Source: an uncultured Clostridia bacterium
Lineage (GTDB): Bacteria > Bacillota > Clostridia > TANB77 > CAG-508
Assembly (NCBI GenBank): GCA_947628085.1
Contig: CANQYM010000002.1
Location: 1 to 64,000 of the forward strand
DNA: 64,000 nt
Direction of reading: 5' to 3'
A model generated the notes under the pieces. That model worked only from the letters and a program-made list of their open reading frames with translations, ran no database searches and was not told the origin of the DNA. The position numbers were made by a program, and so were the translations under genes. This document shows, piece by piece, positions 1 to 64,000 of the stretch. The number at the start of each line of letters is the position of its first letter. Position 1 is the first letter of the stretch.

Positions 1-91
1 TGAAAAAATTATTTAAAAAATTTCAGTTATCTATCGGAAGGATTTCCGATTTACACAACTTTTTCTATAGTCTCAAATAAAACTATAAAAC

Positions 92-127
92 AAAAAAGAT
101 ATAAATTTATATATTTATATCTTTTTT
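92..127. terminator. Bidirectional intrinsic terminator
   Basis: A perfect 14-bp stem (92-105 with 114-127) has an A-run on one side and a T-run on the other. It lies just beyond the stop of the leftward small membrane-protein gene. The 91 bases to its left hold a 7-bp hairpin (ATCGGAA/TTCCGAT near 33-50) but no gene that I can see. Confidence 0.7.
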
Positions 128-150
128 ATTTTATAATTATTAAATTCTTA

Positions 151-369
151 TTATTTTTTGAAAAATCCTATTATCATTTTTACAAAATCTATAATATAAA
201 CTAAAATATTAAATCCTTTATATGCTAAATATGCATAAATAAAATATATAACACATACAATAATTACAAATTTTGAAATCTTTTTAAAAACTTTTAATTT
301 AAAAAAATCAGAAACTTTAAATACTATTGCTGCTACAAATATTACTGGCAAAGGTAATAAAAAGTACAT
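151..369 (-). CDS. Small hydrophobic membrane protein, unknown function
   Basis: This 72-residue protein is almost entirely hydrophobic. It has one likely membrane span at residues 2-17 and one or two more across residues 33-70, with a basic linker (KLKVFKKISK) between. I recognise no family. A good promoter (435-463) and a strong Shine-Dalgarno (AAAGGAG, 405-411) lie upstream. However, that Shine-Dalgarno is about 35 nt from the ATG, an in-frame stop prevents extension, and a 7-bp hairpin (381-387/395-401) lies between. Either the hairpin brings the two together or the true start is affected by a frameshift. The gene is monocistronic with a terminator at 92-127. Confidence 0.5.
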   Translation of the reverse strand: MYFLLPLPVIFVAAIVFKVSDFFKLKVFKKISKFVIIVCVIYFIYAYLAYKGFNILVYIIDFVKMIIGFFKK

Positions 370-434
370 ATATTTATTATATGATTATTTAATATAATCA
401 TATACTCCTTTCTTCTTTTATAAAATACAGTATT

Positions 435-463
435 ATTATACCACTTTTTTTAGATTATGTAAA
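435..463 (-). promoter_or_regulatory. SigA-type promoter of the small membrane-protein gene
   Basis: Read leftward: -35 TTTACA (458-463), a 17-nt spacer ending in GTGG, and -10 TATAAT (435-440). It lies about 65 nt upstream of the 72-codon gene and 45 nt downstream (leftward) of repeat copy 1. Confidence 0.65.
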
Positions 464-507
464 GTTTATTGCAAACTTATTTTTATCTTTATATTCTACC
501 ATATATA

Positions 508-663
508 AATTTATAACTAGTTTAATATAACATTAAGTAACTTGGTGTCGCAATCTTCTTTTTTAAAAATAAATAAAAGGAAGATTGCTCCAATCGCCCT
601 TCGCTTATGCTTCGGTTGGTCGCTTACGCGTTACTTAATGTTATATTAAACTAGTTATAAATT
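508..663 (+). repeat. Dispersed long-arm palindromic element, copy 1
   Basis: The outer arms 508-541 and 630-663 are perfectly complementary over 34 bp. Between them is the shared core: TTGGTGTCGCAATCTTCTTT, then GGAAGATTGCTCCAATCGCC, then CGGTTGGTCGCTTACGC. The core can fold into a GCAATCTTC/GAAGATTGC hairpin and a CCAATCG/CGGTTGG hairpin, making a branched structure on top of the arm stem. No coding potential. It sits between the aminopeptidase terminator and the promoter of the 72-codon gene. Confidence 0.9.
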
Positions 664-687
664 ATACTACTACAATAAAATTCCATA

Positions 688-727
688 AAAAAGCCTCATT
701 GCTTATATTTAAACAATGAGGCTTTTT
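688..727. terminator. Terminator of the M18 aminopeptidase gene
   Basis: A 14-bp stem (688-701 with 714-727; GC core GCCTCATTG) is flanked by A- and T-runs immediately after the leftward aminopeptidase stop codon. Its symmetry would let it work in both directions. Confidence 0.85.
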
Positions 728-735
728 AAATTATA

Positions 736-2145
736 TTATTGATTTAAAAATGCTTGATATCCTTTATATGCTTGATATACATCAAACTTACTTGTTATTT
801 CATAAGGTGAATGCATTCCCATTACTGGAACACCAACATCAACTACTTCCATTCCTCTATTTGCTAAAGTAAGTGCTATTGTTCCTCCACCACCTTTATC
901 AACTTTTCCAAGCTCACAAGATTGATATCTTGCATTTACAGAATCAAATGTTTTTCTAACTTCTGCAACAAATTCTGCTGGTGCTTCTGAAGCTCCAGAT
1001 TTTCCTCTCGCTCCTGTATATTTTACTAAAGACATTCCTTTTCCTAAATATGCAGTATTATTTTTTTCAAATGCAAATGCAAAATTTGGATTATATGCAG
1101 CATCAACATCTGCTGAAAGTGCTTTCGTGTTGGAAAATGTTTTGTCTAGGCTACTAGCTTTAGTGTTTCCTGTTTTTTCTAATAGTTCTGTAACAAAACC
1201 ATCAAAAATTCTAGTATACATTCCAGTAACACCATTAAATCCAACTTCTTCTTTATCTGTAATTACACATACGGCTGTTTTCCTTGGTTTTTCTATGTTT
1301 AATATTGCTCTTAAACCTGCATAACAACAAACTTTATCATCTTGTCCGTAACCTGCTATCATACTATAATCAAAACCTAAACTTTTTGCTTTAAATGCTG
1401 GAACAAATTCAATTTCTGAACTTACAAAATCTACTTCTTTTATTCCATAAGTATCATTTAATAGTTTTAATATATTTAATTTTACTCTTTCAGATACTTC
1501 CTCTGTGTCATAAGGTATACTTCCTGCCAAAATATTTAATTCTTCGCCTTGAACACCATCTTTTAATTTTCTTTCCATTTGTTCATTTGCTAAGTGTGGT
1601 AGTAAATCAGATATTGTAAATATAGGATCTTCTTCTTTTTCACCTATACAAATATTTATTCTTTCTCCATCTGGCTTAACAACAAATCCATGCATACTAA
1701 GTGGTATGTTAGTCCATTGATATTTCTTTATTCCACCATAATAATGCGTTTTAAGCATTCCTAGTTCATTATCTTCATATAATGGATTTTGTTTTAAATC
1801 TATTCTTGGAGAATCACAATGTGCTACAACTACGTTTAGTCCTTTCTCAATTTCTTCTTCTCCAATAATTGCAATATAAATACATCTTCCTCTATTTATA
1901 TAAAAAACTTTATCTCCTGGTACTAAAGTTTCTTTTTCTGAAATATCACAAAATCCATTCTTTAATAATATTTCTTTTGAATTTTGTACTATTTCTTTTT
2001 CTGTTTTTGAATTATTTAAATAATACATATATTCATCAGCATATTGAAAAATATTTTTAAGTTCCTCATCACTTAAATGTTCCCATCCGCTTTTTTTAGA
2101 ATCAAATAATTTCTCTTTTAATTCTTTTCCATCTGTTTTTGACAT
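736..2145 (-). CDS. apeB: M18 family aminopeptidase
   Basis: Zinc-dependent, probably cytosolic aminopeptidase that removes N-terminal (often acidic) residues from peptides. At 469 residues it is full length for the family. Metal-ligand signatures are present in order: AHCDSPR (His109), GQDDKV near residue 268, DKEEVG near 297, and the C-terminal MGMHSPYE motif. A Shine-Dalgarno (AAGGAAG) precedes the ATG. The gene stands alone between its own terminator and the phosphorylase genes upstream. Peptide salvage is the likely role; the preferred substrate cannot be read from sequence. Confidence 0.93.
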   Translation of the reverse strand: MSKTDGKELKEKLFDSKKSGWEHLSDEELKNIFQYADEYMYYLNNSKTEKEIVQNSKEILLKNGFCDISEKETLVPGDKVFYINRGRCIYIAIIGEEEIEKGLNVVVAHCDSPRIDLKQNPLYEDNELGMLKTHYYGGIKKYQWTNIPLSMHGFVVKPDGERINICIGEKEEDPIFTISDLLPHLANEQMERKLKDGVQGEELNILAGSIPYDTEEVSERVKLNILKLLNDTYGIKEVDFVSSEIEFVPAFKAKSLGFDYSMIAGYGQDDKVCCYAGLRAILNIEKPRKTAVCVITDKEEVGFNGVTGMYTRIFDGFVTELLEKTGNTKASSLDKTFSNTKALSADVDAAYNPNFAFAFEKNNTAYLGKGMSLVKYTGARGKSGASEAPAEFVAEVRKTFDSVNARYQSCELGKVDKGGGGTIALTLANRGMEVVDVGVPVMGMHSPYEITSKFDVYQAYKGYQAFLNQ

Positions 2146-2225
2146 TTTAATCTTCCTTTCTCTTCTTAAGTATTTATATATATTATTTCTACTTTTGCAT
2201 ATTTATATTAATTTATTTATATTTT

Positions 2226-3524
2226 TTAAATTACTTCTATTATGTTTTTCTTAATTTCTTTTCTAGAACCAATTTTATATGCAGAAAGTATTTTATTGAC
2301 ACATTCATTTGCTTTTTCTGGAGAGCTCGCATGAACATAAGCTAAGACATCTCCTTTTTTTACAATATCTCCTATTTTCTTTTCAAATAAAATTCCTAAT
2401 CTTGAATCAATTGTATCTTCTTTTTTCATTCTTCCAATGCCAAGTTCAAGTCCCGCTTTTCCTACTTTTTCAGCATTTAATTCTTCTACATATCCATATT
2501 GTTCTGAAAGTACTGGAGCTATAATTGGAGCCCTCTCAAATTTTTCTGTATTTTCGATATAGCTTACATCTCCACCCTGTTTTCCAACAAGTTCTTTAAA
2601 TTTCTCATAAGCCTTACCATTATTAATAACTTCTAATACTTTCTTTTTATTTTCGGTAGATGTTGAATCTTCATCTGCTAAATTTAGCATTTCAGTTGCT
2701 ATTTTTACTATAACTTCTTTAACGTCTTCTGGCATATCTCCTTTTAGAGCCTTAACTGCTTCTATAACTTCTAATGAATTACCAACAGCATATCCTAAAG
2801 GCTCTTCCATATTTGTTAAAACACAAACTGTTTTCCTATTTGCCCATTTTCCAATTAAAGACATCATTTTAGCCAATTTTTTAGCCTCTTCTTTGTTTTT
2901 CATAAATGCACCATTACCACATGTTACATCTAGAACTATAGCATTTGCACCTGCTGCAATTTTTTTACTCATTATACTTGATGCAATAAGTGGTATGCTT
3001 TTTGTGCACCCTATAGAATCTCTTAATGCATATATTTTTTTATCAGCTGGAGCTAAATTCATAGTTTGCCCAATTAAACTAATCCCTATATCTTTAATAT
3101 TTTGTTTAAATTCTTCTATAGATAAACTTGTATTATATCCTGGTATAGATTCTAGTTTATCTATAGTTCCGCCAGTTATTCCTAGACCTCTTCCGCTCAT
3201 TTTTGCCACAGGAATTCCTAGTGAAGCTATAATTGGTGTTACTATTAAAGTAACTTTATCTCCAACTCCACCAGTTGAATGTTTATCAACAATGTTATTA
3301 GAAATATCACTTAAATCTAAAACTTCTCCTGAATTTGCCATAGCAATTGTTAAATCTAAGATTTCGTCTTGTGTCATTCCATTTATACAAATTGCCATAA
3401 TTAAAGCAGCAGCTTGATAATCGGTTATTTCTCCACTTGTATAATTTTTAATAAAATATTCTATTTCTTCTTTAGACAATTCTTTACAATTTTTCTTATT
3501 TTCTATAATATCTAAAATATTCAT
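2226..3524 (-). CDS. pdp: Pyrimidine-nucleoside phosphorylase (canonical paralogue)
   Basis: Phosphorolysis of uridine/thymidine-type nucleosides to base plus (deoxy)ribose-1-phosphate, in nucleoside salvage. The protein has 432 residues, as expected. The family signatures are intact: KHSTGGVGDK at 81-90 and SGRGLGITGGTIDKLE at 110-125. The base- and phosphate-binding positions known from E. coli thymidine phosphorylase (K84, S86, S113, T123, R171, S186, K190) correspond here to K81, S83, S110, T120, R168, S183 and K187, all present. It lies downstream of a divergent tandem paralogue with 54 bp between them, so the two are probably co-transcribed. Confidence 0.95.
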   Translation of the reverse strand: MNILDIIENKKNCKELSKEEIEYFIKNYTSGEITDYQAAALIMAICINGMTQDEILDLTIAMANSGEVLDLSDISNNIVDKHSTGGVGDKVTLIVTPIIASLGIPVAKMSGRGLGITGGTIDKLESIPGYNTSLSIEEFKQNIKDIGISLIGQTMNLAPADKKIYALRDSIGCTKSIPLIASSIMSKKIAAGANAIVLDVTCGNGAFMKNKEEAKKLAKMMSLIGKWANRKTVCVLTNMEEPLGYAVGNSLEVIEAVKALKGDMPEDVKEVIVKIATEMLNLADEDSTSTENKKKVLEVINNGKAYEKFKELVGKQGGDVSYIENTEKFERAPIIAPVLSEQYGYVEELNAEKVGKAGLELGIGRMKKEDTIDSRLGILFEKKIGDIVKKGDVLAYVHASSPEKANECVNKILSAYKIGSRKEIKKNIIEVI

Positions 3525-3578
3525 ACTTACTTAAAATCCAAAAAATTATTTAGGTTTTTAAGCTTTACCTATAAACTT

Positions 3579-4883
3579 TTAATTAACTATTTCTAGTACT
3601 CTAGATTTAAAGTTAATTCTTTTATTAGTAATTTTGAAAGCATCTTTTAAGTTTTGAGTTGTTCCACTTACCTTTTTCTCTTCATCAGTGTGAATATATG
3701 CTAAAGTTTCACCAACCATAACAGTATCACCAATTTTTTTCTTTATTGTTATTCCTGCACTTCTATTTATTTTATCTTCTTCTTTCATCCTTCCAGCACC
3801 TAAATAAGTTGCTATACTTCCTACAATATCTGCATCGATTGATTCAACTGTTCCAGATTCAGTAGATAAAACTGGCATAATAAATTTTGATTTTTCTAAT
3901 AATTCTGGGTCATCTATATAATCGGTATTTCCTTTTTGAGCAGCTACCATCTCTTTAAATTTTTCAAATGCTTTTCCACTTTGTATAGCTTCTTTTATCA
4001 TTTTTGAATTTTCTGCTAAATCTTTGTGATCTGTAGCTAAAGCTATCATCGTACTTCCAACAGCTTCTAGAACATTTCCTAAATCTTCTGAAATAATTCC
4101 TCTTAAAGCCATTATAACTTCTTTTATTTCTAGATTATGTCCTACTTCGTATCCTAAAGGTTGATTCATATCTGTTATAATACATGCTACTTCTTTATCT
4201 AAGGATTTGCCCAATTTTACTAATAATTTTGCAAGTCTTTTTGCTTCTTCGTTTGTTGCAATATAAGTTCCTTTTCCACAAGCAATATCAAAAACAATTT
4301 TATTGCTTCCAGTTGCTAATTTTAAACTCATTAAACTAGCAGCTATAATTGGTAAACTATTTTCACAAGCAATTTCATTTCTTAATTTATACATTTTTCT
4401 TTCAACTGGTGCAAAATTTAATCCCTGATTCATAACAGCAACTGAATTTGCCTTTAAATTATGTTTAAATTCTTCTATAGTTAAATCTGTTTTGAAATCT
4501 GGTATAGAATCTAATTTATCAATTATTGCACTTGTTATTCCATATCCTCTACTAGCAATTGTAGCCATTGGAATATCTAGAGAAGCTAAAATTGGTAATA
4601 ATAGTAATGTAACTTTATCTCCAACTCCTCCTGTTGAATGTTTATCAACAACATTTTCTGCAATATCAGATAAATCAATCATATCTCCGGATTCTGCCAT
4701 TGCTTTGCTTAATGATAAAATTTCATCAGCAGTAAGTCCATTAATGTAAATATAACTCATTAATGCTGCTGCTTGTCCTTCTGTAATTTCTTCTCTTAGA
4801 AATTTACTAACAAAATGTCTTATTTCTTCATTTGTTAATTCTTGTCTGTTTCTTTTTTTTCGAATAATAGATTGTATATCCAT
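3579..4883 (-). CDS. Divergent pyrimidine-nucleoside phosphorylase paralogue, active site altered
   Basis: At 434 residues it aligns end to end with its downstream neighbour and keeps KHSTGGVGDK (81-90), Arg168 and Ser183. The second signature has become ASRGYGITSAIIDKLD: the phosphate-binding Ser and Thr are now Ala110 and Ile120. The base-binding Lys is Leu187, in SLMSLK where the canonical copy has SIMSKK. All three changes hit residues that contact substrate in thymidine phosphorylase. The fold should be intact, since length and glycine pattern are kept. It may act on another substrate, modulate the partner subunit, or be inactive. A conserved reading frame argues against a pseudogene. 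Confidence 0.85.
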   Translation of the reverse strand: MDIQSIIRKKRNRQELTNEEIRHFVSKFLREEITEGQAAALMSYIYINGLTADEILSLSKAMAESGDMIDLSDIAENVVDKHSTGGVGDKVTLLLLPILASLDIPMATIASRGYGITSAIIDKLDSIPDFKTDLTIEEFKHNLKANSVAVMNQGLNFAPVERKMYKLRNEIACENSLPIIAASLMSLKLATGSNKIVFDIACGKGTYIATNEEAKRLAKLLVKLGKSLDKEVACIITDMNQPLGYEVGHNLEIKEVIMALRGIISEDLGNVLEAVGSTMIALATDHKDLAENSKMIKEAIQSGKAFEKFKEMVAAQKGNTDYIDDPELLEKSKFIMPVLSTESGTVESIDADIVGSIATYLGAGRMKEEDKINRSAGITIKKKIGDTVMVGETLAYIHTDEEKKVSGTTQNLKDAFKITNKRINFKSRVLEIVN

Positions 4884-4917
4884 TTTTCTTTTCCTTTCTT
4901 TAGTATTTTTTATTTAT

Positions 4918-5547
4918 TTATTTTATAAAATTTTTAATAAATGTTTTCCTATGTAAAATGCAAGGTCCTTTTTCTTTTATAATTCTTATATGTTCTGCTG
5001 TTCCATATCCTTTATGTTTAGCAAAACCATATATTGGGTATACCTCATCCCATTCACGCATAATTCTATCTCTTGTAACTTTTGCTATTATTGAAGCAGC
5101 GGCTATACAATAATTTTTTGCATCTCCTTTTATTACAGAAATGTATGGAATTCCCAGAGTATCAATATTTGTTAATGCATCTACTAATATTATTTCTGGT
5201 TTTTGTTTTAGACCTTCAAGTGCAATTTTTAGACCAAGCTTTGTCGCATTTAAAATATTTATTTCATCAATCTTTTTTTGATCTACTATTCCAACACTAT
5301 AAGCTATTGCCTCATTAGTAATTTGCTCATATAATTTTTCTCTTTTTTTCTCCGAAACTTTTTTTGAATCATTTACGCCTTCTATAAAAGAGTTTTCTGG
5401 AAGGATTACTGCTCCAACAACAACTGGCCCTGCCAAAGGTCCACGCCCTGCTTCATCTATTCCACAAATTAATTTTATATTTTTTTGATATAATTTTTTT
5501 TCTTCTTCTTTTAGAGAATTTAATCTCTCGATTTCTTTTTCTTTCAT
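4918..5547 (-). CDS. rnhB: Ribonuclease HII
   Basis: Removes RNA from RNA-DNA hybrids and single misincorporated ribonucleotides. It has 209 residues. The GIDEAGRGPLAGP motif supplies Asp31-Glu32; NDSKKVSEKKR and VDALTN (Asp123) follow, so the usual carboxylates are present, and the KGYGT motif is near the C-terminus. The N-terminal extension is shorter than in Bacillus RnhB. An in-frame stop six codons upstream leaves the ATG as the only ATG option, although no clear Shine-Dalgarno precedes it. It is first in the leftward run that includes the phosphorylases. Confidence 0.94.
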   Translation of the reverse strand: MKEKEIERLNSLKEEEKKLYQKNIKLICGIDEAGRGPLAGPVVVGAVILPENSFIEGVNDSKKVSEKKREKLYEQITNEAIAYSVGIVDQKKIDEINILNATKLGLKIALEGLKQKPEIILVDALTNIDTLGIPYISVIKGDAKNYCIAAASIIAKVTRDRIMREWDEVYPIYGFAKHKGYGTAEHIRIIKEKGPCILHRKTFIKNFIK

Positions 5548-5680
5548 ATTATAATCTACTTTGCTCTATTCCCTAAGTAATTTTTAATTGTTTCTTTTTA
5601 GTAACATTTTTTTAATTTTAATTTTATTTTAATGTTATATTGTTATTATATCTATATGAAAAAAATATTTCAATAAAAAA

Positions 5681-5745
5681 TTGAATTTTTTCTCATATAT
5701 TTCTATTGTAACTAAATATTTTTTGAGTTATTATATATTTAGTTA
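5681..5745 (+). promoter_or_regulatory. Candidate htrA promoter with 11-bp inverted repeat
   Basis: -35-like TTGAAT (5681-5686), 17-nt spacer, weak -10 TATTGT (5704-5709). A perfect 11-bp inverted repeat (TAACTAAATAT, 5709-5719, with 5735-5745) starts at the -10 and could be an operator or an early mRNA hairpin. Gene-distal bases 5548-5680 hold nothing else that I recognise. Confidence 0.4.
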
Positions 5746-5772
5746 TCAATAATTCATACGGAGGTAAAAAAA

Positions 5773-7071
5773 ATGAATAATGAAAATGACTTTGATTTAA
5801 GTAATGATAACACTTTTAGAAAAAGTCCTATGAAAAATTATTCCTCAAACAACTTTGGAAAGTCTTTTTTCCTTCCTTTTATATCAGGAATAATTGGAGC
5901 TACATTAGTTATTGGTACTTGCTTTGGAGTACCTACAATAAAATCAAAACTTATAAATGGAACTTCTTCAAAAGATATTATCACTTCTGCTAGTTCTTCA
6001 AATTCTGGAACTAACGTAATTAATTTATCAGAATTTTCTAATACTTCAATAGCAGTTGCAGAAAAAGTTCTTCCATCTGTTGTTGGTATTACAATTACTT
6101 ATCCAGTAAACTCTTTATTTGGTGGAAGTACAACAACTGAAGCTACTGGTTCTGGAATTATAATTTCAGAAGATGGCTATATTTTAACAAATAATCATGT
6201 TGTTTCATCAGAAAGTAGTTCTTCACCTTTTTATGAAATAGGTCAAGCAAAATCAATAAAAATAAATATTTATAATAGTGATCAAACTTATGATGCAACA
6301 ATAGTTGGTACAGATACTTACACAGACCTAGCAGTTTTAAAAGTTGATGCAAAAGATTTAACACCTGCAACTTTAGGAAATTCAGATAACGTAAAAGTTG
6401 GAGAATTTGTTATGGCAGTTGGAAATCCTTTAGGAATGCAATATTCTGTTACTCAAGGTATAGTTAGCGCAGTAAATAGAGAAGTTGAAAGTGATGGAAC
6501 AGTTTATTATGCAATTCAAACAGATGCTGCTATCAATTCAGGAAATAGTGGTGGTGCACTAGTAAATTCAAATGGAGAAGTTATTGGTGTTAATACTTTA
6601 AAACTTGCTGGAACTGGAATTGAAGGAATGGGATTTGCAATACCAATTTCATCTACAACATCTATTGTAAATCAATTAATTGAAAATAAAACTGTAAAAA
6701 GACCATATATAGGTATTTCAGGTAGCTCTTTAGACAGCACAACAGCTCAAAGATATAATTTACCTGAAGGTGTTTATGTAGAAGATGTTGAAAAAGATTC
6801 ACCTGCTGAAAAAGCTGGTCTACAAAAAACAGATATAATTACAAAAATTGAAGGCAAAGATGTAAAATCTGTTAATGAATTAAACAAAGTAAAATATACT
6901 TATAATATTGGAGATACTGTTACATTATCTGTATACAGAAATGGCGAAAACATGGAAATCAAAATTGTTTTGGCAGAAGAGCCTGAAGAAACAAAAGAAG
7001 AATCAAATCAAACCCCTAGCACTCAACAACAATATTCTGGTTCAATATTTGATTTCTTTAATAATTACTAA
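5773..7071 (+). CDS. htrA: HtrA/DegP-like membrane-anchored serine protease
   Basis: Trypsin-like S1C protease for quality control of misfolded extracytoplasmic proteins. It has 432 residues: a cytosolic N-terminus, one transmembrane helix (about 32-52), a Ser-rich linker, the protease domain with His142 (NNHVV), Asp185 (TDLAVL) and Ser259 (NSGNSGG), then one PDZ domain (about 315-400) and an acidic Gln-rich tail. A strong Shine-Dalgarno (GGAGG) precedes the ATG. Monocistronic, with a terminator at 7096-7132. The dyad at the promoter suggests stress control, but no regulator gene is adjacent. Confidence 0.93.
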   Translation: MNNENDFDLSNDNTFRKSPMKNYSSNNFGKSFFLPFISGIIGATLVIGTCFGVPTIKSKLINGTSSKDIITSASSSNSGTNVINLSEFSNTSIAVAEKVLPSVVGITITYPVNSLFGGSTTTEATGSGIIISEDGYILTNNHVVSSESSSSPFYEIGQAKSIKINIYNSDQTYDATIVGTDTYTDLAVLKVDAKDLTPATLGNSDNVKVGEFVMAVGNPLGMQYSVTQGIVSAVNREVESDGTVYYAIQTDAAINSGNSGGALVNSNGEVIGVNTLKLAGTGIEGMGFAIPISSTTSIVNQLIENKTVKRPYIGISGSSLDSTTAQRYNLPEGVYVEDVEKDSPAEKAGLQKTDIITKIEGKDVKSVNELNKVKYTYNIGDTVTLSVYRNGENMEIKIVLAEEPEETKEESNQTPSTQQQYSGSIFDFFNNY

Positions 7072-7095
7072 TAAATAATTTATAAATTATAATAG

Positions 7096-7132
7096 TAAAT
7101 ACTAAATAGTAATAAATATTATTTAGTATTTA
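7096..7132. terminator. Terminator of htrA
   Basis: A perfect 13-bp AT-rich stem (7096-7108 with 7120-7132) is followed by a T-run on the plus strand, 24 nt after the htrA stop. Confidence 0.75.
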
Positions 7133-7149
7133 TTTTTTTATATCTTAAT

Positions 7150-7297
7150 ATCTTATAGCTTCTAAATATAATTTTAGTCAGTGACTTGCTGTCACAATTT
7201 TCTTTTTATAAAAGAAAATTGCTCCAATCGCACTTCGCTTTCGCTTCGTTTAGTCGCTGCGCGTCACTTTTAAAATTATATTTAAAAGCTATAAGAT
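7150..7297 (+). repeat. Dispersed long-arm palindromic element, copy 2 (divergent)
   Basis: Arms 7150-7185 and 7263-7297 pair with a few mismatches and one indel. The core is recognisable (GCTCCAATCG, CTTCGCTTTCGCTTCG, GTCGCTGCGCG) but more diverged than in the other copies. The internal hairpin is CAATTTTCTTTT/AAAAGAAAATTG, with a C-G pair of the consensus replaced by T-A on both sides. Located between convergent htrA and yibE/F genes. Confidence 0.8.
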
Positions 7298-7313
7298 AAA
7301 GTAATATTAAATA

Positions 7314-7348
7314 AAAAATAAGCTCTATATATAATAAAGCTTATTTTT
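7314..7348. terminator. Terminator of the YibE/F transcript
   Basis: An 11-bp stem (7314-7324 with 7338-7348; AATAAGCT/AGCTTATT) flanked by A and T runs, 28 nt past the leftward stop at 7377. Confidence 0.75.
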
Positions 7349-7376
7349 ATTTCATTATTAAATTTTACTTATCAAA

Positions 7377-8636
7377 TTAAATTTTCAAACTTCTTTTTCC
7401 GTCTATTTTATTCTTTGCTGTTTTCTCATATATAACTTTATCTTTATTTAATATTGAATATACTAAAGAAGTAATTGGAACTGTGAATACAACACCTATA
7501 CTTCCTGCAATAGCTGGTATTATTTCTTCTGCTATAGTTTCTTTATTTAAAATTTCATATATGTTCATTTCACATGCCATAAATAATAAAATTAATGTTA
7601 AAGAGCTTCCTACATAAGCTAAAATTAAAGTATTTGTCATTGTTCCAATAACATCTCTACCAATGTTCATTCCACTTTTTAATAATTCTTTCCAAGTTAT
7701 ATCTGGATTTTTCATTTTTATTTCATCTAAGCTAGAAGCAATTGACATTCCAACATCCATACAAGCACCAAGTGCTGAAACTATAATTCCTGCAAATAAT
7801 AAATCTCTAAAGTTGAAATTCATTGTAGTCATATTAATACTTAATTGAATTGCATCTTCGCAAGCTCCTGTCATTTTAGCCATATGATTAAATATTAAAG
7901 ATATAATTCCTGCTGATAAAACTCCACCTAACGTTCCTAAAGCTGCCGTTAATATTTTTTTATTAATTCCACTTCCTATTATAATGAATGTTCCAATAAT
8001 TATTAAAGCAGCTGCTATTACAGCAGTTCTAATTGCATTTGCTCCTTGGAATATTCCTCTTATCATAATAAAATAAACTAGTAATATAGTAAATAATAAT
8101 CCTAATATTGCTTTAATTCCCTTTTTACCACCAACAAGTAATATACTTAATAAAAATAAAGCAAATAATCCAAATATATATGGAGCTCTAACTACATCTA
8201 ATACTGTTGCTGTTGCATTACCTTCGTCATCTTCTACAATTTCTACAGAAACATTATCTCCAACATCTAGCTCGTAAGCTAATATTTTTCCTTCTATATC
8301 ATAAGTTAAAACATAATCTGTAGAAAATTCTTCTCCTATATAATCTCCTTCTGTTATTTCTACAACAACTGGTTGAACTTTATCTTTAACAGTTCCTGTA
8401 ACAACTTCCTTTACTTCTCCAGTTTCAATAATTTTTCCATAAGTACTAATTTGATTTTGTGATTTTTCAATGAGTTCAGAATCTGCTGTATTTTCTGCTT
8501 CTGCTGCATCAAGCGCTTCTTCTGTTTCACTTATTTTACTATCTGACGTTTTGCCTTCTTCTGTTGCAAAAATAAAAGTTGTAAAACTAATTAATATTAA
8601 AAAAAATGCAATTAATAATATCGTTCTTTTTTTCAA
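7377..8636 (-). CDS. YibE/F family multi-pass membrane protein
   Basis: 419 residues. An N-terminal signal/anchor (1-24) precedes an extracytoplasmic region of about 120 residues. Then come roughly seven to eight transmembrane segments typical of the YibE/F-like family, including the GGKKGIKAILGLLFTILLV start and the DVGMSIASSLDEI segment. Function in the family is not well established; transport has been proposed. The start is TTG at 8636, with a Shine-Dalgarno GGGGG seven bases upstream. It lies 14 bp behind the RsiV-like gene and is probably co-transcribed with it. Confidence 0.85.
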   Translation of the reverse strand: MKKRTILLIAFFLILISFTTFIFATEEGKTSDSKISETEEALDAAEAENTADSELIEKSQNQISTYGKIIETGEVKEVVTGTVKDKVQPVVVEITEGDYIGEEFSTDYVLTYDIEGKILAYELDVGDNVSVEIVEDDEGNATATVLDVVRAPYIFGLFALFLLSILLVGGKKGIKAILGLLFTILLVYFIMIRGIFQGANAIRTAVIAAALIIIGTFIIIGSGINKKILTAALGTLGGVLSAGIISLIFNHMAKMTGACEDAIQLSINMTTMNFNFRDLLFAGIIVSALGACMDVGMSIASSLDEIKMKNPDITWKELLKSGMNIGRDVIGTMTNTLILAYVGSSLTLILLFMACEMNIYEILNKETIAEEIIPAIAGSIGVVFTVPITSLVYSILNKDKVIYEKTAKNKIDGKRSLKI

Positions 8637-8650
8637 TTTAATTCCCCCTA

Positions 8651-9523
8651 TTAGAAAATTACTACATCCATTTCATTAGTATAATCGTTGTTTCCATAAG
8701 CATATACAACATATACATATCCGTCATTTGTTAAGAAAAATGTAGTTGCACTTTCTACTTTGTATATTTCGCTAGATAAATCTCTTTCATATAAATTTCC
8801 AAATTCTTCTGCTATAAGTCTTGCATTATTATAAGCTTTTTTAATGTCTTCATTTATTGTATTTTGTACTTTATCTTTACTTGTTCCTTTTAAATTTATT
8901 AAATCTGTTAATGATAATAATCTTTCTTCTTGAACAGAATAATTATATGTTTTAACTGTTAATTTTTCTGATTTTCCTTCTTCTTTTAATGAAGATTTTA
9001 TTGCAATTGATATAACATTATTATTTATAAAAGCAGCATAAGAAACAGTGTATATAGTAGTTCCATCTGTTCTTCTCATTATATTATTTGCTGTATCATA
9101 AAATTCTTTTTTTATATCAGAATTAATTTCTTTAGCTTTATCTGTATTGATGTTTAATAGTGGAATTTGTGCATTAACACTATAATAGTTTTCATCTTCA
9201 TTTACTAAATCATATGTTGTAAAAACTAAATTACTATTTTCACGTCTTAACTTTTCTACTTTAATATTTGAACTATCTCCTACAATAGAATTAGTAAATA
9301 AATTATTAAAATTAGATTTTAATGCTTCTATTTCTTCAGCATTCTTTTGACTACCTATATTTATTCCCATCATTAAAGCATCGGTATCTGAATATTTATA
9401 AAAAAATTGTGCATATATACCTAAGCATAATGCTACAACACACAATAATATTATTCCAACAAAAAATAAATATTTTTTAGGACCATGTAATGAATCAAAA
9501 AATACTCTTACGGCTCTCTTCAT
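8651..9523 (-). CDS. Membrane-anchored RsiV/PdaC-like (DUF3298/DUF4163-type) protein
   Basis: 290 residues with one N-terminal transmembrane helix (about 18-40) and an extracytoplasmic domain. Features typical of DUF3298/DUF4163 domains are visible: an IPLLN...KAKEINSDIKKEF stretch, VSYAAFINNNVISI, TYNYS and LSLTDLI. Such domains occur in the anti-sigma factor RsiV and in the deacetylase PdaC. There is no sigma factor next door and no cytosolic anti-sigma domain is obvious, so an anti-sigma role is not supported. A clear promoter and Shine-Dalgarno (AAGGAG) precede it, and it leads the two-gene unit with yibE/F. Confidence 0.7.
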   Translation of the reverse strand: MKRAVRVFFDSLHGPKKYLFFVGIILLCVVALCLGIYAQFFYKYSDTDALMMGINIGSQKNAEEIEALKSNFNNLFTNSIVGDSSNIKVEKLRRENSNLVFTTYDLVNEDENYYSVNAQIPLLNINTDKAKEINSDIKKEFYDTANNIMRRTDGTTIYTVSYAAFINNNVISIAIKSSLKEEGKSEKLTVKTYNYSVQEERLLSLTDLINLKGTSKDKVQNTINEDIKKAYNNARLIAEEFGNLYERDLSSEIYKVESATTFFLTNDGYVYVVYAYGNNDYTNEMDVVIF

Positions 9524-9552
9524 TTGAATCTCCTTTTTAAAAATCTAGGTTC

Positions 9553-9581
9553 ATTATAACATTTATGATTTAAAATAGCAA
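9553..9581 (-). promoter_or_regulatory. SigA-type promoter of the RsiV-like/yibE-F operon
   Basis: Read leftward: -35 TTGCTA (9576-9581), 17-nt spacer, -10 TATAAT (9553-9558), about 25 nt upstream of the Shine-Dalgarno. The left arm of repeat copy 3 begins 24 bp behind it. Confidence 0.65.
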
Positions 9582-9604
9582 TGTGTTAGAAATCTTTTTC
9601 TATA

Positions 9605-9765
9605 AATTCTTATAGAATATATATATCTTTTATTAAGTGATTTGGTGTCGCAATCTTCTTTTTAAAAAATAAAAAAAGGAAGATTGCTCCAATCGCCCTC
9701 CGCTTTCGCTTCGGTTGGTCGCTTACGCATCACTTTATAAAAGATATATATATTCTATAAGAATT
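9605..9765 (+). repeat. Dispersed long-arm palindromic element, copy 3
   Basis: Arms 9605-9641 and 9729-9765 are complementary over 37 bp with one mismatch. The core is as in copy 1 (TTGGTGTCGCAATCTTCTTT ... GGTCGCTTACGC). It lies between two divergent transcription units, so it cannot be explained as a shared terminator of converging genes. Confidence 0.9.
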
Positions 9766-9833
9766 CAGTGAAAATATTTATACAATAATTAAAAATTAAA
9801 AAAATATAAATGTATGAAAAATTTGTATTTTCG

Positions 9834-9870
9834 AAATAGCACTCTATGTGCTTGTTTGCTATTTTTTTCT
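9834..9870 (+). terminator. Orphan rightward terminator-like hairpin
   Basis: Stem AAATAGCA/TGCTATTT (9834-9841 with 9857-9864) is followed by a long T-rich run on the plus strand. An alternative GCAC/GTGC pairing (9839-9842 with 9848-9851) overlaps the left arm. No plus-strand gene precedes it, and the clp promoter begins 30 bp later. It may end a transcript crossing repeat copy 3. Confidence 0.5.
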
Positions 9871-9900
9871 TTTTTTATTTAGTTTTTCAATAAAAATCCA

Positions 9901-9961
9901 TTGACTATAAATCAAAAATATTGTATTATTATCTCTATAGAAATATCTTTAATTAAGATAT
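9901..9961 (+). promoter_or_regulatory. SigA-type promoter of the clpE-like gene plus downstream dyad
   Basis: -35 TTGACT (9901-9906), 17-nt spacer, -10 TATTAT (9924-9929). Just downstream is the dyad ATATCTT-N5-AAGATAT (9943-9961), in the position of a repressor site. I do not see a convincing CtsR heptad repeat or CIRCE element. Confidence 0.65.
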
Positions 9962-10007
9962 ATTATTAACAAATTTACTAATTTTAAGACTAAGGAGAAT
10001 ATTTTAT

Positions 10008-12335
10008 ATGATTTGTTCAGTATGTAATAAAAACACAGCAGTTGTATTCTTAAATAAAATAGAAAATGGCAAAAAAACTGTAGAAGGTTTATGCTATAAC
10101 TGTGCTAAAGAAAAGGGTATTAATCCTCTTGAAGTATTAGCTAAAAATGCTAATATTTCAAATGAAGAAATTGAAGATATGTCAAATCAATTTGAAAATA
10201 TATTAAAAGATTTTTCAGAAAATATGAACTTAGAAGCATTAGGTATTAACTCTGAAGATTTAGAAAATGTAGATATGGAAGATGATTCTAATCCTATTAA
10301 AAATATATTTGGAATATTTAGAGCAACAAATAAAAACGATGATACTGATGACGATACACAAAATAAAGCTCAATCAAATTCTTCAAACGGAAAAACTGTA
10401 AAAGTTCAAAAAAAGCCTAAAAATAATAAGAAGAAATTTTTAGATACATTTGGAACTAATCTTACAGAAAAGGCCAAAAACAATGAGTTAGATGAAGTAA
10501 TTGGTAGAGAAAATGAAATTGAAAGAATGATTCAAATTTTAAATAGACGTTCTAAAAATAATCCTTGTTTAATTGGTGAACCTGGTGTTGGTAAAACAGC
10601 CATAGCTCAAGGATTAGCTTTAAAAATTGCTCGTGAGCAAGTTCCTGCAAAACTATTAAATAAAGAAGTATATTTAATAGATATGACAGCAATAATTGCT
10701 GGAACACAATTTAGAGGTCAATTTGAAGCTAGAATGAAAGCTCTTGTTGATGAATGTAGAACTTATGGAAATATAATTCTTGTTATAGATGAAATTCACA
10801 ACATAATTGGTGCAGGCGATGCAGAACATTCTATGAATGCTGCAAACATTTTAAAACCATCATTATCAAATGGAGAAATTCAATTAATTGGAACTACAAC
10901 ATTAAAAGAATACAGAAAATATATTGAAAAAGACTCTGCTTTAGAAAGAAGATTTCAACCTATACTTGTTGAAGAACCATCTATTGATGATACTATTGAA
11001 ATTATCAAAGGTATTAAAAAATATTATGAAGATTATCATAAAGTAATTATTACTCCAGATATTATAGAAAAAACAGTTAAAATGTCTGAAAAATATATTC
11101 ATGATAGATTTCTACCAGATAAAGCTATAGATTTAATTGATGAAGCTTGTTCAAAATTAAATTTAAAAAATAAAGCTTTATTTGAATTAGAATTAATAAA
11201 AAATGAATTAAAGAAAGTTGCTGAAGAAAAAGAAGATGCAGTTTCATCAGATTCTATTGAAGAATATCAAAAAGCAGCAAACTTAAAAACAAAAGAATGT
11301 AACCTTACAGAACGTATGCAACAAATAGAAAAAGATTTAAAACCTGTTGTTCTTACAGTACAAGATATTGCAGATGTAATAGAACGTTGGACTAAAATTC
11401 CAGTTACAAAAATTACAGAAGCAGAAACAGAAAAATTATTAAATCTTGAAAAAAATCTTCATAAACACATTATTTCTCAAGATGAAGCTGTAAGTGCTGT
11501 TTCAAAAGCAATTAGAAGAAATCGTGCTGGACTTCAAAGTACAAAACGTCCACCATCATTTATTTTTGTTGGTCCTACAGGCGTTGGAAAAACAGAACTT
11601 GCAAAAGCCTTAGCTTATGAAATGTTTGGTAGTGAAGACAGTATTATAAGAATTGATATGTCTGAATATATGGAAAGTCATTCAACATCTAAATTAATTG
11701 GATCTCCTCCAGGATATGTAGGATATGATGATGCCGGACAACTAACAGAAAAAGTTAAAAGAAGACCATATTCAATTATACTTCTTGATGAAATTGAAAA
11801 AGCTCATAGCGATGTATTTAACATTTTACTTCAAGTTTTAGATGATGGAAAACTTACAGATGCTCAAGGCAATACAGTTAGTTTCGAAAACACAATTATT
11901 ATAATGACTTCAAATGCTGGTTCAAATTTAAATACTAATTCTATTGGATTTGGAAATCAAGCAATAATGAATAGAGATAAAATTTTAGGTGCTTTAAAAG
12001 ATTTATTTAGACCAGAATTTTTAAATAGAGTTGATGAAACAATAGTATTCAATCCATTAACAGAAGCAGAATTACTACAAATAGTTGATTTACTATTAGA
12101 AAAAACTCAAGAAGCATTAGATAATAAGGAAATTAAACTAGAATTAAATCAAGAAGCAAAAGAATTTATTGCTAAAAAAGGAACTGATTTAAAATATGGT
12201 GCAAGACCACTTAGAAGATCAATTCAAAAATTAGTTGAAGATGAAATTGCTGAAATGATTTTAAGAGGTGAAGTAACTTCTGGTCAAACAATTTATGGAT
12301 ATATGGAAAACGGAAATTTGAAATTCAGTGTATAG
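10008..12335 (+). CDS. clpE: ClpE-type AAA+ unfoldase with N-terminal zinc finger
   Basis: ATP-dependent unfoldase expected to feed ClpP in protein quality control. The 775 residues run in order: a Cys4 zinc finger (Cys3, Cys6, Cys29, Cys32), an acidic then Lys-rich linker (40-150), AAA module 1 (Walker A GEPGVGKT 190-197, Walker B with Asp261-Glu262), a UVR/middle region (about 410-450), and AAA module 2 (GPTGVGKT about 522, ILLDEIEKAH about 590). The zinc finger instead of a Clp-N repeat domain marks ClpE rather than ClpC. It is longer than Bacillus ClpE, mainly in the linker. Shine-Dalgarno AGGAG precedes the ATG. Confidence 0.88.
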   Translation: MICSVCNKNTAVVFLNKIENGKKTVEGLCYNCAKEKGINPLEVLAKNANISNEEIEDMSNQFENILKDFSENMNLEALGINSEDLENVDMEDDSNPIKNIFGIFRATNKNDDTDDDTQNKAQSNSSNGKTVKVQKKPKNNKKKFLDTFGTNLTEKAKNNELDEVIGRENEIERMIQILNRRSKNNPCLIGEPGVGKTAIAQGLALKIAREQVPAKLLNKEVYLIDMTAIIAGTQFRGQFEARMKALVDECRTYGNIILVIDEIHNIIGAGDAEHSMNAANILKPSLSNGEIQLIGTTTLKEYRKYIEKDSALERRFQPILVEEPSIDDTIEIIKGIKKYYEDYHKVIITPDIIEKTVKMSEKYIHDRFLPDKAIDLIDEACSKLNLKNKALFELELIKNELKKVAEEKEDAVSSDSIEEYQKAANLKTKECNLTERMQQIEKDLKPVVLTVQDIADVIERWTKIPVTKITEAETEKLLNLEKNLHKHIISQDEAVSAVSKAIRRNRAGLQSTKRPPSFIFVGPTGVGKTELAKALAYEMFGSEDSIIRIDMSEYMESHSTSKLIGSPPGYVGYDDAGQLTEKVKRRPYSIILLDEIEKAHSDVFNILLQVLDDGKLTDAQGNTVSFENTIIIMTSNAGSNLNTNSIGFGNQAIMNRDKILGALKDLFRPEFLNRVDETIVFNPLTEAELLQIVDLLLEKTQEALDNKEIKLELNQEAKEFIAKKGTDLKYGARPLRRSIQKLVEDEIAEMILRGEVTSGQTIYGYMENGNLKFSV

Positions 12336-12337
12336 AA

Positions 12338-12372
12338 AAAAAGCTAACAATTATTTTAATTGTTAGCTTTTT
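12338..12372. terminator. Shared bidirectional terminator between convergent genes
   Basis: A 16-bp stem (12338-12353 with 12357-12372) with GCTAACAATTA arms, an A-run before and a T-run after. It serves the clpE-like gene from the left and the BofC-like gene from the right. Confidence 0.85.
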
Positions 12373-12373
12373 C

Positions 12374-12937
12374 TTATTCAAAATCTTCTATTGCAGAATT
12401 TAAATTACTAATTCCATATACATATATTCCATTTTGTAAGTTAATAATGTCTTCATTTGTTAAATATTCTGTACTTATTCCTGTTGATTTAAAAAACTCT
12501 AATTCTTCATCATTTGCTAAATGAAACACATCAATATTTTCATCTTCTAACTTTAAAACATAATGGTTATCACAAACATCATCTACTTTTTTAGAAAGAA
12601 CAATATTATTACTACTAAATTTTTCTATATTCCAATCTGGATACATCTTTTCTAATTCTGATTTGCTTAAATTTATAATTTCTGTTGGTAATTCTGCATA
12701 ATTAAATTTTAAATGACCACATTTATCATAATATTTTTTCAATGCAAAAGTTGCATTATAAGAAACTTTTTCTTCTACTGAAGCTGTTTCTTTTACAGTA
12801 TTTGTAGATACTGAATTATCTAATTTTAAATTACTTATATTCTCTTTTTTCCACAAACGTGCATAAAAATATCCTATTCCTATTGAAAAAACAAATATTA
12901 GAATACTATAAAAAATTATTCTTCTCACTTTTATCAC
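12374..12937 (-). CDS. BofC C-terminal-domain-like membrane-anchored protein
   Basis: 187 residues with an N-terminal membrane anchor (5-25) and an extracytoplasmic domain. The pattern KCGH...LP.E.INL.K.EL...YPDW.IE.F followed by C..HYVLK and ending ISTEYL...L..GI.VYG resembles proteins annotated with the BofC C-terminal domain in Clostridia. BofC itself controls sigma-K processing in Bacillus. The start is GTG at 12937, overlapping the comEC stop as GTGA, so translation is probably coupled to comEC. Assignment rests on my recollection of the family pattern. Confidence 0.55.
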   Translation of the reverse strand: MIKVRRIIFYSILIFVFSIGIGYFYARLWKKENISNLKLDNSVSTNTVKETASVEEKVSYNATFALKKYYDKCGHLKFNYAELPTEIINLSKSELEKMYPDWNIEKFSSNNIVLSKKVDDVCDNHYVLKLEDENIDVFHLANDEELEFFKSTGISTEYLTNEDIINLQNGIYVYGISNLNSAIEDFE

Positions 12938-15147
12938 CTATTTCTAGTATGTAAAAATAAAGATTTTATATTCATTTTTTTGTCAAATTTAATACTTATT
13001 TCTCCACATTCATCTGTTCTAAAAATTTTAATGCCACTTTCCTTCAGTCTTTTTATTACTTCTTCACTTGGATGTCCAAAACTATTGTCTTCACCTACTC
13101 CAATTAACGCAATTTCTGGGTTTACTGCATCTAAAAAATCTTTTGATGAAGATGTTTTTGAACCATGATGAGCAACTTTTAAAATTGTTGATTTTAAAAT
13201 ATTCATATTTTCATAATAATTTAAAATTTCTTTTTCTGCTATTTCTTCAATATCTCCAGTAAATAAAATAGAAGCATTTTTAAACTCAAGTTTAAATACT
13301 AATGAATTATTATTTAAAGAATTTTCTCTCAAAATATTATTTGCATTTGGCCAAATAGTATGTAAATAAATGTCCTCTTCTATTTTTAATTTATCTCCTG
13401 CTTTTAAAATAATAATTTCAATTTTCTTTTCTCTTGCCTTTTCTATTAAATCTGTTAATTGATTTGAATTTTCTGGCTGAACACCTATTAAAATTTTATT
13501 TACTTTTAAACTCTCTAAAACTGAAAATGTGCCTCCTATATGGTCACTATCCGCATGAGAAATAATTAAATAATCTATTTTATTTATTCTTCTATCTAGC
13601 AAATATGGTAATAAAACATTCTTTCCATAATCATATTTATTGCTATTTCCCTCTCCACCATCAACTAAAATCTTTTTTCCCTCAGGAGTTATAATTAGTG
13701 TTGAATCTCCTTGTCCAACATCAATAAAATGGATCTCTAAATTTTCGGTATGTAGAGCTTCTAAAAATGTTATACTAATAACTAAAAAAACTATTATTAT
13801 CTTGATTTTTTTATAATTGTTTTTGAGTGCTCTAATTGGAAATAAAATAATTCTTAAAATCATATATTTTCTTTTCAAATATACTATTATAATGATAAAA
13901 ACAATTACATAAAAAATTAAAATACTAATAAAATATGGCGTTTTTACATAAATTCTTGAAAAAGGAATTTGACTTAATATTTTAGAAGAATTTAATAAAA
14001 CATAAATTAATATTTTTTCTATATAAGACAATATTTTTGTAAATGGATTTTTTATAAAAGAAATAAAAATACTTAAATAGCCTAAAGCCAAAACTGGTCC
14101 TATTAAAAAGGAAATTAAAAAATTAGATATAATTATATTTATATTAATTGTATTAAATACATAAATGCTAATTGGAAATGTTAATATTTGTGCAGATATA
14201 GTAATTAAAACAACTTTTAAAATTTTTAAATATATTTTTTTGTGAAATACCTTTTTTAAATATAGCTCGCAAATTCTATAAAGTATTCTATAAAATAAAA
14301 TTATACTAAAAGTAGCTAAAAAAGAAAGCCACATCCCAACACTATAGATATTAAATGGATTTAAAAATATGATTATTATAAAAGAAATTAATATATTTTT
14401 ATAAATATTATTTCTTTTATTTAAATTAAAATTAATTAAATTTATAGAGTTCATAATACAAGCTCTTATGCAAGATGGCGAAAATCCAGTAAAAAAAGAA
14501 AAGCAGAATAAAATTGTAATTATAATAATGTTTTGTTTTTTTACACTTTTTATTAGCTTACTTAAAATGCCTTTTAAACCTAAAACCACATAAGAAACAT
14601 GTAGTCCGGAAATTGCTAAAATATGTGAAATGTTAACTTTTCTAAAACTTTCTACTACTTCCTCGTCCAAATTATTTGTTTTTCCAAGTAAAATTCCTTT
14701 TAAAAAATCACTATATTCACCGCTATATAAATAATCTATTTTTCTTTTAAAAACTTCTCTTAAGTTTCCAATAATACTATTAAAACTAGTTTTTTTACTA
14801 ATAAATTCTATTTTTTCCGAATTAATTATTCCATAAATTTTCTTTTGTTTAAGATAATTTCTGTAATTAAATCCCTTATAATTTCTAGAAGAATTTGCTT
14901 TTTTAAATTCACCAGAAGCTTTTATTATATCTCCAATATTATAAATATTATTTTTTTCTGTGTATAAAATTAATTTTGTATTTGTAGATTTTTTTATGTT
15001 TTTATTTTCAATAGTTTTCACAACATATTTTATGCTTCTTTCTTTTTCTTCTATATCAATTATTTCAAAAACTGCTATTATATCACATTTTTCTGGATAA
15101 ATTTTTTCATAAGAAAAAACAAAGGCTATGTTATAACATAGCCCCAT
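12934..15147 (-). CDS. comEC: ComEC/Rec2 family DNA-uptake channel
   Basis: Membrane channel for uptake of transforming single-stranded DNA. The 737 residues show an N-terminal DUF4131-like OB region, the competence domain (HILAISGLHVSYV near 190) with many transmembrane helices, and a C-terminal metallo-beta-lactamase domain (HFIDVGQGDS, then HADSDHIGG near residue 530). The ATG at 15147 has no Shine-Dalgarno. The frame stays open upstream and encodes a hydrophobic segment. A perfect GAAAGGAG sits six bases before an AUA codon at 15180, which may be the true start. Third in a unit behind aspS and the NlpC/P60 gene. Confidence 0.92.
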   Translation of the reverse strand: MGLCYNIAFVFSYEKIYPEKCDIIAVFEIIDIEEKERSIKYVVKTIENKNIKKSTNTKLILYTEKNNIYNIGDIIKASGEFKKANSSRNYKGFNYRNYLKQKKIYGIINSEKIEFISKKTSFNSIIGNLREVFKRKIDYLYSGEYSDFLKGILLGKTNNLDEEVVESFRKVNISHILAISGLHVSYVVLGLKGILSKLIKSVKKQNIIIITILFCFSFFTGFSPSCIRACIMNSINLINFNLNKRNNIYKNILISFIIIIFLNPFNIYSVGMWLSFLATFSIILFYRILYRICELYLKKVFHKKIYLKILKVVLITISAQILTFPISIYVFNTININIIISNFLISFLIGPVLALGYLSIFISFIKNPFTKILSYIEKILIYVLLNSSKILSQIPFSRIYVKTPYFISILIFYVIVFIIIIVYLKRKYMILRIILFPIRALKNNYKKIKIIIVFLVISITFLEALHTENLEIHFIDVGQGDSTLIITPEGKKILVDGGEGNSNKYDYGKNVLLPYLLDRRINKIDYLIISHADSDHIGGTFSVLESLKVNKILIGVQPENSNQLTDLIEKAREKKIEIIILKAGDKLKIEEDIYLHTIWPNANNILRENSLNNNSLVFKLEFKNASILFTGDIEEIAEKEILNYYENMNILKSTILKVAHHGSKTSSSKDFLDAVNPEIALIGVGEDNSFGHPSEEVIKRLKESGIKIFRTDECGEISIKFDKKMNIKSLFLHTRNR

Positions 15148-15207
15148 TAAAAATATTAATATTAAAATTTTATTTTTTATTTTTGACTCCTTTCAAAAAT
15201 GCCCCAA

Positions 15208-16644
15208 CTACTCAGCTAATCTTTTAGCATTAACAAATCTAGAATTATAATATGTACTAGTATTTAAATTATCTGTAACAACTCCTCTATCAGCATTTGC
15301 TGCATGAATGAAGTTTCCATCTCCAATATAAATTCCAGTATGACCTATTTTTGTTTTTCCTTCATCATAAAAAAGTATTAAGTCTCCTGGCTTTAAATCT
15401 TGCATTGCAACATCAGAACCAACTGAATTTTGTGTTGCAGCAGAAGCCCCTATAGAATATCCAAAATTACTATAAACATATTGTGTAAATCCAGAGCAAT
15501 CGAATCCTGTAGAAGGACTTTTTCCACCTGAAACATATGGTAATCCTAAATATTGTTTTGCAAATTCTACAATTTCATTTCCATTATTTGTAGCACTTTG
15601 TAGTGCTTTATTTAAATTTTCATTTTGTTCTTTAGATATTGTCGTTTCATCATTTACTTGAATTTCATTTACTGTTTCTCTTGACTCAGAAGAACTTCTT
15701 GAAGATACATTAATAGTAATTAATCTTTTATTTACATATCCTTTTATATCTCCACTTGTTATTTGATACCAATCTCCTTCTTCACCTACAATATTTACTA
15801 CATCATCATAATCTAATGAATCTATAGCTTCTGAAGATTGATTTGCTTTTTCTCTTACTATTGCTGTTTCTACATTTATTTTTCCAGTTTTTCCTACATC
15901 TGTTTCTTTACTTGATGCATTTTCTTCTGTTTTATTTTCTTGTAAATCTGTTTTTGACTCAGTTTTCTTTGGTTCCTCTTTACTACTACTTTCCGCTTTT
16001 TCTTTTACAGTTATTTTTGAAGATGGAACCCATCCTTCTGTGCTATTTTCTATGCTTATTTTTGTCCAATTTGTAATTTCTGAAATTTTTGTTATTTCTT
16101 TATCTTTTTCAATTTTTAAAGTTTTATTTGAAGACATATTTGGTAAAGACCTAATATATGTTTCATTAGCTATAACATAAACATTTTGGGAATTTGTAGT
16201 ATTTGCATTTTCATTATTTACAGAGTTTGTATTTGTACTAGTTGTATTAGTATTTGTATTTGTGTTGGTGTTAGTATTTGTAGTATTATTTACATTTGTA
16301 TTAGTAGTTACATTTTCTTGGCTTGCAGAATTAGTATTTGTGTTTGTAGTATTTGTGGTATTATTGTTTGTTTGAGATTTTGAGTTACTACTTTCTTTAA
16401 TGTATTCTTTTTTTACATATCCTGTGTTTTCACCATATTTAACTTTTAACCAACCATCTTCTGTCTCTAATATTTCCAATTCTTCGCCTTGATAGATATT
16501 TGTAATTATATTAGAATCTGTAGAAGGATTTTCTCTAAGTCTAACTGCATCTGTATTTACTACTCCAGTAACTGCAAATACATTTCCTATTGAAAAAACA
16601 TATATTATTAAAATAAATACAATTATTTTTTTAATAAATTTCAT
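15208..16644 (-). CDS. Secreted SH3b-NlpC/P60 cell-wall hydrolase
   Basis: Peptidoglycan endopeptidase, 478 residues. It has a signal peptide (1-24), a first bacterial SH3 domain (about 28-85), an Asn/Thr-rich low-complexity linker (about 92-150), a second SH3 domain (about 152-215), a Lys/Glu/Ser-rich linker, a third SH3 domain (about 255-312), and a C-terminal NlpC/P60 domain. That domain carries the catalytic Cys in FDCSGF and His in GHTGIYIG, with a further His in FIHAAN. Such enzymes cleave the stem-peptide bond after D-gamma-Glu. It ends 27 bp before the proposed AUA start of comEC. Confidence 0.9.
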   Translation of the reverse strand: MKFIKKIIVFILIIYVFSIGNVFAVTGVVNTDAVRLRENPSTDSNIITNIYQGEELEILETEDGWLKVKYGENTGYVKKEYIKESSNSKSQTNNNTTNTTNTNTNSASQENVTTNTNVNNTTNTNTNTNTNTNTTSTNTNSVNNENANTTNSQNVYVIANETYIRSLPNMSSNKTLKIEKDKEITKISEITNWTKISIENSTEGWVPSSKITVKEKAESSSKEEPKKTESKTDLQENKTEENASSKETDVGKTGKINVETAIVREKANQSSEAIDSLDYDDVVNIVGEEGDWYQITSGDIKGYVNKRLITINVSSRSSSESRETVNEIQVNDETTISKEQNENLNKALQSATNNGNEIVEFAKQYLGLPYVSGGKSPSTGFDCSGFTQYVYSNFGYSIGASAATQNSVGSDVAMQDLKPGDLILFYDEGKTKIGHTGIYIGDGNFIHAANADRGVVTDNLNTSTYYNSRFVNAKRLAE

Positions 16645-16674
16645 ATAACAAATTTCCTTTATTTAATTAATAAT

Positions 16675-18429
16675 TTATTCTAAGTTTAGCTTTATATGTA
16701 CTTCTTCTAATTGTTTATCAGAAACTTTTGAAGGTGCATTCATAAGTAAGTCTCTAGCTTTTTTATTTTTAGGAAAAGCTATTACCTCTCTAATGTTATC
16801 TTCTTTTGCTAAAAGCATAATTATTCTATCTATTCCAGGAGCAGCACCAGCATGTGGTGGTGTTCCATAACTAAATGCATTAAATAACGCACCAAATTTT
16901 CCTTTTACATCTTCTACTGTATATCCTGCAATTTCAAATGCTTTAATCATTATATCTTGGTCATGATTCCTTACTGCACCAGATGAAATCTCATAGCCAT
17001 TACATACTGTATCATATTGATATGCATAAATATCTAGTGGATCTTTATTTTCTAATGCTTCTAAACCACCCTGTGGCATAGAAAATGGATTGTGATTAAA
17101 GTCAATAGTTCCTTCATCTGATAATTCATACATAGGAAAATCAACAATAAAGCAGAATTTATAAGCATTTTTCTCTAATAAATCTAGTTCTGTTCCTAAT
17201 TTTATTCTAATGTCTCCTGCTATTTTTACTGCTTTATTATATTCATCTGCAATAAAAAATATTGCTGAATTAGGTTTTACATTCATTATTTTAAATATTT
17301 GTGATTTTCTTTCATCATCTATGAATTTACTAATTCCGCCATTTAAGTTTCCGTTTTCGTCTACTTTAACCCAAGCTAACCCTTTTGCTTCTAATTCATT
17401 TACAGCATATTCTGACATAGTATCGAAAAATTTTCTAGGTTTTTCATTCATATTTTCTGTAACTATAGCTTTTACAGTTTTATCTTTAAAAGCATTAAAT
17501 TCTGTTCCTTTAAATACTTCTGTTAAATCTGAAATTATTAAAGGATTCCTTAAATCTGGCTTATCTGTTCCATATTTTTCCATAGCTTCTTTATATGGAA
17601 TTCTTACAAAAGGTCCTTCATCAACTTTCCAGTCTGTATTTTGTTTAAATACTTTTGGAAGAACTGTTTCTATTACTTTAAAAACATCTTCTTGAGTTGC
17701 AAAACTCATTTCAAAATCTAATTGATAAAACTCTCCTGGAGATCTATCTGCTCTAGGATCTTCATCTCTAAAACATGGTGCTATTTGATAATATTTTTCA
17801 AATCCTGATACCATTAAAAGTTGTTTAAATTGTTGTGGTGCTTGTGGAAGTGCATAAAATTCGCCTGGATGTAATCTACTAGGTACCAAAAAGTCTCTTG
17901 CTCCTTCTGGAGAAGAATTTGCTAAAATTGGTGTTTGTACTTCTGTAAAACCAAGTTCATCCATTGCATTTCTAAAATCTTTTAAAATTTTAGAACGTAA
18001 TAAAATATTTTTATGTATTTTCTCATTTCTTAAATCTAAAAATCTATATTCTAATCTTAAATCTTCTCTAACAGTTTGTCCTTCTACATTTATTTCAAAT
18101 GGTAGTGAATTTCTGCATTTTCCTAATACTGTTAAACTTTTTGCTATAACTTCAATGTCTCCTGTTGGAATTTTATCATTTTTGCTACTTCTTTCTACAA
18201 CAGTACCTGTAACTGTAATTGTGCATTCTTTAGTAACATCTTTAATATTTTCTAATTTTGCATCTTCTGATACAACAATTTGAGTAATTCCATTTTGATC
18301 TCTTAAATCTATAAACATCATTTTTCCAAGATTTCTTATAGTTTGCACAAATCCTGCTAATCTTACTTCTTTTCCTACATCTGATATTCTAAGTTCTCCA
18401 CAATTATTAGTTCTATATTCGTTTGTCAT
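16675..18429 (-). CDS. aspS: Aspartyl-tRNA synthetase
   Basis: Class II synthetase charging tRNA-Asp (possibly also tRNA-Asn; this cannot be decided here). The 584 residues match the bacterial type, with an N-terminal OB anticodon-binding domain (1-105), motif 2 FRDEDPRADRSPGEF, a GAD insertion domain, and motif 3 GAAPGIDRIIMLLA near the C-terminus. Its own promoter lies at 18461-18489 with a GAGGAG Shine-Dalgarno. It leads a transcription unit that continues through the NlpC/P60 gene and comEC. Confidence 0.96.
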   Translation of the reverse strand: MTNEYRTNNCGELRISDVGKEVRLAGFVQTIRNLGKMMFIDLRDQNGITQIVVSEDAKLENIKDVTKECTITVTGTVVERSSKNDKIPTGDIEVIAKSLTVLGKCRNSLPFEINVEGQTVREDLRLEYRFLDLRNEKIHKNILLRSKILKDFRNAMDELGFTEVQTPILANSSPEGARDFLVPSRLHPGEFYALPQAPQQFKQLLMVSGFEKYYQIAPCFRDEDPRADRSPGEFYQLDFEMSFATQEDVFKVIETVLPKVFKQNTDWKVDEGPFVRIPYKEAMEKYGTDKPDLRNPLIISDLTEVFKGTEFNAFKDKTVKAIVTENMNEKPRKFFDTMSEYAVNELEAKGLAWVKVDENGNLNGGISKFIDDERKSQIFKIMNVKPNSAIFFIADEYNKAVKIAGDIRIKLGTELDLLEKNAYKFCFIVDFPMYELSDEGTIDFNHNPFSMPQGGLEALENKDPLDIYAYQYDTVCNGYEISSGAVRNHDQDIMIKAFEIAGYTVEDVKGKFGALFNAFSYGTPPHAGAAPGIDRIIMLLAKEDNIREVIAFPKNKKARDLLMNAPSKVSDKQLEEVHIKLNLE

Positions 18430-18460
18430 TATTGTTTCTCCTCTTTATAAGATATTTGTT

Positions 18461-18489
18461 ATTATATAATATTTATGTGTTTTTTTCAA
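18461..18489 (-). promoter_or_regulatory. SigA-type promoter of aspS
   Basis: Read leftward: -35 TTGAAA (18484-18489), 17-nt spacer, -10 TATAAT (18461-18466). The leader is short (about 25 nt) and holds no room for a T-box. Confidence 0.75.
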
Positions 18490-18537
18490 TACTATCTAAA
18501 TTCTTTTTATTTTCTTAAAAGTGTTTTTTTTATCTAA

Positions 18538-18567
18538 AAAACCCTTTGTAATAAAACAAAGGGTTTT
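18538..18567. terminator. Terminator of the SUMF1-domain gene
   Basis: Stem AAAACCCTTTGT/ACAAAGGGTTTT (18538-18549 with 18556-18567) lies 15 nt beyond the leftward stop at 18582. Confidence 0.85.
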
Positions 18568-18581
18568 CTTTATTTATTGAA

Positions 18582-19676
18582 TTATTTGAATAATACCATT
18601 CTAAATCCCCAATAAGGGTCTGTCATACCTTCTGAATATCCTGTATGTGCTGCTGGTGTTCTGCTTGCTGTAGCGCTTCCTCCTCTTACTACTCTAGAAA
18701 TAGTATTTTCTGAATTCTTTTTACTAGAAGTATCTTTATAAATTTCTGTTGTCCATTCTCTAACATTTCCTGCTAAATCACAAATATTATTTACATTGTC
18801 TTGCTCAGTGTATCCACTAGGATATACTGTTCCAGAATAATTTCCATAATTTGTGTTAGAAGAATAATTTGTATATTTGTTATTAATCCATTCAATTGTT
18901 GTATCCCAAGCATAACTACTAATTAATGCTGTTTGGCAGTCTTCATATCCAAAATCTCCTGCTGAAGCTACAGAATAGCTTATTGCATCTAATGAATTAA
19001 TAGCTGTCCATGGTGTTTTTCCTGCCATTGTTGCTGCAACTATTTTTCCATCTTTTTCAAATTGTGAAGCTTCAAATCTAGCTATATAAAATCCATAGTA
19101 TTGAGCAACACTATTTACTAAAGCTGTAGCTCCACTATCTGTTTCTTCATATTCTGTATTAAGCATTGTATCACGAGTAAGTTTTCCAGATTCAACAGGT
19201 ACCCAAACATATTGATTTCCGAAGTCATCTTCTATTACATATCCAGAGTCTGGCTCTCCACCAACTTCTTTAAATCCTTTTGGCATATATGGATTTTTAG
19301 AAGAAACTTCATCTAGCTCTGAAACTGTAACTGTTTCTGTACAAGATTCTCCACTTGTAGAAAAAGCTTTAAATGTATAATCTCCATTTTTATTAACTTC
19401 ATAAGTTGTACTTTCTGCAACAATAGATGTTTCATCTGGCAAATCAATTCTGCTAATTTGATCTGTTCCACCTACAGTTGCTTCAATATTTATTATAACA
19501 CTATTATCAGTTACTTCTTTGCTAATTGTCATTGTTGGTTTAACAACTTCTTCAGCAACATCTGTTGTATTTGTTGTAGGAGTATCTTTCTTTAAAACAT
19601 TAAAAGTTAAAACACCTATTGCAATAACTATTAAAATTAATATTATAATTATTAAAACTGAAACCCAATTTTTCAT
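18582..19676 (-). CDS. Membrane-anchored SUMF1/FGE-like domain protein
   Basis: 364 residues: a transmembrane anchor (5-29), an Ig-like beta domain (about 45-125), then a formylglycine-generating-enzyme-like fold. The latter ends with NNICDLAGNVREWTTE, RVVRGGSA and WGFRMVLFK, its usual hallmarks. The exposed domain more likely binds ligands or modifies surface proteins than activates sulfatases, since no sulfatase gene is nearby. Whether the copper-binding cysteines of true FGE are present is doubtful: only two cysteines fall in the C-terminal domain, apart from one in the Ig part. Monocistronic. Confidence 0.75.
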   Translation of the reverse strand: MKNWVSVLIIIILILIVIAIGVLTFNVLKKDTPTTNTTDVAEEVVKPTMTISKEVTDNSVIINIEATVGGTDQISRIDLPDETSIVAESTTYEVNKNGDYTFKAFSTSGESCTETVTVSELDEVSSKNPYMPKGFKEVGGEPDSGYVIEDDFGNQYVWVPVESGKLTRDTMLNTEYEETDSGATALVNSVAQYYGFYIARFEASQFEKDGKIVAATMAGKTPWTAINSLDAISYSVASAGDFGYEDCQTALISSYAWDTTIEWINNKYTNYSSNTNYGNYSGTVYPSGYTEQDNVNNICDLAGNVREWTTEIYKDTSSKKNSENTISRVVRGGSATASRTPAAHTGYSEGMTDPYWGFRMVLFK

Positions 19677-19792
19677 TTCGTTTTATCTCCTTATAATTTA
19701 TTATACTAATCTATTATAATTAAAACATATAATATATTTTTTTTCAAACATTTTATAAAAAATATTTATATTTTTTTACAAAAAAACAAAAA

Positions 19793-19820
19793 AAGCATCT
19801 TATTATAAAATAAGATGCTT
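19793..19820. terminator. Terminator of rplU-rpmA
   Basis: Stem AAGCATCTTATT/AATAAGATGCTT (19793-19804 with 19809-19820), 12 nt after the rpmA stop. Confidence 0.85.
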
Positions 19821-19832
19821 AATTTTCATTTA

Positions 19833-20087
19833 TTATGCTGGATAAACACTTACTTGTTTTTTATCTTTACCTTTTCTTTCAAATTTAACTGTTCCATCTA
19901 CTAAAGCAAATAAAGTGTCATCACTACCGATTCCAACATTAGTTCCTGGATGTACATTAGTTCCTCTTTGTCTTACTATAATATTTCCAGCTTTAACTAT
20001 TTGTCCATCAGATTTTTTAACACCAAGTCTTTTTGACTCACTATCTCTTCCGTTCTTAACACTACCTTGACCTTTTTTGTGTGCCAT
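19833..20087 (-). CDS. rpmA: 50S ribosomal protein L27
   Basis: 84 residues beginning [20 protein letters not shown], the standard L27 start that reaches toward the peptidyl-transferase centre. Many Firmicutes encode an L27 with a roughly nine-residue N-terminal extension cleaved by the protease Prp. Here no extension is present and no prp gene lies in the 61-bp gap to rplU, where Prp is often encoded. Shine-Dalgarno AAGGAG precedes the start. Confidence 0.97.
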
Positions 20088-20148
20088 GAAAGATTCACTC
20101 CTTTCGCTTTATAATTTATTTATATCATTTCTTTAATTTCGATATAAT

Positions 20149-20562
20149 TTATTTTTCTACTTTTTCTGTTTTCTTTTCAGCTTTTTTCTCTTCTGGTTTT
20201 GTAGCTGTTTCTTTCTTTTCTTCTGCTTTTTCAGCTACTGCTTTTTCTGCCTTAGTTTTAATTGAAGTAATTTCTACTTTTGTATAATCTTGTCTATGTC
20301 CTCTAGTTTTTCTTTCATTCTTTTTAGCTTTATACTTAAAAACTAAAACTTTTTTTCCTTTACCGTTTGAAACTACTTTTCCTTCAACTTTAGCATTGCT
20401 TACATAAGGATTTCCGACTTGTACTTTACCATTATCTGATATTAAAACTACTTTATCAAAAGAAACTTTTTTTCCTTCTTCTTCTCCTAGTTTTTCAAAA
20501 TATACAGTCTCTCCTTCTTGCACCTTGTATTGTCTTCCACAAGCTTCAATAATTGCGTACAT
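20149..20562 (-). CDS. rplU: 50S ribosomal protein L21 with charged C-terminal tail
   Basis: The L21 core occupies residues 1-101 (MYAIIEACGRQYKVQEG start; KRKTRGHRQ-like KNERKTRGHRQDYTKV near the end). It is followed by an extra Lys/Glu/Ala tail of about 35 residues with repeated AEK and EEKK motifs. The tail is not part of the usual L21 fold and matches the Lys/Glu low-complexity style of the nearby rpoD N-terminus. A perfect-spacing promoter and a roughly 90-nt structured leader precede the gene. Confidence 0.95.
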   Translation of the reverse strand: MYAIIEACGRQYKVQEGETVYFEKLGEEEGKKVSFDKVVLISDNGKVQVGNPYVSNAKVEGKVVSNGKGKKVLVFKYKAKKNERKTRGHRQDYTKVEITSIKTKAEKAVAEKAEEKKETATKPEEKKAEKKTEKVEK

Positions 20563-20651
20563 TTACAATGCACCTCCCTTTTCGTATACTCGCTAACTTC
20601 CAACTTAGGTAGCTTAAAAAAGCATTTATAACCTTAGTTAAGCAGTTTACA
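20563..20651 (-). promoter_or_regulatory. Probable L21 mRNA leader
   Basis: A roughly 90-nt 5' UTR lies between the promoter at 20659-20687 and the rplU start. It contains short complementary segments around CTAAGGTTATAA, AAGCTACCTAAGTTGGAAG and GTTAGCGAG. By position it matches the L21 leader known from low-GC Gram-positives, which is thought to mediate autogenous control. I could not run a covariance-model search. Confidence 0.5.
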
Positions 20652-20658
20652 GTATAAA

Positions 20659-20687
20659 ATTTTAACATGATTTACGAGATTTGTCAA
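20659..20687 (-). promoter_or_regulatory. SigA-type promoter of rplU-rpmA
   Basis: Read leftward: consensus -35 TTGACA (20682-20687), 17-nt spacer, -10 TAAAAT (20659-20664). One of the strongest promoters in the window. Confidence 0.85.
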
Positions 20688-20697
20688 GGAAAAATTT

Positions 20698-20732
20698 AAG
20701 CATATCTAATATTTTTAATATTAAATATGCTT
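20698..20732 (-). terminator. Probable terminator of the 126-codon orphan
   Basis: AAGCATAT...AATATT paired with AATATT...ATATGCTT (20698-20732), with a short T-run on the leftward strand, about 50 nt after the orphan gene's stop and just behind the rplU promoter. Confidence 0.5.
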
Positions 20733-20785
20733 GTTACTTTTACAATAAATATTTTATTTCTATTATATTTTCTTCTAAATCTTTC

Positions 20786-21166
20786 TTATCTTGTTCTATC
20801 GTCTCTATCGTTACCACCCTTAACACGAGTCTCTTTTTCTGATACTCGTGGTGTTGTTGATACACGAATGTCTTTCATAGTTGAATCTGGCTTTAAATCT
20901 GGTTTTAAATCTGCCATATCTGCAGGTGTAAGTTTAACCGCACCATCTTGTTCATGAACAAGTGTATCGCCTCTATTAAAAGATCCCCTTAGTGCTTTCT
21001 TTAATTCTTTTTTCTCTTCAGCGGTGACATCTTTTGCCCCATCAATTTGTGAAATTATATCATTTTCATTACTATCACTTACTACAAACTGATCCTCTGC
21101 AAAAACTTTTTTTGCAAACTCTTTCAATTGACTTCCTAAATTTTTAAAAAATTCTATTATTCCCAT
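20786..21166 (-). CDS. Orphan soluble protein, unknown function
   Basis: 126 residues. The N-terminal 20 residues form an amphipathic helix pattern (FFKNLGSQLKEFAKKVF). The rest is hydrophilic and rich in Asp and Lys, with a short internal duplication (DLKPDLKPD) and an Arg/Asp-rich C-terminus. No membrane span, signal or recognised domain. Base composition is visibly less AT-rich than its neighbours. The Shine-Dalgarno is weak; GAAAGG lies about 35 nt upstream, beyond a TAGCTA repeat pair. It sits between rpoD and rplU with terminators on both sides. It may be lineage-specific. Confidence 0.6.
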   Translation of the reverse strand: MGIIEFFKNLGSQLKEFAKKVFAEDQFVVSDSNENDIISQIDGAKDVTAEEKKELKKALRGSFNRGDTLVHEQDGAVKLTPADMADLKPDLKPDSTMKDIRVSTTPRVSEKETRVKGGNDRDDRTR

Positions 21167-21244
21167 CTTTATTCTTTAGCTATTTTTTTAGCTATTTACC
21201 TTTCTTTATTTTATTTAAATCTACTCACATAATTATTATAGCAG

Positions 21245-21271
21245 AAAAACCCTTGAAAATCAAGGGTTTTT
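21245..21271. terminator. Terminator of dnaG-rpoD
   Basis: Stem AAAAACCCTTGA/TCAAGGGTTTTT (21245-21256 with 21260-21271) with a three-base loop, 30 nt after the rpoD stop. Confidence 0.9.
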
Positions 21272-21301
21272 AAAAAAATAATTTACATAATTTTCTTTTT
21301 A

Positions 21302-22999
21302 TTAACTCATATAATCTTTTAATCTCTTGCTTCTACTTGGATGTCTTAATTTTCTTAAAGCTTTTGCTTCAATTTGTCTAATTCTTTCACGAGTTACTTG
21401 GAATTCTTTACCAACTTCTTCAAGGGTTCTAGCCTTTCCATCTTCTAGTCCAAATCTTAATTTTAGAACTTTTGCCTCTCTTGGCGTTAATGTTGACATT
21501 ACTTCTTCTAATTGTTCTTTTAATAGTGTATATGCAGCAGAATCATGAGGTGCTGGTGATTCATCATCTGGAATGAAATCTCCTAAATGGCTATCATCTT
21601 CTTCACCTATTGGTGTTTCCAAAGAAACAGGATCTTGTGCAATTTTTTGAATTTCCATAACCTTTTCTACTGGAATTTCCATTTCTTCAGCAATTTCTTC
21701 TGGAGAAGGCTCTCTTCCTAGCATTTGAAGTAAGTGTCTAGATGTACGAATTAATTTATTTATTGTTTCTACCATATGAACTGGAATTCTAATTGTTCTT
21801 GCTTGATCTGCAATAGCTCTAGTAATAGCTTGTCTAATCCACCAAGTAGCATAAGTACTAAATTTATATCCCTTCTTATAGTCAAATTTTTCTACAGCTT
21901 TTATTAATCCCATATTTCCTTCTTGAATTAAATCTAAAAATAGCATTCCTCTTCCGACATATTTTTTAGCTATACTTACAACTAATCTTAAGTTTGATTC
22001 AGCTAATTTTTGTTTTGCTTTTTCATTTCCTTCTAAAACTTGTTCTGCAAGAACTAATTCCTCTTCAAAAGTAAGAAGTGGTATTCTACCAATTTCTCTC
22101 AAATACATTCTTACTGGGTCATCAACACTAACACCTTCGATAGCGTTATTCATGTCTAATTCTTCAAGTTTTATCTCTTCAACTTCATCTAAATCATCTG
22201 GATCTGGTTCTAATAAGTCATCATCATCATCTTTTAAAACATTTACGCCCATTTCCTCAAAAGCTTCAAATACTTTATCTATCTGTTCTGGATTTGCTTC
22301 ACCTAATTCTAAAGCTAACTCACCATAAGTAATGTTTCCTTTAGCTTTTGCTTCATTTACAATTTTTAAAATTTTATCTTTTTCGGGATCATTAGATTTT
22401 GTTTCATTTTTTTCTACTTCTTTTTTGCTTTGAGCATCTTCCTTATCTTTTACTTCTTCTGCAATTTTAACTTCTTTTTCTTCTACTTTATTCTCTTTTT
22501 CAGCTTTTGCAGTTTTTTTAGAATTCTTTGTTTCTTCTTTTTCTTCTTTTTTTGCAGATTTTTTAGTTTCTTTTTTTTCTTCTTTTGCCACTTTTTTAGA
22601 ATTCTTGTTTTCTACTTTCTCTTCTTTCTCATTTTTTGCAGTTTTCTTAGTTTCTTTTTCCTTTGCTTTATTTTCTTTTTCTGCTTTCGCTGTTTTTTTA
22701 GGTTCTGTCTTTTCTTCTTTTGGCGCTTTTTTAGAATTCTTGTTTTCTACTTTCTCTTCTTGCTCGTTTTTTGCAGATTTTTTAGGTTCTTTCTTTTCTA
22801 TTTTATCGTTATTTTCTGCTTTTGCTACTTTTTTAGAATTCTTTGTTTCCTTTTTCTCCTCTTTTTCTGCTTTTACTGATTTTTTTGAGTTTTTTACTTC
22901 TACTTTTTCTTGTTTTTCAGCTTTTTTTGTTGTTTTTTTATTTTCTTCTTTTTTCTTTGTTGTAGGTTTTTCTTCTTCTATTTTATCTTTTTTACTCAT
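21302..22999 (-). CDS. rpoD: Primary sigma factor with a long Lys/Glu-rich N-terminal extension
   Basis: Housekeeping sigma-70 factor, 565 residues against about 370 in Bacillus SigA. Residues 206-260 match region 1.1. Then come [12 protein letters not shown] (1.2), the region 2 block ending [19 protein letters not shown], region 3, and region 4 ([30 protein letters not shown]). Residues 1-205 are low complexity: imperfect repeats of [13 protein letters not shown] and [10 protein letters not shown]. The extension is absent from ordinary SigA. It could make nonspecific nucleic-acid or polymerase contacts, or be a slippage product. It follows dnaG by 16 bp, the classic macromolecular-synthesis order. 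Confidence 0.95.
22385..22999 (-). repeat. Degenerate Lys/Glu-coding repeats in rpoD
   Basis: The first 205 codons of rpoD consist of degenerate repeats. A unit of about 26-30 codons recurs with the motifs [24 protein letters not shown] and EEKKE. On the plus strand this reads as a pyrimidine-rich TTTTC/TTCTT tract. Confidence 0.7.
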
Positions 23000-23015
23000 T
23001 TTTTCCTAATCCCTC

Positions 23016-24800
23016 CTACTTCCTTTTAGCTAATTCTATAATAATGTCATTTAATTCTTTTTCAAGTTCAGATATGTTTTCTTTACTTAATGATGATGAA
23101 TTTTCCAAAAGCTGTATAATTTCCATTTTTCTATTAGTTAATCTTTCTTTATTATAAGTATTTACTAGGTCTTCTATACATTTATTAACTGAGTTTATTT
23201 CATAATCTGTAACTAAAATTTCACTAACATGAGACTGAATTTCTGGATCTTCTATGTTAGAAATCAATTGTAAAATTTTGTCGCTTTCTTCTGCTTCAGA
23301 ATTTAATATTGTTTCAAATAATAGTTTATTTGATTCTAGTTTAAAGTCATCTGCAAAAATATTTGTTACAATATCTTCATAAGATTCCCTAAAATTATTT
23401 ATTAGTAAATAAATAATCATATTTTCTCTTTTTATAATTGCTGGACTTATTTCTACTTCTTTTTCTTTTTTTACTACTGGTTTTATAAGAGCCTTTTCAG
23501 CAGTTTTAGGATTATATGTTGCTTTATTTACTTCTGCATAAATTGCTTCTTTTGAAATGTTGTATTGTTCGGCAATTTTATCAATGTAAATTTCTCTTTC
23601 AATTTTATTTTCTACACTTGAAAGAATTTTTGTAATTTCTTTTAAGAATCTTATTTTGTCATTAGAATTTTCAAGATTATATTTGTTTTTCAACATTTTA
23701 ATCTTAAATTCTATTAATGATATTGCATTTTCTACTAATAATTTAAATCTACCACTACCATATTTTATAACATATTCATCTGGATCTTTTGCTCCATCCA
23801 TTTGCAATACTCTAGCATCACAGCCTTGATCTTCTAAAATTGTTAGTCCTCTCATTATTGCTTCTTGCCCTGCACCATCAGAATCATAACTTAATATTAC
23901 TTGCTCACAATATCTTCTTAATAATCTTCCCTGTTCTTCTGTTAGGGCTGTTCCAAGTGATGCAACAACATTGTTAAATCCTCTTTGATACAAAGAAATA
24001 GCATCCATATAACCTTCAACTAATATTATGTTTTTAGAATCAGATTGCTTTGCTAAATTAAGTGCAAATAGATTTTTCTTTTTTGAATATACCAAGTTTT
24101 CATTAGAATTTATGTATTTTGCCACTTTTTCGTTATTGTCTAATTTTCTACCACCAAAAGCTATAACCCTTCCGCTAACATCCATTATTGGAAACATTAG
24201 TCTTTTTCTAAAACGATCTATATATTCACCTCTATCGTTTTTATTTACAAGACCTGTTGATAATATTTCTTCATCTTTAAAGCCTTTTGATTTTAAATAT
24301 TTATAAAGTTCGTTATATTCACCTGAATATCCTATTTTAAAGGCTTTTAAAGTATTATTATCTAATTTTCTTTGTTTTACATAGTCCTGAGCTATTTTTG
24401 CTAAAGGCTTGTATAGTCTTTCATGATAAAAAAGTGTTGTTTCTGCGTTTACTTTATACATTTTATCTTTCAAATACTGGGTTTTATTAAATTCAGCATT
24501 CTCTGATACTGGTAATGGAATTTTGGCTCTCTCTGCTAACAATTCTAATGCTTCTTTAAAAGATACTTTTTCAATTTCACTAACAAAAGTAAATACATCT
24601 CCACCTTTATGACAACCAAAACAATGGAAATATTGTCTATCAGCAGAAACAGAAAAAGAAGGTGATTTTTCTTTATGAAAAGGACATAATCCAAAAAAAT
24701 TTCTACCACTTCTTTTTAAACTTACATATTGAGATATTACATCTACGATATCATTCGCTGATCTAATTTCTTCTTTTAATTCGTCAGTGTATTGAACCAT
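23016..24800 (-). CDS. dnaG: DNA primase
   Basis: Synthesises RNA primers for replication. The 594 residues include a CHC2 zinc finger (Cys39, His42, Cys60, Cys63), the primase core, a Toprim domain (ILVEGYMDAIS, then SYDSDGAG) and a C-terminal helicase-interaction region. Shine-Dalgarno GAAAGG precedes the ATG. It is co-transcribed with rpoD downstream. Confidence 0.96.
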   Translation of the reverse strand: MVQYTDELKEEIRSANDIVDVISQYVSLKRSGRNFFGLCPFHKEKSPSFSVSADRQYFHCFGCHKGGDVFTFVSEIEKVSFKEALELLAERAKIPLPVSENAEFNKTQYLKDKMYKVNAETTLFYHERLYKPLAKIAQDYVKQRKLDNNTLKAFKIGYSGEYNELYKYLKSKGFKDEEILSTGLVNKNDRGEYIDRFRKRLMFPIMDVSGRVIAFGGRKLDNNEKVAKYINSNENLVYSKKKNLFALNLAKQSDSKNIILVEGYMDAISLYQRGFNNVVASLGTALTEEQGRLLRRYCEQVILSYDSDGAGQEAIMRGLTILEDQGCDARVLQMDGAKDPDEYVIKYGSGRFKLLVENAISLIEFKIKMLKNKYNLENSNDKIRFLKEITKILSSVENKIEREIYIDKIAEQYNISKEAIYAEVNKATYNPKTAEKALIKPVVKKEKEVEISPAIIKRENMIIYLLINNFRESYEDIVTNIFADDFKLESNKLLFETILNSEAEESDKILQLISNIEDPEIQSHVSEILVTDYEINSVNKCIEDLVNTYNKERLTNRKMEIIQLLENSSSLSKENISELEKELNDIIIELAKRK

Positions 24801-24947
24801 TTTTTAACCTTTCTTTTATAATATTCGACACGTATCCCTCAAATCCTTTATTTTTTATGTAAATCAATTCAAGGCTTTTTATTGTTTTTATTAATATACT
24901 TTAATTATAAATACATAATTTATTTTAAATATTTTTTTGACATAAAA

Positions 24948-24975
24948 AAAGATTATATATTTCTATATAATCTTT
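24948..24975. terminator. Terminator of carD
   Basis: Stem AAAGATTATATA/TATATAATCTTT (24948-24959 with 24964-24975), 8 nt beyond the carD stop. The remaining bases up to dnaG (24801-24947) contain no gene. Confidence 0.75.
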
Positions 24976-24982
24976 AATTTTA

Positions 24983-25564
24983 TTAGTTTGCTGAAATTAA
25001 TTTTTTTACTACATTATCTGTTGTTTTTTCTTCCATTCCAGCTGCTTGTTCTAAAATTTCTGTTCCGTTAGCTCCATGAAGTTCATATGATGTATTTATT
25101 TTATTTTCAACTAGTTCTTCAATTTCTTCTTTATTTGTACTTTCTGCAAGAACTAGTTCACTTATTAAAATTTGTTTTGCATTCAAAAGCATTTTCTTTT
25201 CTGTTGTTGACAAACCTTTATCTTTTTGTTTAAAACTCAAGTTTCTAACTATGTCTGCTACTTCAAAAATGTCTCCTGATTTCATTTTTTCAACATTGTC
25301 TCTGTATCTTTTGTTCCATTTCATAGACATTTCAGTGCTGTCTTGCTCTAAAACATTTATTACTTTTCCGGCTGTTTCCTTATCAATTATATTTCTAACG
25401 CCTATATCTTCTGCTTTAGCAGTAGGTACCATAACTTTAACTTCTCCAGGCATTTTTATTATATAATAAGATTGCTTTTCATCTAAAATTGCTCTTTCTT
25501 CAATTTTTTCAATTACTCCAGCCCCATGCATTGGATAAACTATTTTATCTCCTACCTTAAACAT
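24983..25564 (-). CDS. carD: CarD/CdnL-TRCF-type RNA polymerase-binding regulator
   Basis: 193 residues. The N-terminal CarD_CdnL_TRCF domain (MFKVGDKIVYPMHGAGVIEKIE...YYIIKMP...MVPT) binds the polymerase beta subunit and stabilises open complexes. The helical C-terminal domain binds promoter DNA near the -10. Full length. A strong promoter (25613-25641) drives it, with Shine-Dalgarno GGAAGGAG. Confidence 0.9.
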   Translation of the reverse strand: MFKVGDKIVYPMHGAGVIEKIEERAILDEKQSYYIIKMPGEVKVMVPTAKAEDIGVRNIIDKETAGKVINVLEQDSTEMSMKWNKRYRDNVEKMKSGDIFEVADIVRNLSFKQKDKGLSTTEKKMLLNAKQILISELVLAESTNKEEIEELVENKINTSYELHGANGTEILEQAAGMEEKTTDNVVKKLISAN

Positions 25565-25612
25565 TAATTTGTCACTCCTTCCAAGTAATATTTTTTTAAA
25601 TACTACATTACA

Positions 25613-25641
25613 ATTATACTACAAAAAAAGCCAAAAGTCAA
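25613..25641 (-). promoter_or_regulatory. SigA-type promoter of carD
   Basis: Read leftward: -35 TTGACT (25636-25641), 17-nt spacer, -10 TATAAT (25613-25618). Confidence 0.8.
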
Positions 25642-25745
25642 AGAATTATAACGAAATTTTAAAAACTTTTTTTCATTTATATAACATATTTAAAAAAATA
25701 CTTGAAAATATTGCGAGTTTGAGATTTAATAATTTATTTAATTTA

Positions 25746-26207
25746 CTATTTACTTGTTGAACCAAATCCGCCTTTTCTTTCTCCTTGTGCATTATCATCA
25801 TCTGTGATTAAGTATTTCATAAATATTGCTTGTCCTATTGCATCACCTTTTTTTATTTCTACATCATGGTCAAAGAAATTATAAAATGCAAACATAACAT
25901 GTCCATCATTGTCTACATTTCCATAATAATCGCTGTCTATTATTCCAACGCTATTAGCCATTACTAGCCCTCTTTTTCCTGGATTAGAACTTCTATTGCA
26001 AATCATAAAAAATTCATCTGGTTCACAATATGCTTTTATTCCTGTTTTTACAAGTGTTGGTTTTTGTCCTGGTTTAAAAGCTGGTATAACTGTATCTTCA
26101 GCAGCTTCAATATCATAGCCTGCTGAATTTTTTGTTTTTCTAACTGGTAAATTTATTCCAGCATTTTCAAATCCTTTTGCTATTTCAAATCCTCTTTTTC
26201 TTCCCAT
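25746..26207 (-). CDS. dut: Trimeric dUTPase
   Basis: Hydrolyses dUTP to dUMP and pyrophosphate. The 153 residues carry the family motifs: SAGYDIEA (28-35), NRSSN (71-75), GIIDSDYYG (88-96) and the C-terminal P-loop-like RKGGFGST (144-151). The arrangement is closest to phage and Clostridia-type dUTPases. No clear terminator follows its stop, and carD's promoter begins about 100 bp further left. Confidence 0.92.
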   Translation of the reverse strand: MGRKRGFEIAKGFENAGINLPVRKTKNSAGYDIEAAEDTVIPAFKPGQKPTLVKTGIKAYCEPDEFFMICNRSSNPGKRGLVMANSVGIIDSDYYGNVDNDGHVMFAFYNFFDHDVEIKKGDAIGQAIFMKYLITDDDNAQGERKGGFGSTSK

Positions 26208-26356
26208 AACATTTTCCTTGTATAATGATAAATTTCATTATACTATCCTTTCTTTAAATTTTATATCTATGCTTTTTGGTTATTATATATTCTTGATAGC
26301 AAAAATTCAACATATAAATTCATTTTATTTTAATTTTTGCTTTTTACTTCAATTTA

Positions 26357-26515
26357 ATCTCTTTAGTATTTATATATAGTTTTAATGGTAACTTGGTGTC
26401 GCAATCTTCTTTTTTAAATAAAATAAAAGGAAGATTGCTCCAATCGCCCTTCGCTTACGCTTCGGTTGGTCGCTTACGCGTTACCTTTAAAACTATATAT
26501 AAATACTAAAGAGAT
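26357..26515 (+). repeat. Dispersed long-arm palindromic element, copy 4
   Basis: Arms 26357-26392 and 26480-26515 pair over 36 bp with one mismatch. The core is nearly identical to copy 1. It sits between the dut start and the rpsR terminator. Apart from this element, bases 26208-26575 hold only the terminator and dut upstream signals. Confidence 0.9.
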
Positions 26516-26534
26516 AATTTTGAGCAAAAAATAA

Positions 26535-26560
26535 CACTCTTTATTAAAAAATAAAGAGTG
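26535..26560. terminator. Terminator of rpsF-ssb-rpsR
   Basis: Stem CACTCTTTATT/AATAAAGAGTG (26535-26545 with 26550-26560), 15 nt after the rpsR stop. Confidence 0.8.
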
Positions 26561-26575
26561 CAATTTATTTTTATA

Positions 26576-26857
26576 TTAGTCTTGTGTGTAAGGAATTATA
26601 GCAATATGTCTTGCTCTTTTAACAGCTGTTGTGATTTCTCTTTGATGTTTAGCACAAGCACCTGTTGCTCTTCTTGGTAATATTTTACCTTTTTCATTGA
26701 TAAATTTTTTCAATTGTTCTGCATTTTTATAATCTAATACAAAGTTTTTATCACTGCATAAAGTACAAACTTTTTTTCTTATTTTTCTAAACTTTGGATT
26801 AAAATCATCATCTTGGTTGTTTCTATTATTTCTTTTATTTTGTTTTTTATCAGCCAT
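26576..26857 (-). CDS. rpsR: 30S ribosomal protein S18
   Basis: 93 residues with a basic Asn-rich N-terminus and the S18 core ([23 protein letters not shown]...). Two cysteine pairs/ligands (CTLC and CAKH) indicate the zinc-binding form. Last gene of the conserved rpsF-ssb-rpsR operon. Confidence 0.97.
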
Positions 26858-26897
26858 TTCAAATCCTCCAATCTTCTAACTTTATATATTTATTAAA

Positions 26898-27317
26898 TTA
26901 GAATGGTAAATCATCATCAGAAGAATTAACTTGGAATTCAGTACTTTGTGTAACTGTTTCTCCAAATGTATTTCCTAAATCTGATGCTTCTCCATCTCTT
27001 TTACTGTCTGCAAAATATGCTTCTTCAGCAACTACTTCTGTTACATAATGTTTTTGTCCTTGGTCATCATCCCAAGTTCTAGTTTGAATTCTTCCAACTA
27101 TACTTACTTGTTGACCTTTTTTAAAGTATTTGCTTACGAATTCTCCTGTTTTGCTCCAAGCTACGATATTAATAAAATCTGCTTGTCTTTCTTCTCCTTG
27201 TCTAACAAATCTTCTGTTTACTGCTAAACTAAAAGAAGCAACTAAAGTGTTGTTTGTTTGAGTATATCTTACTTCTGGATCTCTTGTTAATCTTCCCATT
27301 AAAATTACTTTGTTCAT
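26898..27317 (-). CDS. ssb: Single-stranded DNA-binding protein
   Basis: 139 residues: an OB fold (MNKVILMGRLTRDPEVRYTQ ... VSIVGRIQTRTWDDDQG) followed by a short linker and the acidic C-terminal tip DDDLPF that binds partner proteins. Middle gene of the rpsF-ssb-rpsR operon. Confidence 0.97.
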   Translation of the reverse strand: MNKVILMGRLTRDPEVRYTQTNNTLVASFSLAVNRRFVRQGEERQADFINIVAWSKTGEFVSKYFKKGQQVSIVGRIQTRTWDDDQGQKHYVTEVVAEEAYFADSKRDGEASDLGNTFGETVTQSTEFQVNSSDDDLPF

Positions 27318-27334
27318 ATTGTTTTCCGCCTTTC

Positions 27335-27625
27335 TTATTTTTCTTCGTCTTTTCTTACAACGATGAATTTTATAACTTCGTCTGTAATTCTATATACTCT
27401 TTCAAGTTCTTGTATTAAAGTTGGAGCAGCTTCGAAGTTAATTAATACATAAATTCCTTCTGAATTCTTTTTGATTTCATAGGCTAATTTTTTCTTTCCT
27501 AATTCTTCAACTGATTCAACTTTTCCGTCATTATTAATGATGTCTGAAAACTTTTGAATTAATTCTTTAACTCCTCCGTCTTCAACATTTGGATTAATAA
27601 TGAATACTGTTTCGTATTTATTCAT
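27335..27625 (-). CDS. rpsF: 30S ribosomal protein S6
   Basis: 96 residues, standard S6 (MNKYETVFIINPN start; RVYRITDEVIKFIVVR near the end). First gene of the operon. Its leader contains a terminator-like hairpin after the promoter (see 27680-27713) and a smaller CATATT/AATATG hairpin just before the Shine-Dalgarno (AAAAGGAGGT). Either could take part in S6:S18 feedback or attenuation. Confidence 0.97.
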   Translation of the reverse strand: MNKYETVFIINPNVEDGGVKELIQKFSDIINNDGKVESVEELGKKKLAYEIKKNSEGIYVLINFEAAPTLIQELERVYRITDEVIKFIVVRKDEEK

Positions 27626-27679
27626 TATTCTTCACCTCCTTTTGGATATTAAACCCATATTTTAATATGAGTAAGGATT

Positions 27680-27713
27680 AAAAAATAGATATATAAAAAT
27701 ATATCTATTTTTT
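27680..27713 (-). terminator. Hairpin in the rpsF leader: attenuator or read-through terminator
   Basis: A perfect 15-bp stem with an AAAA loop (27680-27694 with 27699-27713) that ends in U residues on the leftward strand. It lies downstream of the rpsF promoter. It could end transcription from the alpha/beta-hydrolase cluster, attenuate rpsF, or both. Confidence 0.6.
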
Positions 27714-27723
27714 ATACTGAAAC

Positions 27724-27752
27724 ATTTTAACACAATTTTCCTTATTTTACAA
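27724..27752 (-). promoter_or_regulatory. SigA-type promoter of rpsF-ssb-rpsR
   Basis: Read leftward: -35 TTGTAA (27747-27752), 17-nt spacer, -10 TAAAAT (27724-27729), about 100 nt upstream of the rpsF start. Confidence 0.7.
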
Positions 27753-27786
27753 GTGTTTTTAAAATTTTTTTAAGTACCTTATAAAA

Positions 27787-28647
27787 TTATAATCTATTTT
27801 GTAAATACCCTTCTATTGAATCAAGAACCTTTTCATTTAAGAAGTAGTATGAATGTTTAAGTCCCTCATCTAAAATCATAATATTATCAATTTCTGCAAA
27901 ACAATTTGATAAATCCACAGAATGTCTATAATTTATTATTTCATCATCATATGAAGTTATTATTAATGGTGGTACTTTTACATTTTTTGCATAAACATCT
28001 GAAGTAAACTTATATCTAGTAACATTTTTTAATATTCCATAAAAAATATTTAAATTATCATTATACAAACTAAGTGCATTATCATAAGGTGCTACAAGTA
28101 TTAATCCATTAACATCTCTTTCTGAGCATAAATATGTAGCTACTCCTGTTCCTATGCTATATCCCATAATAATTATATTATCAGTATCAACACATTCTAG
28201 GCTTGTAGCATAGTCATATGTATTTAGTGCTGTTTTAAAAAATGATTTATCGCTTGGAGTGCCTTCACTGTTTCCATAGCCTGGATAATCCATTATTAAA
28301 ATATTATATCCACTAAATCTTTCAAAAATATTATTTATATAATAGTCATAACATGTAGTAGAAGCATTCATAGTATTTCCGGGGAAATATATTATTAATG
28401 GTTTCTTTTCATTTTTATTAGAATCATATTTTATCCAACCAGTTAATTTCTGTCGATTTGCATTAATATTTACTTCTTCAAATTCTTCAATTTCTTTTAA
28501 CTTATTATAACTTACTTCATCTTTAGTTGGTTTAAAAAACATTTCTCTTTGAATAATTAAAAAAGTGGAAATTGCAAATATAAAAAAAGCAGTTATCATA
28601 AGTAAGCAAATGAGTAAGTCTTGATGTTTCTTTATAAATTTTTTCAT
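27787..28647 (-). CDS. Membrane-anchored alpha/beta hydrolase (Bem46/ABHD13-like)
   Basis: Serine hydrolase fold with an N-terminal membrane anchor, 286 residues from the start chosen here. Visible motifs: YFPGNTMN (oxyanion region), DYPGYGNSEG, the nucleophile elbow GYSIGTG, and plausible Asp (SYDDEI) and His (LKHSYY) of the triad. GGAGG overlaps the first codons of a longer frame starting at 28659 and is spaced five bases from the ATG at 28647, so the inner ATG is preferred. Substrate unknown. It closes a leftward cluster with the SpoIVFB-like and M23 genes. Confidence 0.8.
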   Translation of the reverse strand: MKKFIKKHQDLLICLLMITAFFIFAISTFLIIQREMFFKPTKDEVSYNKLKEIEEFEEVNINANRQKLTGWIKYDSNKNEKKPLIIYFPGNTMNASTTCYDYYINNIFERFSGYNILIMDYPGYGNSEGTPSDKSFFKTALNTYDYATSLECVDTDNIIIMGYSIGTGVATYLCSERDVNGLILVAPYDNALSLYNDNLNIFYGILKNVTRYKFTSDVYAKNVKVPPLIITSYDDEIINYRHSVDLSNCFAEIDNIMILDEGLKHSYYFLNEKVLDSIEGYLQNRL

Positions 28648-28662
28648 TATTTCCTCCATATA

Positions 28663-29094
28663 TTAAAAGTTATTTAGTTCTACATATTCATAGTCTAATT
28701 CTCTTGTATATATTTTTCTATTATTATATTCTATTCCATCTAAGTAATATATTGTATGACTCTGCTCATTTATAATATAAATATCATTTGGCCCATTTTT
28801 TTTATTTCCATAAGATAAATCTATATTTTCTAATTTGCTTAAATCTATTTCATAAAAAACTTCACTATCATTTGGATTTATTGAATTTTTAAAATCTAAT
28901 ATTTCATTTTTTATTGGCAAATTTGAATTATTTAAATAGTATACTGAAACTTGGTCTTCTAAGGTTTCAATATCTTTGTACATATTATTTAATTTGCTAA
29001 CAGATAAACTATTTCTCATATAAAATAATACTGCAAATATTATTATTAAAAATATTGTTATGTATATTATTATATTTAATTTAAACTTTTCCAT
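28663..29094 (-). CDS. Single-pass membrane protein with pilin-like layout, unknown function
   Basis: 143 residues: a short cytosolic head, a transmembrane helix (about 7-27), then a region with a helix (LNNMYKDIETLEDQVSVYYL) followed by beta-rich sequence (NDIYIINEQSHTIYYLDGI). The layout recalls type II secretion pseudopilins, but no prepilin-peptidase site (Gly before Phe) is present, so I do not call it one. It lies between the hydrolase and the SpoIVFB-like gene, with short gaps on both sides. Confidence 0.6.
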   Translation of the reverse strand: MEKFKLNIIIYITIFLIIIFAVLFYMRNSLSVSKLNNMYKDIETLEDQVSVYYLNNSNLPIKNEILDFKNSINPNDSEVFYEIDLSKLENIDLSYGNKKNGPNDIYIINEQSHTIYYLDGIEYNNRKIYTRELDYEYVELNNF

Positions 29095-29110
29095 AAGTTC
29101 ACCCGATTTT

Positions 29111-29734
29111 TTAAGATATTATTTTTTTTACTGAATTTCTTGTTTTCTTGTAAATTTCATATTTTTTTTCTTCTATTATTAATAAATACCATAAATATAT
29201 AATTAAAAATAAAATCATTATATTCTTTATTTTTATAATAAAAATACTATAAACAAAAGAAATAATAAATAAAAATATTTTACTAAATATTATCATAATT
29301 TCATTAGATTTATCAATACCAATAAAAACTTTTAATAATTCTTTTATAATTTTTCCACCATCTAATGGATATATTGGTATTAAATTAAAAAAGCATATTG
29401 CCAAATTTGTGTATATAATCTCTTCTTTATAAAACTGATAGTTTTTTAATTTTAAAAATAAAATGGCACAAGCAAAGTTAATAAGTGGACCAATTGAATA
29501 AAAAATAATTTTATATAAAGCACTATCTTTCCCATATGAATAGAATTCTAATGAAATTCCAAAAGCATTTAAAGACATCTTTTTTGGAACTCCTCCTATT
29601 ATTAATCCCACAATTAAATGTGCCATTTCATGAATTAATATAAAAATAAAAAAAATTAAATACATTTCTATATTATTAAAAATAAGAAATATTATAATCA
29701 TAAATAATATTTTTAAGTTAATTTCTATTTTCAT
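29111..29734 (-). CDS. SpoIVFB-like site-2 (M50) intramembrane metalloprotease
   Basis: 207 residues with about five to six transmembrane segments. The zinc site HEMAHL (His35, Glu36, His39) lies in the second helix, and the third ligand is in the YPLDGGK motif of a later helix. SpoIVFB cleaves pro-sigma-K in the mother cell. The adjacent M23 gene starts with a SpoIVFA-like cytosolic head, as in the spoIVFA-spoIVFB pair. No sigK is in the window, so the substrate is not shown. Confidence 0.8.
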   Translation of the reverse strand: MKIEINLKILFMIIIFLIFNNIEMYLIFFIFILIHEMAHLIVGLIIGGVPKKMSLNAFGISLEFYSYGKDSALYKIIFYSIGPLINFACAILFLKLKNYQFYKEEIIYTNLAICFFNLIPIYPLDGGKIIKELLKVFIGIDKSNEIMIIFSKIFLFIISFVYSIFIIKIKNIMILFLIIYLWYLLIIEEKKYEIYKKTRNSVKKIIS

Positions 29735-29744
29735 AATATTTTCC

Positions 29745-30599
29745 TTATATTTTCAACAATCTTAAAGGATCTACAAACCTATCATCTACTCTAATTTCAA
29801 AATGCAAGTGTGGTCCTGTGCTATTCCCAGTGCTTCCTACTGTAGCTATTTCTTGTCCTTTACCAACAATTTGTCCTTCTTTTACAAATATATTTTGACA
29901 ATGTGCATAAAGCATAGTTATATTATTACATCGAATTTTTAAATGTTTTCCATAGTCTCCCTCATTAGATACTAACGTTACAATTCCATCAAATGATGAT
30001 TTTATATACGTTCCTTTTTCTGTTGCTATATCAATTCCTGTGTGAAATCCCTCTACATTCTTATTTTCAGATTCTCTTAATCCAAACCTAGAAGTTATTG
30101 TTCCTTCTATTGGATTTATTAAGCTATATGCATTTTTTAAGTTTTCCACATCCATATCCATTTCACTAATTGAGCTACTTGCTTCAGAATTTACTATTTC
30201 AGGATTTTCATTAGGAGTTTCTTCTGCAGTTTCTTCTACTACATTTCCCAAAGTTTCATTATTTATTAACTCATTAGAATTTTCATTACTATCAAGACTT
30301 TCTTTAGAAGGATTTACTATTTTTTCTATAAAGCTAACTATACTTGAACTTATATTAACATTATATTCATTTATTTTACTCAAAAATTCATCACTAAAAA
30401 TATAATCTTTATTTTGAACACAAAAAACAATTATAGCTATGTTAACCATGAGAATAAATTCAAGAATTATTTTATCTTTCATACTACTTTTCACTTTTTG
30501 AGATTTTTTATCTACTAATAAAGAATTTTGATTATTTCTTCTAAAATAAATTTCTTCTGCCCTTCTTATTTTTTCATCTTCATTTAAAATTTTTTCCAA
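29745..30599 (-). CDS. SpoIVFA-like membrane-anchored M23 peptidase-domain protein
   Basis: 284 residues: a cytosolic head (MEKILNEDEKIRRAEEIYFRR), a transmembrane helix (about 43-62), an Asn/Glu-rich stalk, and a C-terminal LytM/M23 domain. In this domain HTGIDIA, YAHCQNI and PHLHFEIR supply the metal ligands. Bacillus SpoIVFA has a degenerate LytM domain; here the catalytic residues look complete, so it may also cut peptidoglycan. It lies 10 bp upstream of the SpoIVFB-like gene, supporting a functional pair. Confidence 0.75.
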   Translation of the reverse strand: MEKILNEDEKIRRAEEIYFRRNNQNSLLVDKKSQKVKSSMKDKIILEFILMVNIAIIVFCVQNKDYIFSDEFLSKINEYNVNISSSIVSFIEKIVNPSKESLDSNENSNELINNETLGNVVEETAEETPNENPEIVNSEASSSISEMDMDVENLKNAYSLINPIEGTITSRFGLRESENKNVEGFHTGIDIATEKGTYIKSSFDGIVTLVSNEGDYGKHLKIRCNNITMLYAHCQNIFVKEGQIVGKGQEIATVGSTGNSTGPHLHFEIRVDDRFVDPLRLLKI

Positions 30600-30662
30600 A
30601 AAAATACACCTCTCTTACATGTTTTAAATATATTCATGTATTTGAGGTTTATGATAATTTAT

Positions 30663-30959
30663 TTAGAATATAATTAATAAAACTAAAGCAATAGATAAAA
30701 TTATATTAATTATTTTCATTTTTTTAAATTTACTCTCTAATTTATTAACTTTATATTTTTCAAACTCATAATTTTCTAAAGAAATTCTTTGATTTATTAT
30801 TAACTCTGCTTCTTTTAATATATCAATATTCTCATTCATATCACTTTTTTCTATATTTTCTAGCTTTATATTTTTCCTTAAAATCACTATTGCCTCTTCA
30901 ATAATATTTGATTCAATGTCTTTTAAAAACACAATATTATTAGTTTTATTTTTTTGCAT
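30663..30959 (-). CDS. Small tail-anchored protein, unknown function
   Basis: 98 residues: a hydrophilic, charged helical body with coiled-coil-like spacing (about 10-75) and a C-terminal transmembrane helix (80-98). No recognised family. It lies 63 bp upstream of the M23 gene and may begin the spoIVFA/B-like transcript. Confidence 0.55.
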   Translation of the reverse strand: MQKNKTNNIVFLKDIESNIIEEAIVILRKNIKLENIEKSDMNENIDILKEAELIINQRISLENYEFEKYKVNKLESKFKKMKIINIILSIALVLLIIF

Positions 30960-31014
30960 AATATCTCCTAAAATTTATTTTTTTATATTTTTTCCACTTT
31001 TAGTAAAAATATGC

Positions 31015-31052
31015 AAAAAAAAAAAAGCAATGGCACAGTCTGTGCCAAATGC
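31015..31052 (-). terminator. Strong intrinsic terminator of the high-GC cassette
   Basis: Read leftward: GCA-TT-TGGCACA-GAC-TGTGCCA-T-TGC (31027-31052) followed by twelve T residues (31015-31026). It is the most GC-rich terminator stem in the window. Confidence 0.9.
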
Positions 31053-31084
31053 TTCTGGTCATGCTTGTATGATGGTTACTGTTG

Positions 31085-31393
31085 TTATTTCTTGTCCTTG
31101 GGGTTACGACGGTATTGAGCTCTCATTCTCTTTCTTCTGTCGTACTCATCATAGAGATCATTCAAGAAGCTCATCCCCACGAAGCCCAGAATCACAAAGA
31201 TGAGAATCATTGCCATTGTGATGTGGCTCGAGAGAATCACCTCTCCAAGAAAGTCGAGAAGCGCTACACCCTTGCCAGCAAGGAATTCAGTCCCAGCAAG
31301 CAAGTAACGCAGAATTACCACGGCAGCCAAAGCCACCAGAAGTAATCCTAGTCCATGGGCAATTCCAAGAAGTATTCGCCGAAGTGTCTTCAT
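31085..31393 (-). CDS. Compositionally foreign small membrane protein
   Basis: 102 residues with two hydrophobic segments (about 9-30 and 57-78), each followed by charged residues, and a very basic C-terminus (RRKRMRAQYRRNPKDKK). The gene is near 50% GC by eye, with codons (CTG, CTC, GCC, GTG, CGG) that its neighbours hardly use. It has its own consensus promoter (31442-31470), a textbook Shine-Dalgarno (AAGGAGG, 31406-31412) and a GC-rich terminator, so it forms a complete one-gene cassette. Recent horizontal acquisition is the simplest reading. I do not recognise the family. Confidence 0.75.
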   Translation of the reverse strand: MKTLRRILLGIAHGLGLLLVALAAVVILRYLLAGTEFLAGKGVALLDFLGEVILSSHITMAMILIFVILGFVGMSFLNDLYDEYDRRKRMRAQYRRNPKDKK

Positions 31394-31441
31394 CTTGCAC
31401 GCCTCCTTATGAAATAGAAGCCTAGGAGCTTCTTATAGATT

Positions 31442-31490
31442 ATTATAACATATATGGTATTTTTTTTCAAATTCATGCATAAGCTTATGC
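31442..31490 (-). promoter_or_regulatory. Promoter of the high-GC cassette and adjacent 14-bp palindrome
   Basis: Read leftward: -35 TTGAAA (31465-31470), 17-nt spacer, -10 TATAAT (31442-31447). Directly behind the -35 is a perfect 14-bp palindrome, GCATAAGCTTATGC (31477-31490), between this promoter and the divergent ymxH gene. It could be an operator for either. Confidence 0.75.
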
Positions 31491-31537
31491 TAAAGGTAAA
31501 GTAACTTTATTTTGAATATATTTTTAGGAGAAATTTC

Positions 31538-31774
31538 ATGTATGATAAAAAAGGTTTAGATTTTAAGCACAAAGAAGTTATAAATATTACAGATGCAAAA
31601 AGATTAGGCTTTGTTCAGGATGTAACTGCAGATTTTAAAACAGGAACTATAACAAATATTATAGTTCCTGGCAACACTAAATTTTTTAATATTTTTTCTA
31701 CAGGAAATGAAATTACAATTCCGTGGTCTTCTATTAAAGTAATTGGTGATGAAATTATTTTAGTAGAAATTTAA
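31538..31774 (+). CDS. ymxH: YlmC/YmxH family PRC-barrel protein
   Basis: 78 residues of PRC-barrel type (KEVINITDAKRLGFVQDV ... IPWSSIKVIGDEIILV), as in the YlmC/YmxH sporulation-associated family often found near sigG. Shine-Dalgarno TAGGAG precedes the ATG. It converges on sigG with two bases between the stops. Confidence 0.85.
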   Translation: MYDKKGLDFKHKEVINITDAKRLGFVQDVTADFKTGTITNIIVPGNTKFFNIFSTGNEITIPWSSIKVIGDEIILVEI

Positions 31775-31776
31775 AA

Positions 31777-32550
31777 CTATTTATATAACCTTTTCATATG
31801 GTCTATTGCTGTTTTTTCAAGTCTTGATACTTGTGCTTGTGAAATTCCTATTTCATCAGCAACTTCCATTTGTGTTCTTCCTAAAAAAAATCTTTTATCT
31901 ATTATCATTCTTTCTTTTTCATTCAATTTTTTTAAAGCTTCATTCATTGTTATTCTCTCTGCCCATAATTCATCTGTGTTTTTTTTATCACTAACTTGAT
32001 CCATTATAGATAAATTATCTGTACCATCATTATATACTGGTTCTTGAAGTGAAACTGGGTCCTGAATAGCATCTAAGCTAACTACTATTTCTTCTTTTTC
32101 TACATTAAGCTCTTTTGCTAATTCTTCAATACTAGGTTCTCTTCCATTTTGTCTGGTAAGTTTTTCTTTTGCCTGAAGAACTTTATATGCTAAATCTCTT
32201 ACAGATCTACTAACTCTTACCATGTTATTGTCTCTTAAATATCTTCTAACTTCTCCTATTATCATTGGAACACCATACGTAGATAATTGTATATCTAAAC
32301 TAGTATCAAAATTATCTATTGCTTTTATTAATCCAACACATCCAACTTGAAAAAGGTCATCTGCATTTTCACCTCTTCCACAAAATCTCTGAATTACACT
32401 TAAAACTAATCTTAAATTTCCATTTATTAATTTTTCTCTTGCTTCATTATCTCCTTCATGCATTTTTTTAAACAATTCTTTTGTTTCTTCTTGTGATAAA
32501 ACTTGTAATTTAGAGGTATTTACATTTGCTATTTCTACTCTATTAATCAA
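31777..32550 (-). CDS. sigG: Sporulation sigma factor G
   Basis: Forespore-specific late sigma factor, 257 residues. The N-terminus NRVEIANVNTSKLQVL is the SigG-specific motif that contacts regulators. Region 2 (DDLFQVGCVGLIKAIDNFD), region 3 and the region 4 helix-turn-helix (QMEVADEIGISQAQVSRLE) follow. The start is TTG at 32550, nine bases after GAGGAGG. In most Clostridia sigG directly follows sigE; here a long acidic helicase-like gene intervenes. Confidence 0.95.
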   Translation of the reverse strand: MINRVEIANVNTSKLQVLSQEETKELFKKMHEGDNEAREKLINGNLRLVLSVIQRFCGRGENADDLFQVGCVGLIKAIDNFDTSLDIQLSTYGVPMIIGEVRRYLRDNNMVRVSRSVRDLAYKVLQAKEKLTRQNGREPSIEELAKELNVEKEEIVVSLDAIQDPVSLQEPVYNDGTDNLSIMDQVSDKKNTDELWAERITMNEALKKLNEKERMIIDKRFFLGRTQMEVADEIGISQAQVSRLEKTAIDHMKRLYK

Positions 32551-32623
32551 ATAAAAAACCTCCTCTTGAAAATAATGTTATTTACATTATTTCCAAAAGA
32601 AGGCCGTTTTATACTATTTTGTA

Positions 32624-35600
32624 CTAATCTTCCTCTAATTCAGATTGTTTTAATCTTAAGTGTCCCATCTCTTCCCATTCATTATAAGCTAAGTTTAATC
32701 TAAATAGTAATGTTGGCTTTGCACCAGCTCTGTTCTTATCTACAACACAAGCATAAAATCTAACATCTGTGTCTTTTGGTACTTTAATATCATGGCATTT
32801 TTCAAATTGATCAGTTTCTGAGTATTCATATTTATATAATGTTTGTCTACTTATTTGTTTCATTAAGCATAGTGTATCTAATACCTCTTTTACTGTTTTA
32901 CTTGCTGACATATCGTTAATAGTTAAGTTTACTGGTAATGTACTGCTTTCTAGTAATTGCATTGATGAACCAATCCACATCTTGAATTTCTGTGCTAAGT
33001 TTGAAAGTATTGTAGCTGTTTTCTTAATTTCATTTCCATTACCAATGTTTTCAGTATCTGCTTTTAAAGTATCATAGAAAATATATTCTATTGCTTCTTT
33101 ATAATAGTAATTCATTATAATTTTTTTCAAATCATCATTTGAATGCTCTGTGATATGAATGAAATATATAGAGTTGTTTATCTGTGTATTTAGCCACTCT
33201 GTAGCAGCAATTGTTTGATTGAATTCTTTAGAATTCTTTTTTAACCTCTTCGCAAATTCTTCCATTGTTTCATCTGGTTTTCTTAAAATATATCCGTTTT
33301 CATCACATTTTATTCTCTTATTAGGATCAGGTCTAAATTTTAATTCTAGCAATTCACCTTCTGTTTTTCTAACATTTTGCTTATGCAATTTTTGAATTTC
33401 AGGGTTATTCAAAATAGTAGTTATCATACATAGTCTCATTTTTTCTTGAGACATCTCGTTTGATATAACTAATACTTTTTTCTTATGAACAAAAGCTATA
33501 TAGCAAGCTAGATCAATTGTAAGCCTACTTTTACCAGAGTTTGAAGGCATTGCATAAGTCATTGTTTCACCTTTTCTAATGCCTTTAAACACAGTTGTTA
33601 AAGTTGGGAATGGCAAAGATATACCATTACTTAATTCATTATCATCACTTAATAAATAACTTGTTGCATCCTCATTTAATACAGCTCTACTTAATCCAGT
33701 TGTAACAGCAATTTGCTCTATTGCACTTTCAACCTCTTCAACAGTCATATCTTTATATAAGTCATAATTTTGTATGTCTAATATTTGTTGTTGTATTGCT
33801 GATGTAGGTGCTATAAGATAGTTTTTCTTTAAAATAAATAATTTCTTTAGTTCTGTATAAACTTCTTCTAAATCATATTTTTTAGCAATTGCCATTTTTC
33901 TAACTTTATATTTTAAGTCGTAAGTTCTAGGATTTTCTCTTGGTAGTTGGAATTTATCTTTTGCAATTGCAGGGGCATAAGCTTCACCGTCTCTAAATAT
34001 AATTATTCTGTACAAATTATATAATTCATTATCAGAAAACTTGCAGTCTTCAAATAATAAGTAAAATCTAGAAATAGCTTTAGGATTGTTAAATAAAAGT
34101 CCAATGTATACACACTCTAGTTCTAAGTCAATTAGTTCATCTGGATAGATGCTTTCTTCTTCCTCTTCATCTTCGTCGTCATCGTCATCATCATCCTCTT
34201 CCTCTTCTTTAGGTTCCTCATCATCAGCAAATCGCATTGGCTCTTCTTTGTTTTCTGTCTCTTCTACTTCTTCTGTTTCTTCTCCTGCATCTTTACCTGA
34301 TTCTTCTTCGTCTTCTTCATCTTCTTCAGTATCTTCATATTCTTCATCTTCTTCATCTACATCTTCGTATTCTTCTGGCTCATCATCTTCTGCTGTTTCT
34401 TCATCTTCCTCATCTACATCTTCGTATTCTTCTGGCTCATCATCTTCTGCTGTTTCTTCATCTTCCTCATCTATATCTTCGTATTCTTCTGGCTCATCAT
34501 CTTCTGCTATTTCTTCGTCTTCTTCATCTACATCTTCGAATTCTTCTGGCTCATCATCTTCTGCTGTTTCTTCCTCTTCCTCATCTATATCTTCGTATTC
34601 TTCTGGCTCATCATCTTCTGCTATTTCTTCGTCTTCCTCATCTACGTCTTCGAATTCTTCTATCTCATCATCATTTTCTGCTTTTTCATCTTCATCGTCA
34701 ACTTCTTCAAAGTCATCATCTGATGCTTCCTCATATTCTTCTGCATCCTCTTCATCATCTACTATTTCATCATCTTCGCCAACTTCTTCAAAGTCATCAT
34801 CTGATACTTCTTCATATTCTTCTGCATCTTCTTCATCATCTACTATTTCATCATCTTCGCCAACTTCTTCAAAGTCATCATCTGATGCTTCTTCATATTC
34901 TTCTGCATCCTCTTCATCATCTACTATTTCATCATCGTCACCAACTTCTTCAAAGTCATCATCTGATGCTTCTTCATATTCTTCTGCATCTTCTTCATCA
35001 TCTACTATTTCATCATCTTCGCCAACTTCTTCAAAATCATCATCTGATGCTTCTTCATATTTTTCTGCATCTTCTTCATCATTTACTATTTCATCATCTT
35101 CGCCAATTTCTTCAAAATCATCATCTGATACTTCTTCATATTCTTCTGCATCTTCTTCATCATCTACTATTTCATCATCTTCGCCAACTTCTTCAAAGTC
35201 GTCATCATCTGATACTTCTTCGTATTCTTCTGCATCCTCTTCATCATCTACTATTTCATCATCTTCGTCAACTTCTTCAAAGTCATCATCTGATGCTTCC
35301 TCATATTCTTCTGCATCTTCTTCATCATCTACTATTTCATCATCTTCGCCGACTTCTTCAAAGTCATCATCTGATACTTCTTCATATTCTTCTGCATCTT
35401 CTTCATCATCTACTATTTCATCATCTTCGCCGACTTCTTCAAAATCATCGTCTGATACTTCTTCATATTCTTCTTCGTCATCTACTATTTCATCATCATC
35501 ACTAACTTCTTCAAGCTCATCATTTGTTTCTATTTCTTTATTGCTTTTATTTTTGGTCTCTTCTATTTCGTCTTCTTTGTATTCATCATCGTCTGTTAAT

Positions 35601-35686
35601 TTACCGAAATTTTCAAAATCTTCAACATCCACTATAAGTTCATCATTTTTCTTCTTTTTCTTATTCTCCAAAATAACTACCCCCAT
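32624..35686 (-). CDS. DnaB-like helicase-domain protein with about 500-residue acidic repeat N-terminus
   Basis: 1020 residues. Residues 1-20 are basic, and about 30-515 are nearly all Glu/Asp in two tandem repeat types. From about 516 a DnaB N-domain-like helical region follows, then a RecA-type ATPase with a divergent Walker A (AMPSNSGKSR near 715), SNEMS (H1a-like), a large insertion, and a C-terminal AVVDKNRAGAK-like sensor loop. It is not the replicative DnaB, whose P-loop and size differ. The acidic half may mimic DNA or bind basic proteins. A TTG at residue 6 preceded by GGGGG is a possible alternative start. It sits between sigE and sigG, suggesting but not proving a sporulation role. 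Confidence 0.75.
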   Translation of the reverse strand: MGVVILENKKKKKNDELIVDVEDFENFGKLTDDDEYKEDEIEETKNKSNKEIETNDELEEVSDDDEIVDDEEEYEEVSDDDFEEVGEDDEIVDDEEDAEEYEEVSDDDFEEVGEDDEIVDDEEDAEEYEEASDDDFEEVDEDDEIVDDEEDAEEYEEVSDDDDFEEVGEDDEIVDDEEDAEEYEEVSDDDFEEIGEDDEIVNDEEDAEKYEEASDDDFEEVGEDDEIVDDEEDAEEYEEASDDDFEEVGDDDEIVDDEEDAEEYEEASDDDFEEVGEDDEIVDDEEDAEEYEEVSDDDFEEVGEDDEIVDDEEDAEEYEEASDDDFEEVDDEDEKAENDDEIEEFEDVDEEDEEIAEDDEPEEYEDIDEEEEETAEDDEPEEFEDVDEEDEEIAEDDEPEEYEDIDEEDEETAEDDEPEEYEDVDEEDEETAEDDEPEEYEDVDEEDEEYEDTEEDEEDEEESGKDAGEETEEVEETENKEEPMRFADDEEPKEEEEDDDDDDDEDEEEEESIYPDELIDLELECVYIGLLFNNPKAISRFYLLFEDCKFSDNELYNLYRIIIFRDGEAYAPAIAKDKFQLPRENPRTYDLKYKVRKMAIAKKYDLEEVYTELKKLFILKKNYLIAPTSAIQQQILDIQNYDLYKDMTVEEVESAIEQIAVTTGLSRAVLNEDATSYLLSDDNELSNGISLPFPTLTTVFKGIRKGETMTYAMPSNSGKSRLTIDLACYIAFVHKKKVLVISNEMSQEKMRLCMITTILNNPEIQKLHKQNVRKTEGELLELKFRPDPNKRIKCDENGYILRKPDETMEEFAKRLKKNSKEFNQTIAATEWLNTQINNSIYFIHITEHSNDDLKKIIMNYYYKEAIEYIFYDTLKADTENIGNGNEIKKTATILSNLAQKFKMWIGSSMQLLESSTLPVNLTINDMSASKTVKEVLDTLCLMKQISRQTLYKYEYSETDQFEKCHDIKVPKDTDVRFYACVVDKNRAGAKPTLLFRLNLAYNEWEEMGHLRLKQSELEED
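34367..34651 (-). repeat. Tandem 57-bp repeat (19-residue acidic unit, 5 copies)
   Basis: Five consecutive units like EDVDEEDEEIAEDDEPEEY (residues 346-440 of the helicase-like protein), followed by a partial sixth. Variation is limited to V/I, D/E, I/T and Y/F positions, so the units are recent duplications. Confidence 0.9.
34739..35470 (-). repeat. Tandem 81-bp repeat (27-residue acidic unit, 9 copies)
   Basis: Nine full units beginning EYEEVSDDDFEEVGEDD and ending DDEEDAE (residues 73-316), plus partial units at both ends. One unit carries an extra Asp codon. Differences are mostly V/A, G/D and E/D. The length makes copy-number variation between strains likely. Confidence 0.92.
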
Positions 35687-35780
35687 TTTTATATCTTTTT
35701 GATAGTATTATCTCATTTTATAATGATTTTATATCTAATTGCTTTTAAATACAATCATTTTAATATAATTGTAACAAAAA

Positions 35781-35812
35781 AAGAAACTAATTATTCATAA
35801 AATTAGTTTCTT
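35781..35812. terminator. Terminator of spoIIGA-sigE
   Basis: Stem AAGAAACTAATT/AATTAGTTTCTT (35781-35792 with 35801-35812), 9 nt after the sigE stop. Confidence 0.8.
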
Positions 35813-35821
35813 ATAATTTGC

Positions 35822-36556
35822 TTATCCTGTTTTACTCATTATCTCTTTTTTCATTTTTTTCATTATTTTTTTCTCTAGTCTTGAAATATAACTTTGTGAT
35901 ATTCCTAACATATCTGCAACTTCCTTCTGTGTTTTTTCTTTTCCATCTCCCTCTATTCCAAATCTTAATTTCATAATGTATTTTTCTCTGCTATCTAGCT
36001 TGCTTATTGCAATTTTAAGTAGTTTCATATCTACTTCATTTTCAATTTCTCTAGAAGTGATGTCTACATCTGTTCCTAAAATATCTGATAATAAGAGTTC
36101 ATTTCCATCTCCATCTTTATTTAATGGTTCATCAATTGATACTTCATTTTTAATTTTAGTATTTCTTCTAAGTTGCATTAATATTTCATTTTCTATGCAT
36201 CTAGAAGCATATGTGGCTAGTTTTATATTTTTATCTGCATTAAAAGTATTTACTGCTTTCATTAATCCTATAGTCCCAATAGATATTAAATCTTCAAAAT
36301 CTATTCCTGTGTTTTCAAATTTTTTGGCAATATAAACCACAAGTCTTAAATTTCTTTCAACAAGAATTTGCTTTGCATCTTTATCATCTAATATTAATTT
36401 TTGTATAAGTTTTTCTTCTTCAATACTATCAAGAGGTGGTGGTAATGTTTGATTCCCTTTTATATAAAAAATGGGAAATTTATATATATTATCTTTATAA
36501 TAATATTTTCCTAAAATTCTTATTATTTTATTTTTTAAAAACTTAAATAAATTCAA
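35822..36556 (-). CDS. sigE: Sporulation sigma factor E (pro-form)
   Basis: Early mother-cell sigma factor, 244 residues. The N-terminal pro-sequence (about 1-30, hydrophobic/basic) precedes [14 protein letters not shown], where Bacillus pro-sigma-E is cut by SpoIIGA. Region 2 ([20 protein letters not shown]) and region 4 ([20 protein letters not shown]) are intact. It follows spoIIGA by 44 bp. Confidence 0.95.
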
Positions 36557-36600
36557 TTTTATACCTCCTAAAATATTTATTTAAATATTTAAACTAAATT

Positions 36601-37500
36601 TTAAATTGTTTCTTTTACTTTTTTTGATTGCAAAATGTCTAAACCAATTAAACTTGTATACATATTGTTTTTCGATAGTTTTCCATCATATATTCCTATT
36701 AATACATCATCTCTTACATACTCTTCTTCTCCATATATTTTTATATAATCTGGTTTAAATGCTATTAATAATCCATTCTCATTTCCTAAAGATGAAAACG
36801 GTATTAGCTTAAATTTATATTTATGAACGTCTTTACTTTCTAGCCATTTTCCTCCTACTATATATTTTATGTTTTTCAGCAGTTCATTAGAAACTATTCC
36901 ATCTAAACTATCTTTTTCAACTATAGCCACATCTGCATTGCTAATTGGTTCTTTTAATAAATTTCCTGTATCTAATAAAGTTTTTAGTTTTCTACTTTTA
37001 CCACCATAAAATATTTCTAACTCACAAATAGTAATTTTTTTACTTATTCTATTTTTTATAATTTTAGATACAACAAAAATAATAATAAAACCTAAACATC
37101 CTGCTAAAACTGCAATTTTTAAAGGATATGTTCCCACAAAATGATTTTTCACTACTACGATATTTTTTGGATTAATAAAAAATAATAACATAAATGCAAT
37201 TCCACCAAATGTAAATGATACTAGATAAAAAAATATAACTTCTCGTATAACTTTTCTTATGCTATATTTTCCAAATGCTATCATTATCATGATAAAAGAA
37301 ATTATAATTTTTATAATAACATTAAAAAATAAATTTAAACTAACAATATAATTTAAAATTGCAAATATTCCTCCAATTATACTAGATATTATAATTCTCG
37401 AAGTTTTTATTTTAGATTTGCTTATTATTGCTGTTGACAAAATTATTATGTAGTTTAAAATGACATTTTCAAAGAATATAACATCTATATAAATTGTCAT
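36601..37500 (-). CDS. spoIIGA: Sporulation sigma-E processing peptidase
   Basis: 299 residues: five N-terminal transmembrane helices (MTIYIDVIFFENVILNYIII start) and a C-terminal aspartic-protease-like domain with the catalytic motif LLDTGNLL near residue 175. It activates pro-sigma-E at the division septum. Gene order ftsZ-spoIIGA-sigE is the usual one. Confidence 0.93.
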   Translation of the reverse strand: MTIYIDVIFFENVILNYIIILSTAIISKSKIKTSRIIISSIIGGIFAILNYIVSLNLFFNVIIKIIISFIMIMIAFGKYSIRKVIREVIFFYLVSFTFGGIAFMLLFFINPKNIVVVKNHFVGTYPLKIAVLAGCLGFIIIFVVSKIIKNRISKKITICELEIFYGGKSRKLKTLLDTGNLLKEPISNADVAIVEKDSLDGIVSNELLKNIKYIVGGKWLESKDVHKYKFKLIPFSSLGNENGLLIAFKPDYIKIYGEEEYVRDDVLIGIYDGKLSKNNMYTSLIGLDILQSKKVKETI

Positions 37501-37588
37501 TTAAAAGATTTTCCTTTCATAGTTTAAATATTAAATTTATTTTACTATTCTTATTTTGAAAATACTGTCATATTTTAGGGCAGAAAAA

Positions 37589-37620
37589 AAGAAATAATCT
37601 ACAAAAGTAGATTATTTCTT
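37589..37620. terminator. Terminator of ftsA-ftsZ
   Basis: A perfect 14-bp stem (37589-37602 with 37607-37620; AAGAAATAATCTAC) with an AAAA loop, 21 nt after the ftsZ stop. Confidence 0.85.
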
Positions 37621-37640
37621 AACGTATTTGATAAAATATA

Positions 37641-38774
37641 TTATTTATTTCCTAAACCTTTGTTTTTTCTTAAGAAAGTTGGAATATCTAAATCTCCAGC
37701 AGAATCATTGTTTGAAGACATACCACCTTGTGCCATACTACTTGCATTTCTTTTTCTCCAAGCATCTGCTACAATATTTTCATATTGTGAATTTACTTTT
37801 CTTTCTTCTTCTTTTTCAAATCCAGTAGCTATAACTGTAATTTGAATTTCATCTCCCATTGCATCATCAATTACTGTACCAAAAATAATATTAGCTTCTG
37901 GATCTGCACTTCTTTGAACTAATTCAGCAGCAGTATTTGCTTCATGTAATCCCATATCACTTCCACCAGTAATATTTATTATGATTCCTCTAGCACCTTC
38001 AATAGATGTTTCTAGTAATGGACTCTGAATAGCTTGTTTTGCAGCATCTTCTGCTCTATTTTCTCCACTAGCACATCCAATTCCCATATGTGCCATTCCT
38101 TGATTTAGCATAATTGCTCTAACATCTGCAAAGTCTAAGTTTATTACACCTGGTACACAAATTAAATCTGATATACCTTGAACACCTTGTCTTAAAACAT
38201 CATCTGCCATTCTAAAAGCTTCAAGCATTGATGTTTTTCTGTCTATAACTTGTAATAATTTATCATTTGGAATAACAACTAATGTATCAACTTTTCCTTT
38301 TAGAGCAGCTACTCCTCTTTCAGCCTGTGCTAATCTTCTTTTGCCTTCGAAAGTAAATGGTTTTGTAACAACACCTATTGTTAGTATTCCTAATTCTCTA
38401 GCTGTTTCTGCTACTATTGGTGCTGCACCTGTACCAGTTCCACCACCCATACCAGCTGTAACAAATACCATATCTGCACCTTTAAGTGCTTCTGCAATTT
38501 CTGATCTGCTTTCTTCAGCTGCTTGAGTTCCTATATCTGGATTTGCACCAGCGCCTAAACCTCTTGTTAACTTTTCACCTATTTGAATTTTTGAAGAAGC
38601 TTTTGATTCATTTAAGGCTTGTCTATCTGTGTTAACTGCGATAAATTCAACATTTCTTATTCCAGCATCAATCATTCTATTTACTGCATTGTTTCCTGCT
38701 CCTCCAACACCAATAACTTTAATTGTAGCTGTTCCATCCATCATGTAATTCAAGTCATTCTCATCCATAATCAT
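37641..38774 (-). CDS. ftsZ: Cell division GTPase FtsZ
   Basis: Tubulin homologue that forms the Z-ring. The 377 residues carry the GTP-binding loop [13 protein letters not shown], the N-terminal [13 protein letters not shown] motif, and the C-terminal conserved peptide [11 protein letters not shown] that binds FtsA and SepF-type partners. Shine-Dalgarno AGGAAA with two closely spaced ATGs (38774, 38768). Downstream of ftsA. Confidence 0.97.
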
Positions 38775-38829
38775 AGGATATTTCCTCCTTCTTTAAACTC
38801 TATATATTTTAAAAATTAAAAACTTATTT

Positions 38830-40077
38830 TTATGAATAGAAAAAGTCTTTTACTTTTTCTAAGATTGTTTTTAAAACATTCTTTTCTGTTTTTACTGATA
38901 TGCTACTAGAAACTGTTTTTGCATAAGGCCTTGCAGCTATATATCTAACTAGTGCATAGCTAACTCTATAAGTAGATTTTACTGTGCTTATTAGTCTTCC
39001 AGTAGAAATTTTTACAGGAATATTTAAAATTATTTTTCCTGACATATCACTTTTATTTATATTAATAATGCCTTCACCAGTTAAAACTACATTGTTTATA
39101 TTATTTTTAACTCCATGAGCAATTATATCTTTATTAACTAATGTAAATATTTCTTCGATTCTCGCTTCTATTATTTCTATTAAATCTGAGCTTTTTATTG
39201 TCATATTTTTTGAATCGAAATCTTTACATGTGTTTAAAACAATGTTGTTGTCGTTATCTATAAAAGATCTTAAAGCTAATCCATATTGTCTTTTTAATTT
39301 ATCTGCCTCTTCTCTAGAAATATTTAAAACATAAGATATATCGCTTGTTATATTATCTCCACCTAAAGAAATAGTATTAGTATAAACAAAAGTTGAGCCA
39401 TTAAATATTCCAATTTCAGTATTTCCTGCACCAATATCTAATATCATTACATTATCTGTTAGCTCGTTTGTATCTAATACTAAGTTTCTCTCTGCAAGTG
39501 ATATAGGAACTACCCCATCTATTTCTATTCCAGCCTTTTTAAATACAGAAGTTAACTGTCTAATGTATTCTCTTTCAGCTAATATAATTTGGGCAGTTAG
39601 AGTAAAATTGCTACTATTTTTACCAACAGGATCATCTACTGCTTTGCCATCTTCTAAGATAAATTTATCTGGCACTATATCTATTAAAACTTTATCTTCT
39701 GGGATTTCAATATCTCTAACTTGAATTATTGCTGAAGCAACATCTTTTACTGATATACCAGCTAGTTTATCTTTTGTATCTTTTACGATACTATTTTGGA
39801 CTATTGTTATATACTTGCCTGGTATTGTAGTATATGCTGAATTAATTTGTAAGTTTGAAATATCTTCGACTTCGCTAATTGTTTTAGATATTGCATTACT
39901 TAATTCTTCTTCATCAACAATTTTTCCTTTTTGAATTGCTGAACATTTACTACTTGTACTACATATAATTTCAATTTGATTGAAATTATTAACTTCGCCA
40001 ACGAAAGTACTAACTTTAGACGTTCCAATATCGATACCAACAATTATATCCCCTATTGCCAAAGTTAACTCCTCCAT
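38830..40077 (-). CDS. ftsA: Cell division protein FtsA
   Basis: Actin-like membrane tether for the Z-ring, 415 residues. It shows the phosphate-1 motif VGIDIGTSKV, the SHS2 subdomain, phosphate-2 LDIGAGNTEIG, the adenosine motif VVLTGEG, and the amphipathic C-terminal membrane helix (LKTILEKVKDFFYS). Its own promoter is at 40121-40149 and the Shine-Dalgarno is GGAGGAG. Confidence 0.95.
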   Translation of the reverse strand: MEELTLAIGDIIVGIDIGTSKVSTFVGEVNNFNQIEIICSTSSKCSAIQKGKIVDEEELSNAISKTISEVEDISNLQINSAYTTIPGKYITIVQNSIVKDTKDKLAGISVKDVASAIIQVRDIEIPEDKVLIDIVPDKFILEDGKAVDDPVGKNSSNFTLTAQIILAEREYIRQLTSVFKKAGIEIDGVVPISLAERNLVLDTNELTDNVMILDIGAGNTEIGIFNGSTFVYTNTISLGGDNITSDISYVLNISREEADKLKRQYGLALRSFIDNDNNIVLNTCKDFDSKNMTIKSSDLIEIIEARIEEIFTLVNKDIIAHGVKNNINNVVLTGEGIININKSDMSGKIILNIPVKISTGRLISTVKSTYRVSYALVRYIAARPYAKTVSSSISVKTEKNVLKTILEKVKDFFYS

Positions 40078-40120
40078 TAAAATTAATTACTTTTTATTCT
40101 TTTAAAAATCTTATGCGATA

Positions 40121-40149
40121 AGAATATTACATTTTTAGTAAAAAGTCAA
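40121..40149 (-). promoter_or_regulatory. SigA-type promoter of ftsA-ftsZ
   Basis: Read leftward: -35 TTGACT (40144-40149), 17-nt spacer, -10 TATTCT (40121-40126). Together with the terminator at 40297-40333 it separates ftsAZ from the upstream murA-divIB unit. Confidence 0.65.
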
Positions 40150-40296
40150 GTAAAATTGATATATTTTTGTAATTAAAATGTAATGTTTTTGTAGCTATTG
40201 AAAAAATTTAGATATATTTTGTAAAAAAATTATTTTTTTTCTTAAATAGTTACATTTTTATATATTATTTGAGTTTTTTTATATTTTAAACATTAT

Positions 40297-40333
40297 AAAA
40301 GAACTAAAAAACACTATGTTTTTTTAGTTCTTT
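40297..40333. terminator. Terminator of the murA-divIB-DUF881-sbp unit
   Basis: Stem AAAAGAACTAAAAAAC paired with GTTTTTTTAGTTCTTTT (40297-40312 with 40318-40333, one bulge), about 20 nt after the sbp stop. Confidence 0.75.
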
Positions 40334-40354
40334 TTTTTATTAATTATATTATTT

Positions 40355-40753
40355 TTAAACTTCTGCTTTATTTTCTACTTCTTCATTTTGAACATCTTTT
40401 TTCTTTTCTATCATCTTAACCCATTTATCAATATAATATCTTCTGATAATTGCTAAATTTGTAAACATTCTTCCAACAAAAACTACTATTGCTGCTAAAT
40501 ATATATCTACATTTAATTGTTCTCCTAAAAATGTTAATGCTATTGATAAAATAGAATTTCCAAAAAATCCTGATAAAAATATTTTTAAATCAAAATTACC
40601 TTTTAAAACAGAAGCAATTCCACCAAAAACTGTATCAAGTGCAGCAACTATTGCTATTGATAAATAGCTTGAATATGTATAAGGTATTACTGGTGCAAAA
40701 GAACCTAATATAGCTCCAATTACACATCCTAATATTATAGCAATATATATCAT
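40355..40753 (-). CDS. sbp: Small basic family (DUF1290) membrane protein
   Basis: 132 residues with three to four transmembrane helices (MIYIAIILGCVIGAILGSFAPVIP start) and a charged C-terminal tail. The family is conserved beside ftsAZ in Gram-positives; its function is not established. It overlaps the upstream DUF881 gene by four bases (ATGA-type), so translation is coupled. Confidence 0.88.
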   Translation of the reverse strand: MIYIAIILGCVIGAILGSFAPVIPYTYSSYLSIAIVAALDTVFGGIASVLKGNFDLKIFLSGFFGNSILSIALTFLGEQLNVDIYLAAIVVFVGRMFTNLAIIRRYYIDKWVKMIEKKKDVQNEEVENKAEV

Positions 40754-41475
40754 TTTTTTACTTCCTCCTCTTCTTCAATATATTCTTTAGCTTGTTTTAA
40801 AACTTGTTCTCCATCGTAAGCTGGTATGATAATATTATCATCAACATAATATTCTATATCTTTTCCATCTGATTTTATTAAATCAACATATCCATCTTTT
40901 ATAGTTAAAGCACTTTGAAGATATTGTTTATCTCCTATTGCCTTTACAACATATGGGCCAGCTACTCTTTTGGTGTTTACTAAAATCATAGTATTATTTA
41001 CTAAAACAACTTCAGAGTTTGATACAATTCTTTCGTCATTAATAGATATTGCTTCAGCTCCAGCTATATTAAGCTCATTTATTAAGTCTAATAAATCTGA
41101 ATGTATAATGTCTCTAGTGTCATTATCTTTTAATGTAACAACTATTCCTTCACCCTGTAAATTAGTTTTACCTAAATAACTTTCTGCTTCTTTTACTTCA
41201 TTTTCCAAAATAGTTGAAGCGTTTTCATCATTTTCTAACTCTGCTTTGTACTCATTTATTCTATTTTCATTTTCATCTATTTTTGCTTCTATTTCTTCAT
41301 ATTTTGCTTTCCAACTTGCAAGTTCTGATCTAAGCTCTGTTTCTCTCATTGTTTCTATTGCTGTTATATCTGTTTCATCAACTGTTTTAAATTGTGTAAA
41401 CATGACCATAGTTAAAATAAGAGCTGTAAAAGCAATAGATATTGCCATAGTTACTTTTGCTTTCAAATTTATCAC
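40750..41475 (-). CDS. DUF881 family protein, copy 2
   Basis: 241 residues: a transmembrane anchor (7-27), an extracytoplasmic coiled coil (about 40-92), and the DUF881 domain (GEGIVVTLKDND...NELNIAGAEAISINDERIV...VLVNNTMILVN). It is paralogous to the gene upstream. Two DUF881 genes next to sbp are typical of this cluster; a division or envelope role is inferred from context. Confidence 0.88.
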   Translation of the reverse strand: MINLKAKVTMAISIAFTALILTMVMFTQFKTVDETDITAIETMRETELRSELASWKAKYEEIEAKIDENENRINEYKAELENDENASTILENEVKEAESYLGKTNLQGEGIVVTLKDNDTRDIIHSDLLDLINELNIAGAEAISINDERIVSNSEVVLVNNTMILVNTKRVAGPYVVKAIGDKQYLQSALTIKDGYVDLIKSDGKDIEYYVDDNIIIPAYDGEQVLKQAKEYIEEEEEVKK

Positions 41476-41477
41476 CC

Positions 41478-42206
41478 CTACTCATAAATTTTTGCATGTT
41501 CAAATTTATAAACTCCGTTATATTTAGGTATAATTATTGATTCTTTTTCTACTTCTTGTATATCAACTTGAACTCCTGCATTTTCTAAAATTTCTAAGTA
41601 TCCTCCCGGCATAGTAAGTGAACTATAAAGTTGTATTGGTTTGCCTATTGCCTTTATAACAAATGGTGCTGCAATTTTCTCATCATTTATTTTTATTACA
41701 TTTCCTACACAATTTATTGGTGTTCCGCCAACAATTCTCTGATCATTTATTGAAATTGCATCTGCCTCTGCATTTTTTAATGCATTTACTATTTCTAATA
41801 AATCGCCATTATGAACAATATAATCATTTGCAAATCCTTTTAACAAAGAGCTGTCTCCATCTTTTAAAGTTATTATAACGCCTTTACCAATAAGTTCAGT
41901 ATTTCCAAGAATTAAATTGTATCTTTTTAATTTATCTGTTAATCCTCCATAGCTTTCATCTTTATTCGCAACTTTTTCTCTTAAAGAATCTAATTCTTTC
42001 TCTTTATTTTCTAAGTTTTCATAAGCATTTTCGTATTTTTGTTTCCATCTTAAAACACTATCTCTTAATTCGTTTTCTGCTAGTGTTCTTCCTACAGTTG
42101 TTGTGCTATTGTTTACAGTATTAATTTGAATTGAAATTCCAAGTGTTAATAATAAGCACATTATTCCTAATAATAATGAAACTTTTATTTTATTTTCTTT
42201 GCTCAC
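41478..42206 (-). CDS. DUF881 family protein, copy 1
   Basis: 242 residues with the same layout as its neighbour: a membrane anchor (10-28), a coiled coil (about 45-95) and the DUF881 domain (GKGVIITLKDGD...NALKNAEADAISINDQRIV...INDEKIAAPFVIKAIG). Three bp separate it from copy 2. Confidence 0.88.
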   Translation of the reverse strand: MSKENKIKVSLLLGIMCLLLTLGISIQINTVNNSTTTVGRTLAENELRDSVLRWKQKYENAYENLENKEKELDSLREKVANKDESYGGLTDKLKRYNLILGNTELIGKGVIITLKDGDSSLLKGFANDYIVHNGDLLEIVNALKNAEADAISINDQRIVGGTPINCVGNVIKINDEKIAAPFVIKAIGKPIQLYSSLTMPGGYLEILENAGVQVDIQEVEKESIIIPKYNGVYKFEHAKIYE

Positions 42207-42230
42207 AGTGTGTTCTCCTTTCTTTTGATA

Positions 42231-43097
42231 TTAATTACTACTAGGTCTAAAATATACATTCTCTGAATTTAAATCTACATTTAAGAATATTTCACCTGTT
42301 TTTCCGCTAGAAGCTTCTAATATAGCTTTAAGGTTTAAAATTCTTGTATTTAAATTAGAGCAATCTCCTAAATAAACCGTTTTTCCTTCTGTTTCTAAAA
42401 TCATACAATAATTTTTATCATTTGATATATCTATTTTAGTAATTAAATTACTAATTCCATTACTATTTGCAGTTTCATAAATTTTAATAACTGTAGCTAA
42501 TTTTTTTAAGTCTTCCACATTTATTCTTTCACCTGCTTTAATATTAGATAAATCTGTTGAAAATCCTGTTAATATTGGTATATTTAATTTTTCAGGTGTT
42601 ATTTCCAAAATATATCCCTGATTATTTATATATGCATAACTTTCTGCATATTCTAACATATATTTTGGTTCTCTTTCTTTTATTTTTATTTCAATTTTAT
42701 TTGGTAATTTTCTTATTATAAGCACATCTTCAATATATGCATTTTCTTTTATTTTATCTATAGTTGATAATTTATTAAATCTAAATATATTTTCGTGTAG
42801 TTCTAAACCAGATAAGCTTACTATTGTTTCATTAGGAATTTTATTATTTCCTGATATTATAATTTCTTGTATATTAAACAAACTTGAACTACATAAAATA
42901 ATAGTGACTATGATAATTAGAAAAACAATAATAAATATCTTACTTTTAATTCTAGATTTATTTTCCTTTTCATTTTTTTCTATGTCTTTTTTATTTTTTT
43001 TATTATTTACGATTTTCTTCTTAGTCTCTTTTTTCTTTTTACCTTTATTTTTAGAATTATCTTTTACATCAATTCCTATAATAATTTCATCATCCAA
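42231..43097 (-). CDS. divIB: Cell division protein FtsQ/DivIB
   Basis: 288 residues: a long Lys-rich cytosolic head (1-48), a transmembrane helix (50-70), a POTRA domain (FNIQEIIISGNNKIPNETIV...) and the FtsQ-type beta domain. It bridges the divisome across the membrane. It lies 5 bp after murA's stop and is co-transcribed with it. Confidence 0.9.
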   Translation of the reverse strand: MDDEIIIGIDVKDNSKNKGKKKKETKKKIVNNKKNKKDIEKNEKENKSRIKSKIFIIVFLIIIVTIILCSSSLFNIQEIIISGNNKIPNETIVSLSGLELHENIFRFNKLSTIDKIKENAYIEDVLIIRKLPNKIEIKIKEREPKYMLEYAESYAYINNQGYILEITPEKLNIPILTGFSTDLSNIKAGERINVEDLKKLATVIKIYETANSNGISNLITKIDISNDKNYCMILETEGKTVYLGDCSNLNTRILNLKAILEASSGKTGEIFLNVDLNSENVYFRPSSN

Positions 43098-43102
43098 ACT
43101 TA

Positions 43103-44359
43103 TTATTCACCTTCTTCTCGAATAATGTCTGCACCTAGATCTCTTAATTTTTTATCTAAATTTTCATATCCTCTAATTAAATATTTTAAATTACTTACTC
43201 TAGTTGTTCCTTTTGCACATAATCCAGCTAAAACCATAGCTGCTCCACCTCTTAAGTCGGTACTTTCTAGGTCTGCCGAATGAAGCCTTTTTACTCCTTT
43301 TATAATTAAAGTTTTGCCTTCTATTGCTATTTGAGCTCCCATTCTTTGAATTTCTTGCATAAATTTAAATCTGTTTTCAAAAATGTTTTCACTTATGATT
43401 GATGTTCCTTCACATATTGTAAGTAATGTAGAAAATAATGGTTGCAAATCTGTTGGAAATCCTGGGTATGGCATAGTTTTAATGTTTACTGCTTTTAACT
43501 TTTGGTTTGCATTAAGATAAACTGCATTTTTAGATATTTTTATTTCACATCCAACTTCTTCAAGTTTGTTTAATACTGGACTTATGTGCTCTGGTATAAT
43601 GCTATTTATTTTTACCATTCCGCCAGTTATTGCTCCAGCAATTAAAAGAGTTCCTGCTTCTATTCTATCTGGCATAATTTTATATGATGTATCTTTTAAT
43701 GTTGTAACACCTTTTATTTTTATTACGTTTGTTCCCGCGCCATATACATTTGCACCCATTCGGTTTAAAAACTGTGCTAAGTCAACTATTTCTGGTTCCA
43801 TTGCAGAGTTTTTTATAACCACTTCTTGTGTTCCTAAAACTGAAGCTAAAATTAAATTTTCTGTTGCTCCTACGCTTGGAAAATCTAACTCAATATTTTT
43901 CGACTCTATTTTATCACAACTACACTCAATATATCTAGTATTTTCATTTATTTTTATGCCGATTTTTTTAAAATTTTCTAAATGCAAATTAATTGGTCTA
44001 GAACCAATATCACATCCTCCTGGATATGAAAATTGTGCCTTCTTAAATCTTGCTATAATTGCACCTGCTATTATAACAGAAGATCTTAATTTTCTCATTA
44101 AATTTTCTGGTATTGTAGTTTCTGTCATATATTTTGAATTTATTATAATTTTATTTTTTTCTTTTTTAACTTTGCATCCTAAATCTTTTAAAATTTCAAG
44201 GGTTATTCTAACATCTTCTATATCTGGAACATTATATAATTTTGTAGTTTTTCCGCTTATAATACATGCTGCAAGTATTGGTAAACTAGCATTTTTAGAA
44301 CCAGAAACATAGCTTTCGCCATATAGTTTCTTTCCACCATTAATTATGTATCTATACAT
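43103..44359 (-). CDS. murA: UDP-N-acetylglucosamine 1-carboxyvinyltransferase
   Basis: First committed step of peptidoglycan precursor synthesis. The 418 residues carry Lys22-Asn23 (SKNASLP), the active-site Cys116 (PGGCDIGSRP) and a C-terminal RGGAAMVLAG block. Cys rather than Asp at 116 predicts fosfomycin sensitivity. Shine-Dalgarno GAGGAGG is seven bases upstream but half of it lies inside a hairpin (44370-44399), so translation may be controlled. Confidence 0.95.
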   Translation of the reverse strand: MYRYIINGGKKLYGESYVSGSKNASLPILAACIISGKTTKLYNVPDIEDVRITLEILKDLGCKVKKEKNKIIINSKYMTETTIPENLMRKLRSSVIIAGAIIARFKKAQFSYPGGCDIGSRPINLHLENFKKIGIKINENTRYIECSCDKIESKNIELDFPSVGATENLILASVLGTQEVVIKNSAMEPEIVDLAQFLNRMGANVYGAGTNVIKIKGVTTLKDTSYKIMPDRIEAGTLLIAGAITGGMVKINSIIPEHISPVLNKLEEVGCEIKISKNAVYLNANQKLKAVNIKTMPYPGFPTDLQPLFSTLLTICEGTSIISENIFENRFKFMQEIQRMGAQIAIEGKTLIIKGVKRLHSADLESTDLRGGAAMVLAGLCAKGTTRVSNLKYLIRGYENLDKKLRDLGADIIREEGE

Positions 44360-44369
44360 AAACTTTCCT

Positions 44370-44399
44370 CCTCATAACATTATGTTACATATTATGAGG
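44370..44399 (-). promoter_or_regulatory. Hairpin overlapping the murA ribosome-binding site
   Basis: Read leftward, CCTCATAATAT pairs with ATGTTATGAGG (44389-44399 with 44370-44380) with one mismatch. The 3' arm contains the GAGG of the GAGGAGG Shine-Dalgarno (44367-44373). An 11-bp stem here could reduce initiation until opened. Confidence 0.5.
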
Positions 44400-44460
44400 A
44401 TTTAACATAAAAAGTTCTAAGTAATTTACATATAAGATTTACTTTTAGCTAAATTCTTTT

Positions 44461-44625
44461 TTCTTATAGCAATGTATTATATATCTTTATAAAACAACGC
44501 GTAAGCGACCAACCGAAGCGTAAGCGAAGGGCGATTGGAGCAATCTTCCTTTTGCTTTATTTTTAAAAAAAGAAGATTGCGACACCAAGTTGCTTTATAA
44601 AGATATATAATACATGCTATAAGAA
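44461..44625 (-). repeat. Dispersed long-arm palindromic element, copy 5 (reverse orientation)
   Basis: Arms 44461-44498 and 44589-44625 pair over about 37 bp with one indel and one mismatch. The core is the reverse complement of copies 1, 3 and 4 (GCGTAAGCGACCAACCG ... GAAGATTGCGACACCAA). It begins 18 bp after the topB stop, and no other terminator separates topB from murA. Confidence 0.9.
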
Positions 44626-44643
44626 TTTAAGTTAGCAAAAATT

Positions 44644-46548
44644 TTATTTTAAAACTAATTTATTTATTTTTGAATTTATGTATTTTTTTAATTTATCCAT
44701 AAATATTTCTGGTTTTATTTCTTTTTTAGCAACTAAATCTAGTCCCTTCTCCCAGCTTGCTGTTAATTCTGGATTAAGCATATCTGGTATAGACTTGCTT
44801 ACTATATCGTATATTGCCTCACCTTTTGCTGTTGGAGTTATTATTTGGGTTTTAGAATTTATTTGAATGTAATTAATTCTTTCTAATTTTTTTATTATTT
44901 CACCTCTTGTAGCAGAAGTTCCAATTCCAGCTCCCTTTATTTGTTCTCTTAAAGCTTCATCTTCTATAAGTTTTCCCGCATTTTCCATTGCTAAAATCAT
45001 ACCACCAGAATTATATCTAGAAGGTGGAGTTGTTTCTGAGTCTTTTGTTTCATAATTTACAACATTTAGTTTCATACCTTTTTTCAAGTTTGAAAATGCT
45101 TCTAAATCTTTTTCTTCATCATCTTTTATTCTGCTTTTTAAAACTTCTAAATATCCTTGTTTTGTACAAACTCTGCCACTACTTGTAAAAGATTCTCCTT
45201 CTACATCAATTGATAAATTTACTTTATTATATTCTGCTGGAGGATAGAAAATTGCAATAAATCTTTTCACAATAAGTTTATAAACATTTTTCTTTAGTTC
45301 TGACAATTTATCATAATTTTCTAAACCTTGTCCTGTTGGAATAATTGCATAATGGTCTGTTATTTTGCTATCATTTACATATTTAGTTTTTATAAGATTT
45401 GTACTATATTTTTCATTAATCATTTTTGAAATATATGCACTTATTTCTTCATCTTTAAAATTCTTATATAAGCCGTTTAGATTTTTTCCAATTTCTTTTG
45501 CAATAGCTGTTGATAAAACTCTAGCATCAGTTCTTGGATATGTAACTAATTTCTTTTCATATAGCTCTTGAATAATTTCCAAAGTTTCATCTGGCTTTAT
45601 TTTAAACATTTTTGTACATTCATTTTGAATTTCCGCCAAATTAAATAAAAGAGGAGCATTTTCTTTTTGCTTAGATTTTTTAAGTTCAGTTACAACTGCT
45701 TTTTTATCTTTTAAACTTAATATAAAGTTTTTTGCATCATCTTCTTTTTTGAATCCAGTTTCATTATATAATAAATTGCTATTATAAACTTTAGAAGTTT
45801 CTGTTACTTTCCATTCTGCTTTTAAAGAATTATTTTCTTCTCCAAAATTTCCTATAATTTTATAATATTTTGTTTTAACAAAATTTCTTATTTCTCTTTC
45901 TCTTGAAACTACCATCCCTAATACGCAAGTCATAACTCTACCAACAGAAATAGAAACTTTTTCTTCATTTATATCTTTAGCAATTCTTTTTCCAAAAATT
46001 ATTGATAATAATCTTGAAAAATTTATTCCTATTAAATAATCTTCTTTTGCTCTTAAATATGCTGAATCTGATAAACTATCATATTCTTTTAAGTCTTTTG
46101 CTTCTCTTATTCCTCTTTGAATTTCTTCCTCTGTTTGCGAATCTATCCAAACTCTTTTCATTTCTGCTTTGGGATTAGGCTTTGCCATCATAAAAACTAA
46201 TCTTTGAATATATTCTCCCTCACGTCCAGAGTCTCCTGCATTATAAATTTCAGTTACATCTTCTCTTTGAAGAAGACTTTTTATAATTTCAAATTGCTTA
46301 GCTTGTATTCCGCCAGAAATTACCTCATACTTCCATTCTTCTGGAATAAAAGGAAGTGTGTCTAATCTCCAAAATTTAAGCTTTTCATCATATGCTTCTG
46401 GATAGCTCATTGTAATTAAATGGCCATAGCACCAAGTTATAATCCAGTCTTTATCTTCTATGTATCCATTTTTTCTAACAGTATTAAGTTTTAAAACTTT
46501 TGCAAAATCCATTGCAACAGATGGTTTTTCTGTTATTAATAATTTCAT
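44644..46548 (-). CDS. topB: DNA topoisomerase III (type IA)
   Basis: 634 residues: an N-terminal Toprim domain (MKLLITEKPSVAMDFAKVL; GDSGREGEYIQR) and the catalytic tyrosine motif LVTYPRTDARVLS near 335, then the GIGTSATRGEII strand-passage motif. Shorter than Bacillus TopB (about 730), with no C-terminal zinc fingers. Decatenates and unlinks single strands. No sign of a conjugative element around it, so it is probably the chromosomal copy. Confidence 0.92.
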   Translation of the reverse strand: MKLLITEKPSVAMDFAKVLKLNTVRKNGYIEDKDWIITWCYGHLITMSYPEAYDEKLKFWRLDTLPFIPEEWKYEVISGGIQAKQFEIIKSLLQREDVTEIYNAGDSGREGEYIQRLVFMMAKPNPKAEMKRVWIDSQTEEEIQRGIREAKDLKEYDSLSDSAYLRAKEDYLIGINFSRLLSIIFGKRIAKDINEEKVSISVGRVMTCVLGMVVSREREIRNFVKTKYYKIIGNFGEENNSLKAEWKVTETSKVYNSNLLYNETGFKKEDDAKNFILSLKDKKAVVTELKKSKQKENAPLLFNLAEIQNECTKMFKIKPDETLEIIQELYEKKLVTYPRTDARVLSTAIAKEIGKNLNGLYKNFKDEEISAYISKMINEKYSTNLIKTKYVNDSKITDHYAIIPTGQGLENYDKLSELKKNVYKLIVKRFIAIFYPPAEYNKVNLSIDVEGESFTSSGRVCTKQGYLEVLKSRIKDDEEKDLEAFSNLKKGMKLNVVNYETKDSETTPPSRYNSGGMILAMENAGKLIEDEALREQIKGAGIGTSATRGEIIKKLERINYIQINSKTQIITPTAKGEAIYDIVSKSIPDMLNPELTASWEKGLDLVAKKEIKPEIFMDKLKKYINSKINKLVLK

Positions 46549-46623
46549 TTATTACATCCTTTTAAAAAATAGTATTTTTATTATATATTATGAAGTTTCA
46601 TTTTTCAATTTTTTTAGATGAAA

Positions 46624-46653
46624 AAAAGGATAGCTTAAAAAAGCTACCCCTTT
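46624..46653. terminator. Terminator of the cohesin-protein gene
   Basis: AAAGG(A)TAGCTT pairs with AAGCTACC (46624-46636 with 46641-46653, one bulge), followed by A/T runs, about 15 nt past the stop. Confidence 0.7.
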
Positions 46654-46668
46654 ATTTATTTTTAACTT

Positions 46669-47415
46669 TTATAATTTACTATTTACTTTTTCAAATTTAA
46701 TATAGAATACTATTGATAATATGATAAGTGCACCTACAATATATATTAATGTATCTTCAACACCTGTGTAAGGTACATCACTTTCTGTAGTATTTTCTTC
46801 ATTTACAAATGAAGGTGTTACCATATTTACTTTTGGAGCAACATTTTCTTCTGTATTTGTGTTTGTATTTGTATCAGCAATTAATACAAGAGGATTTGAA
46901 TTTTCAGCATTAGTATTTGCTTCGTTTGTAACTTCTCCTCCTACTGTAATTGATGTTGAAATATCAGAAGCTGGAATAGTTGTTTCGCTGTTGCTTGCTG
47001 TAATTTCTGTGAAATTAATTTTTCCAACTGTTCCTGGTTCTACATCAGCTTTTGTTTTAAATGTTACTTGAAAAACTGTTTCTTCTGTTTTTACGAAAGT
47101 TGTTTTTGTTAATTTTATTGCTTTTGTTTCAGCATTATATGAATGACTCCATGTATTCATACCTTCAATACTGCTATCGTTTATTTCTTCAAATACATCT
47201 TCATCATAGCTTAATGTACCAGTTAATTGGTTTATTCCGTTATCCCCAACATTTAAATTAGATACTTTAACTTGTATTGTAACTTCTGCTGAAGGATCAA
47301 CATTTTGGCTACTAGATGTCATTGTTGCTGTAAAGCTAAGAGCATTAACAACTGTTGTATAAACGAGCACCATCAAAACAGCTACAATTGTAACTTTTAA
47401 AATTTTCTTTTTCAT
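46669..47415 (-). CDS. Cell-surface cohesin-domain protein with PYTG sorting signal
   Basis: 248 residues: a signal peptide (1-25), a cohesin-like beta domain (about 27-155; VDPSAEVTIQVKVSNL, INQLTGTLSYDEDVFE, KADVEPGTVGKINFTEI), an Asn/Thr/Glu linker, then VPYTGVE, a hydrophobic helix and a basic tail. The C-terminus looks like a sortase signal with PYTG in place of LPXTG. A cohesin binds a dockerin, and the gene immediately upstream encodes a dockerin-tailed protease, so this is a likely surface docking site. Promoter at 47438-47466. Confidence 0.75.
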   Translation of the reverse strand: MKKKILKVTIVAVLMVLVYTTVVNALSFTATMTSSSQNVDPSAEVTIQVKVSNLNVGDNGINQLTGTLSYDEDVFEEINDSSIEGMNTWSHSYNAETKAIKLTKTTFVKTEETVFQVTFKTKADVEPGTVGKINFTEITASNSETTIPASDISTSITVGGEVTNEANTNAENSNPLVLIADTNTNTNTEENVAPKVNMVTPSFVNEENTTESDVPYTGVEDTLIYIVGALIILSIVFYIKFEKVNSKL

Positions 47416-47437
47416 ATGCTATTTCTCCTTTTATCTA

Positions 47438-47466
47438 AGTATAACCGTTATATTTGCAAAAATCAA
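47438..47466 (-). promoter_or_regulatory. SigA-type promoter of the cohesin-protein gene
   Basis: Read leftward: -35 TTGATT (47461-47466), 17-nt spacer, -10 TATACT (47438-47443). The neighbouring protease promoter has the same -35 hexamer. Confidence 0.7.
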
Positions 47467-47530
47467 GATGTTTTACATACTTTTTTATTACATTTAATTA
47501 ACAGTTTTGTTATATAAAGTTCATAATAAG

Positions 47531-49585
47531 CTATATGGAATTATATAAAACCATCATTTGAGCCACATCTGTTATTGTTATTTTTCCATCTAAGTTTAAA
47601 TCTAAAGCCTTTAATTCATAACTATCTAATGTATTATTTGCACCGATATAATATGTTTTTAGTCTAGAAACATCTAGTATAGAAATCTTTCCATCTGAAT
47701 TGTTGTCCCCTCTTACAATTAAAACATATTCCTCATTATTAGACAATTTTATTATCATTCCTGTTTTTATTACTTCGTTTTCGTTAGATATTTCATTTCC
47801 ATTTTCATCATATACTTTCATTACTAAATTTGAATTCAAATTATTTAATAATTGTGTTTTTGTAGTATTGTAATTAATATTCATAATATATTGATTATTT
47901 ATTGTATAAATTGATGAAGTTAAATTATTATTTTCTTTTTGTTCTATTGTAAATGCTTTTATACACACATCTGTATCAGACATATTTACTCCATCAACTG
48001 TTATATCTGCTAAATTTGACCACTCTGTTCCGTCTACAGATATATAACTTTGTCTATTAGATGTTATTCCATCATAAATTGTGCCATCTACATTAGCTTC
48101 TACTTGGAAGGCAAAAGTATTTCCTGATAAAGTTGTTTGTTTTATAACAATTGCAAATTCTTTACTGCTTAATTTTGTAGGTGTAATATAAATTCTATGA
48201 TATCCTGGATTTAGTGTTGAATTTAATTTTCCAACTAATGTTAAATTTTTTGAATCTAAACTACTACCATTAGGATTTACATATATTTCTACATTAGCAT
48301 ATTCACATAAGCTAACACCAACACTATTCATTATTTCAGTTTCTTTATTATTTCTACTAAAAACATTTGCAAAATATCCAGTTTTTCCACCATCTGATAT
48401 TAATTTTAAAATTCCACCAAAATCATCATATTGATATATATTATCATAATCTACTGATGATGTTGAGCATACTCCATAAAGTTCACTCTCTATAAAGAAG
48501 TCTTCATAAGAAATATAGATATATCCATTATCAAATGAATTTTCTCCATATGTGTTTAATACTATATATGCTCCATCTGAAGAAGGTTTTTTTCCTTCTC
48601 TAAAATTATTTCTTGAATAATTATCATCCCAACCTACTATTGTTATTCCATGGTCTCTTGTTATATTTTCATCATTACAATTATAATTTGTTGATGAAAA
48701 TATTGAAGATGGATTGTTATAGTAATTTGCTTTTGATCCAGCAGTAAATGCAGCTATTGCACCATTGTTTATTAAGTGTTCTTTTATAGTTTTCCTAATT
48801 GCTTTAACTTCTTCATTTGTGTAAACTTTTCCTGAATCGTCTTTATAAGTAACAGATATAGTATTTCCTTGGCTATCTTTAGTATAGCTTTTATTCAAAG
48901 TAGGTAAAATTTCATAATCTGTAACAATTGTATCTACTTTTTTGTCTAGTTCTCTTAAATATATTTCGTTTGAATTATCTTCAAATGGCATATCTTTTTC
49001 TAAAACAGCCCCTTGTCCATTTGTAAGATATGCAAGTCCCATTATAGGAAGACCTCCGTCTCCTGTTTTTCTATTTAATCCTTTAGGATTTGTTCCATCT
49101 AAAAAGTTTCTTACAGATGAATAATCCATATGTCTTTCAGAAAAATCTTTTAATTCAGTTACACCTGATTTTAATGCAATATTGGTTTCCAATGATTTAA
49201 TAGTAGAAAATGCCCAACATTCATTTGTACTTCCTTGATGCTCTACTCTTATGTTTAATTTATTACTTAAAGTAAATCTAGCATCAGAACTACTTGCAGA
49301 CACGGTATTAAAATTTGTTTCATTACTTTTTAGTAAAGAACCAATAAAATTTGGTGTACTTCTATCCTCATATTCTTCTAAAATTTCTTCTGGTATTTCT
49401 ATAGAATATGGTTGTGGCATAATAGTTTTTTCTTTTTCTTCTTCTGATAATTGTTTCCAATTTTCAAATTCTTCTGTTGTATCTAATCTTACTTCCAAAG
49501 CAAATGCTTTACTTGTAAAAATTATCATTAAAAGAAAAATAATTAAGAAAAGAATTTCCTTCTTTTTACTTTTAATACTTTTCAT
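47531..49585 (-). CDS. Secreted papain-like (C1) protease with C-terminal dockerin
   Basis: About 684 residues: a signal peptide (AFAL junction), a propeptide-like region, and a C1 peptidase domain with Cys123 (NECWAFS), His in DHGITIVGWDD and Asn in VLNTYGEN. A beta-sandwich 'lectin-like' region of C1 gut proteases follows, then a type I dockerin with two calcium loops (DNNSDGKISILD and DLNLDGKITITD). The TATAAT at 49621 places the transcript start near 49614. This excludes the GTG at 49615 and supports the ATG at 49585 (Shine-Dalgarno GAAAGAGAG). The dockerin likely docks onto the neighbouring cohesin. Confidence 0.82.
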   Translation of the reverse strand: MKSIKSKKKEILFLIIFLLMIIFTSKAFALEVRLDTTEEFENWKQLSEEEKEKTIMPQPYSIEIPEEILEEYEDRSTPNFIGSLLKSNETNFNTVSASSSDARFTLSNKLNIRVEHQGSTNECWAFSTIKSLETNIALKSGVTELKDFSERHMDYSSVRNFLDGTNPKGLNRKTGDGGLPIMGLAYLTNGQGAVLEKDMPFEDNSNEIYLRELDKKVDTIVTDYEILPTLNKSYTKDSQGNTISVTYKDDSGKVYTNEEVKAIRKTIKEHLINNGAIAAFTAGSKANYYNNPSSIFSSTNYNCNDENITRDHGITIVGWDDNYSRNNFREGKKPSSDGAYIVLNTYGENSFDNGYIYISYEDFFIESELYGVCSTSSVDYDNIYQYDDFGGILKLISDGGKTGYFANVFSRNNKETEIMNSVGVSLCEYANVEIYVNPNGSSLDSKNLTLVGKLNSTLNPGYHRIYITPTKLSSKEFAIVIKQTTLSGNTFAFQVEANVDGTIYDGITSNRQSYISVDGTEWSNLADITVDGVNMSDTDVCIKAFTIEQKENNNLTSSIYTINNQYIMNINYNTTKTQLLNNLNSNLVMKVYDENGNEISNENEVIKTGMIIKLSNNEEYVLIVRGDNNSDGKISILDVSRLKTYYIGANNTLDSYELKALDLNLDGKITITDVAQMMVLYNSI

Positions 49586-49620
49586 AAGAATCTCTCTTTC
49601 AAATTTTATTATCACTATTA

Positions 49621-49648
49621 ATTATACCACTTTTTAAAATAAAATCAA
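49621..49648 (-). promoter_or_regulatory. SigA-type promoter of the dockerin protease gene
   Basis: Read leftward: -35 TTGATT (49643-49648), 16-nt spacer ending GTGG (extended -10), -10 TATAAT (49621-49626). Confidence 0.7.
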
Positions 49649-49868
49649 CTGTACTCCTCTATTCTAAAGGGTTTGATGGCTTTTTTGCATTAAAAACACT
49701 TACGGATATTATATTTTAAAGAGTTAGTGCCCTTATATTAAGTTTTCATAACATTTGAAAAATCCCAATTGTTACTAAAATGTAACCGTTTCTTAACGAA
49801 CTTGATATTTATATTTACTTTTTTTGATGTATAATATATTTGTGATACTAAAGATAGAAGGGGTTATT

Positions 49869-51002
49869 ATGAGCATAAGTTCTACTCTAAAAAATGAGGG
49901 TATAACAATTATTGGAAAATTAAATACTGATGAAGTAAATAAGATTGCATCAAATATATCTAAAAAAATAGCCGATGCTTTTCCAGAACATCATATTGAT
50001 GAGCAAGATTTATTTAATTCTATCTGTAATTTAGACATGTACATTGCTGACATGCCAAATGATAGTGCTATGGCTAAATACTTTTATAAAAACAACTCTA
50101 TCTATTTTAGTAAAGATATGGATTTAGATGATTTAAATACTCTTGCTATACATGAATGTTTACATTTTATTCAAGAAGTAAAAAATAAAAATGGAAAATT
50201 ATTGCGTTTAGGTCTTTATGATATGCAAGGATTAAAAAATAGTGGTATGGCATTAAATGAAGCTGCTGTTCAACATATGGCTTCAATTGCAACTAATTCA
50301 TCTAAAGATACTGTAAAATATTACAATATGGATCTTTCTACAGAAAGTCCAGATTTTTATCCTATACAAACTGCTTTGCTTAATGAAATGATGTATTTTA
50401 CTGGCACTTATGCCCTATATCATAGTACCCTTTATAGTGATGATATATTTAAAAACACGTTTATTGCTAAAACAAGTAAAAAAATATATGAACAAATTGA
50501 AACCAATTTTGATTTAATTTGTCAGTATGAATCTTTATTATCAAATGAAACTTATAATTTATCTGTTTCATCTGAAAATTATAAAAGTGTAAATAAAATT
50601 AGAAACATAAATGAACGAATTGAAAATTTAAAAAGAATTATTTTTGAAAAAACATTAGAAACTCAGAACATAATATTAGTTAATTGCTTTAGTAATGAAT
50701 TATCTTATGTTCGTTCTTTAGAAGATGTTGATGAATTTAAAGAAAAGCTACATAATTTTAAAAATGTCTTAATAGATACAAACAATTATAATTTCTTTAA
50801 TGACTTTTCAAAACATATTTTAGGCTTATTAGAAGAAAAAAGAGAATATATTTTAAAATATGGCAATATTTTATCTTTAGATCATGTTTCTAAAGAACTT
50901 GCAAATGTTAATAAACACACATATGGATATCAATTCTTTAAAAAGTTATTTAGTAAATTAAAACTATTAATTGAAGAAGCAGTAAGACAAAAAGAATTTT
51001 AA
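49869..51002 (+). CDS. Putative zincin metalloprotease, unknown family
   Basis: 377 residues from the start chosen here. An HECLHF motif (HExxH) in LAIHECLHFIQEV and a downstream NEAAVQH motif could supply two His and one Glu ligand, as in gluzincins. The C-terminal half is helical with coiled-coil-like stretches. No signal peptide or membrane span, so it is cytosolic. A longer frame starts at 49824, but a TATAAT box lies at 49830-49835. GAAGGGG precedes the ATG at 49869, which I prefer. Monocistronic; family not recognised. Confidence 0.65.
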   Translation: MSISSTLKNEGITIIGKLNTDEVNKIASNISKKIADAFPEHHIDEQDLFNSICNLDMYIADMPNDSAMAKYFYKNNSIYFSKDMDLDDLNTLAIHECLHFIQEVKNKNGKLLRLGLYDMQGLKNSGMALNEAAVQHMASIATNSSKDTVKYYNMDLSTESPDFYPIQTALLNEMMYFTGTYALYHSTLYSDDIFKNTFIAKTSKKIYEQIETNFDLICQYESLLSNETYNLSVSSENYKSVNKIRNINERIENLKRIIFEKTLETQNIILVNCFSNELSYVRSLEDVDEFKEKLHNFKNVLIDTNNYNFFNDFSKHILGLLEEKREYILKYGNILSLDHVSKELANVNKHTYGYQFFKKLFSKLKLLIEEAVRQKEF

Positions 51003-51007
51003 AAATT

Positions 51008-51036
51008 AAGAGAAGGATTTTTTTAATCCTTCTCTT
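51008..51036. terminator. Shared terminator between convergent zincin and udg genes
   Basis: Stem AAGAGAAGGATT/AATCCTTCTCTT (51008-51019 with 51025-51036) with T-runs in loop and tail. It overlaps the last codons of the leftward udg gene. Confidence 0.85.
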
Positions 51037-51592
51037 TTTTATTTTTTTCAATTTCTTGTTTTACAAGTTTTAAGTCTTCCCAAAAGTAAATCTTCTTACT
51101 TTCATCTCTTAAAAGTGCTGCTGGATGAAATGTTGGAAGATATTTTATTCCTTTCTTTTCTATCCACTTTCCTCTTGAAGCTGTTATTCCATACTCATCT
51201 CCTAAAATGTTTTTCAAAGCAGTATTTCCAAGAAGTACTATTACTTTAGGCTTTATTATCATAACTTGATTTCTTAAATAATCCAAACATGCCATTGCCT
51301 CTTCTTTTAAAGGTGTTCTATTACTTGGTGGCCTGCATTTTACAATATTTGCAATATAAACTTTTTTTCTATCAATTCCTAATCCTAAAAAAGCTTGATT
51401 CATAAGCTTTCCTGCTTTTCCAACAAAAGGCTCTCCTTCTTTATCTTCATCTGCTCCTGGACCTTCACCTATAAACATAATTTCAGCATTTTCATTTCCA
51501 CTTCCAAAAACAGTGTTTGTTCTAGTTTTGCAAAGTTCACATTTAGTACATTTTTTTACAATTTCATTTACTTCTTCTAATTTTTCATACAT
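51023..51592 (-). CDS. udg: Family 4 uracil-DNA glycosylase
   Basis: Removes uracil from DNA. The 189 residues carry the iron-sulfur cysteines (Cys15, Cys18, Cys86, Cys102), motif [18 protein letters not shown] and motif B HPAALLR. The lineage probably relies on this iron-sulfur enzyme for uracil repair; I see no family 1 Ung in the window. It lies 12 bp after the laccase-domain gene. Confidence 0.92.
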
Positions 51593-51604
51593 TTATATCA
51601 CATC

Positions 51605-52396
51605 CTATAAACTTATTATTGCAGTTGCAAGTTTAAAATCTTTTCCTTCTACTCTATAAGAATTAATCTTTTCAGAATTACACACACTGCAAATATTGCA
51701 GTCTATAATATTTTCTTCTTTTAAACCTAATTCTTTAAAAAGTATTTTATTTATCATTACTGTATCTATCATATATTTTTGTTTTTCTTCTACAACTTTT
51801 CCTTTTTCAATAAATTCATTTGTTCTATGTGTAAATGAAAAAATTTTTTCACATAAATCTTTTACATCTTCATCAACTTCAAAATGGCATTTTCTTATAC
51901 TAGGACAAATAAAGCAATTTATGTCTTTAGGATTACAATTATAATAAGTTATCATTTTTACTACTGCTTTTTCTCCAATTTTTTGAAAAGTTCCCTTCCA
52001 TCCAGAATGAACATTTGCTATAACTTTTTTAATAGGATCATAAAAGAAAAATAATATGCAATCTGCATTTGTAGTAGTTAGTGCAATATTTTTTTGATTT
52101 GTTATTAATCCATCTACATCTTTTAATTCTTCTTTTTTCATTACTTTTGAAATACATTTTACATTACTAGTATGCTTTTGCAATGGCTTAACTAGTGTAC
52201 TTATATCAAGTCCAATTGCATCATAAATTTTTGCATATGAGCTTTTTTCTTCTTCTGAATTACTACGAAAGTTTATACCTTCTCCTTTTAATGTATATGC
52301 ATGTTTAATTCCAAAATCTAATAATTTCTTAAACTGTATATATTCTATTCCGTTTTTATTATTATAAATTATTTCATCATTTTGAATATCAAACAT
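51605..52396 (-). CDS. pgeF: Laccase-domain (PgeF/YlmD-type) protein
   Basis: 263 residues with [21 protein letters not shown] and the metal-site CHFEVDEDV, and a C-terminal [13 protein letters not shown]. The family was called polyphenol oxidase or laccase. Later work assigns purine nucleoside phosphorylase-like and peptidoglycan-edit functions (PgeF), so the reaction here is uncertain. Between alr and udg in a leftward unit; proximity to alr fits a cell-wall role. Confidence 0.85.
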
Positions 52397-52407
52397 AATT
52401 TTCTCCT

Positions 52408-53499
52408 TTAATTTTTATAAATTCTAGGCACTCTACTAGAAATTGTGCTTATTACTTCATAATTTATAGTATTTGTTAAACTTGCTATTTCTTCGACTGT
52501 TATTATTTTATTATCCCAAATATATACCTCTTCTCTAAGCTTTACACTCTCTATTTCTGATACATCTGCCATTATGCTATCCATGCAAACATTTCCAACA
52601 ATCGGAGCTTTTTTGCCTTTTATAACTACAAATCCTTTATTTGAAAGCAACCTACTTAGTCCATCTGCATAACCAATTGGAATAGTTGCAATTTTTGTTT
52701 TCTTGTTTGTTATGAATTTTCTAGAATATCCAATTGAAGTTCCTTCTTCTACTTCTTTTAAAAATGTAATTTTAGATTTTAAACTACATACTGGCTTTAA
52801 ATCTATCTTTTCATAAGTATTTTCTTCAGACTTATATCCATATAGAATTATTCCTGGTCTTACTAAATTATAATTGCTATTTTTAAAATTTAAAATTCCA
52901 TTTGATGCTAGAGAATGAACATATTTTATATCTCCTAATTTTTCTTTTGCCAAGTTTACAGATTCATCAAATAATTTTAATTGATTTTGAGTATATTCAA
53001 AATCTGTATCTGGTGAAGATAAATGTGTATAAATTCCTTCTACTTCTATATTGGAATATTTTTTCACTTCATCTAAAAAGTTTGGAAGTTCTTTTGGATT
53101 TATTCCTGTTCTTCCCATTCCTGTGTCTATTTCAATGTGAATTTTTGCTTTTTCTGAAGCTTTAGAAAGTTCTTTTATAAACTCTATTTCACAAGTTCCT
53201 GCTATTATATTATATTCTACTATTTTTTCTATTTCTTCCCTTGAAGGCTGATTTAATATTAAAATATCGTTTTCATAACCAGAGTTTCTTAAATCTATTG
53301 CTTCATCTACTATTGCAACTGCAACTACTTCAAATTTATTTATTATATTTTTTGCTTCATTTATATAGGTTCCATATCCATTAGCTTTAACAACAGGCAT
53401 TAATTGTATTTTTTCTCCAACAAATTCTTTTATTTTTTGAACATTATATTCAAAAGCATTTAAATCTACTTCCATAACTGTAGGTCTAGTTATTTTCAT
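52408..53499 (-). CDS. alr: Alanine racemase
   Basis: PLP enzyme making D-alanine for peptidoglycan. The 363 residues carry the PLP lysine Lys38 (VVKANGYG), the catalytic tyrosine in IGYSRKF near 260, and NVCMDSIMADV. Full length. It follows addB by 34 bp. Confidence 0.95.
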   Translation of the reverse strand: MKITRPTVMEVDLNAFEYNVQKIKEFVGEKIQLMPVVKANGYGTYINEAKNIINKFEVVAVAIVDEAIDLRNSGYENDILILNQPSREEIEKIVEYNIIAGTCEIEFIKELSKASEKAKIHIEIDTGMGRTGINPKELPNFLDEVKKYSNIEVEGIYTHLSSPDTDFEYTQNQLKLFDESVNLAKEKLGDIKYVHSLASNGILNFKNSNYNLVRPGIILYGYKSEENTYEKIDLKPVCSLKSKITFLKEVEEGTSIGYSRKFITNKKTKIATIPIGYADGLSRLLSNKGFVVIKGKKAPIVGNVCMDSIMADVSEIESVKLREEVYIWDNKIITVEEIASLTNTINYEVISTISSRVPRIYKN

Positions 53500-53533
53500 T
53501 TGAATTTATTCCTCTCTTGTTAATTTTTTATAA

Positions 53534-56500
53534 TCAATTTAATTCTTTTTTAGTAATATAATTATATTCATTTCCCTTTATACTAGTATTAAACATGCAA
53601 ATTGTTTTAAACTTGCAATAGTCACATCCTGTTTTTTTATTATAGCTATATGGTTTTATATCTATTTTTCCTTGTAAAATTTCTTTTACTATATCTTTTA
53701 TTATTTCTTTTACTTGTGCTTGTAATTTTTCAAAATTTTCTTTGCTCATAATACTAGATTTTTTCTCACTTAAATCTCCTTCTTTTCCAATATATACTGG
53801 AATTATGTCTGATGAGCCCTTTTCTAGTTTATTATCCATCATTTTTACAACTGAAATATCTGCTAAAATTAAACCTTTCATTTTAAAGTTATTTCTAATT
53901 TTACTTGCAATTTCCTCTTCTGTTAAATTTTTAGCATTTTTAACTACATTATCTATAAGTCCCATGTACAAAACTCCACTTGGAAGAAAATCTTCTTGAT
54001 CACAAATTGCGTCTAAATATGTAATTAGTTGTATTTGAAGTCCTGATAGCACTTGTGATAAATCTAAATCTCTCATTGATGATTTATAGTCTATTATTCT
54101 TACATATTGCTTATCTGAAAGCTTTGCGGTGTCTACTCTATCAATTTTTCCAGTAATTTCAATTTTTTTATTCTCAGTTTCTAGTTTTATTGGTTTAAAT
54201 GCACCACTATCTTTAAATTCTAATTCATGTCCTAGTATAGAAAAATCGCTATATTTTAAAGAATATACTATATAGCATATAGATTGATAAACAACTTTTT
54301 TAAGCCTTCTAGTTAATAATTTAAATTTTGCAGAGCTTGAAAAAGTATAATATTTGCTCATTTCTAAAAGCTCTTGCACAATTTTATTTACAATTTTTAA
54401 AATTTCATCTTCTTCAATTTCTTTAATGTTTATGCCTTTTTCATCTATTTCTTTAAAAAATAAGTCTATTACTTCATGCATGAAAGAACCTGTATCTATT
54501 GCCTCTAACTTCAATTCTTGTTTTTCTTTTAAATTTAAACCATATGTTAGATGAAATGCAAAAGGACATCTTCTATAAGCCTCTAACTTTGAAACACTCG
54601 TTTTTAAAGTGCCTTCATATAATTTTTCTATATTTTCTTTCGAAATTACTTCTGCTTTATTTGTATAGTAAATTCCAGAAATAGCTCTTTTAAATCTATC
54701 ACTATCTTTTGAAAAGAAATATCTTAAAATTTCTTTCCATTCATCAGTTAATTCTTTTCCTTCTAAATATTCTTTATAGGCAACTAAAGCCTCTTCGAAT
54801 GTTGCTTTTTCATTCGTTTTAACTAATTTTTTTGAGGTTACATCACTTTCTTCTATTAAATTTGGAAAAATTCTTTTTAATTTTTTTATTAAAATTGAAG
54901 GTCTAATAGATGTTCCATCTTTATCTGAAGATGAGTAAGACAAATATAATTTTTCTTCTGGTGATGATAATGTTCTATAAATGTTAAATTGCTCTTCATA
55001 TAAATTATCAACAGAAGTTTTAGCAAGTTCTATTCCAGCACTCTTTAAAGCAAGTCTATCTTCATCATTAAAATATCCCTCTACTCTATTTGTTTTTGGA
55101 AAAGATCCATCATTCATTCCAATTATAAATGCAACTTTTAAATTATTGCTTCTTGTTCTTTCTGTATCTCCTAAAACAACTTGATCTTGTGTTGCTGGGA
55201 TTTTTCCTATTTCAGATGATTTTAAAGCCACTTCAAGTAAGTCTTTATATTTTTCAAAAGTTATTTTTTCTCCATCAAAAATTAAGCAAATTTCATCTAA
55301 AATTTCTACTAAAATTTTATAGCTTGTGTTGTATTCATCAGATAGTTCAATGCTTCCATATTCTTTTATTTTTTTATCTAATTTTTCATTAATTTTATTT
55401 TGAATTAGGAAATTATATATTTCTTTTGTTATTTGATTTACATTTTTTTCTGAAGATACTTTTTCTTTAAATTCTAATAGAGGTGTTATTATTTTTTTTC
55501 TTAAATTTTCTAGCTTTTCTTGAACATCGTTTACAGGCTCATAATTAAATTCTCTATTATAGAACTTATTTCTTTTTATTCCCCATTTTCTGCAATAATT
55601 TTCAAACAAATAAATATCTTCATTTTCTATATCTAGAAGTCCGATTTTTAAATAATTAAATACAGAATCAAAAGACCAATTATTCACAAAAATATCAAGC
55701 ATAGCCATAATAAATTTAATTAAAATATTTTGATTTAATTCTTTCTTATCATCTATAAAAAGTGGTATTTCATACTTTCTACATATTGCTTTTGCATCTT
55801 CTGAATATTTATCTATGTCTTCAGTTATAATTCCAATTTCACTATATCTATATCCACATGTTTTAACCAAATTGTGGATATTTTGAGCTACATATTCTAT
55901 TTCTGTATAAGGATTATTTGCTAAAAATAGTTTTATGTTTTTATTTTCTTTATCATACTTTTCAAATTTATTTACAAAGCTTTTCTCTAAAAATTTTAAT
56001 TCTTCATTTTTAAATTTTACTGTTTCTTCTAAATAAATTTCTTCTGTTTTCACATTATTTTTTTCTGCAATTTCTATTAATTTATTTGCATATTTTTTAT
56101 TAAAATAAAAAATATCTTTTTCTTCTGGTAAAATATTTTTTAAATTATCTGTTGTAGTTGCCACTGTTATTTCGTGAGCTTGCACTAAAAGTTTTTCAAA
56201 TACTCTATATTCTTGAGGTGTAAAGCCTAAAAATTCATCTATATAAATTTCAGCATTTTTAAACATATCTGTTTTATCTAAGTTTTCTGCAAGAATATTT
56301 AAAACATCATTTTCATCAATGAATTTATTAGCAAGTTTTTCTTCATATTTTTTATATAAAATGCTTATATCTTTTACTTTTAATTTCATATATCCATTTG
56401 AAATTTCTAAGTTTTCTAAATCTGAAACTGTTACTTGATGCTTTTTAAATTCTGTAAAAAGATTATTTACAATATCAATATTTTTTTCTGATTTTCCTAA

Positions 56501-56812
56501 AAAGTTTAAAGATTCTTTTTCTTTTGAAAGCAAATCAAAAATAAGCATATCTTTTCCAACTTTTGAAAGGTGATTCTTATTTTCACCAATCTCATTTGAA
56601 ACTCGATATGCCATTCTACTAAGAGTTAAAACTTCAACATCTATTAAACTATTTACTTTTAGAACTTCAAAAAGTTTATTTTCTGCAGAAAGATTGCATT
56701 GTTCTGGAACAATAAGGAAAATTTTTCTTGTTCCTACTTTACTTTTTATATTTTTATAAATATATTCACTTTTACCTGTTCCACTTCTTCCAAGTACTAA
56801 GTTTAACTTCAT
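53534..56812 (-). CDS. addB: ATP-dependent helicase/nuclease subunit B
   Basis: 1092 residues. An N-terminal Walker A (LGRSGTGKSEYIY), an inactivated-helicase body, and a C-terminal RecB-type nuclease domain (SGLQIQLITYLDA, IIDYKSS). The iron-sulfur cysteine staple is formed by RRCPFAF and the distal CDYCKFKTICMF. It partners AddA in double-strand-break resection. addA usually follows addB directly; here alr follows instead, so addA must lie elsewhere or be absent. Confidence 0.92.
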   Translation of the reverse strand: MKLNLVLGRSGTGKSEYIYKNIKSKVGTRKIFLIVPEQCNLSAENKLFEVLKVNSLIDVEVLTLSRMAYRVSNEIGENKNHLSKVGKDMLIFDLLSKEKESLNFLGKSEKNIDIVNNLFTEFKKHQVTVSDLENLEISNGYMKLKVKDISILYKKYEEKLANKFIDENDVLNILAENLDKTDMFKNAEIYIDEFLGFTPQEYRVFEKLLVQAHEITVATTTDNLKNILPEEKDIFYFNKKYANKLIEIAEKNNVKTEEIYLEETVKFKNEELKFLEKSFVNKFEKYDKENKNIKLFLANNPYTEIEYVAQNIHNLVKTCGYRYSEIGIITEDIDKYSEDAKAICRKYEIPLFIDDKKELNQNILIKFIMAMLDIFVNNWSFDSVFNYLKIGLLDIENEDIYLFENYCRKWGIKRNKFYNREFNYEPVNDVQEKLENLRKKIITPLLEFKEKVSSEKNVNQITKEIYNFLIQNKINEKLDKKIKEYGSIELSDEYNTSYKILVEILDEICLIFDGEKITFEKYKDLLEVALKSSEIGKIPATQDQVVLGDTERTRSNNLKVAFIIGMNDGSFPKTNRVEGYFNDEDRLALKSAGIELAKTSVDNLYEEQFNIYRTLSSPEEKLYLSYSSSDKDGTSIRPSILIKKLKRIFPNLIEESDVTSKKLVKTNEKATFEEALVAYKEYLEGKELTDEWKEILRYFFSKDSDRFKRAISGIYYTNKAEVISKENIEKLYEGTLKTSVSKLEAYRRCPFAFHLTYGLNLKEKQELKLEAIDTGSFMHEVIDLFFKEIDEKGINIKEIEEDEILKIVNKIVQELLEMSKYYTFSSSAKFKLLTRRLKKVVYQSICYIVYSLKYSDFSILGHELEFKDSGAFKPIKLETENKKIEITGKIDRVDTAKLSDKQYVRIIDYKSSMRDLDLSQVLSGLQIQLITYLDAICDQEDFLPSGVLYMGLIDNVVKNAKNLTEEEIASKIRNNFKMKGLILADISVVKMMDNKLEKGSSDIIPVYIGKEGDLSEKKSSIMSKENFEKLQAQVKEIIKDIVKEILQGKIDIKPYSYNKKTGCDYCKFKTICMFNTSIKGNEYNYITKKELN

Positions 56813-56834
56813 TTATAATTTTTTTCCTCCAAAA

Positions 56835-58052
56835 TTAATAATCTTCTAAACTTATTTCTGGGTAATTTAGCTTTAGATGTCCCAAAAGATAATCATCTTC
56901 AACATGACTTCTGAAAAACTCGTTTGAACCTTTTAAGAAATTTGAATATCTTACGTTTTTGGGCAAAGAACCTGGTAAAAATCCATTTATAATTGGATCA
57001 TCCCAAGTTACATCAACAGCATACCACTTATTATTTATAAAAACATAATTCCATGCATGACTCTCTGTAAGACCTGCACTATTTGTTCCAGTTCCACAAA
57101 CTATTATACAAGGTATTTCAAGTTCATCTAAGAGACTTTTAAAAGCTTTTGCATAACCTTCGCAAACAGCTTGTTTTTCTATCAAAGTTCCATAAATACT
57201 ATAAACAGAATCTCTTCCATTTGCATTATATTCTGTATTATCTATTAAATAATCATGTATAAACTCAACTTGTTTAAATCTGTCTAATCCTCTCGTTTGA
57301 TCTATTATTTTCTTTTTTTCTTCATTTATTTTATCTGCGGCTATTTTTACTTCTTCTATAGAATTAAAATCTCCTTCTAAATAGTCATTTCCATTATTTC
57401 CGCCTATTGATACTTTATATGTTGTTGAGAAAAGTTTTGTTGTTATATGTGTTAATAAATACATTTTTGAAATATCTATATAAAATATATCTGGATTATC
57501 TAAAATTAAAGAATTTGTTGCGCTATCTAGTGCTTCTTTTAGAATATTTTCTCCATCTTCTGTTTGTAATAAATCATTAAATGTCATTCCATAATCTATT
57601 GTATATGTTCCTGTTTTTAAATCTTCTCTATGGTTGTATAATCTATCATAAATTCTTTTTCCATATTCATCAAGTTGGCTATAATAAAATCTATTTGTAG
57701 CTATTGCATTTTGTGAATTGTTAGAATTGCTAGTAGAATCGTTTTCAGATTGCATATTTTGCAAAAGATTTAGTGGATTTTCAACATCTGGTAATGCTGA
57801 TTCTGTGCTATTTTCTCCCTCTCTTACAATTATTCTTTCTTTATTTATATCATCAACTTGTATTGCCTCATCTGAATCTATATCACTTGCCATACTATCA
57901 ATTTGTTTATATAACATACTTGCAATGCTATACTTTTCTGGAACTGTTATTACTTTAAATGCATCAAGACAAAAATATACTGTGCATAAGAAAATAATAA
58001 TCATTAATAAACTTATAATAAAAGTTATAATTTTTCCAAATATTTTCCCCAT
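56835..58052 (-). CDS. Membrane-anchored transglutaminase-like protein
   Basis: 405 residues: an N-terminal transmembrane helix (about 10-32), an Asn/Ser-rich linker (about 100-120) and a transglutaminase-like domain. Its triad is visible: Cys in QAVCEGYAKAF, His in SHAWNYV and Asp in VDVTWDDP. The catalytic domain should be extracytoplasmic; peptide hydrolysis or crosslinking at the cell surface is likely. It lies 14 bp downstream of ogg and 22 bp upstream of addB. Confidence 0.82.
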   Translation of the reverse strand: MGKIFGKIITFIISLLMIIIFLCTVYFCLDAFKVITVPEKYSIASMLYKQIDSMASDIDSDEAIQVDDINKERIIVREGENSTESALPDVENPLNLLQNMQSENDSTSNSNNSQNAIATNRFYYSQLDEYGKRIYDRLYNHREDLKTGTYTIDYGMTFNDLLQTEDGENILKEALDSATNSLILDNPDIFYIDISKMYLLTHITTKLFSTTYKVSIGGNNGNDYLEGDFNSIEEVKIAADKINEEKKKIIDQTRGLDRFKQVEFIHDYLIDNTEYNANGRDSVYSIYGTLIEKQAVCEGYAKAFKSLLDELEIPCIIVCGTGTNSAGLTESHAWNYVFINNKWYAVDVTWDDPIINGFLPGSLPKNVRYSNFLKGSNEFFRSHVEDDYLLGHLKLNYPEISLEDY

Positions 58053-58066
58053 ATATATCCTTTCAA

Positions 58067-58936
58067 TTATCCTTCTAATTCTCTTTTCCAGTAAAATAAA
58101 TACTGTTGAGCAATGCCGGATAGTCCCTTAAATTTATCTTCTGCAAGTTTTTGTAATTCTTTTTTATTAACCTTATTTTCATCTTCATTATGAATGTATA
58201 AATCATTCATTACTCTTCTTACCCAAACATCAATTGGAAAAGCATCTACTCTTTTTAAAGAAAAAAGTAAAATGCAATCTGCAACTTTAGGCCCAACTCC
58301 ATCTAATTTTAATAATTCTTCTTTCATTAATTTTGTATCATTTAATTTTTTTAAATTTTCTAGATCAAATTCTTTATTTAAAATCATTTTAGTTGTATTA
58401 TAAATTCGTTTATCTCTAAAGCCTAACCCTAAACCTCTTAAATCTTCTACAGATGCTTTTGAAAGTTCTTCCACAGTTGGAAAAGTATAATATTCTTTAT
58501 TTTCAAATTCTAATTTTCTTCCATAAGCCTTGCTTATTCTTTCTATTATTTTTTTAATTCTTGGAATATTATTATTTGCAGATATTATAAAAGAAATTAT
58601 TGTTTCCCATAAATCTTGTCTTAATATTCTTATTCCTTCTCCAAATTTGATGCTTTCTCTCATATATTCATCAATTTGAAATAGTTTTTCTTTATATTCC
58701 GTATAATTTGTATCTAAGTCGAAATAATATCTAACAAGTGATTTAAAATCTTCATTATTATTGCAAGTTCCAGTAAAAATAATCTTATTATTTTCTTTTT
58801 TTACCTTTATTACAGCATTTTTTACAACACCAATAAAAGAGCCATCTTCTGCTTTATTCCATCTAAAACATTGTCCACATTCAAAAATATGTTTTAAGTT
58901 AAAAGACTCTTGATTTTCTAATACATACTTTTCCAT
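58067..58936 (-). CDS. ogg: 8-oxoguanine DNA glycosylase/lyase
   Basis: 289 residues: an Ogg-type N-terminal domain (GQCFRWNKAEDGSF) and HhH-GPD catalytic domain. The hairpin is LKLDGVGPKVADCILLFSL, a catalytic Lys is in GFRDKRIYN.T.. and Asp in FPIDVWVRR. Removes 8-oxoguanine from DNA. Leads the ogg-transglutaminase-addB-alr-pgeF-udg run, which has several DNA-repair members. Confidence 0.9.
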   Translation of the reverse strand: MEKYVLENQESFNLKHIFECGQCFRWNKAEDGSFIGVVKNAVIKVKKENNKIIFTGTCNNNEDFKSLVRYYFDLDTNYTEYKEKLFQIDEYMRESIKFGEGIRILRQDLWETIISFIISANNNIPRIKKIIERISKAYGRKLEFENKEYYTFPTVEELSKASVEDLRGLGLGFRDKRIYNTTKMILNKEFDLENLKKLNDTKLMKEELLKLDGVGPKVADCILLFSLKRVDAFPIDVWVRRVMNDLYIHNEDENKVNKKELQKLAEDKFKGLSGIAQQYLFYWKRELEG

Positions 58937-59020
58937 ATACCTATCCTTGTTATATTTACATTGTTAATTCATTTTATTACATTTTGAGCAAATAATCAAT
59001 AGTAAATTAAGTCTATTTAA

Positions 59021-59061
59021 GTATTCAAATAAATACAATAATTCAGTATCTATTTGAATAC
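59021..59061 (+). promoter_or_regulatory. 11-bp inverted-repeat operator upstream of the first XRE gene
   Basis: GTATTCAAATA (59021-59031) and its exact reverse complement (59051-59061) are separated by 19 bp, just upstream of a TAGAAT -10-like box (59066-59071). The placement suggests autoregulation by the small HTH protein encoded downstream. Confidence 0.6.
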
Positions 59062-59099
59062 ATGATAGAATTATAAAAAAGTTTAAGAGGATTCGTTCA

Positions 59100-59324
59100 A
59101 TGTATTTAAAACGTTTAAAAGATTTAAGAGAAGATAATGATTTATCTCAAGAAGCAATTGCTGAAATTTTAAAAATAACTAGACCTCAATATAGTCTATA
59201 TGAAACTGGAAAACGTGATATTCCAGTTGACTTGTTACGCGTTTTAGCAAAATTTTACAATACAAGTATTGATTACATTGTTGGTGATACAAATATTTAT
59301 AAAAGATATCCCGAATCTAAATAA
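59100..59324 (+). CDS. Small XRE-family HTH regulator 1
   Basis: 74 residues, a single Cro/CI-type helix-turn-helix (LRDLREDNDLSQEAIAEILKITRPQYSLYE) with the common tail LAKFYNTSIDYIVGDT. No effector domain. Shine-Dalgarno AGAGG lies about 10 bases upstream. It is followed in the same direction by a paralogue; each has its own dyad-containing promoter region, so they may cross-regulate. Confidence 0.9.
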   Translation: MYLKRLKDLREDNDLSQEAIAEILKITRPQYSLYETGKRDIPVDLLRVLAKFYNTSIDYIVGDTNIYKRYPESK

Positions 59325-59346
59325 AATTTTATATCGAAAAACATTA

Positions 59347-59387
59347 TTGTAAAATCTTTTCTCTCTATATATAATCTATATAGATTA
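59347..59387 (+). promoter_or_regulatory. Promoter of the second XRE gene with overlapping 16-bp palindrome
   Basis: -35 TTGTAA (59347-59352), 17-nt spacer, -10 TATAAT (59370-59375). A perfect 16-bp palindrome TAATCTATATAGATTA (59372-59387) starts inside the -10 and covers the expected start site, an ideal repressor position. Confidence 0.8.
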
Positions 59388-59404
59388 CATGAAAGGATTT
59401 TTTT

Positions 59405-59629
59405 ATGTTTAAAAGATTAAAAGAATTAAGAAAAAAAAATAATTTAACTCAGAAAGATATTTCTAAAAAACTTAAAATATCTCAAAGTTTATATTCATAT
59501 TATGAGAGTGGAAAAAAGAATATTCCTGTTAGAATTCTTTCAAAACTTGCAAAAGAATATAATACCAGTATTGACTATATAGTTGGAGATACAGATAAAA
59601 TAGAACCACATATACTATTTAAAGCCTAG
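59405..59629 (+). CDS. Small XRE-family HTH regulator 2
   Basis: 74 residues, paralogous to its upstream neighbour (LRKKNNLTQKDISKKLKISQSLYSYYE; tail LAKEYNTSIDYIVGDT). Shine-Dalgarno AAAGGA precedes the ATG. Its 3' end overlaps the convergent yitT-family gene by 15 bp, so no terminator fits between them. Confidence 0.9.
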   Translation: MFKRLKELRKKNNLTQKDISKKLKISQSLYSYYESGKKNIPVRILSKLAKEYNTSIDYIVGDTDKIEPHILFKA

Positions 59630-60451
59630 TCCATATACCTCTCTTGCATCTGTTATTACTATAAAGGCATTTATATCTATTTTTTTAGAAATTGACTTTA
59701 TTCTTTCTAAGTCTCGTCTTTTTGAAACACACATAATTACCATTTTATTTTCTTTAGTAAAGCTACCTTTTCCATATAAGCCAGTAGCTCCTCTTTTTAT
59801 TTCCAAATTTATAGCTTTCATTATTTCATCATACTTATCTGAAATTATATAAATAATTTTGCAAAAATTAATACCTTCAAAAACGATGTCTATCATTTTT
59901 CCTATTAGAAATATTACTATTGCTGAATATAATCCAATTTCCAATTCTTTAAAAACAATTAAATTTGAAATTACAACTGCAATATCAATTAACATTATTA
60001 TATTACTCATTTTTATATGAATATTATAGTTTTGAGAAATATATGCAATTAAATCTGTTCCTCCAGTTGAAGTATTTGTTTTAAAAACTAATGCTAAACC
60101 ACTTCCAACTAGTATTCCACCATAAATACTAGATAGTAGTCTATCATGCACTAAAAAATTAAATGTTCCAAAAATGTCTATAAATTTTGAATATAAAAAT
60201 GTTGCAAAAATAGTTTTTAAAATAAATTTAAATCCTAATTTAAAATACCCAATAATAAAAAGTGGTATGTTTAATATTAGTATAGTTGTTCCCATTTGAA
60301 CATGAAACACATAATAAAAAATCGTTGCAATTCCAGCAAAGCCTCCACTTGACAATTGGTTTGGAAGTAAGAAGCAACTTGTTCCAAATGATGCTAAAAT
60401 GCAACCTGCTATAATTAATATTCCATTATAAAAAAACTTAAAAATATTCAT
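59615..60451 (-). CDS. YitT family membrane protein
   Basis: 278 residues: five to six transmembrane helices (SGGFAGIATIFYYV, LVFKTNTSTGGTDLIA repeats typical of YitT) followed by a cytosolic DUF2179 domain (GATGLYGKGSFTKENKMVIMCV). Function unknown. It replaces smc at the position downstream of the radical SAM gene, where many Clostridia have smc-ftsY. Confidence 0.9.
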   Translation of the reverse strand: MNIFKFFYNGILIIAGCILASFGTSCFLLPNQLSSGGFAGIATIFYYVFHVQMGTTILILNIPLFIIGYFKLGFKFILKTIFATFLYSKFIDIFGTFNFLVHDRLLSSIYGGILVGSGLALVFKTNTSTGGTDLIAYISQNYNIHIKMSNIIMLIDIAVVISNLIVFKELEIGLYSAIVIFLIGKMIDIVFEGINFCKIIYIISDKYDEIMKAINLEIKRGATGLYGKGSFTKENKMVIMCVSKRRDLERIKSISKKIDINAFIVITDAREVYGLGFK

Positions 60452-60486
60452 ACTTTTAGTATCAATACTTTTAAGTTTTTTATACT

Positions 60487-61557
60487 TTATTTTACAGTTT
60501 CTTTATCATCTATAAAATCTTTATGTACTTTTGATATTAAAACATCAATTTTATCTGGCTTTTGCTTTATGTCTTGTTTAATTAAAACATCTATATCATA
60601 CATTTCTTTAATTTTATCTATGTTTTCTCTTTTATATCCAACAACATTACTTACATTTTGAGGATTTACAACAACCTCTACTTCTTTTACTTTTGTATTA
60701 AATTTTTTAATTTTTTCAATTATTGTATCATAATATATTGATGCTTCAACTAATTGTCTAAATGTTTCATGGTATGGACCTGCAACAACCTCGCTTGTAG
60801 CTTTGTTTGGAGATGTAATTGTTTCTGTACTTTGAAGACCTATTCTAATAACATTAATCTTTTTCTTGCTAAATAAGTAGCATATTTCTTTACATCTTTC
60901 TACTGCTTGGTTTACAGTTAAAGGTTCATATTCTCCATTTTTATATTGTCTTTCTAGTTCTGTATCTTTTATTACAAGCACTGGATAAATTCTTACCATT
61001 TTAGGCTTTAATTTTATTAAATCCTTTGCTGTATTAATATCATCATTTTCTGTGCTTTCTGGAAGCCCTATCATCATTTGATGTCCTAAATTAAATCTAT
61101 ATCTTCTAATTAATTTTGAGGCTCTTACCACATCTTCATAAGTATGTCCTCTTTTGCATTTTTCAAGAATATAGTTATTTGTAGATTGAACTCCAAGCTC
61201 GATAGTTTTTACTTTGTATTTTTTTAATCTTTTTAAAGTAGGTTTATCTATATAGTCTGGTCTTGTTGAAACTCTAATTCCATCTATTTTCTTTTCTTTT
61301 ATGTAGTCATATACTGATGAAAGTAATTTTTCCTGTAAGTCTACATCTATTCCAGTAAAGCTACCACCATAAAAAGCAACTTCTTTATATGCATCTTTTT
61401 CTTTAAAATTACTTAAATAAAATTCAATTGTATCTCTAACATCTTGTTCTGTTACATTCTTTAGTTGACCACTAATTTTCTTTTGATTGCAAAAAGTGCA
61501 ATCATTTGGACATCCTAAGTGTGGAACAAAAATAGGAATTATATATTGTTTTTTCAT
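60487..61557 (-). CDS. Elp3-like radical SAM protein
   Basis: 356 residues with the radical SAM cluster motif CPNDCTFC, a GGSFTG motif, STRPDYI and ELGVQS, as in bacterial Elp3-type proteins. There is no full acetyltransferase domain, so tRNA acetylation is not expected from this protein alone. It follows rnc by 11 bp, an arrangement common in Clostridia. Shine-Dalgarno AAGGAGG. Confidence 0.85.
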   Translation of the reverse strand: MKKQYIIPIFVPHLGCPNDCTFCNQKKISGQLKNVTEQDVRDTIEFYLSNFKEKDAYKEVAFYGGSFTGIDVDLQEKLLSSVYDYIKEKKIDGIRVSTRPDYIDKPTLKRLKKYKVKTIELGVQSTNNYILEKCKRGHTYEDVVRASKLIRRYRFNLGHQMMIGLPESTENDDINTAKDLIKLKPKMVRIYPVLVIKDTELERQYKNGEYEPLTVNQAVERCKEICYLFSKKKINVIRIGLQSTETITSPNKATSEVVAGPYHETFRQLVEASIYYDTIIEKIKKFNTKVKEVEVVVNPQNVSNVVGYKRENIDKIKEMYDIDVLIKQDIKQKPDKIDVLISKVHKDFIDDKETVK

Positions 61558-61568
61558 GATGCACCTCC

Positions 61569-62258
61569 TTATTTTAAATTTTTAATAGCCTTTCTTGCTG
61601 CTTCCATTTCAGCTTTCTTTTTGCTTCTTCCTTCTCCTATTGCAAGTTTTTCTCCATTACATTCTACTTCTGCAGTAAAACTTTTATTGTGATCTGGGCC
61701 TTCTTCTTTTATTATGGTGTATTTTATTTGCACCTCACCATTTTCTTGTAATTTTTCCTGTAGAACCGTTTTGTAGTCTTTTTTGCCAATGTTTTTACTT
61801 GCAACTTCAATTTGATTTTTTATATTTTCTAAAATAAAGTTTTCTACAATATTTAAATTTTTTGAATCTAAATACATAGCTGCAATAACAGCCTCTACAA
61901 CATCTGCTAAAATAGCTTTTTTATTTGTGTTTGTTGATTTTTCGCTTTTTCCAAGATACAAGAAATCACTAAAATTATGCTTTAAAGCAACCTCATATAA
62001 GCTATCTTCACAAACTGCAGAAGCTCTAACTTTAGTCATTTCTCCTTCTTTTAAGTTCTCAAAATTTTCAAATAAATATTTACTACTTATAAATTCTAAA
62101 ATACTATCTCCTAAATACTCTAATCTTTCATAGCTTTTTACCTTGTTTTCATATGCATATGATGTATGTGTTAAAGCAGTTTTTAATAGTTGTTTATTAT
62201 TAAATGTATATCCAATGTTATTTTCTAAACTACTTAAGTTATTTTCCAATAATTTCAC
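61569..62258 (-). CDS. rnc: Ribonuclease III
   Basis: Double-strand RNA endonuclease for rRNA and mRNA processing. The 229 residues carry the signature RLEYLGDSILEFI, later acidic residues (DVVEAVIAA) and a C-terminal double-stranded RNA-binding domain (LQEKLQE...GEGRSKKKAEMEAARKA). The start is GTG at 62258; a TTG three codons on (62249) has the better-spaced AGGTG. Promoter at 62279-62307. Confidence 0.95.
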   Translation of the reverse strand: MKLLENNLSSLENNIGYTFNNKQLLKTALTHTSYAYENKVKSYERLEYLGDSILEFISSKYLFENFENLKEGEMTKVRASAVCEDSLYEVALKHNFSDFLYLGKSEKSTNTNKKAILADVVEAVIAAMYLDSKNLNIVENFILENIKNQIEVASKNIGKKDYKTVLQEKLQENGEVQIKYTIIKEEGPDHNKSFTAEVECNGEKLAIGEGRSKKKAEMEAARKAIKNLK

Positions 62259-62278
62259 CTTCTTCTACTAATGCTTAT

Positions 62279-62307
62279 ATTTTACACATTTTCACCGCTA
62301 TTTACAA
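62279..62307 (-). promoter_or_regulatory. SigA-type promoter of rnc
   Basis: Read leftward: -35 TTGTAA (62302-62307), 17-nt spacer, -10 TAAAAT (62279-62284). It lies just after the acpP terminator. Confidence 0.7.
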
Positions 62308-62355
62308 GTCATTTAAATAAAAAAATATATAAATGAGAACATAATGTAAAAAAAT

Positions 62356-62383
62356 GGATTCTTAAAATACTTTTTAAGAATCC
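62356..62383. terminator. Terminator of plsX-acpP
   Basis: Stem GGATTCTTAAAA/TTTTAAGAATCC (62356-62367 with 62372-62383), with A/T runs on both sides, 31 nt past the acpP stop. Confidence 0.8.
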
Positions 62384-62414
62384 TTTTTTATATTTTGTAT
62401 TTAATTTTCTAAAA

Positions 62415-62654
62415 TTATACGTTTTCTTTGATATATTCTACTACATCTCCAACTGTAACTACTTTTTCAGCATCAGAATCTGGAATTTCTAAATCAAATT
62501 CTTCCTCTAGAGCCATAACTAGTTCAACTATATCTAAAGAATCTGCTCCTAAATCATCTATAAAAGATGATTCCATTTCTACTGAAGTTTCAGCAACTCC
62601 TAATTGTTCAACAATTATTGCTTTAACTTTTTCAAAAATTTCTTCTGTATTCAT
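62415..62654 (-). CDS. acpP: Acyl carrier protein
   Basis: 79 residues, acidic. The phosphopantetheine serine lies in [15 protein letters not shown]. Carrier for fatty-acid synthesis and, through PlsX, phospholipid synthesis. Strong AAAGGAGGT Shine-Dalgarno. Confidence 0.97.
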
Positions 62655-62733
62655 AAAGTTGTACCTCCTTTTATTTGTTACTAAATTTTATATTCTAGTT
62701 TTATTATATGTTAATAAAAAAGTCAAGTATTTT

Positions 62734-63753
62734 TTAGTTTTTTTCAAATTCCTCTTTCATTTTGTTAACTGCATCACTTTTAACAAAGTTTTCAGCTTGT
62801 TTTATAGTAAAATAGAACAAGTATTCATCACTACTTCCATGTGCTTTTACAACAGGTTTCTTTACTCCTAAAAATAAAGCTCCACCATATTCTTTATAAT
62901 CCATTGTTTTAGAAAATCTTTTAATTGCTGGCAAACATGGAATTGAACAAATTGTTGTTAAAATATTTCTTTTTAAATTTTCTGTTAAATTTCTTTTTAC
63001 TAATTTTCCAATTCCTTCTGTTGTTTTCAAAAATACATTTCCTGTAAAACCATCAGTAATAACTGCATCAACTTCTCCAGAAAAACAATCTCTTCCTTCT
63101 ACATTTCCTACAAAATTAATACCAAGTTCTTCTGATTTTTCTTTTAACAAATTATATGTTTCTTTTACTAAATCATTACCTTTTGTTTCTTCTGTTCCAA
63201 TATTTAATAGACCTATTTTTGGTTTTTCAATTCCAAATGTATTTTTTAAATATATTGTAGACATTTGTGCAAATTGAAGTAAGTTTATGGGCTTACAATT
63301 AGTATTTGCACCTGCATCCATTAGCATAAAACTTTTTTTATAAGCAGGTAGCATTGGTGCAATTGCTGGTCTATCTATTCCTTTTATTCTTCCTACTAAT
63401 AAAGTTGCTCCTGTAAGTAATGCGCCAGAATTTCCAGCAGATATGAAAACATCTCCTTCATCTTCTTTTAGCATTTTAAATCCAACTACCATAGAAGAAT
63501 CTTTTTTGTGCTTTATAGCAACAGTAGGAACATCTTCCATATCTATTTGTTCTGTTGTGTGTTTTATAGTAACTTTATTTGTAATTTCAGATATAGAATT
63601 TTTACCGTAAATTTCTTTTATTTTAGAATTTATAATTTCTTCATTTCCGATTAAAACTATTTCTGAATCTATTTCTTTTGAAGCTCTAATTGCTCCTCTA
63701 ATTGTTGCATCTGGAGCATTGTCACCACCCATTGCATCTAATAATATTTTCAA
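62734..63753 (-). CDS. plsX: Phosphate acyltransferase PlsX
   Basis: Converts acyl-ACP to acyl-phosphate for phosphatidic-acid synthesis; peripheral membrane enzyme. It has 339 residues from a TTG start (63753), giving the standard N-terminus (M)KILLDAMGGDNAP. A GGAGG lies seven bases upstream of this TTG and would be coding in the longer frame that begins at 63801. ISAGNSGALL and ITDGFTGNVFLK motifs are present. It precedes acpP by 79 bp. Confidence 0.95.
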   Translation of the reverse strand: MKILLDAMGGDNAPDATIRGAIRASKEIDSEIVLIGNEEIINSKIKEIYGKNSISEITNKVTIKHTTEQIDMEDVPTVAIKHKKDSSMVVGFKMLKEDEGDVFISAGNSGALLTGATLLVGRIKGIDRPAIAPMLPAYKKSFMLMDAGANTNCKPINLLQFAQMSTIYLKNTFGIEKPKIGLLNIGTEETKGNDLVKETYNLLKEKSEELGINFVGNVEGRDCFSGEVDAVITDGFTGNVFLKTTEGIGKLVKRNLTENLKRNILTTICSIPCLPAIKRFSKTMDYKEYGGALFLGVKKPVVKAHGSSDEYLFYFTIKQAENFVKSDAVNKMKEEFEKN

Positions 63754-63892
63754 AATGTTACCTCCAAACTTAAATGCTAAAAGTGTTTTTATATTAGACA
63801 TTTAATATTTTAATTTTTTTTATTAAAAAAAGCAATAGTTTTTTGCTTTTCTGACCACTAAGTCATTTTATATCATAAAAGATATAAAAAAA

Positions 63893-63922
63893 CAAGAGTT
63901 ACTTAAAATTAAGTAACTCTTG
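63893..63922. terminator. Terminator of tuf
   Basis: Stem CAAGAGTTACTTAA/TTAAGTAACTCTTG (63893-63906 with 63909-63922), 17 nt after the tuf stop. Confidence 0.85.
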
Positions 63923-63939
63923 AAAATATAAATTATTTT

Positions 63940-64000
63940 TTATCCTAATATTTCTGATACAACACCAGAACCTACTGTTCTACCACCTTCACGAATAGCA
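63940..64000 (-). CDS. tuf: Elongation factor Tu, C-terminal end (partial)
   Basis: The last bases, read leftward, translate as AIREGGRTVGSGVVSEILG followed by a TAA stop, the near-invariant C-terminus of EF-Tu. The remainder lies outside the window. Confidence 0.93.
   Translation of the reverse strand, partial: AIREGGRTVGSGVVSEILG

Follow-up and report, generated by a model that had tools for sequence, protein, structure and literature searches.

Several described systems resemble parts of the locus reported here. OlpA and OlpC of Clostridium thermocellum are attached at the S-layer, and Cwp84 of Clostridioides difficile, a protease that processes the surface-layer precursor, is attached by cell-wall-binding repeats. 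In Ruminococcus flavefaciens, dockerin-bearing peptidases and single-cohesin LPXTG anchors are each already known (PMC2930009). Here we describe a Cwp84-like protease that ends in a dockerin and whose gene directly precedes that of a small cohesin protein with a sorting-type tail. At a probability of about 0.8, we read the two as a split, non-covalent surface anchor, in which the X-dockerin of the protease would be held by the neighbouring wall cohesin.

The window, the whole stretch of 64,000 nucleotides that was analysed, belongs to a 1.81-Mb draft genome; the relatives are uncultured Clostridia from gut samples of rabbit, sheep, mouse and others. In the list of open reading frames (ORFs), the protease gene, a 115-bp gap and the cohesin-anchor gene form a tandem on the minus strand, beside a divergent gene. 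The features are as follows:

46669..47415, minus strand: cohesin anchor gene, 248 aa, with signal peptide, cohesin domain, low-complexity linker and VPYTG sorting-type tail plus transmembrane stretch
about 46918-47343, minus strand: cohesin domain within the 248-aa anchor gene
47531..49585, minus strand: Cwp84-like secreted papain-type protease, 684 aa, ATG at 49585, carrying a Lectin_like domain, an X-like module and a type I dockerin
47534..47727, minus strand: type I dockerin domain of the protease, loops DNNSDGKISILD and DLNLDGKITITD; PF00404 match, paired recognition positions
47728..47935, minus strand: X-like module directly N-terminal to the dockerin, common to most dockerin proteins of the genus
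49869..50999, plus strand: divergent HECLH-motif gene, 377 aa, without clear family or evident signal peptide

One flank of the locus holds ftsZ and ftsA (read from their translations), murA and topB, and the other an alanine-racemase-like ORF (likewise read from its translation). The protease and cohesin genes sit in a division/wall cluster, a setting pointing to an envelope role.

The protease matched Peptidase_C1 (E = 2.6e-17), Lectin_like (6.8e-20) and Dockerin_1 (2.8e-9) in Pfam, and its nearest PDB relatives were the Cwp84 structures 4ci7 and 4d59 (about 6e-26). The catalytic residues Q117, C123, H312 and N344 are invariant across 17 orthologs, placing the enzyme in papain family C1 as a Cwp84-like member. 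Dockerin scores ranged from 37.5 to 43.4 bits against the PF00404 cut-off of 22.9, with two calcium loops. The secreted papain-like protease and its terminal two-loop type I dockerin, both named in the original prediction, are thus borne out. Residues about 550-680 also match unrelated large dockerin ORFs in the genus; because the ~70-residue segment before the dockerin is common to most dockerin proteins of the genus, we regard the C-terminus (residues about 551-684) as a dyad of an X-module-like segment and a dockerin. The protease has no wall sorting signal of its own.

A Pfam domain scan of the window cohesin protein returned no cohesin match; it scores 20.0 bits against PF00963, under the cut-off of 24.1, which is a limit set for detection and not a biological property, and several orthologs score above the cut-off. 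The fold model of an 86%-identical ortholog reached a pLDDT of 95-98 over the domain and, in a fold search, aligned with the cohesin 2vo8 at Z 16.6 (rmsd 2.0 over 128 residues). The best 34 fold matches were all cohesins (Z 11.0-16.6), identifying the domain as a cohesin fold, and the sole PDB sequence match of the cohesin profile was 3ul4 (E = 0.006). At the C-terminus, VPYTG is followed by a transmembrane stretch and a basic end. The motif departs from canonical LPXTG at position 1, and the Gram_pos_anchor match is under its cut-off; [VIM]PxTG is kept in 35 of 35 orthologs, and the window genome encodes nine sortases. An LPXTG-like motif, transmembrane stretch and basic tail together mark the protein as a probable sortase substrate. 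The wall-anchored protein with a cohesin-like domain that had been predicted is therefore upheld by fold and conserved tail, with a weak match at the sequence level. At another locus (L053, 4093-5769), the gene of an LPKTG-tailed cohesin protein is directly followed by a sortase gene, possibly a dedicated sortase-substrate pair.

About 30 species of the genus share the protease and cohesin pair. The cohesin protein was matched in 35 of 36 genus genomes in a first search, and about 32 of 53 genomes gave a strong orthologous match to the protease. Wherever the protease is present among the genus loci that were fetched, the cohesin gene lies directly downstream. About ten species retain the cohesin and the divergent gene without the protease, and in a few others (loci L121 and L142, for example) the protease looks broken and the cohesin whole. 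Protease copies in three contigs (G030:C26, G067:C23 and G058:C117) have stop codons or a missing C-terminus, next to an intact cohesin gene. The divergent HECLH gene adjoins the cohesin gene even in species without the protease, and this constant adjacency suggests a possible functional link between the two.

We then compared the anchors of Cwp84-like proteases from 79 related loci. Thirty-two of these proteases end in a dockerin and 25 carry a sorting signal ([LIMF]Px[TA]G, transmembrane stretch and basic tail); none of the 32 has a sorting signal, and none of the 25 has a dockerin. A cohesin gene is next downstream of the dockerin protease in 27 of the 32 loci and next upstream in two (L138 and L139). 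These mutually exclusive anchors are the strongest argument that the dockerin serves as the anchor and the adjacent cohesin as its receptor. In the dockerin/cohesin pair, the sorting signal has in effect shifted from the protease to the cohesin, and such a swap inside one protease family offers a clean evolutionary comparison.

Because about ten species keep the cohesin without the protease gene, the protease is probably not the only client of the cohesin. The main clients of the cohesin could even be other dockerin proteins, for example giant NPCBM/F5-8C adhesins without a cohesin gene alongside, with the protease as one guest. The protease-free genomes examined do hold a dockerin ORF of ~1500-1900 aa without an adjacent cohesin, the X-dockerins of those large ORFs share 35-41% identity with the protease X-dockerin, and the two that were scanned proved to be NPCBM/F5-8C proteins. 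However, the protease, where present in the fetched genus loci, is immediately upstream of the cohesin, and the window genome showed no NPCBM/F5-8C adhesin of this kind; we hold a cohesin shared in this way to be possible, at somewhat less than even odds.

The arrangement extends well beyond the protease. Across 53 genus genomes, at least 57 of the 150 dockerin matches listed have a separate same-strand cohesin gene directly downstream, with 125-567 bp between the paired domains. Among the same 150 matches listed, none has a cohesin gene upstream or on the opposite strand within 3 kb, and 29 have cohesin and dockerin on one protein. The window genome encodes at least five dockerin ORFs and at least six cohesin ORFs (a profile search gave five cohesin matches, on five ORFs), with three adjacent pairs whose clients are the protease, a leucine-rich-repeat (LRR) protein and a transglutaminase-like protein. 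With two further adjacent pairs in the same genome, the original description of the system as minimal does not hold. The LRR dockerin protein and its cohesin gene occupy L049 (6655-12002); at L052 (4822-9391), the transglutaminase-like protein has a cohesin and dockerin of its own in addition to the neighbouring cohesin gene. The dockerins left unpaired in this genome are on ORFs of 4534 and 596 aa, and the larger (at most 4534 aa; G000:C4, about 107268 downwards; L050, 3-7268) has, close to the N-terminus, a cohesin followed by a dockerin.

Dockerin proteins sampled in the genus include proteases, LRR, transglutaminase-like and SH3/Big_2 proteins, and NPCBM/F5-8C giants. Giant secreted proteins of 1500-3700 aa with NPCBM (mostly together with F5/8C) and an X-dockerin occur at L175, L180, L183, L189, L193 and L194, most of them without a neighbouring cohesin gene. 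At L132 (194-7554), a row of four genes encodes a dockerin protein, a Coh-X-Doc adaptor (289 aa), a protease with X-Doc and an LPKTG-anchored cohesin, which looks like a short chain-type assembly. In the scanned dockerin ORFs of the window genome and ten from relatives, no glycoside hydrolase catalytic domain exceeded its Pfam cut-off, and the combination of a multi-cohesin scaffoldin bearing a CBM with dockerin glycoside hydrolases was not found in the window genome. A cellulosome was rejected because the sampled dockerin proteins have no glycoside hydrolase catalytic domain. The best reading is that each client, whether protease, LRR or transglutaminase-like protein, has roughly one socket of its own.

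Loop positions 10 and 11 are the recognition positions of type I dockerins. Across 29 orthologs, with the other loop positions as control, the two dockerin repeats matched at position 10 at a rate of 0.83 within a protein versus 0.53 between proteins, and at position 11 at 0.55 versus 0.27 (p = 0.0002 for each, ignoring shared ancestry). Most other loop positions showed no match between the repeats, and positions 10 and 11 vary between species. Repeat-matched residues at these positions are the mark expected of a symmetric, dual-binding type I dockerin. The recognition residues also differ from one client type to another (protease, LRR and transglutaminase). Taken together, the conserved position and order of the genes, the mutual exclusion of the two anchors and the matched recognition residues support a single wall cohesin for the protease. 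To this extent, the comparative evidence fits the original prediction of one wall cohesin holding a protease instead of a glycosidase, but the pair does not stand alone in its genome, nor is its cohesin likely to be reserved for the protease. The original interpretation is therefore largely correct, though drawn too narrowly.

Dockerins and cohesins of different loci might instead pair with one another and build branched complexes, such that adjacency would not determine the choice of partner. Proteins that carry both domains (the 29 among the 150 dockerin matches listed) and the row at L132 with its Coh-X-Doc adaptor are compatible with such crossed or cascade assembly, and short chains are possible because related loci hold adaptors of this kind. 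Nevertheless, a separate neighbouring cohesin gene always lies downstream (57 versus 0 among the matches listed), and the recognition residues are not the same in the three kinds of dockerin (protease, LRR and transglutaminase). Both points favour pairing between neighbours, making crossed assembly unlikely.

Structure prediction of the complex was the check put forward with the original prediction. In two AlphaFold models of linked X-dockerin-linker-cohesin chains, read through with stop codons as residues, both domains were well folded but no confident docking was obtained (pTM 0.53 and 0.49). Because the linker includes the cohesin signal peptide and few rows are paired, this is a weak test that speaks neither for nor against binding. 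When the dockerin recognition residues were compared with cohesin positions for covariation, phylogeny probably dominated the outcome. A beta domain that is instead an adhesin or pilin of cohesin-like fold, binding no dockerin and incidental to its neighbourhood, would fit the weak Pfam match, the pilin folds likewise present in the fold-match list (Z about 11) and the lack of a confident complex, but is very improbable given that the best 34 fold matches are cohesins (Z 11.0-16.6) and that the conserved one-sided neighbourhood is unexpected by chance.

Regulatory features of the locus were as follows:

47438..47466, minus strand: cohesin promoter TTGATT-17-TATACT, conserved between the two genes in most orthologous pairs
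49621..49648, minus strand: protease promoter TTGATT-16-TATAAT, its -10 preceded by TG, from a sequence scan
46624..46653, minus strand: intrinsic terminator 3' of the cohesin gene, from a sequence scan
47487..47503, minus strand: WalR-type box TGTTAATTAAATGTAAT, ahead of the cohesin promoter, in 20/21 orthologous gaps
49770..49786, plus strand: WalR-type box in the interval that separates the protease from the divergent HExxH gene, in 24/29 upstream regions
40168-40184, plus strand: WalR-type box ahead of ftsA, the third in the window

TTGATT-type promoters had been predicted at both genes, and both are present, the cohesin one conserved as listed; promoter-like sites overall are no commoner than in shuffles. 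No terminator was found between the protease and cohesin genes. What supports the WalR-type boxes is positional conservation: TGTWAH-N5-TGTWAH occurs in 20 of 21 orthologous protease-cohesin gaps, versus 0.1 expected from shuffles, and in 24 of 29 regions upstream of the divergent HExxH gene, versus 0.3 expected. A one-mismatch search of the window's own genome gave 36 boxes versus 35 in the reversed control, no excess. None of the other dockerin/cohesin loci of this genome has the box, which is therefore no mark of the whole docking system. The best-matching response regulator, encoded at G000:C2:118806-119522, is YycF/WalR-like: it matches YycF above all other NCBIfam models, at 272 bits versus a cut-off of 340. 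TGTWAH-N5-TGTWAH is the WalR consensus of Bacillus subtilis and has been used for C. difficile too, where WalR controls envelope genes, several Cwp surface proteins included (PMC9210968); the reference list of that paper includes work on ftsAZ regulation by the WalR system in B. subtilis. Together, the boxes and the division/wall setting lead us to infer an envelope role for the protease/cohesin locus.

On the split-anchor reading, the protease would be exported without a wall signal, its C-terminal X-dockerin would bind the cohesin domain of the neighbouring protein, and a sortase, or the transmembrane stretch of the cohesin protein, would fix the cohesin to wall or membrane. The cohesin-dockerin pair would then do the job of the sorting signal in related proteases. 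The two genes are probably co-transcribed, the second, conserved promoter may yield extra cohesin, and a WalR-type regulator of envelope genes would control the pair. The likely task of the protease is surface protein processing or turnover, as for Cwp84 in C. difficile. More broadly, we give about an even chance to the view that, in this gut lineage, cohesin-dockerin pairs generally stand in for C-terminal sorting signals as a modular replacement, with each large secreted protein receiving its own small wall socket from the next gene. On this view, the protease pair would belong to the WalR envelope programme inside the division cluster and would be unconnected with plant-fibre degradation. 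Cohesin-dockerin docking is mostly known for cellulose digestion, and the locus suggests that gut bacteria can also use it as a plug and socket to anchor proteases and adhesins. The docking pair is possibly part of envelope upkeep, and dockerin/cohesin pairs may supply new orthogonal binding parts.

In the literature searched, we found neither dedicated one-to-one neighbour pairs as a sorting-signal swap nor a WalR link of a cohesin-dockerin pair. The described systems share individual elements with this locus. In R. flavefaciens, ScaE, like the protein described here, is a sortase-anchored wall protein whose single cohesin tethers dockerin proteins, those of ScaB and CttA, and dockerin peptidases, transglutaminases and LRR proteins also occur in that species (PMC2930009); however, ScaE anchors a whole cellulosome via a scaffoldin, whereas here a small anchor gene lies directly downstream of one client and no cellulosome is seen. 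RflaF_05439 likewise has a cysteine-peptidase fold (a papain-like module) on an X-dockerin dyad, but it belongs to the NlpC/P60 superfamily and a cellulosome system, and its abstract mentions no dedicated neighbouring cohesin (PMC3573020). The closest folds found are the non-cellulosomal cohesins of Clostridium perfringens (GH33 and GH84C; 2vo8, 2jh2 and 2w1n; Z 15-17), which also use cohesin-dockerin docking outside cellulosomes, as modules of glycoside hydrolases instead of a separate wall protein paired with a protease. OlpA and OlpC (3ul4 and 4dh2) are likewise cell-surface proteins with one type I cohesin each, but their clients are cellulosomal. Finally, Cwp84 (4ci7 and 4d59) shares the protease plus lectin-like architecture and the retained catalytic residues, and the protease described here differs from it in that its attachment would be via a dockerin.
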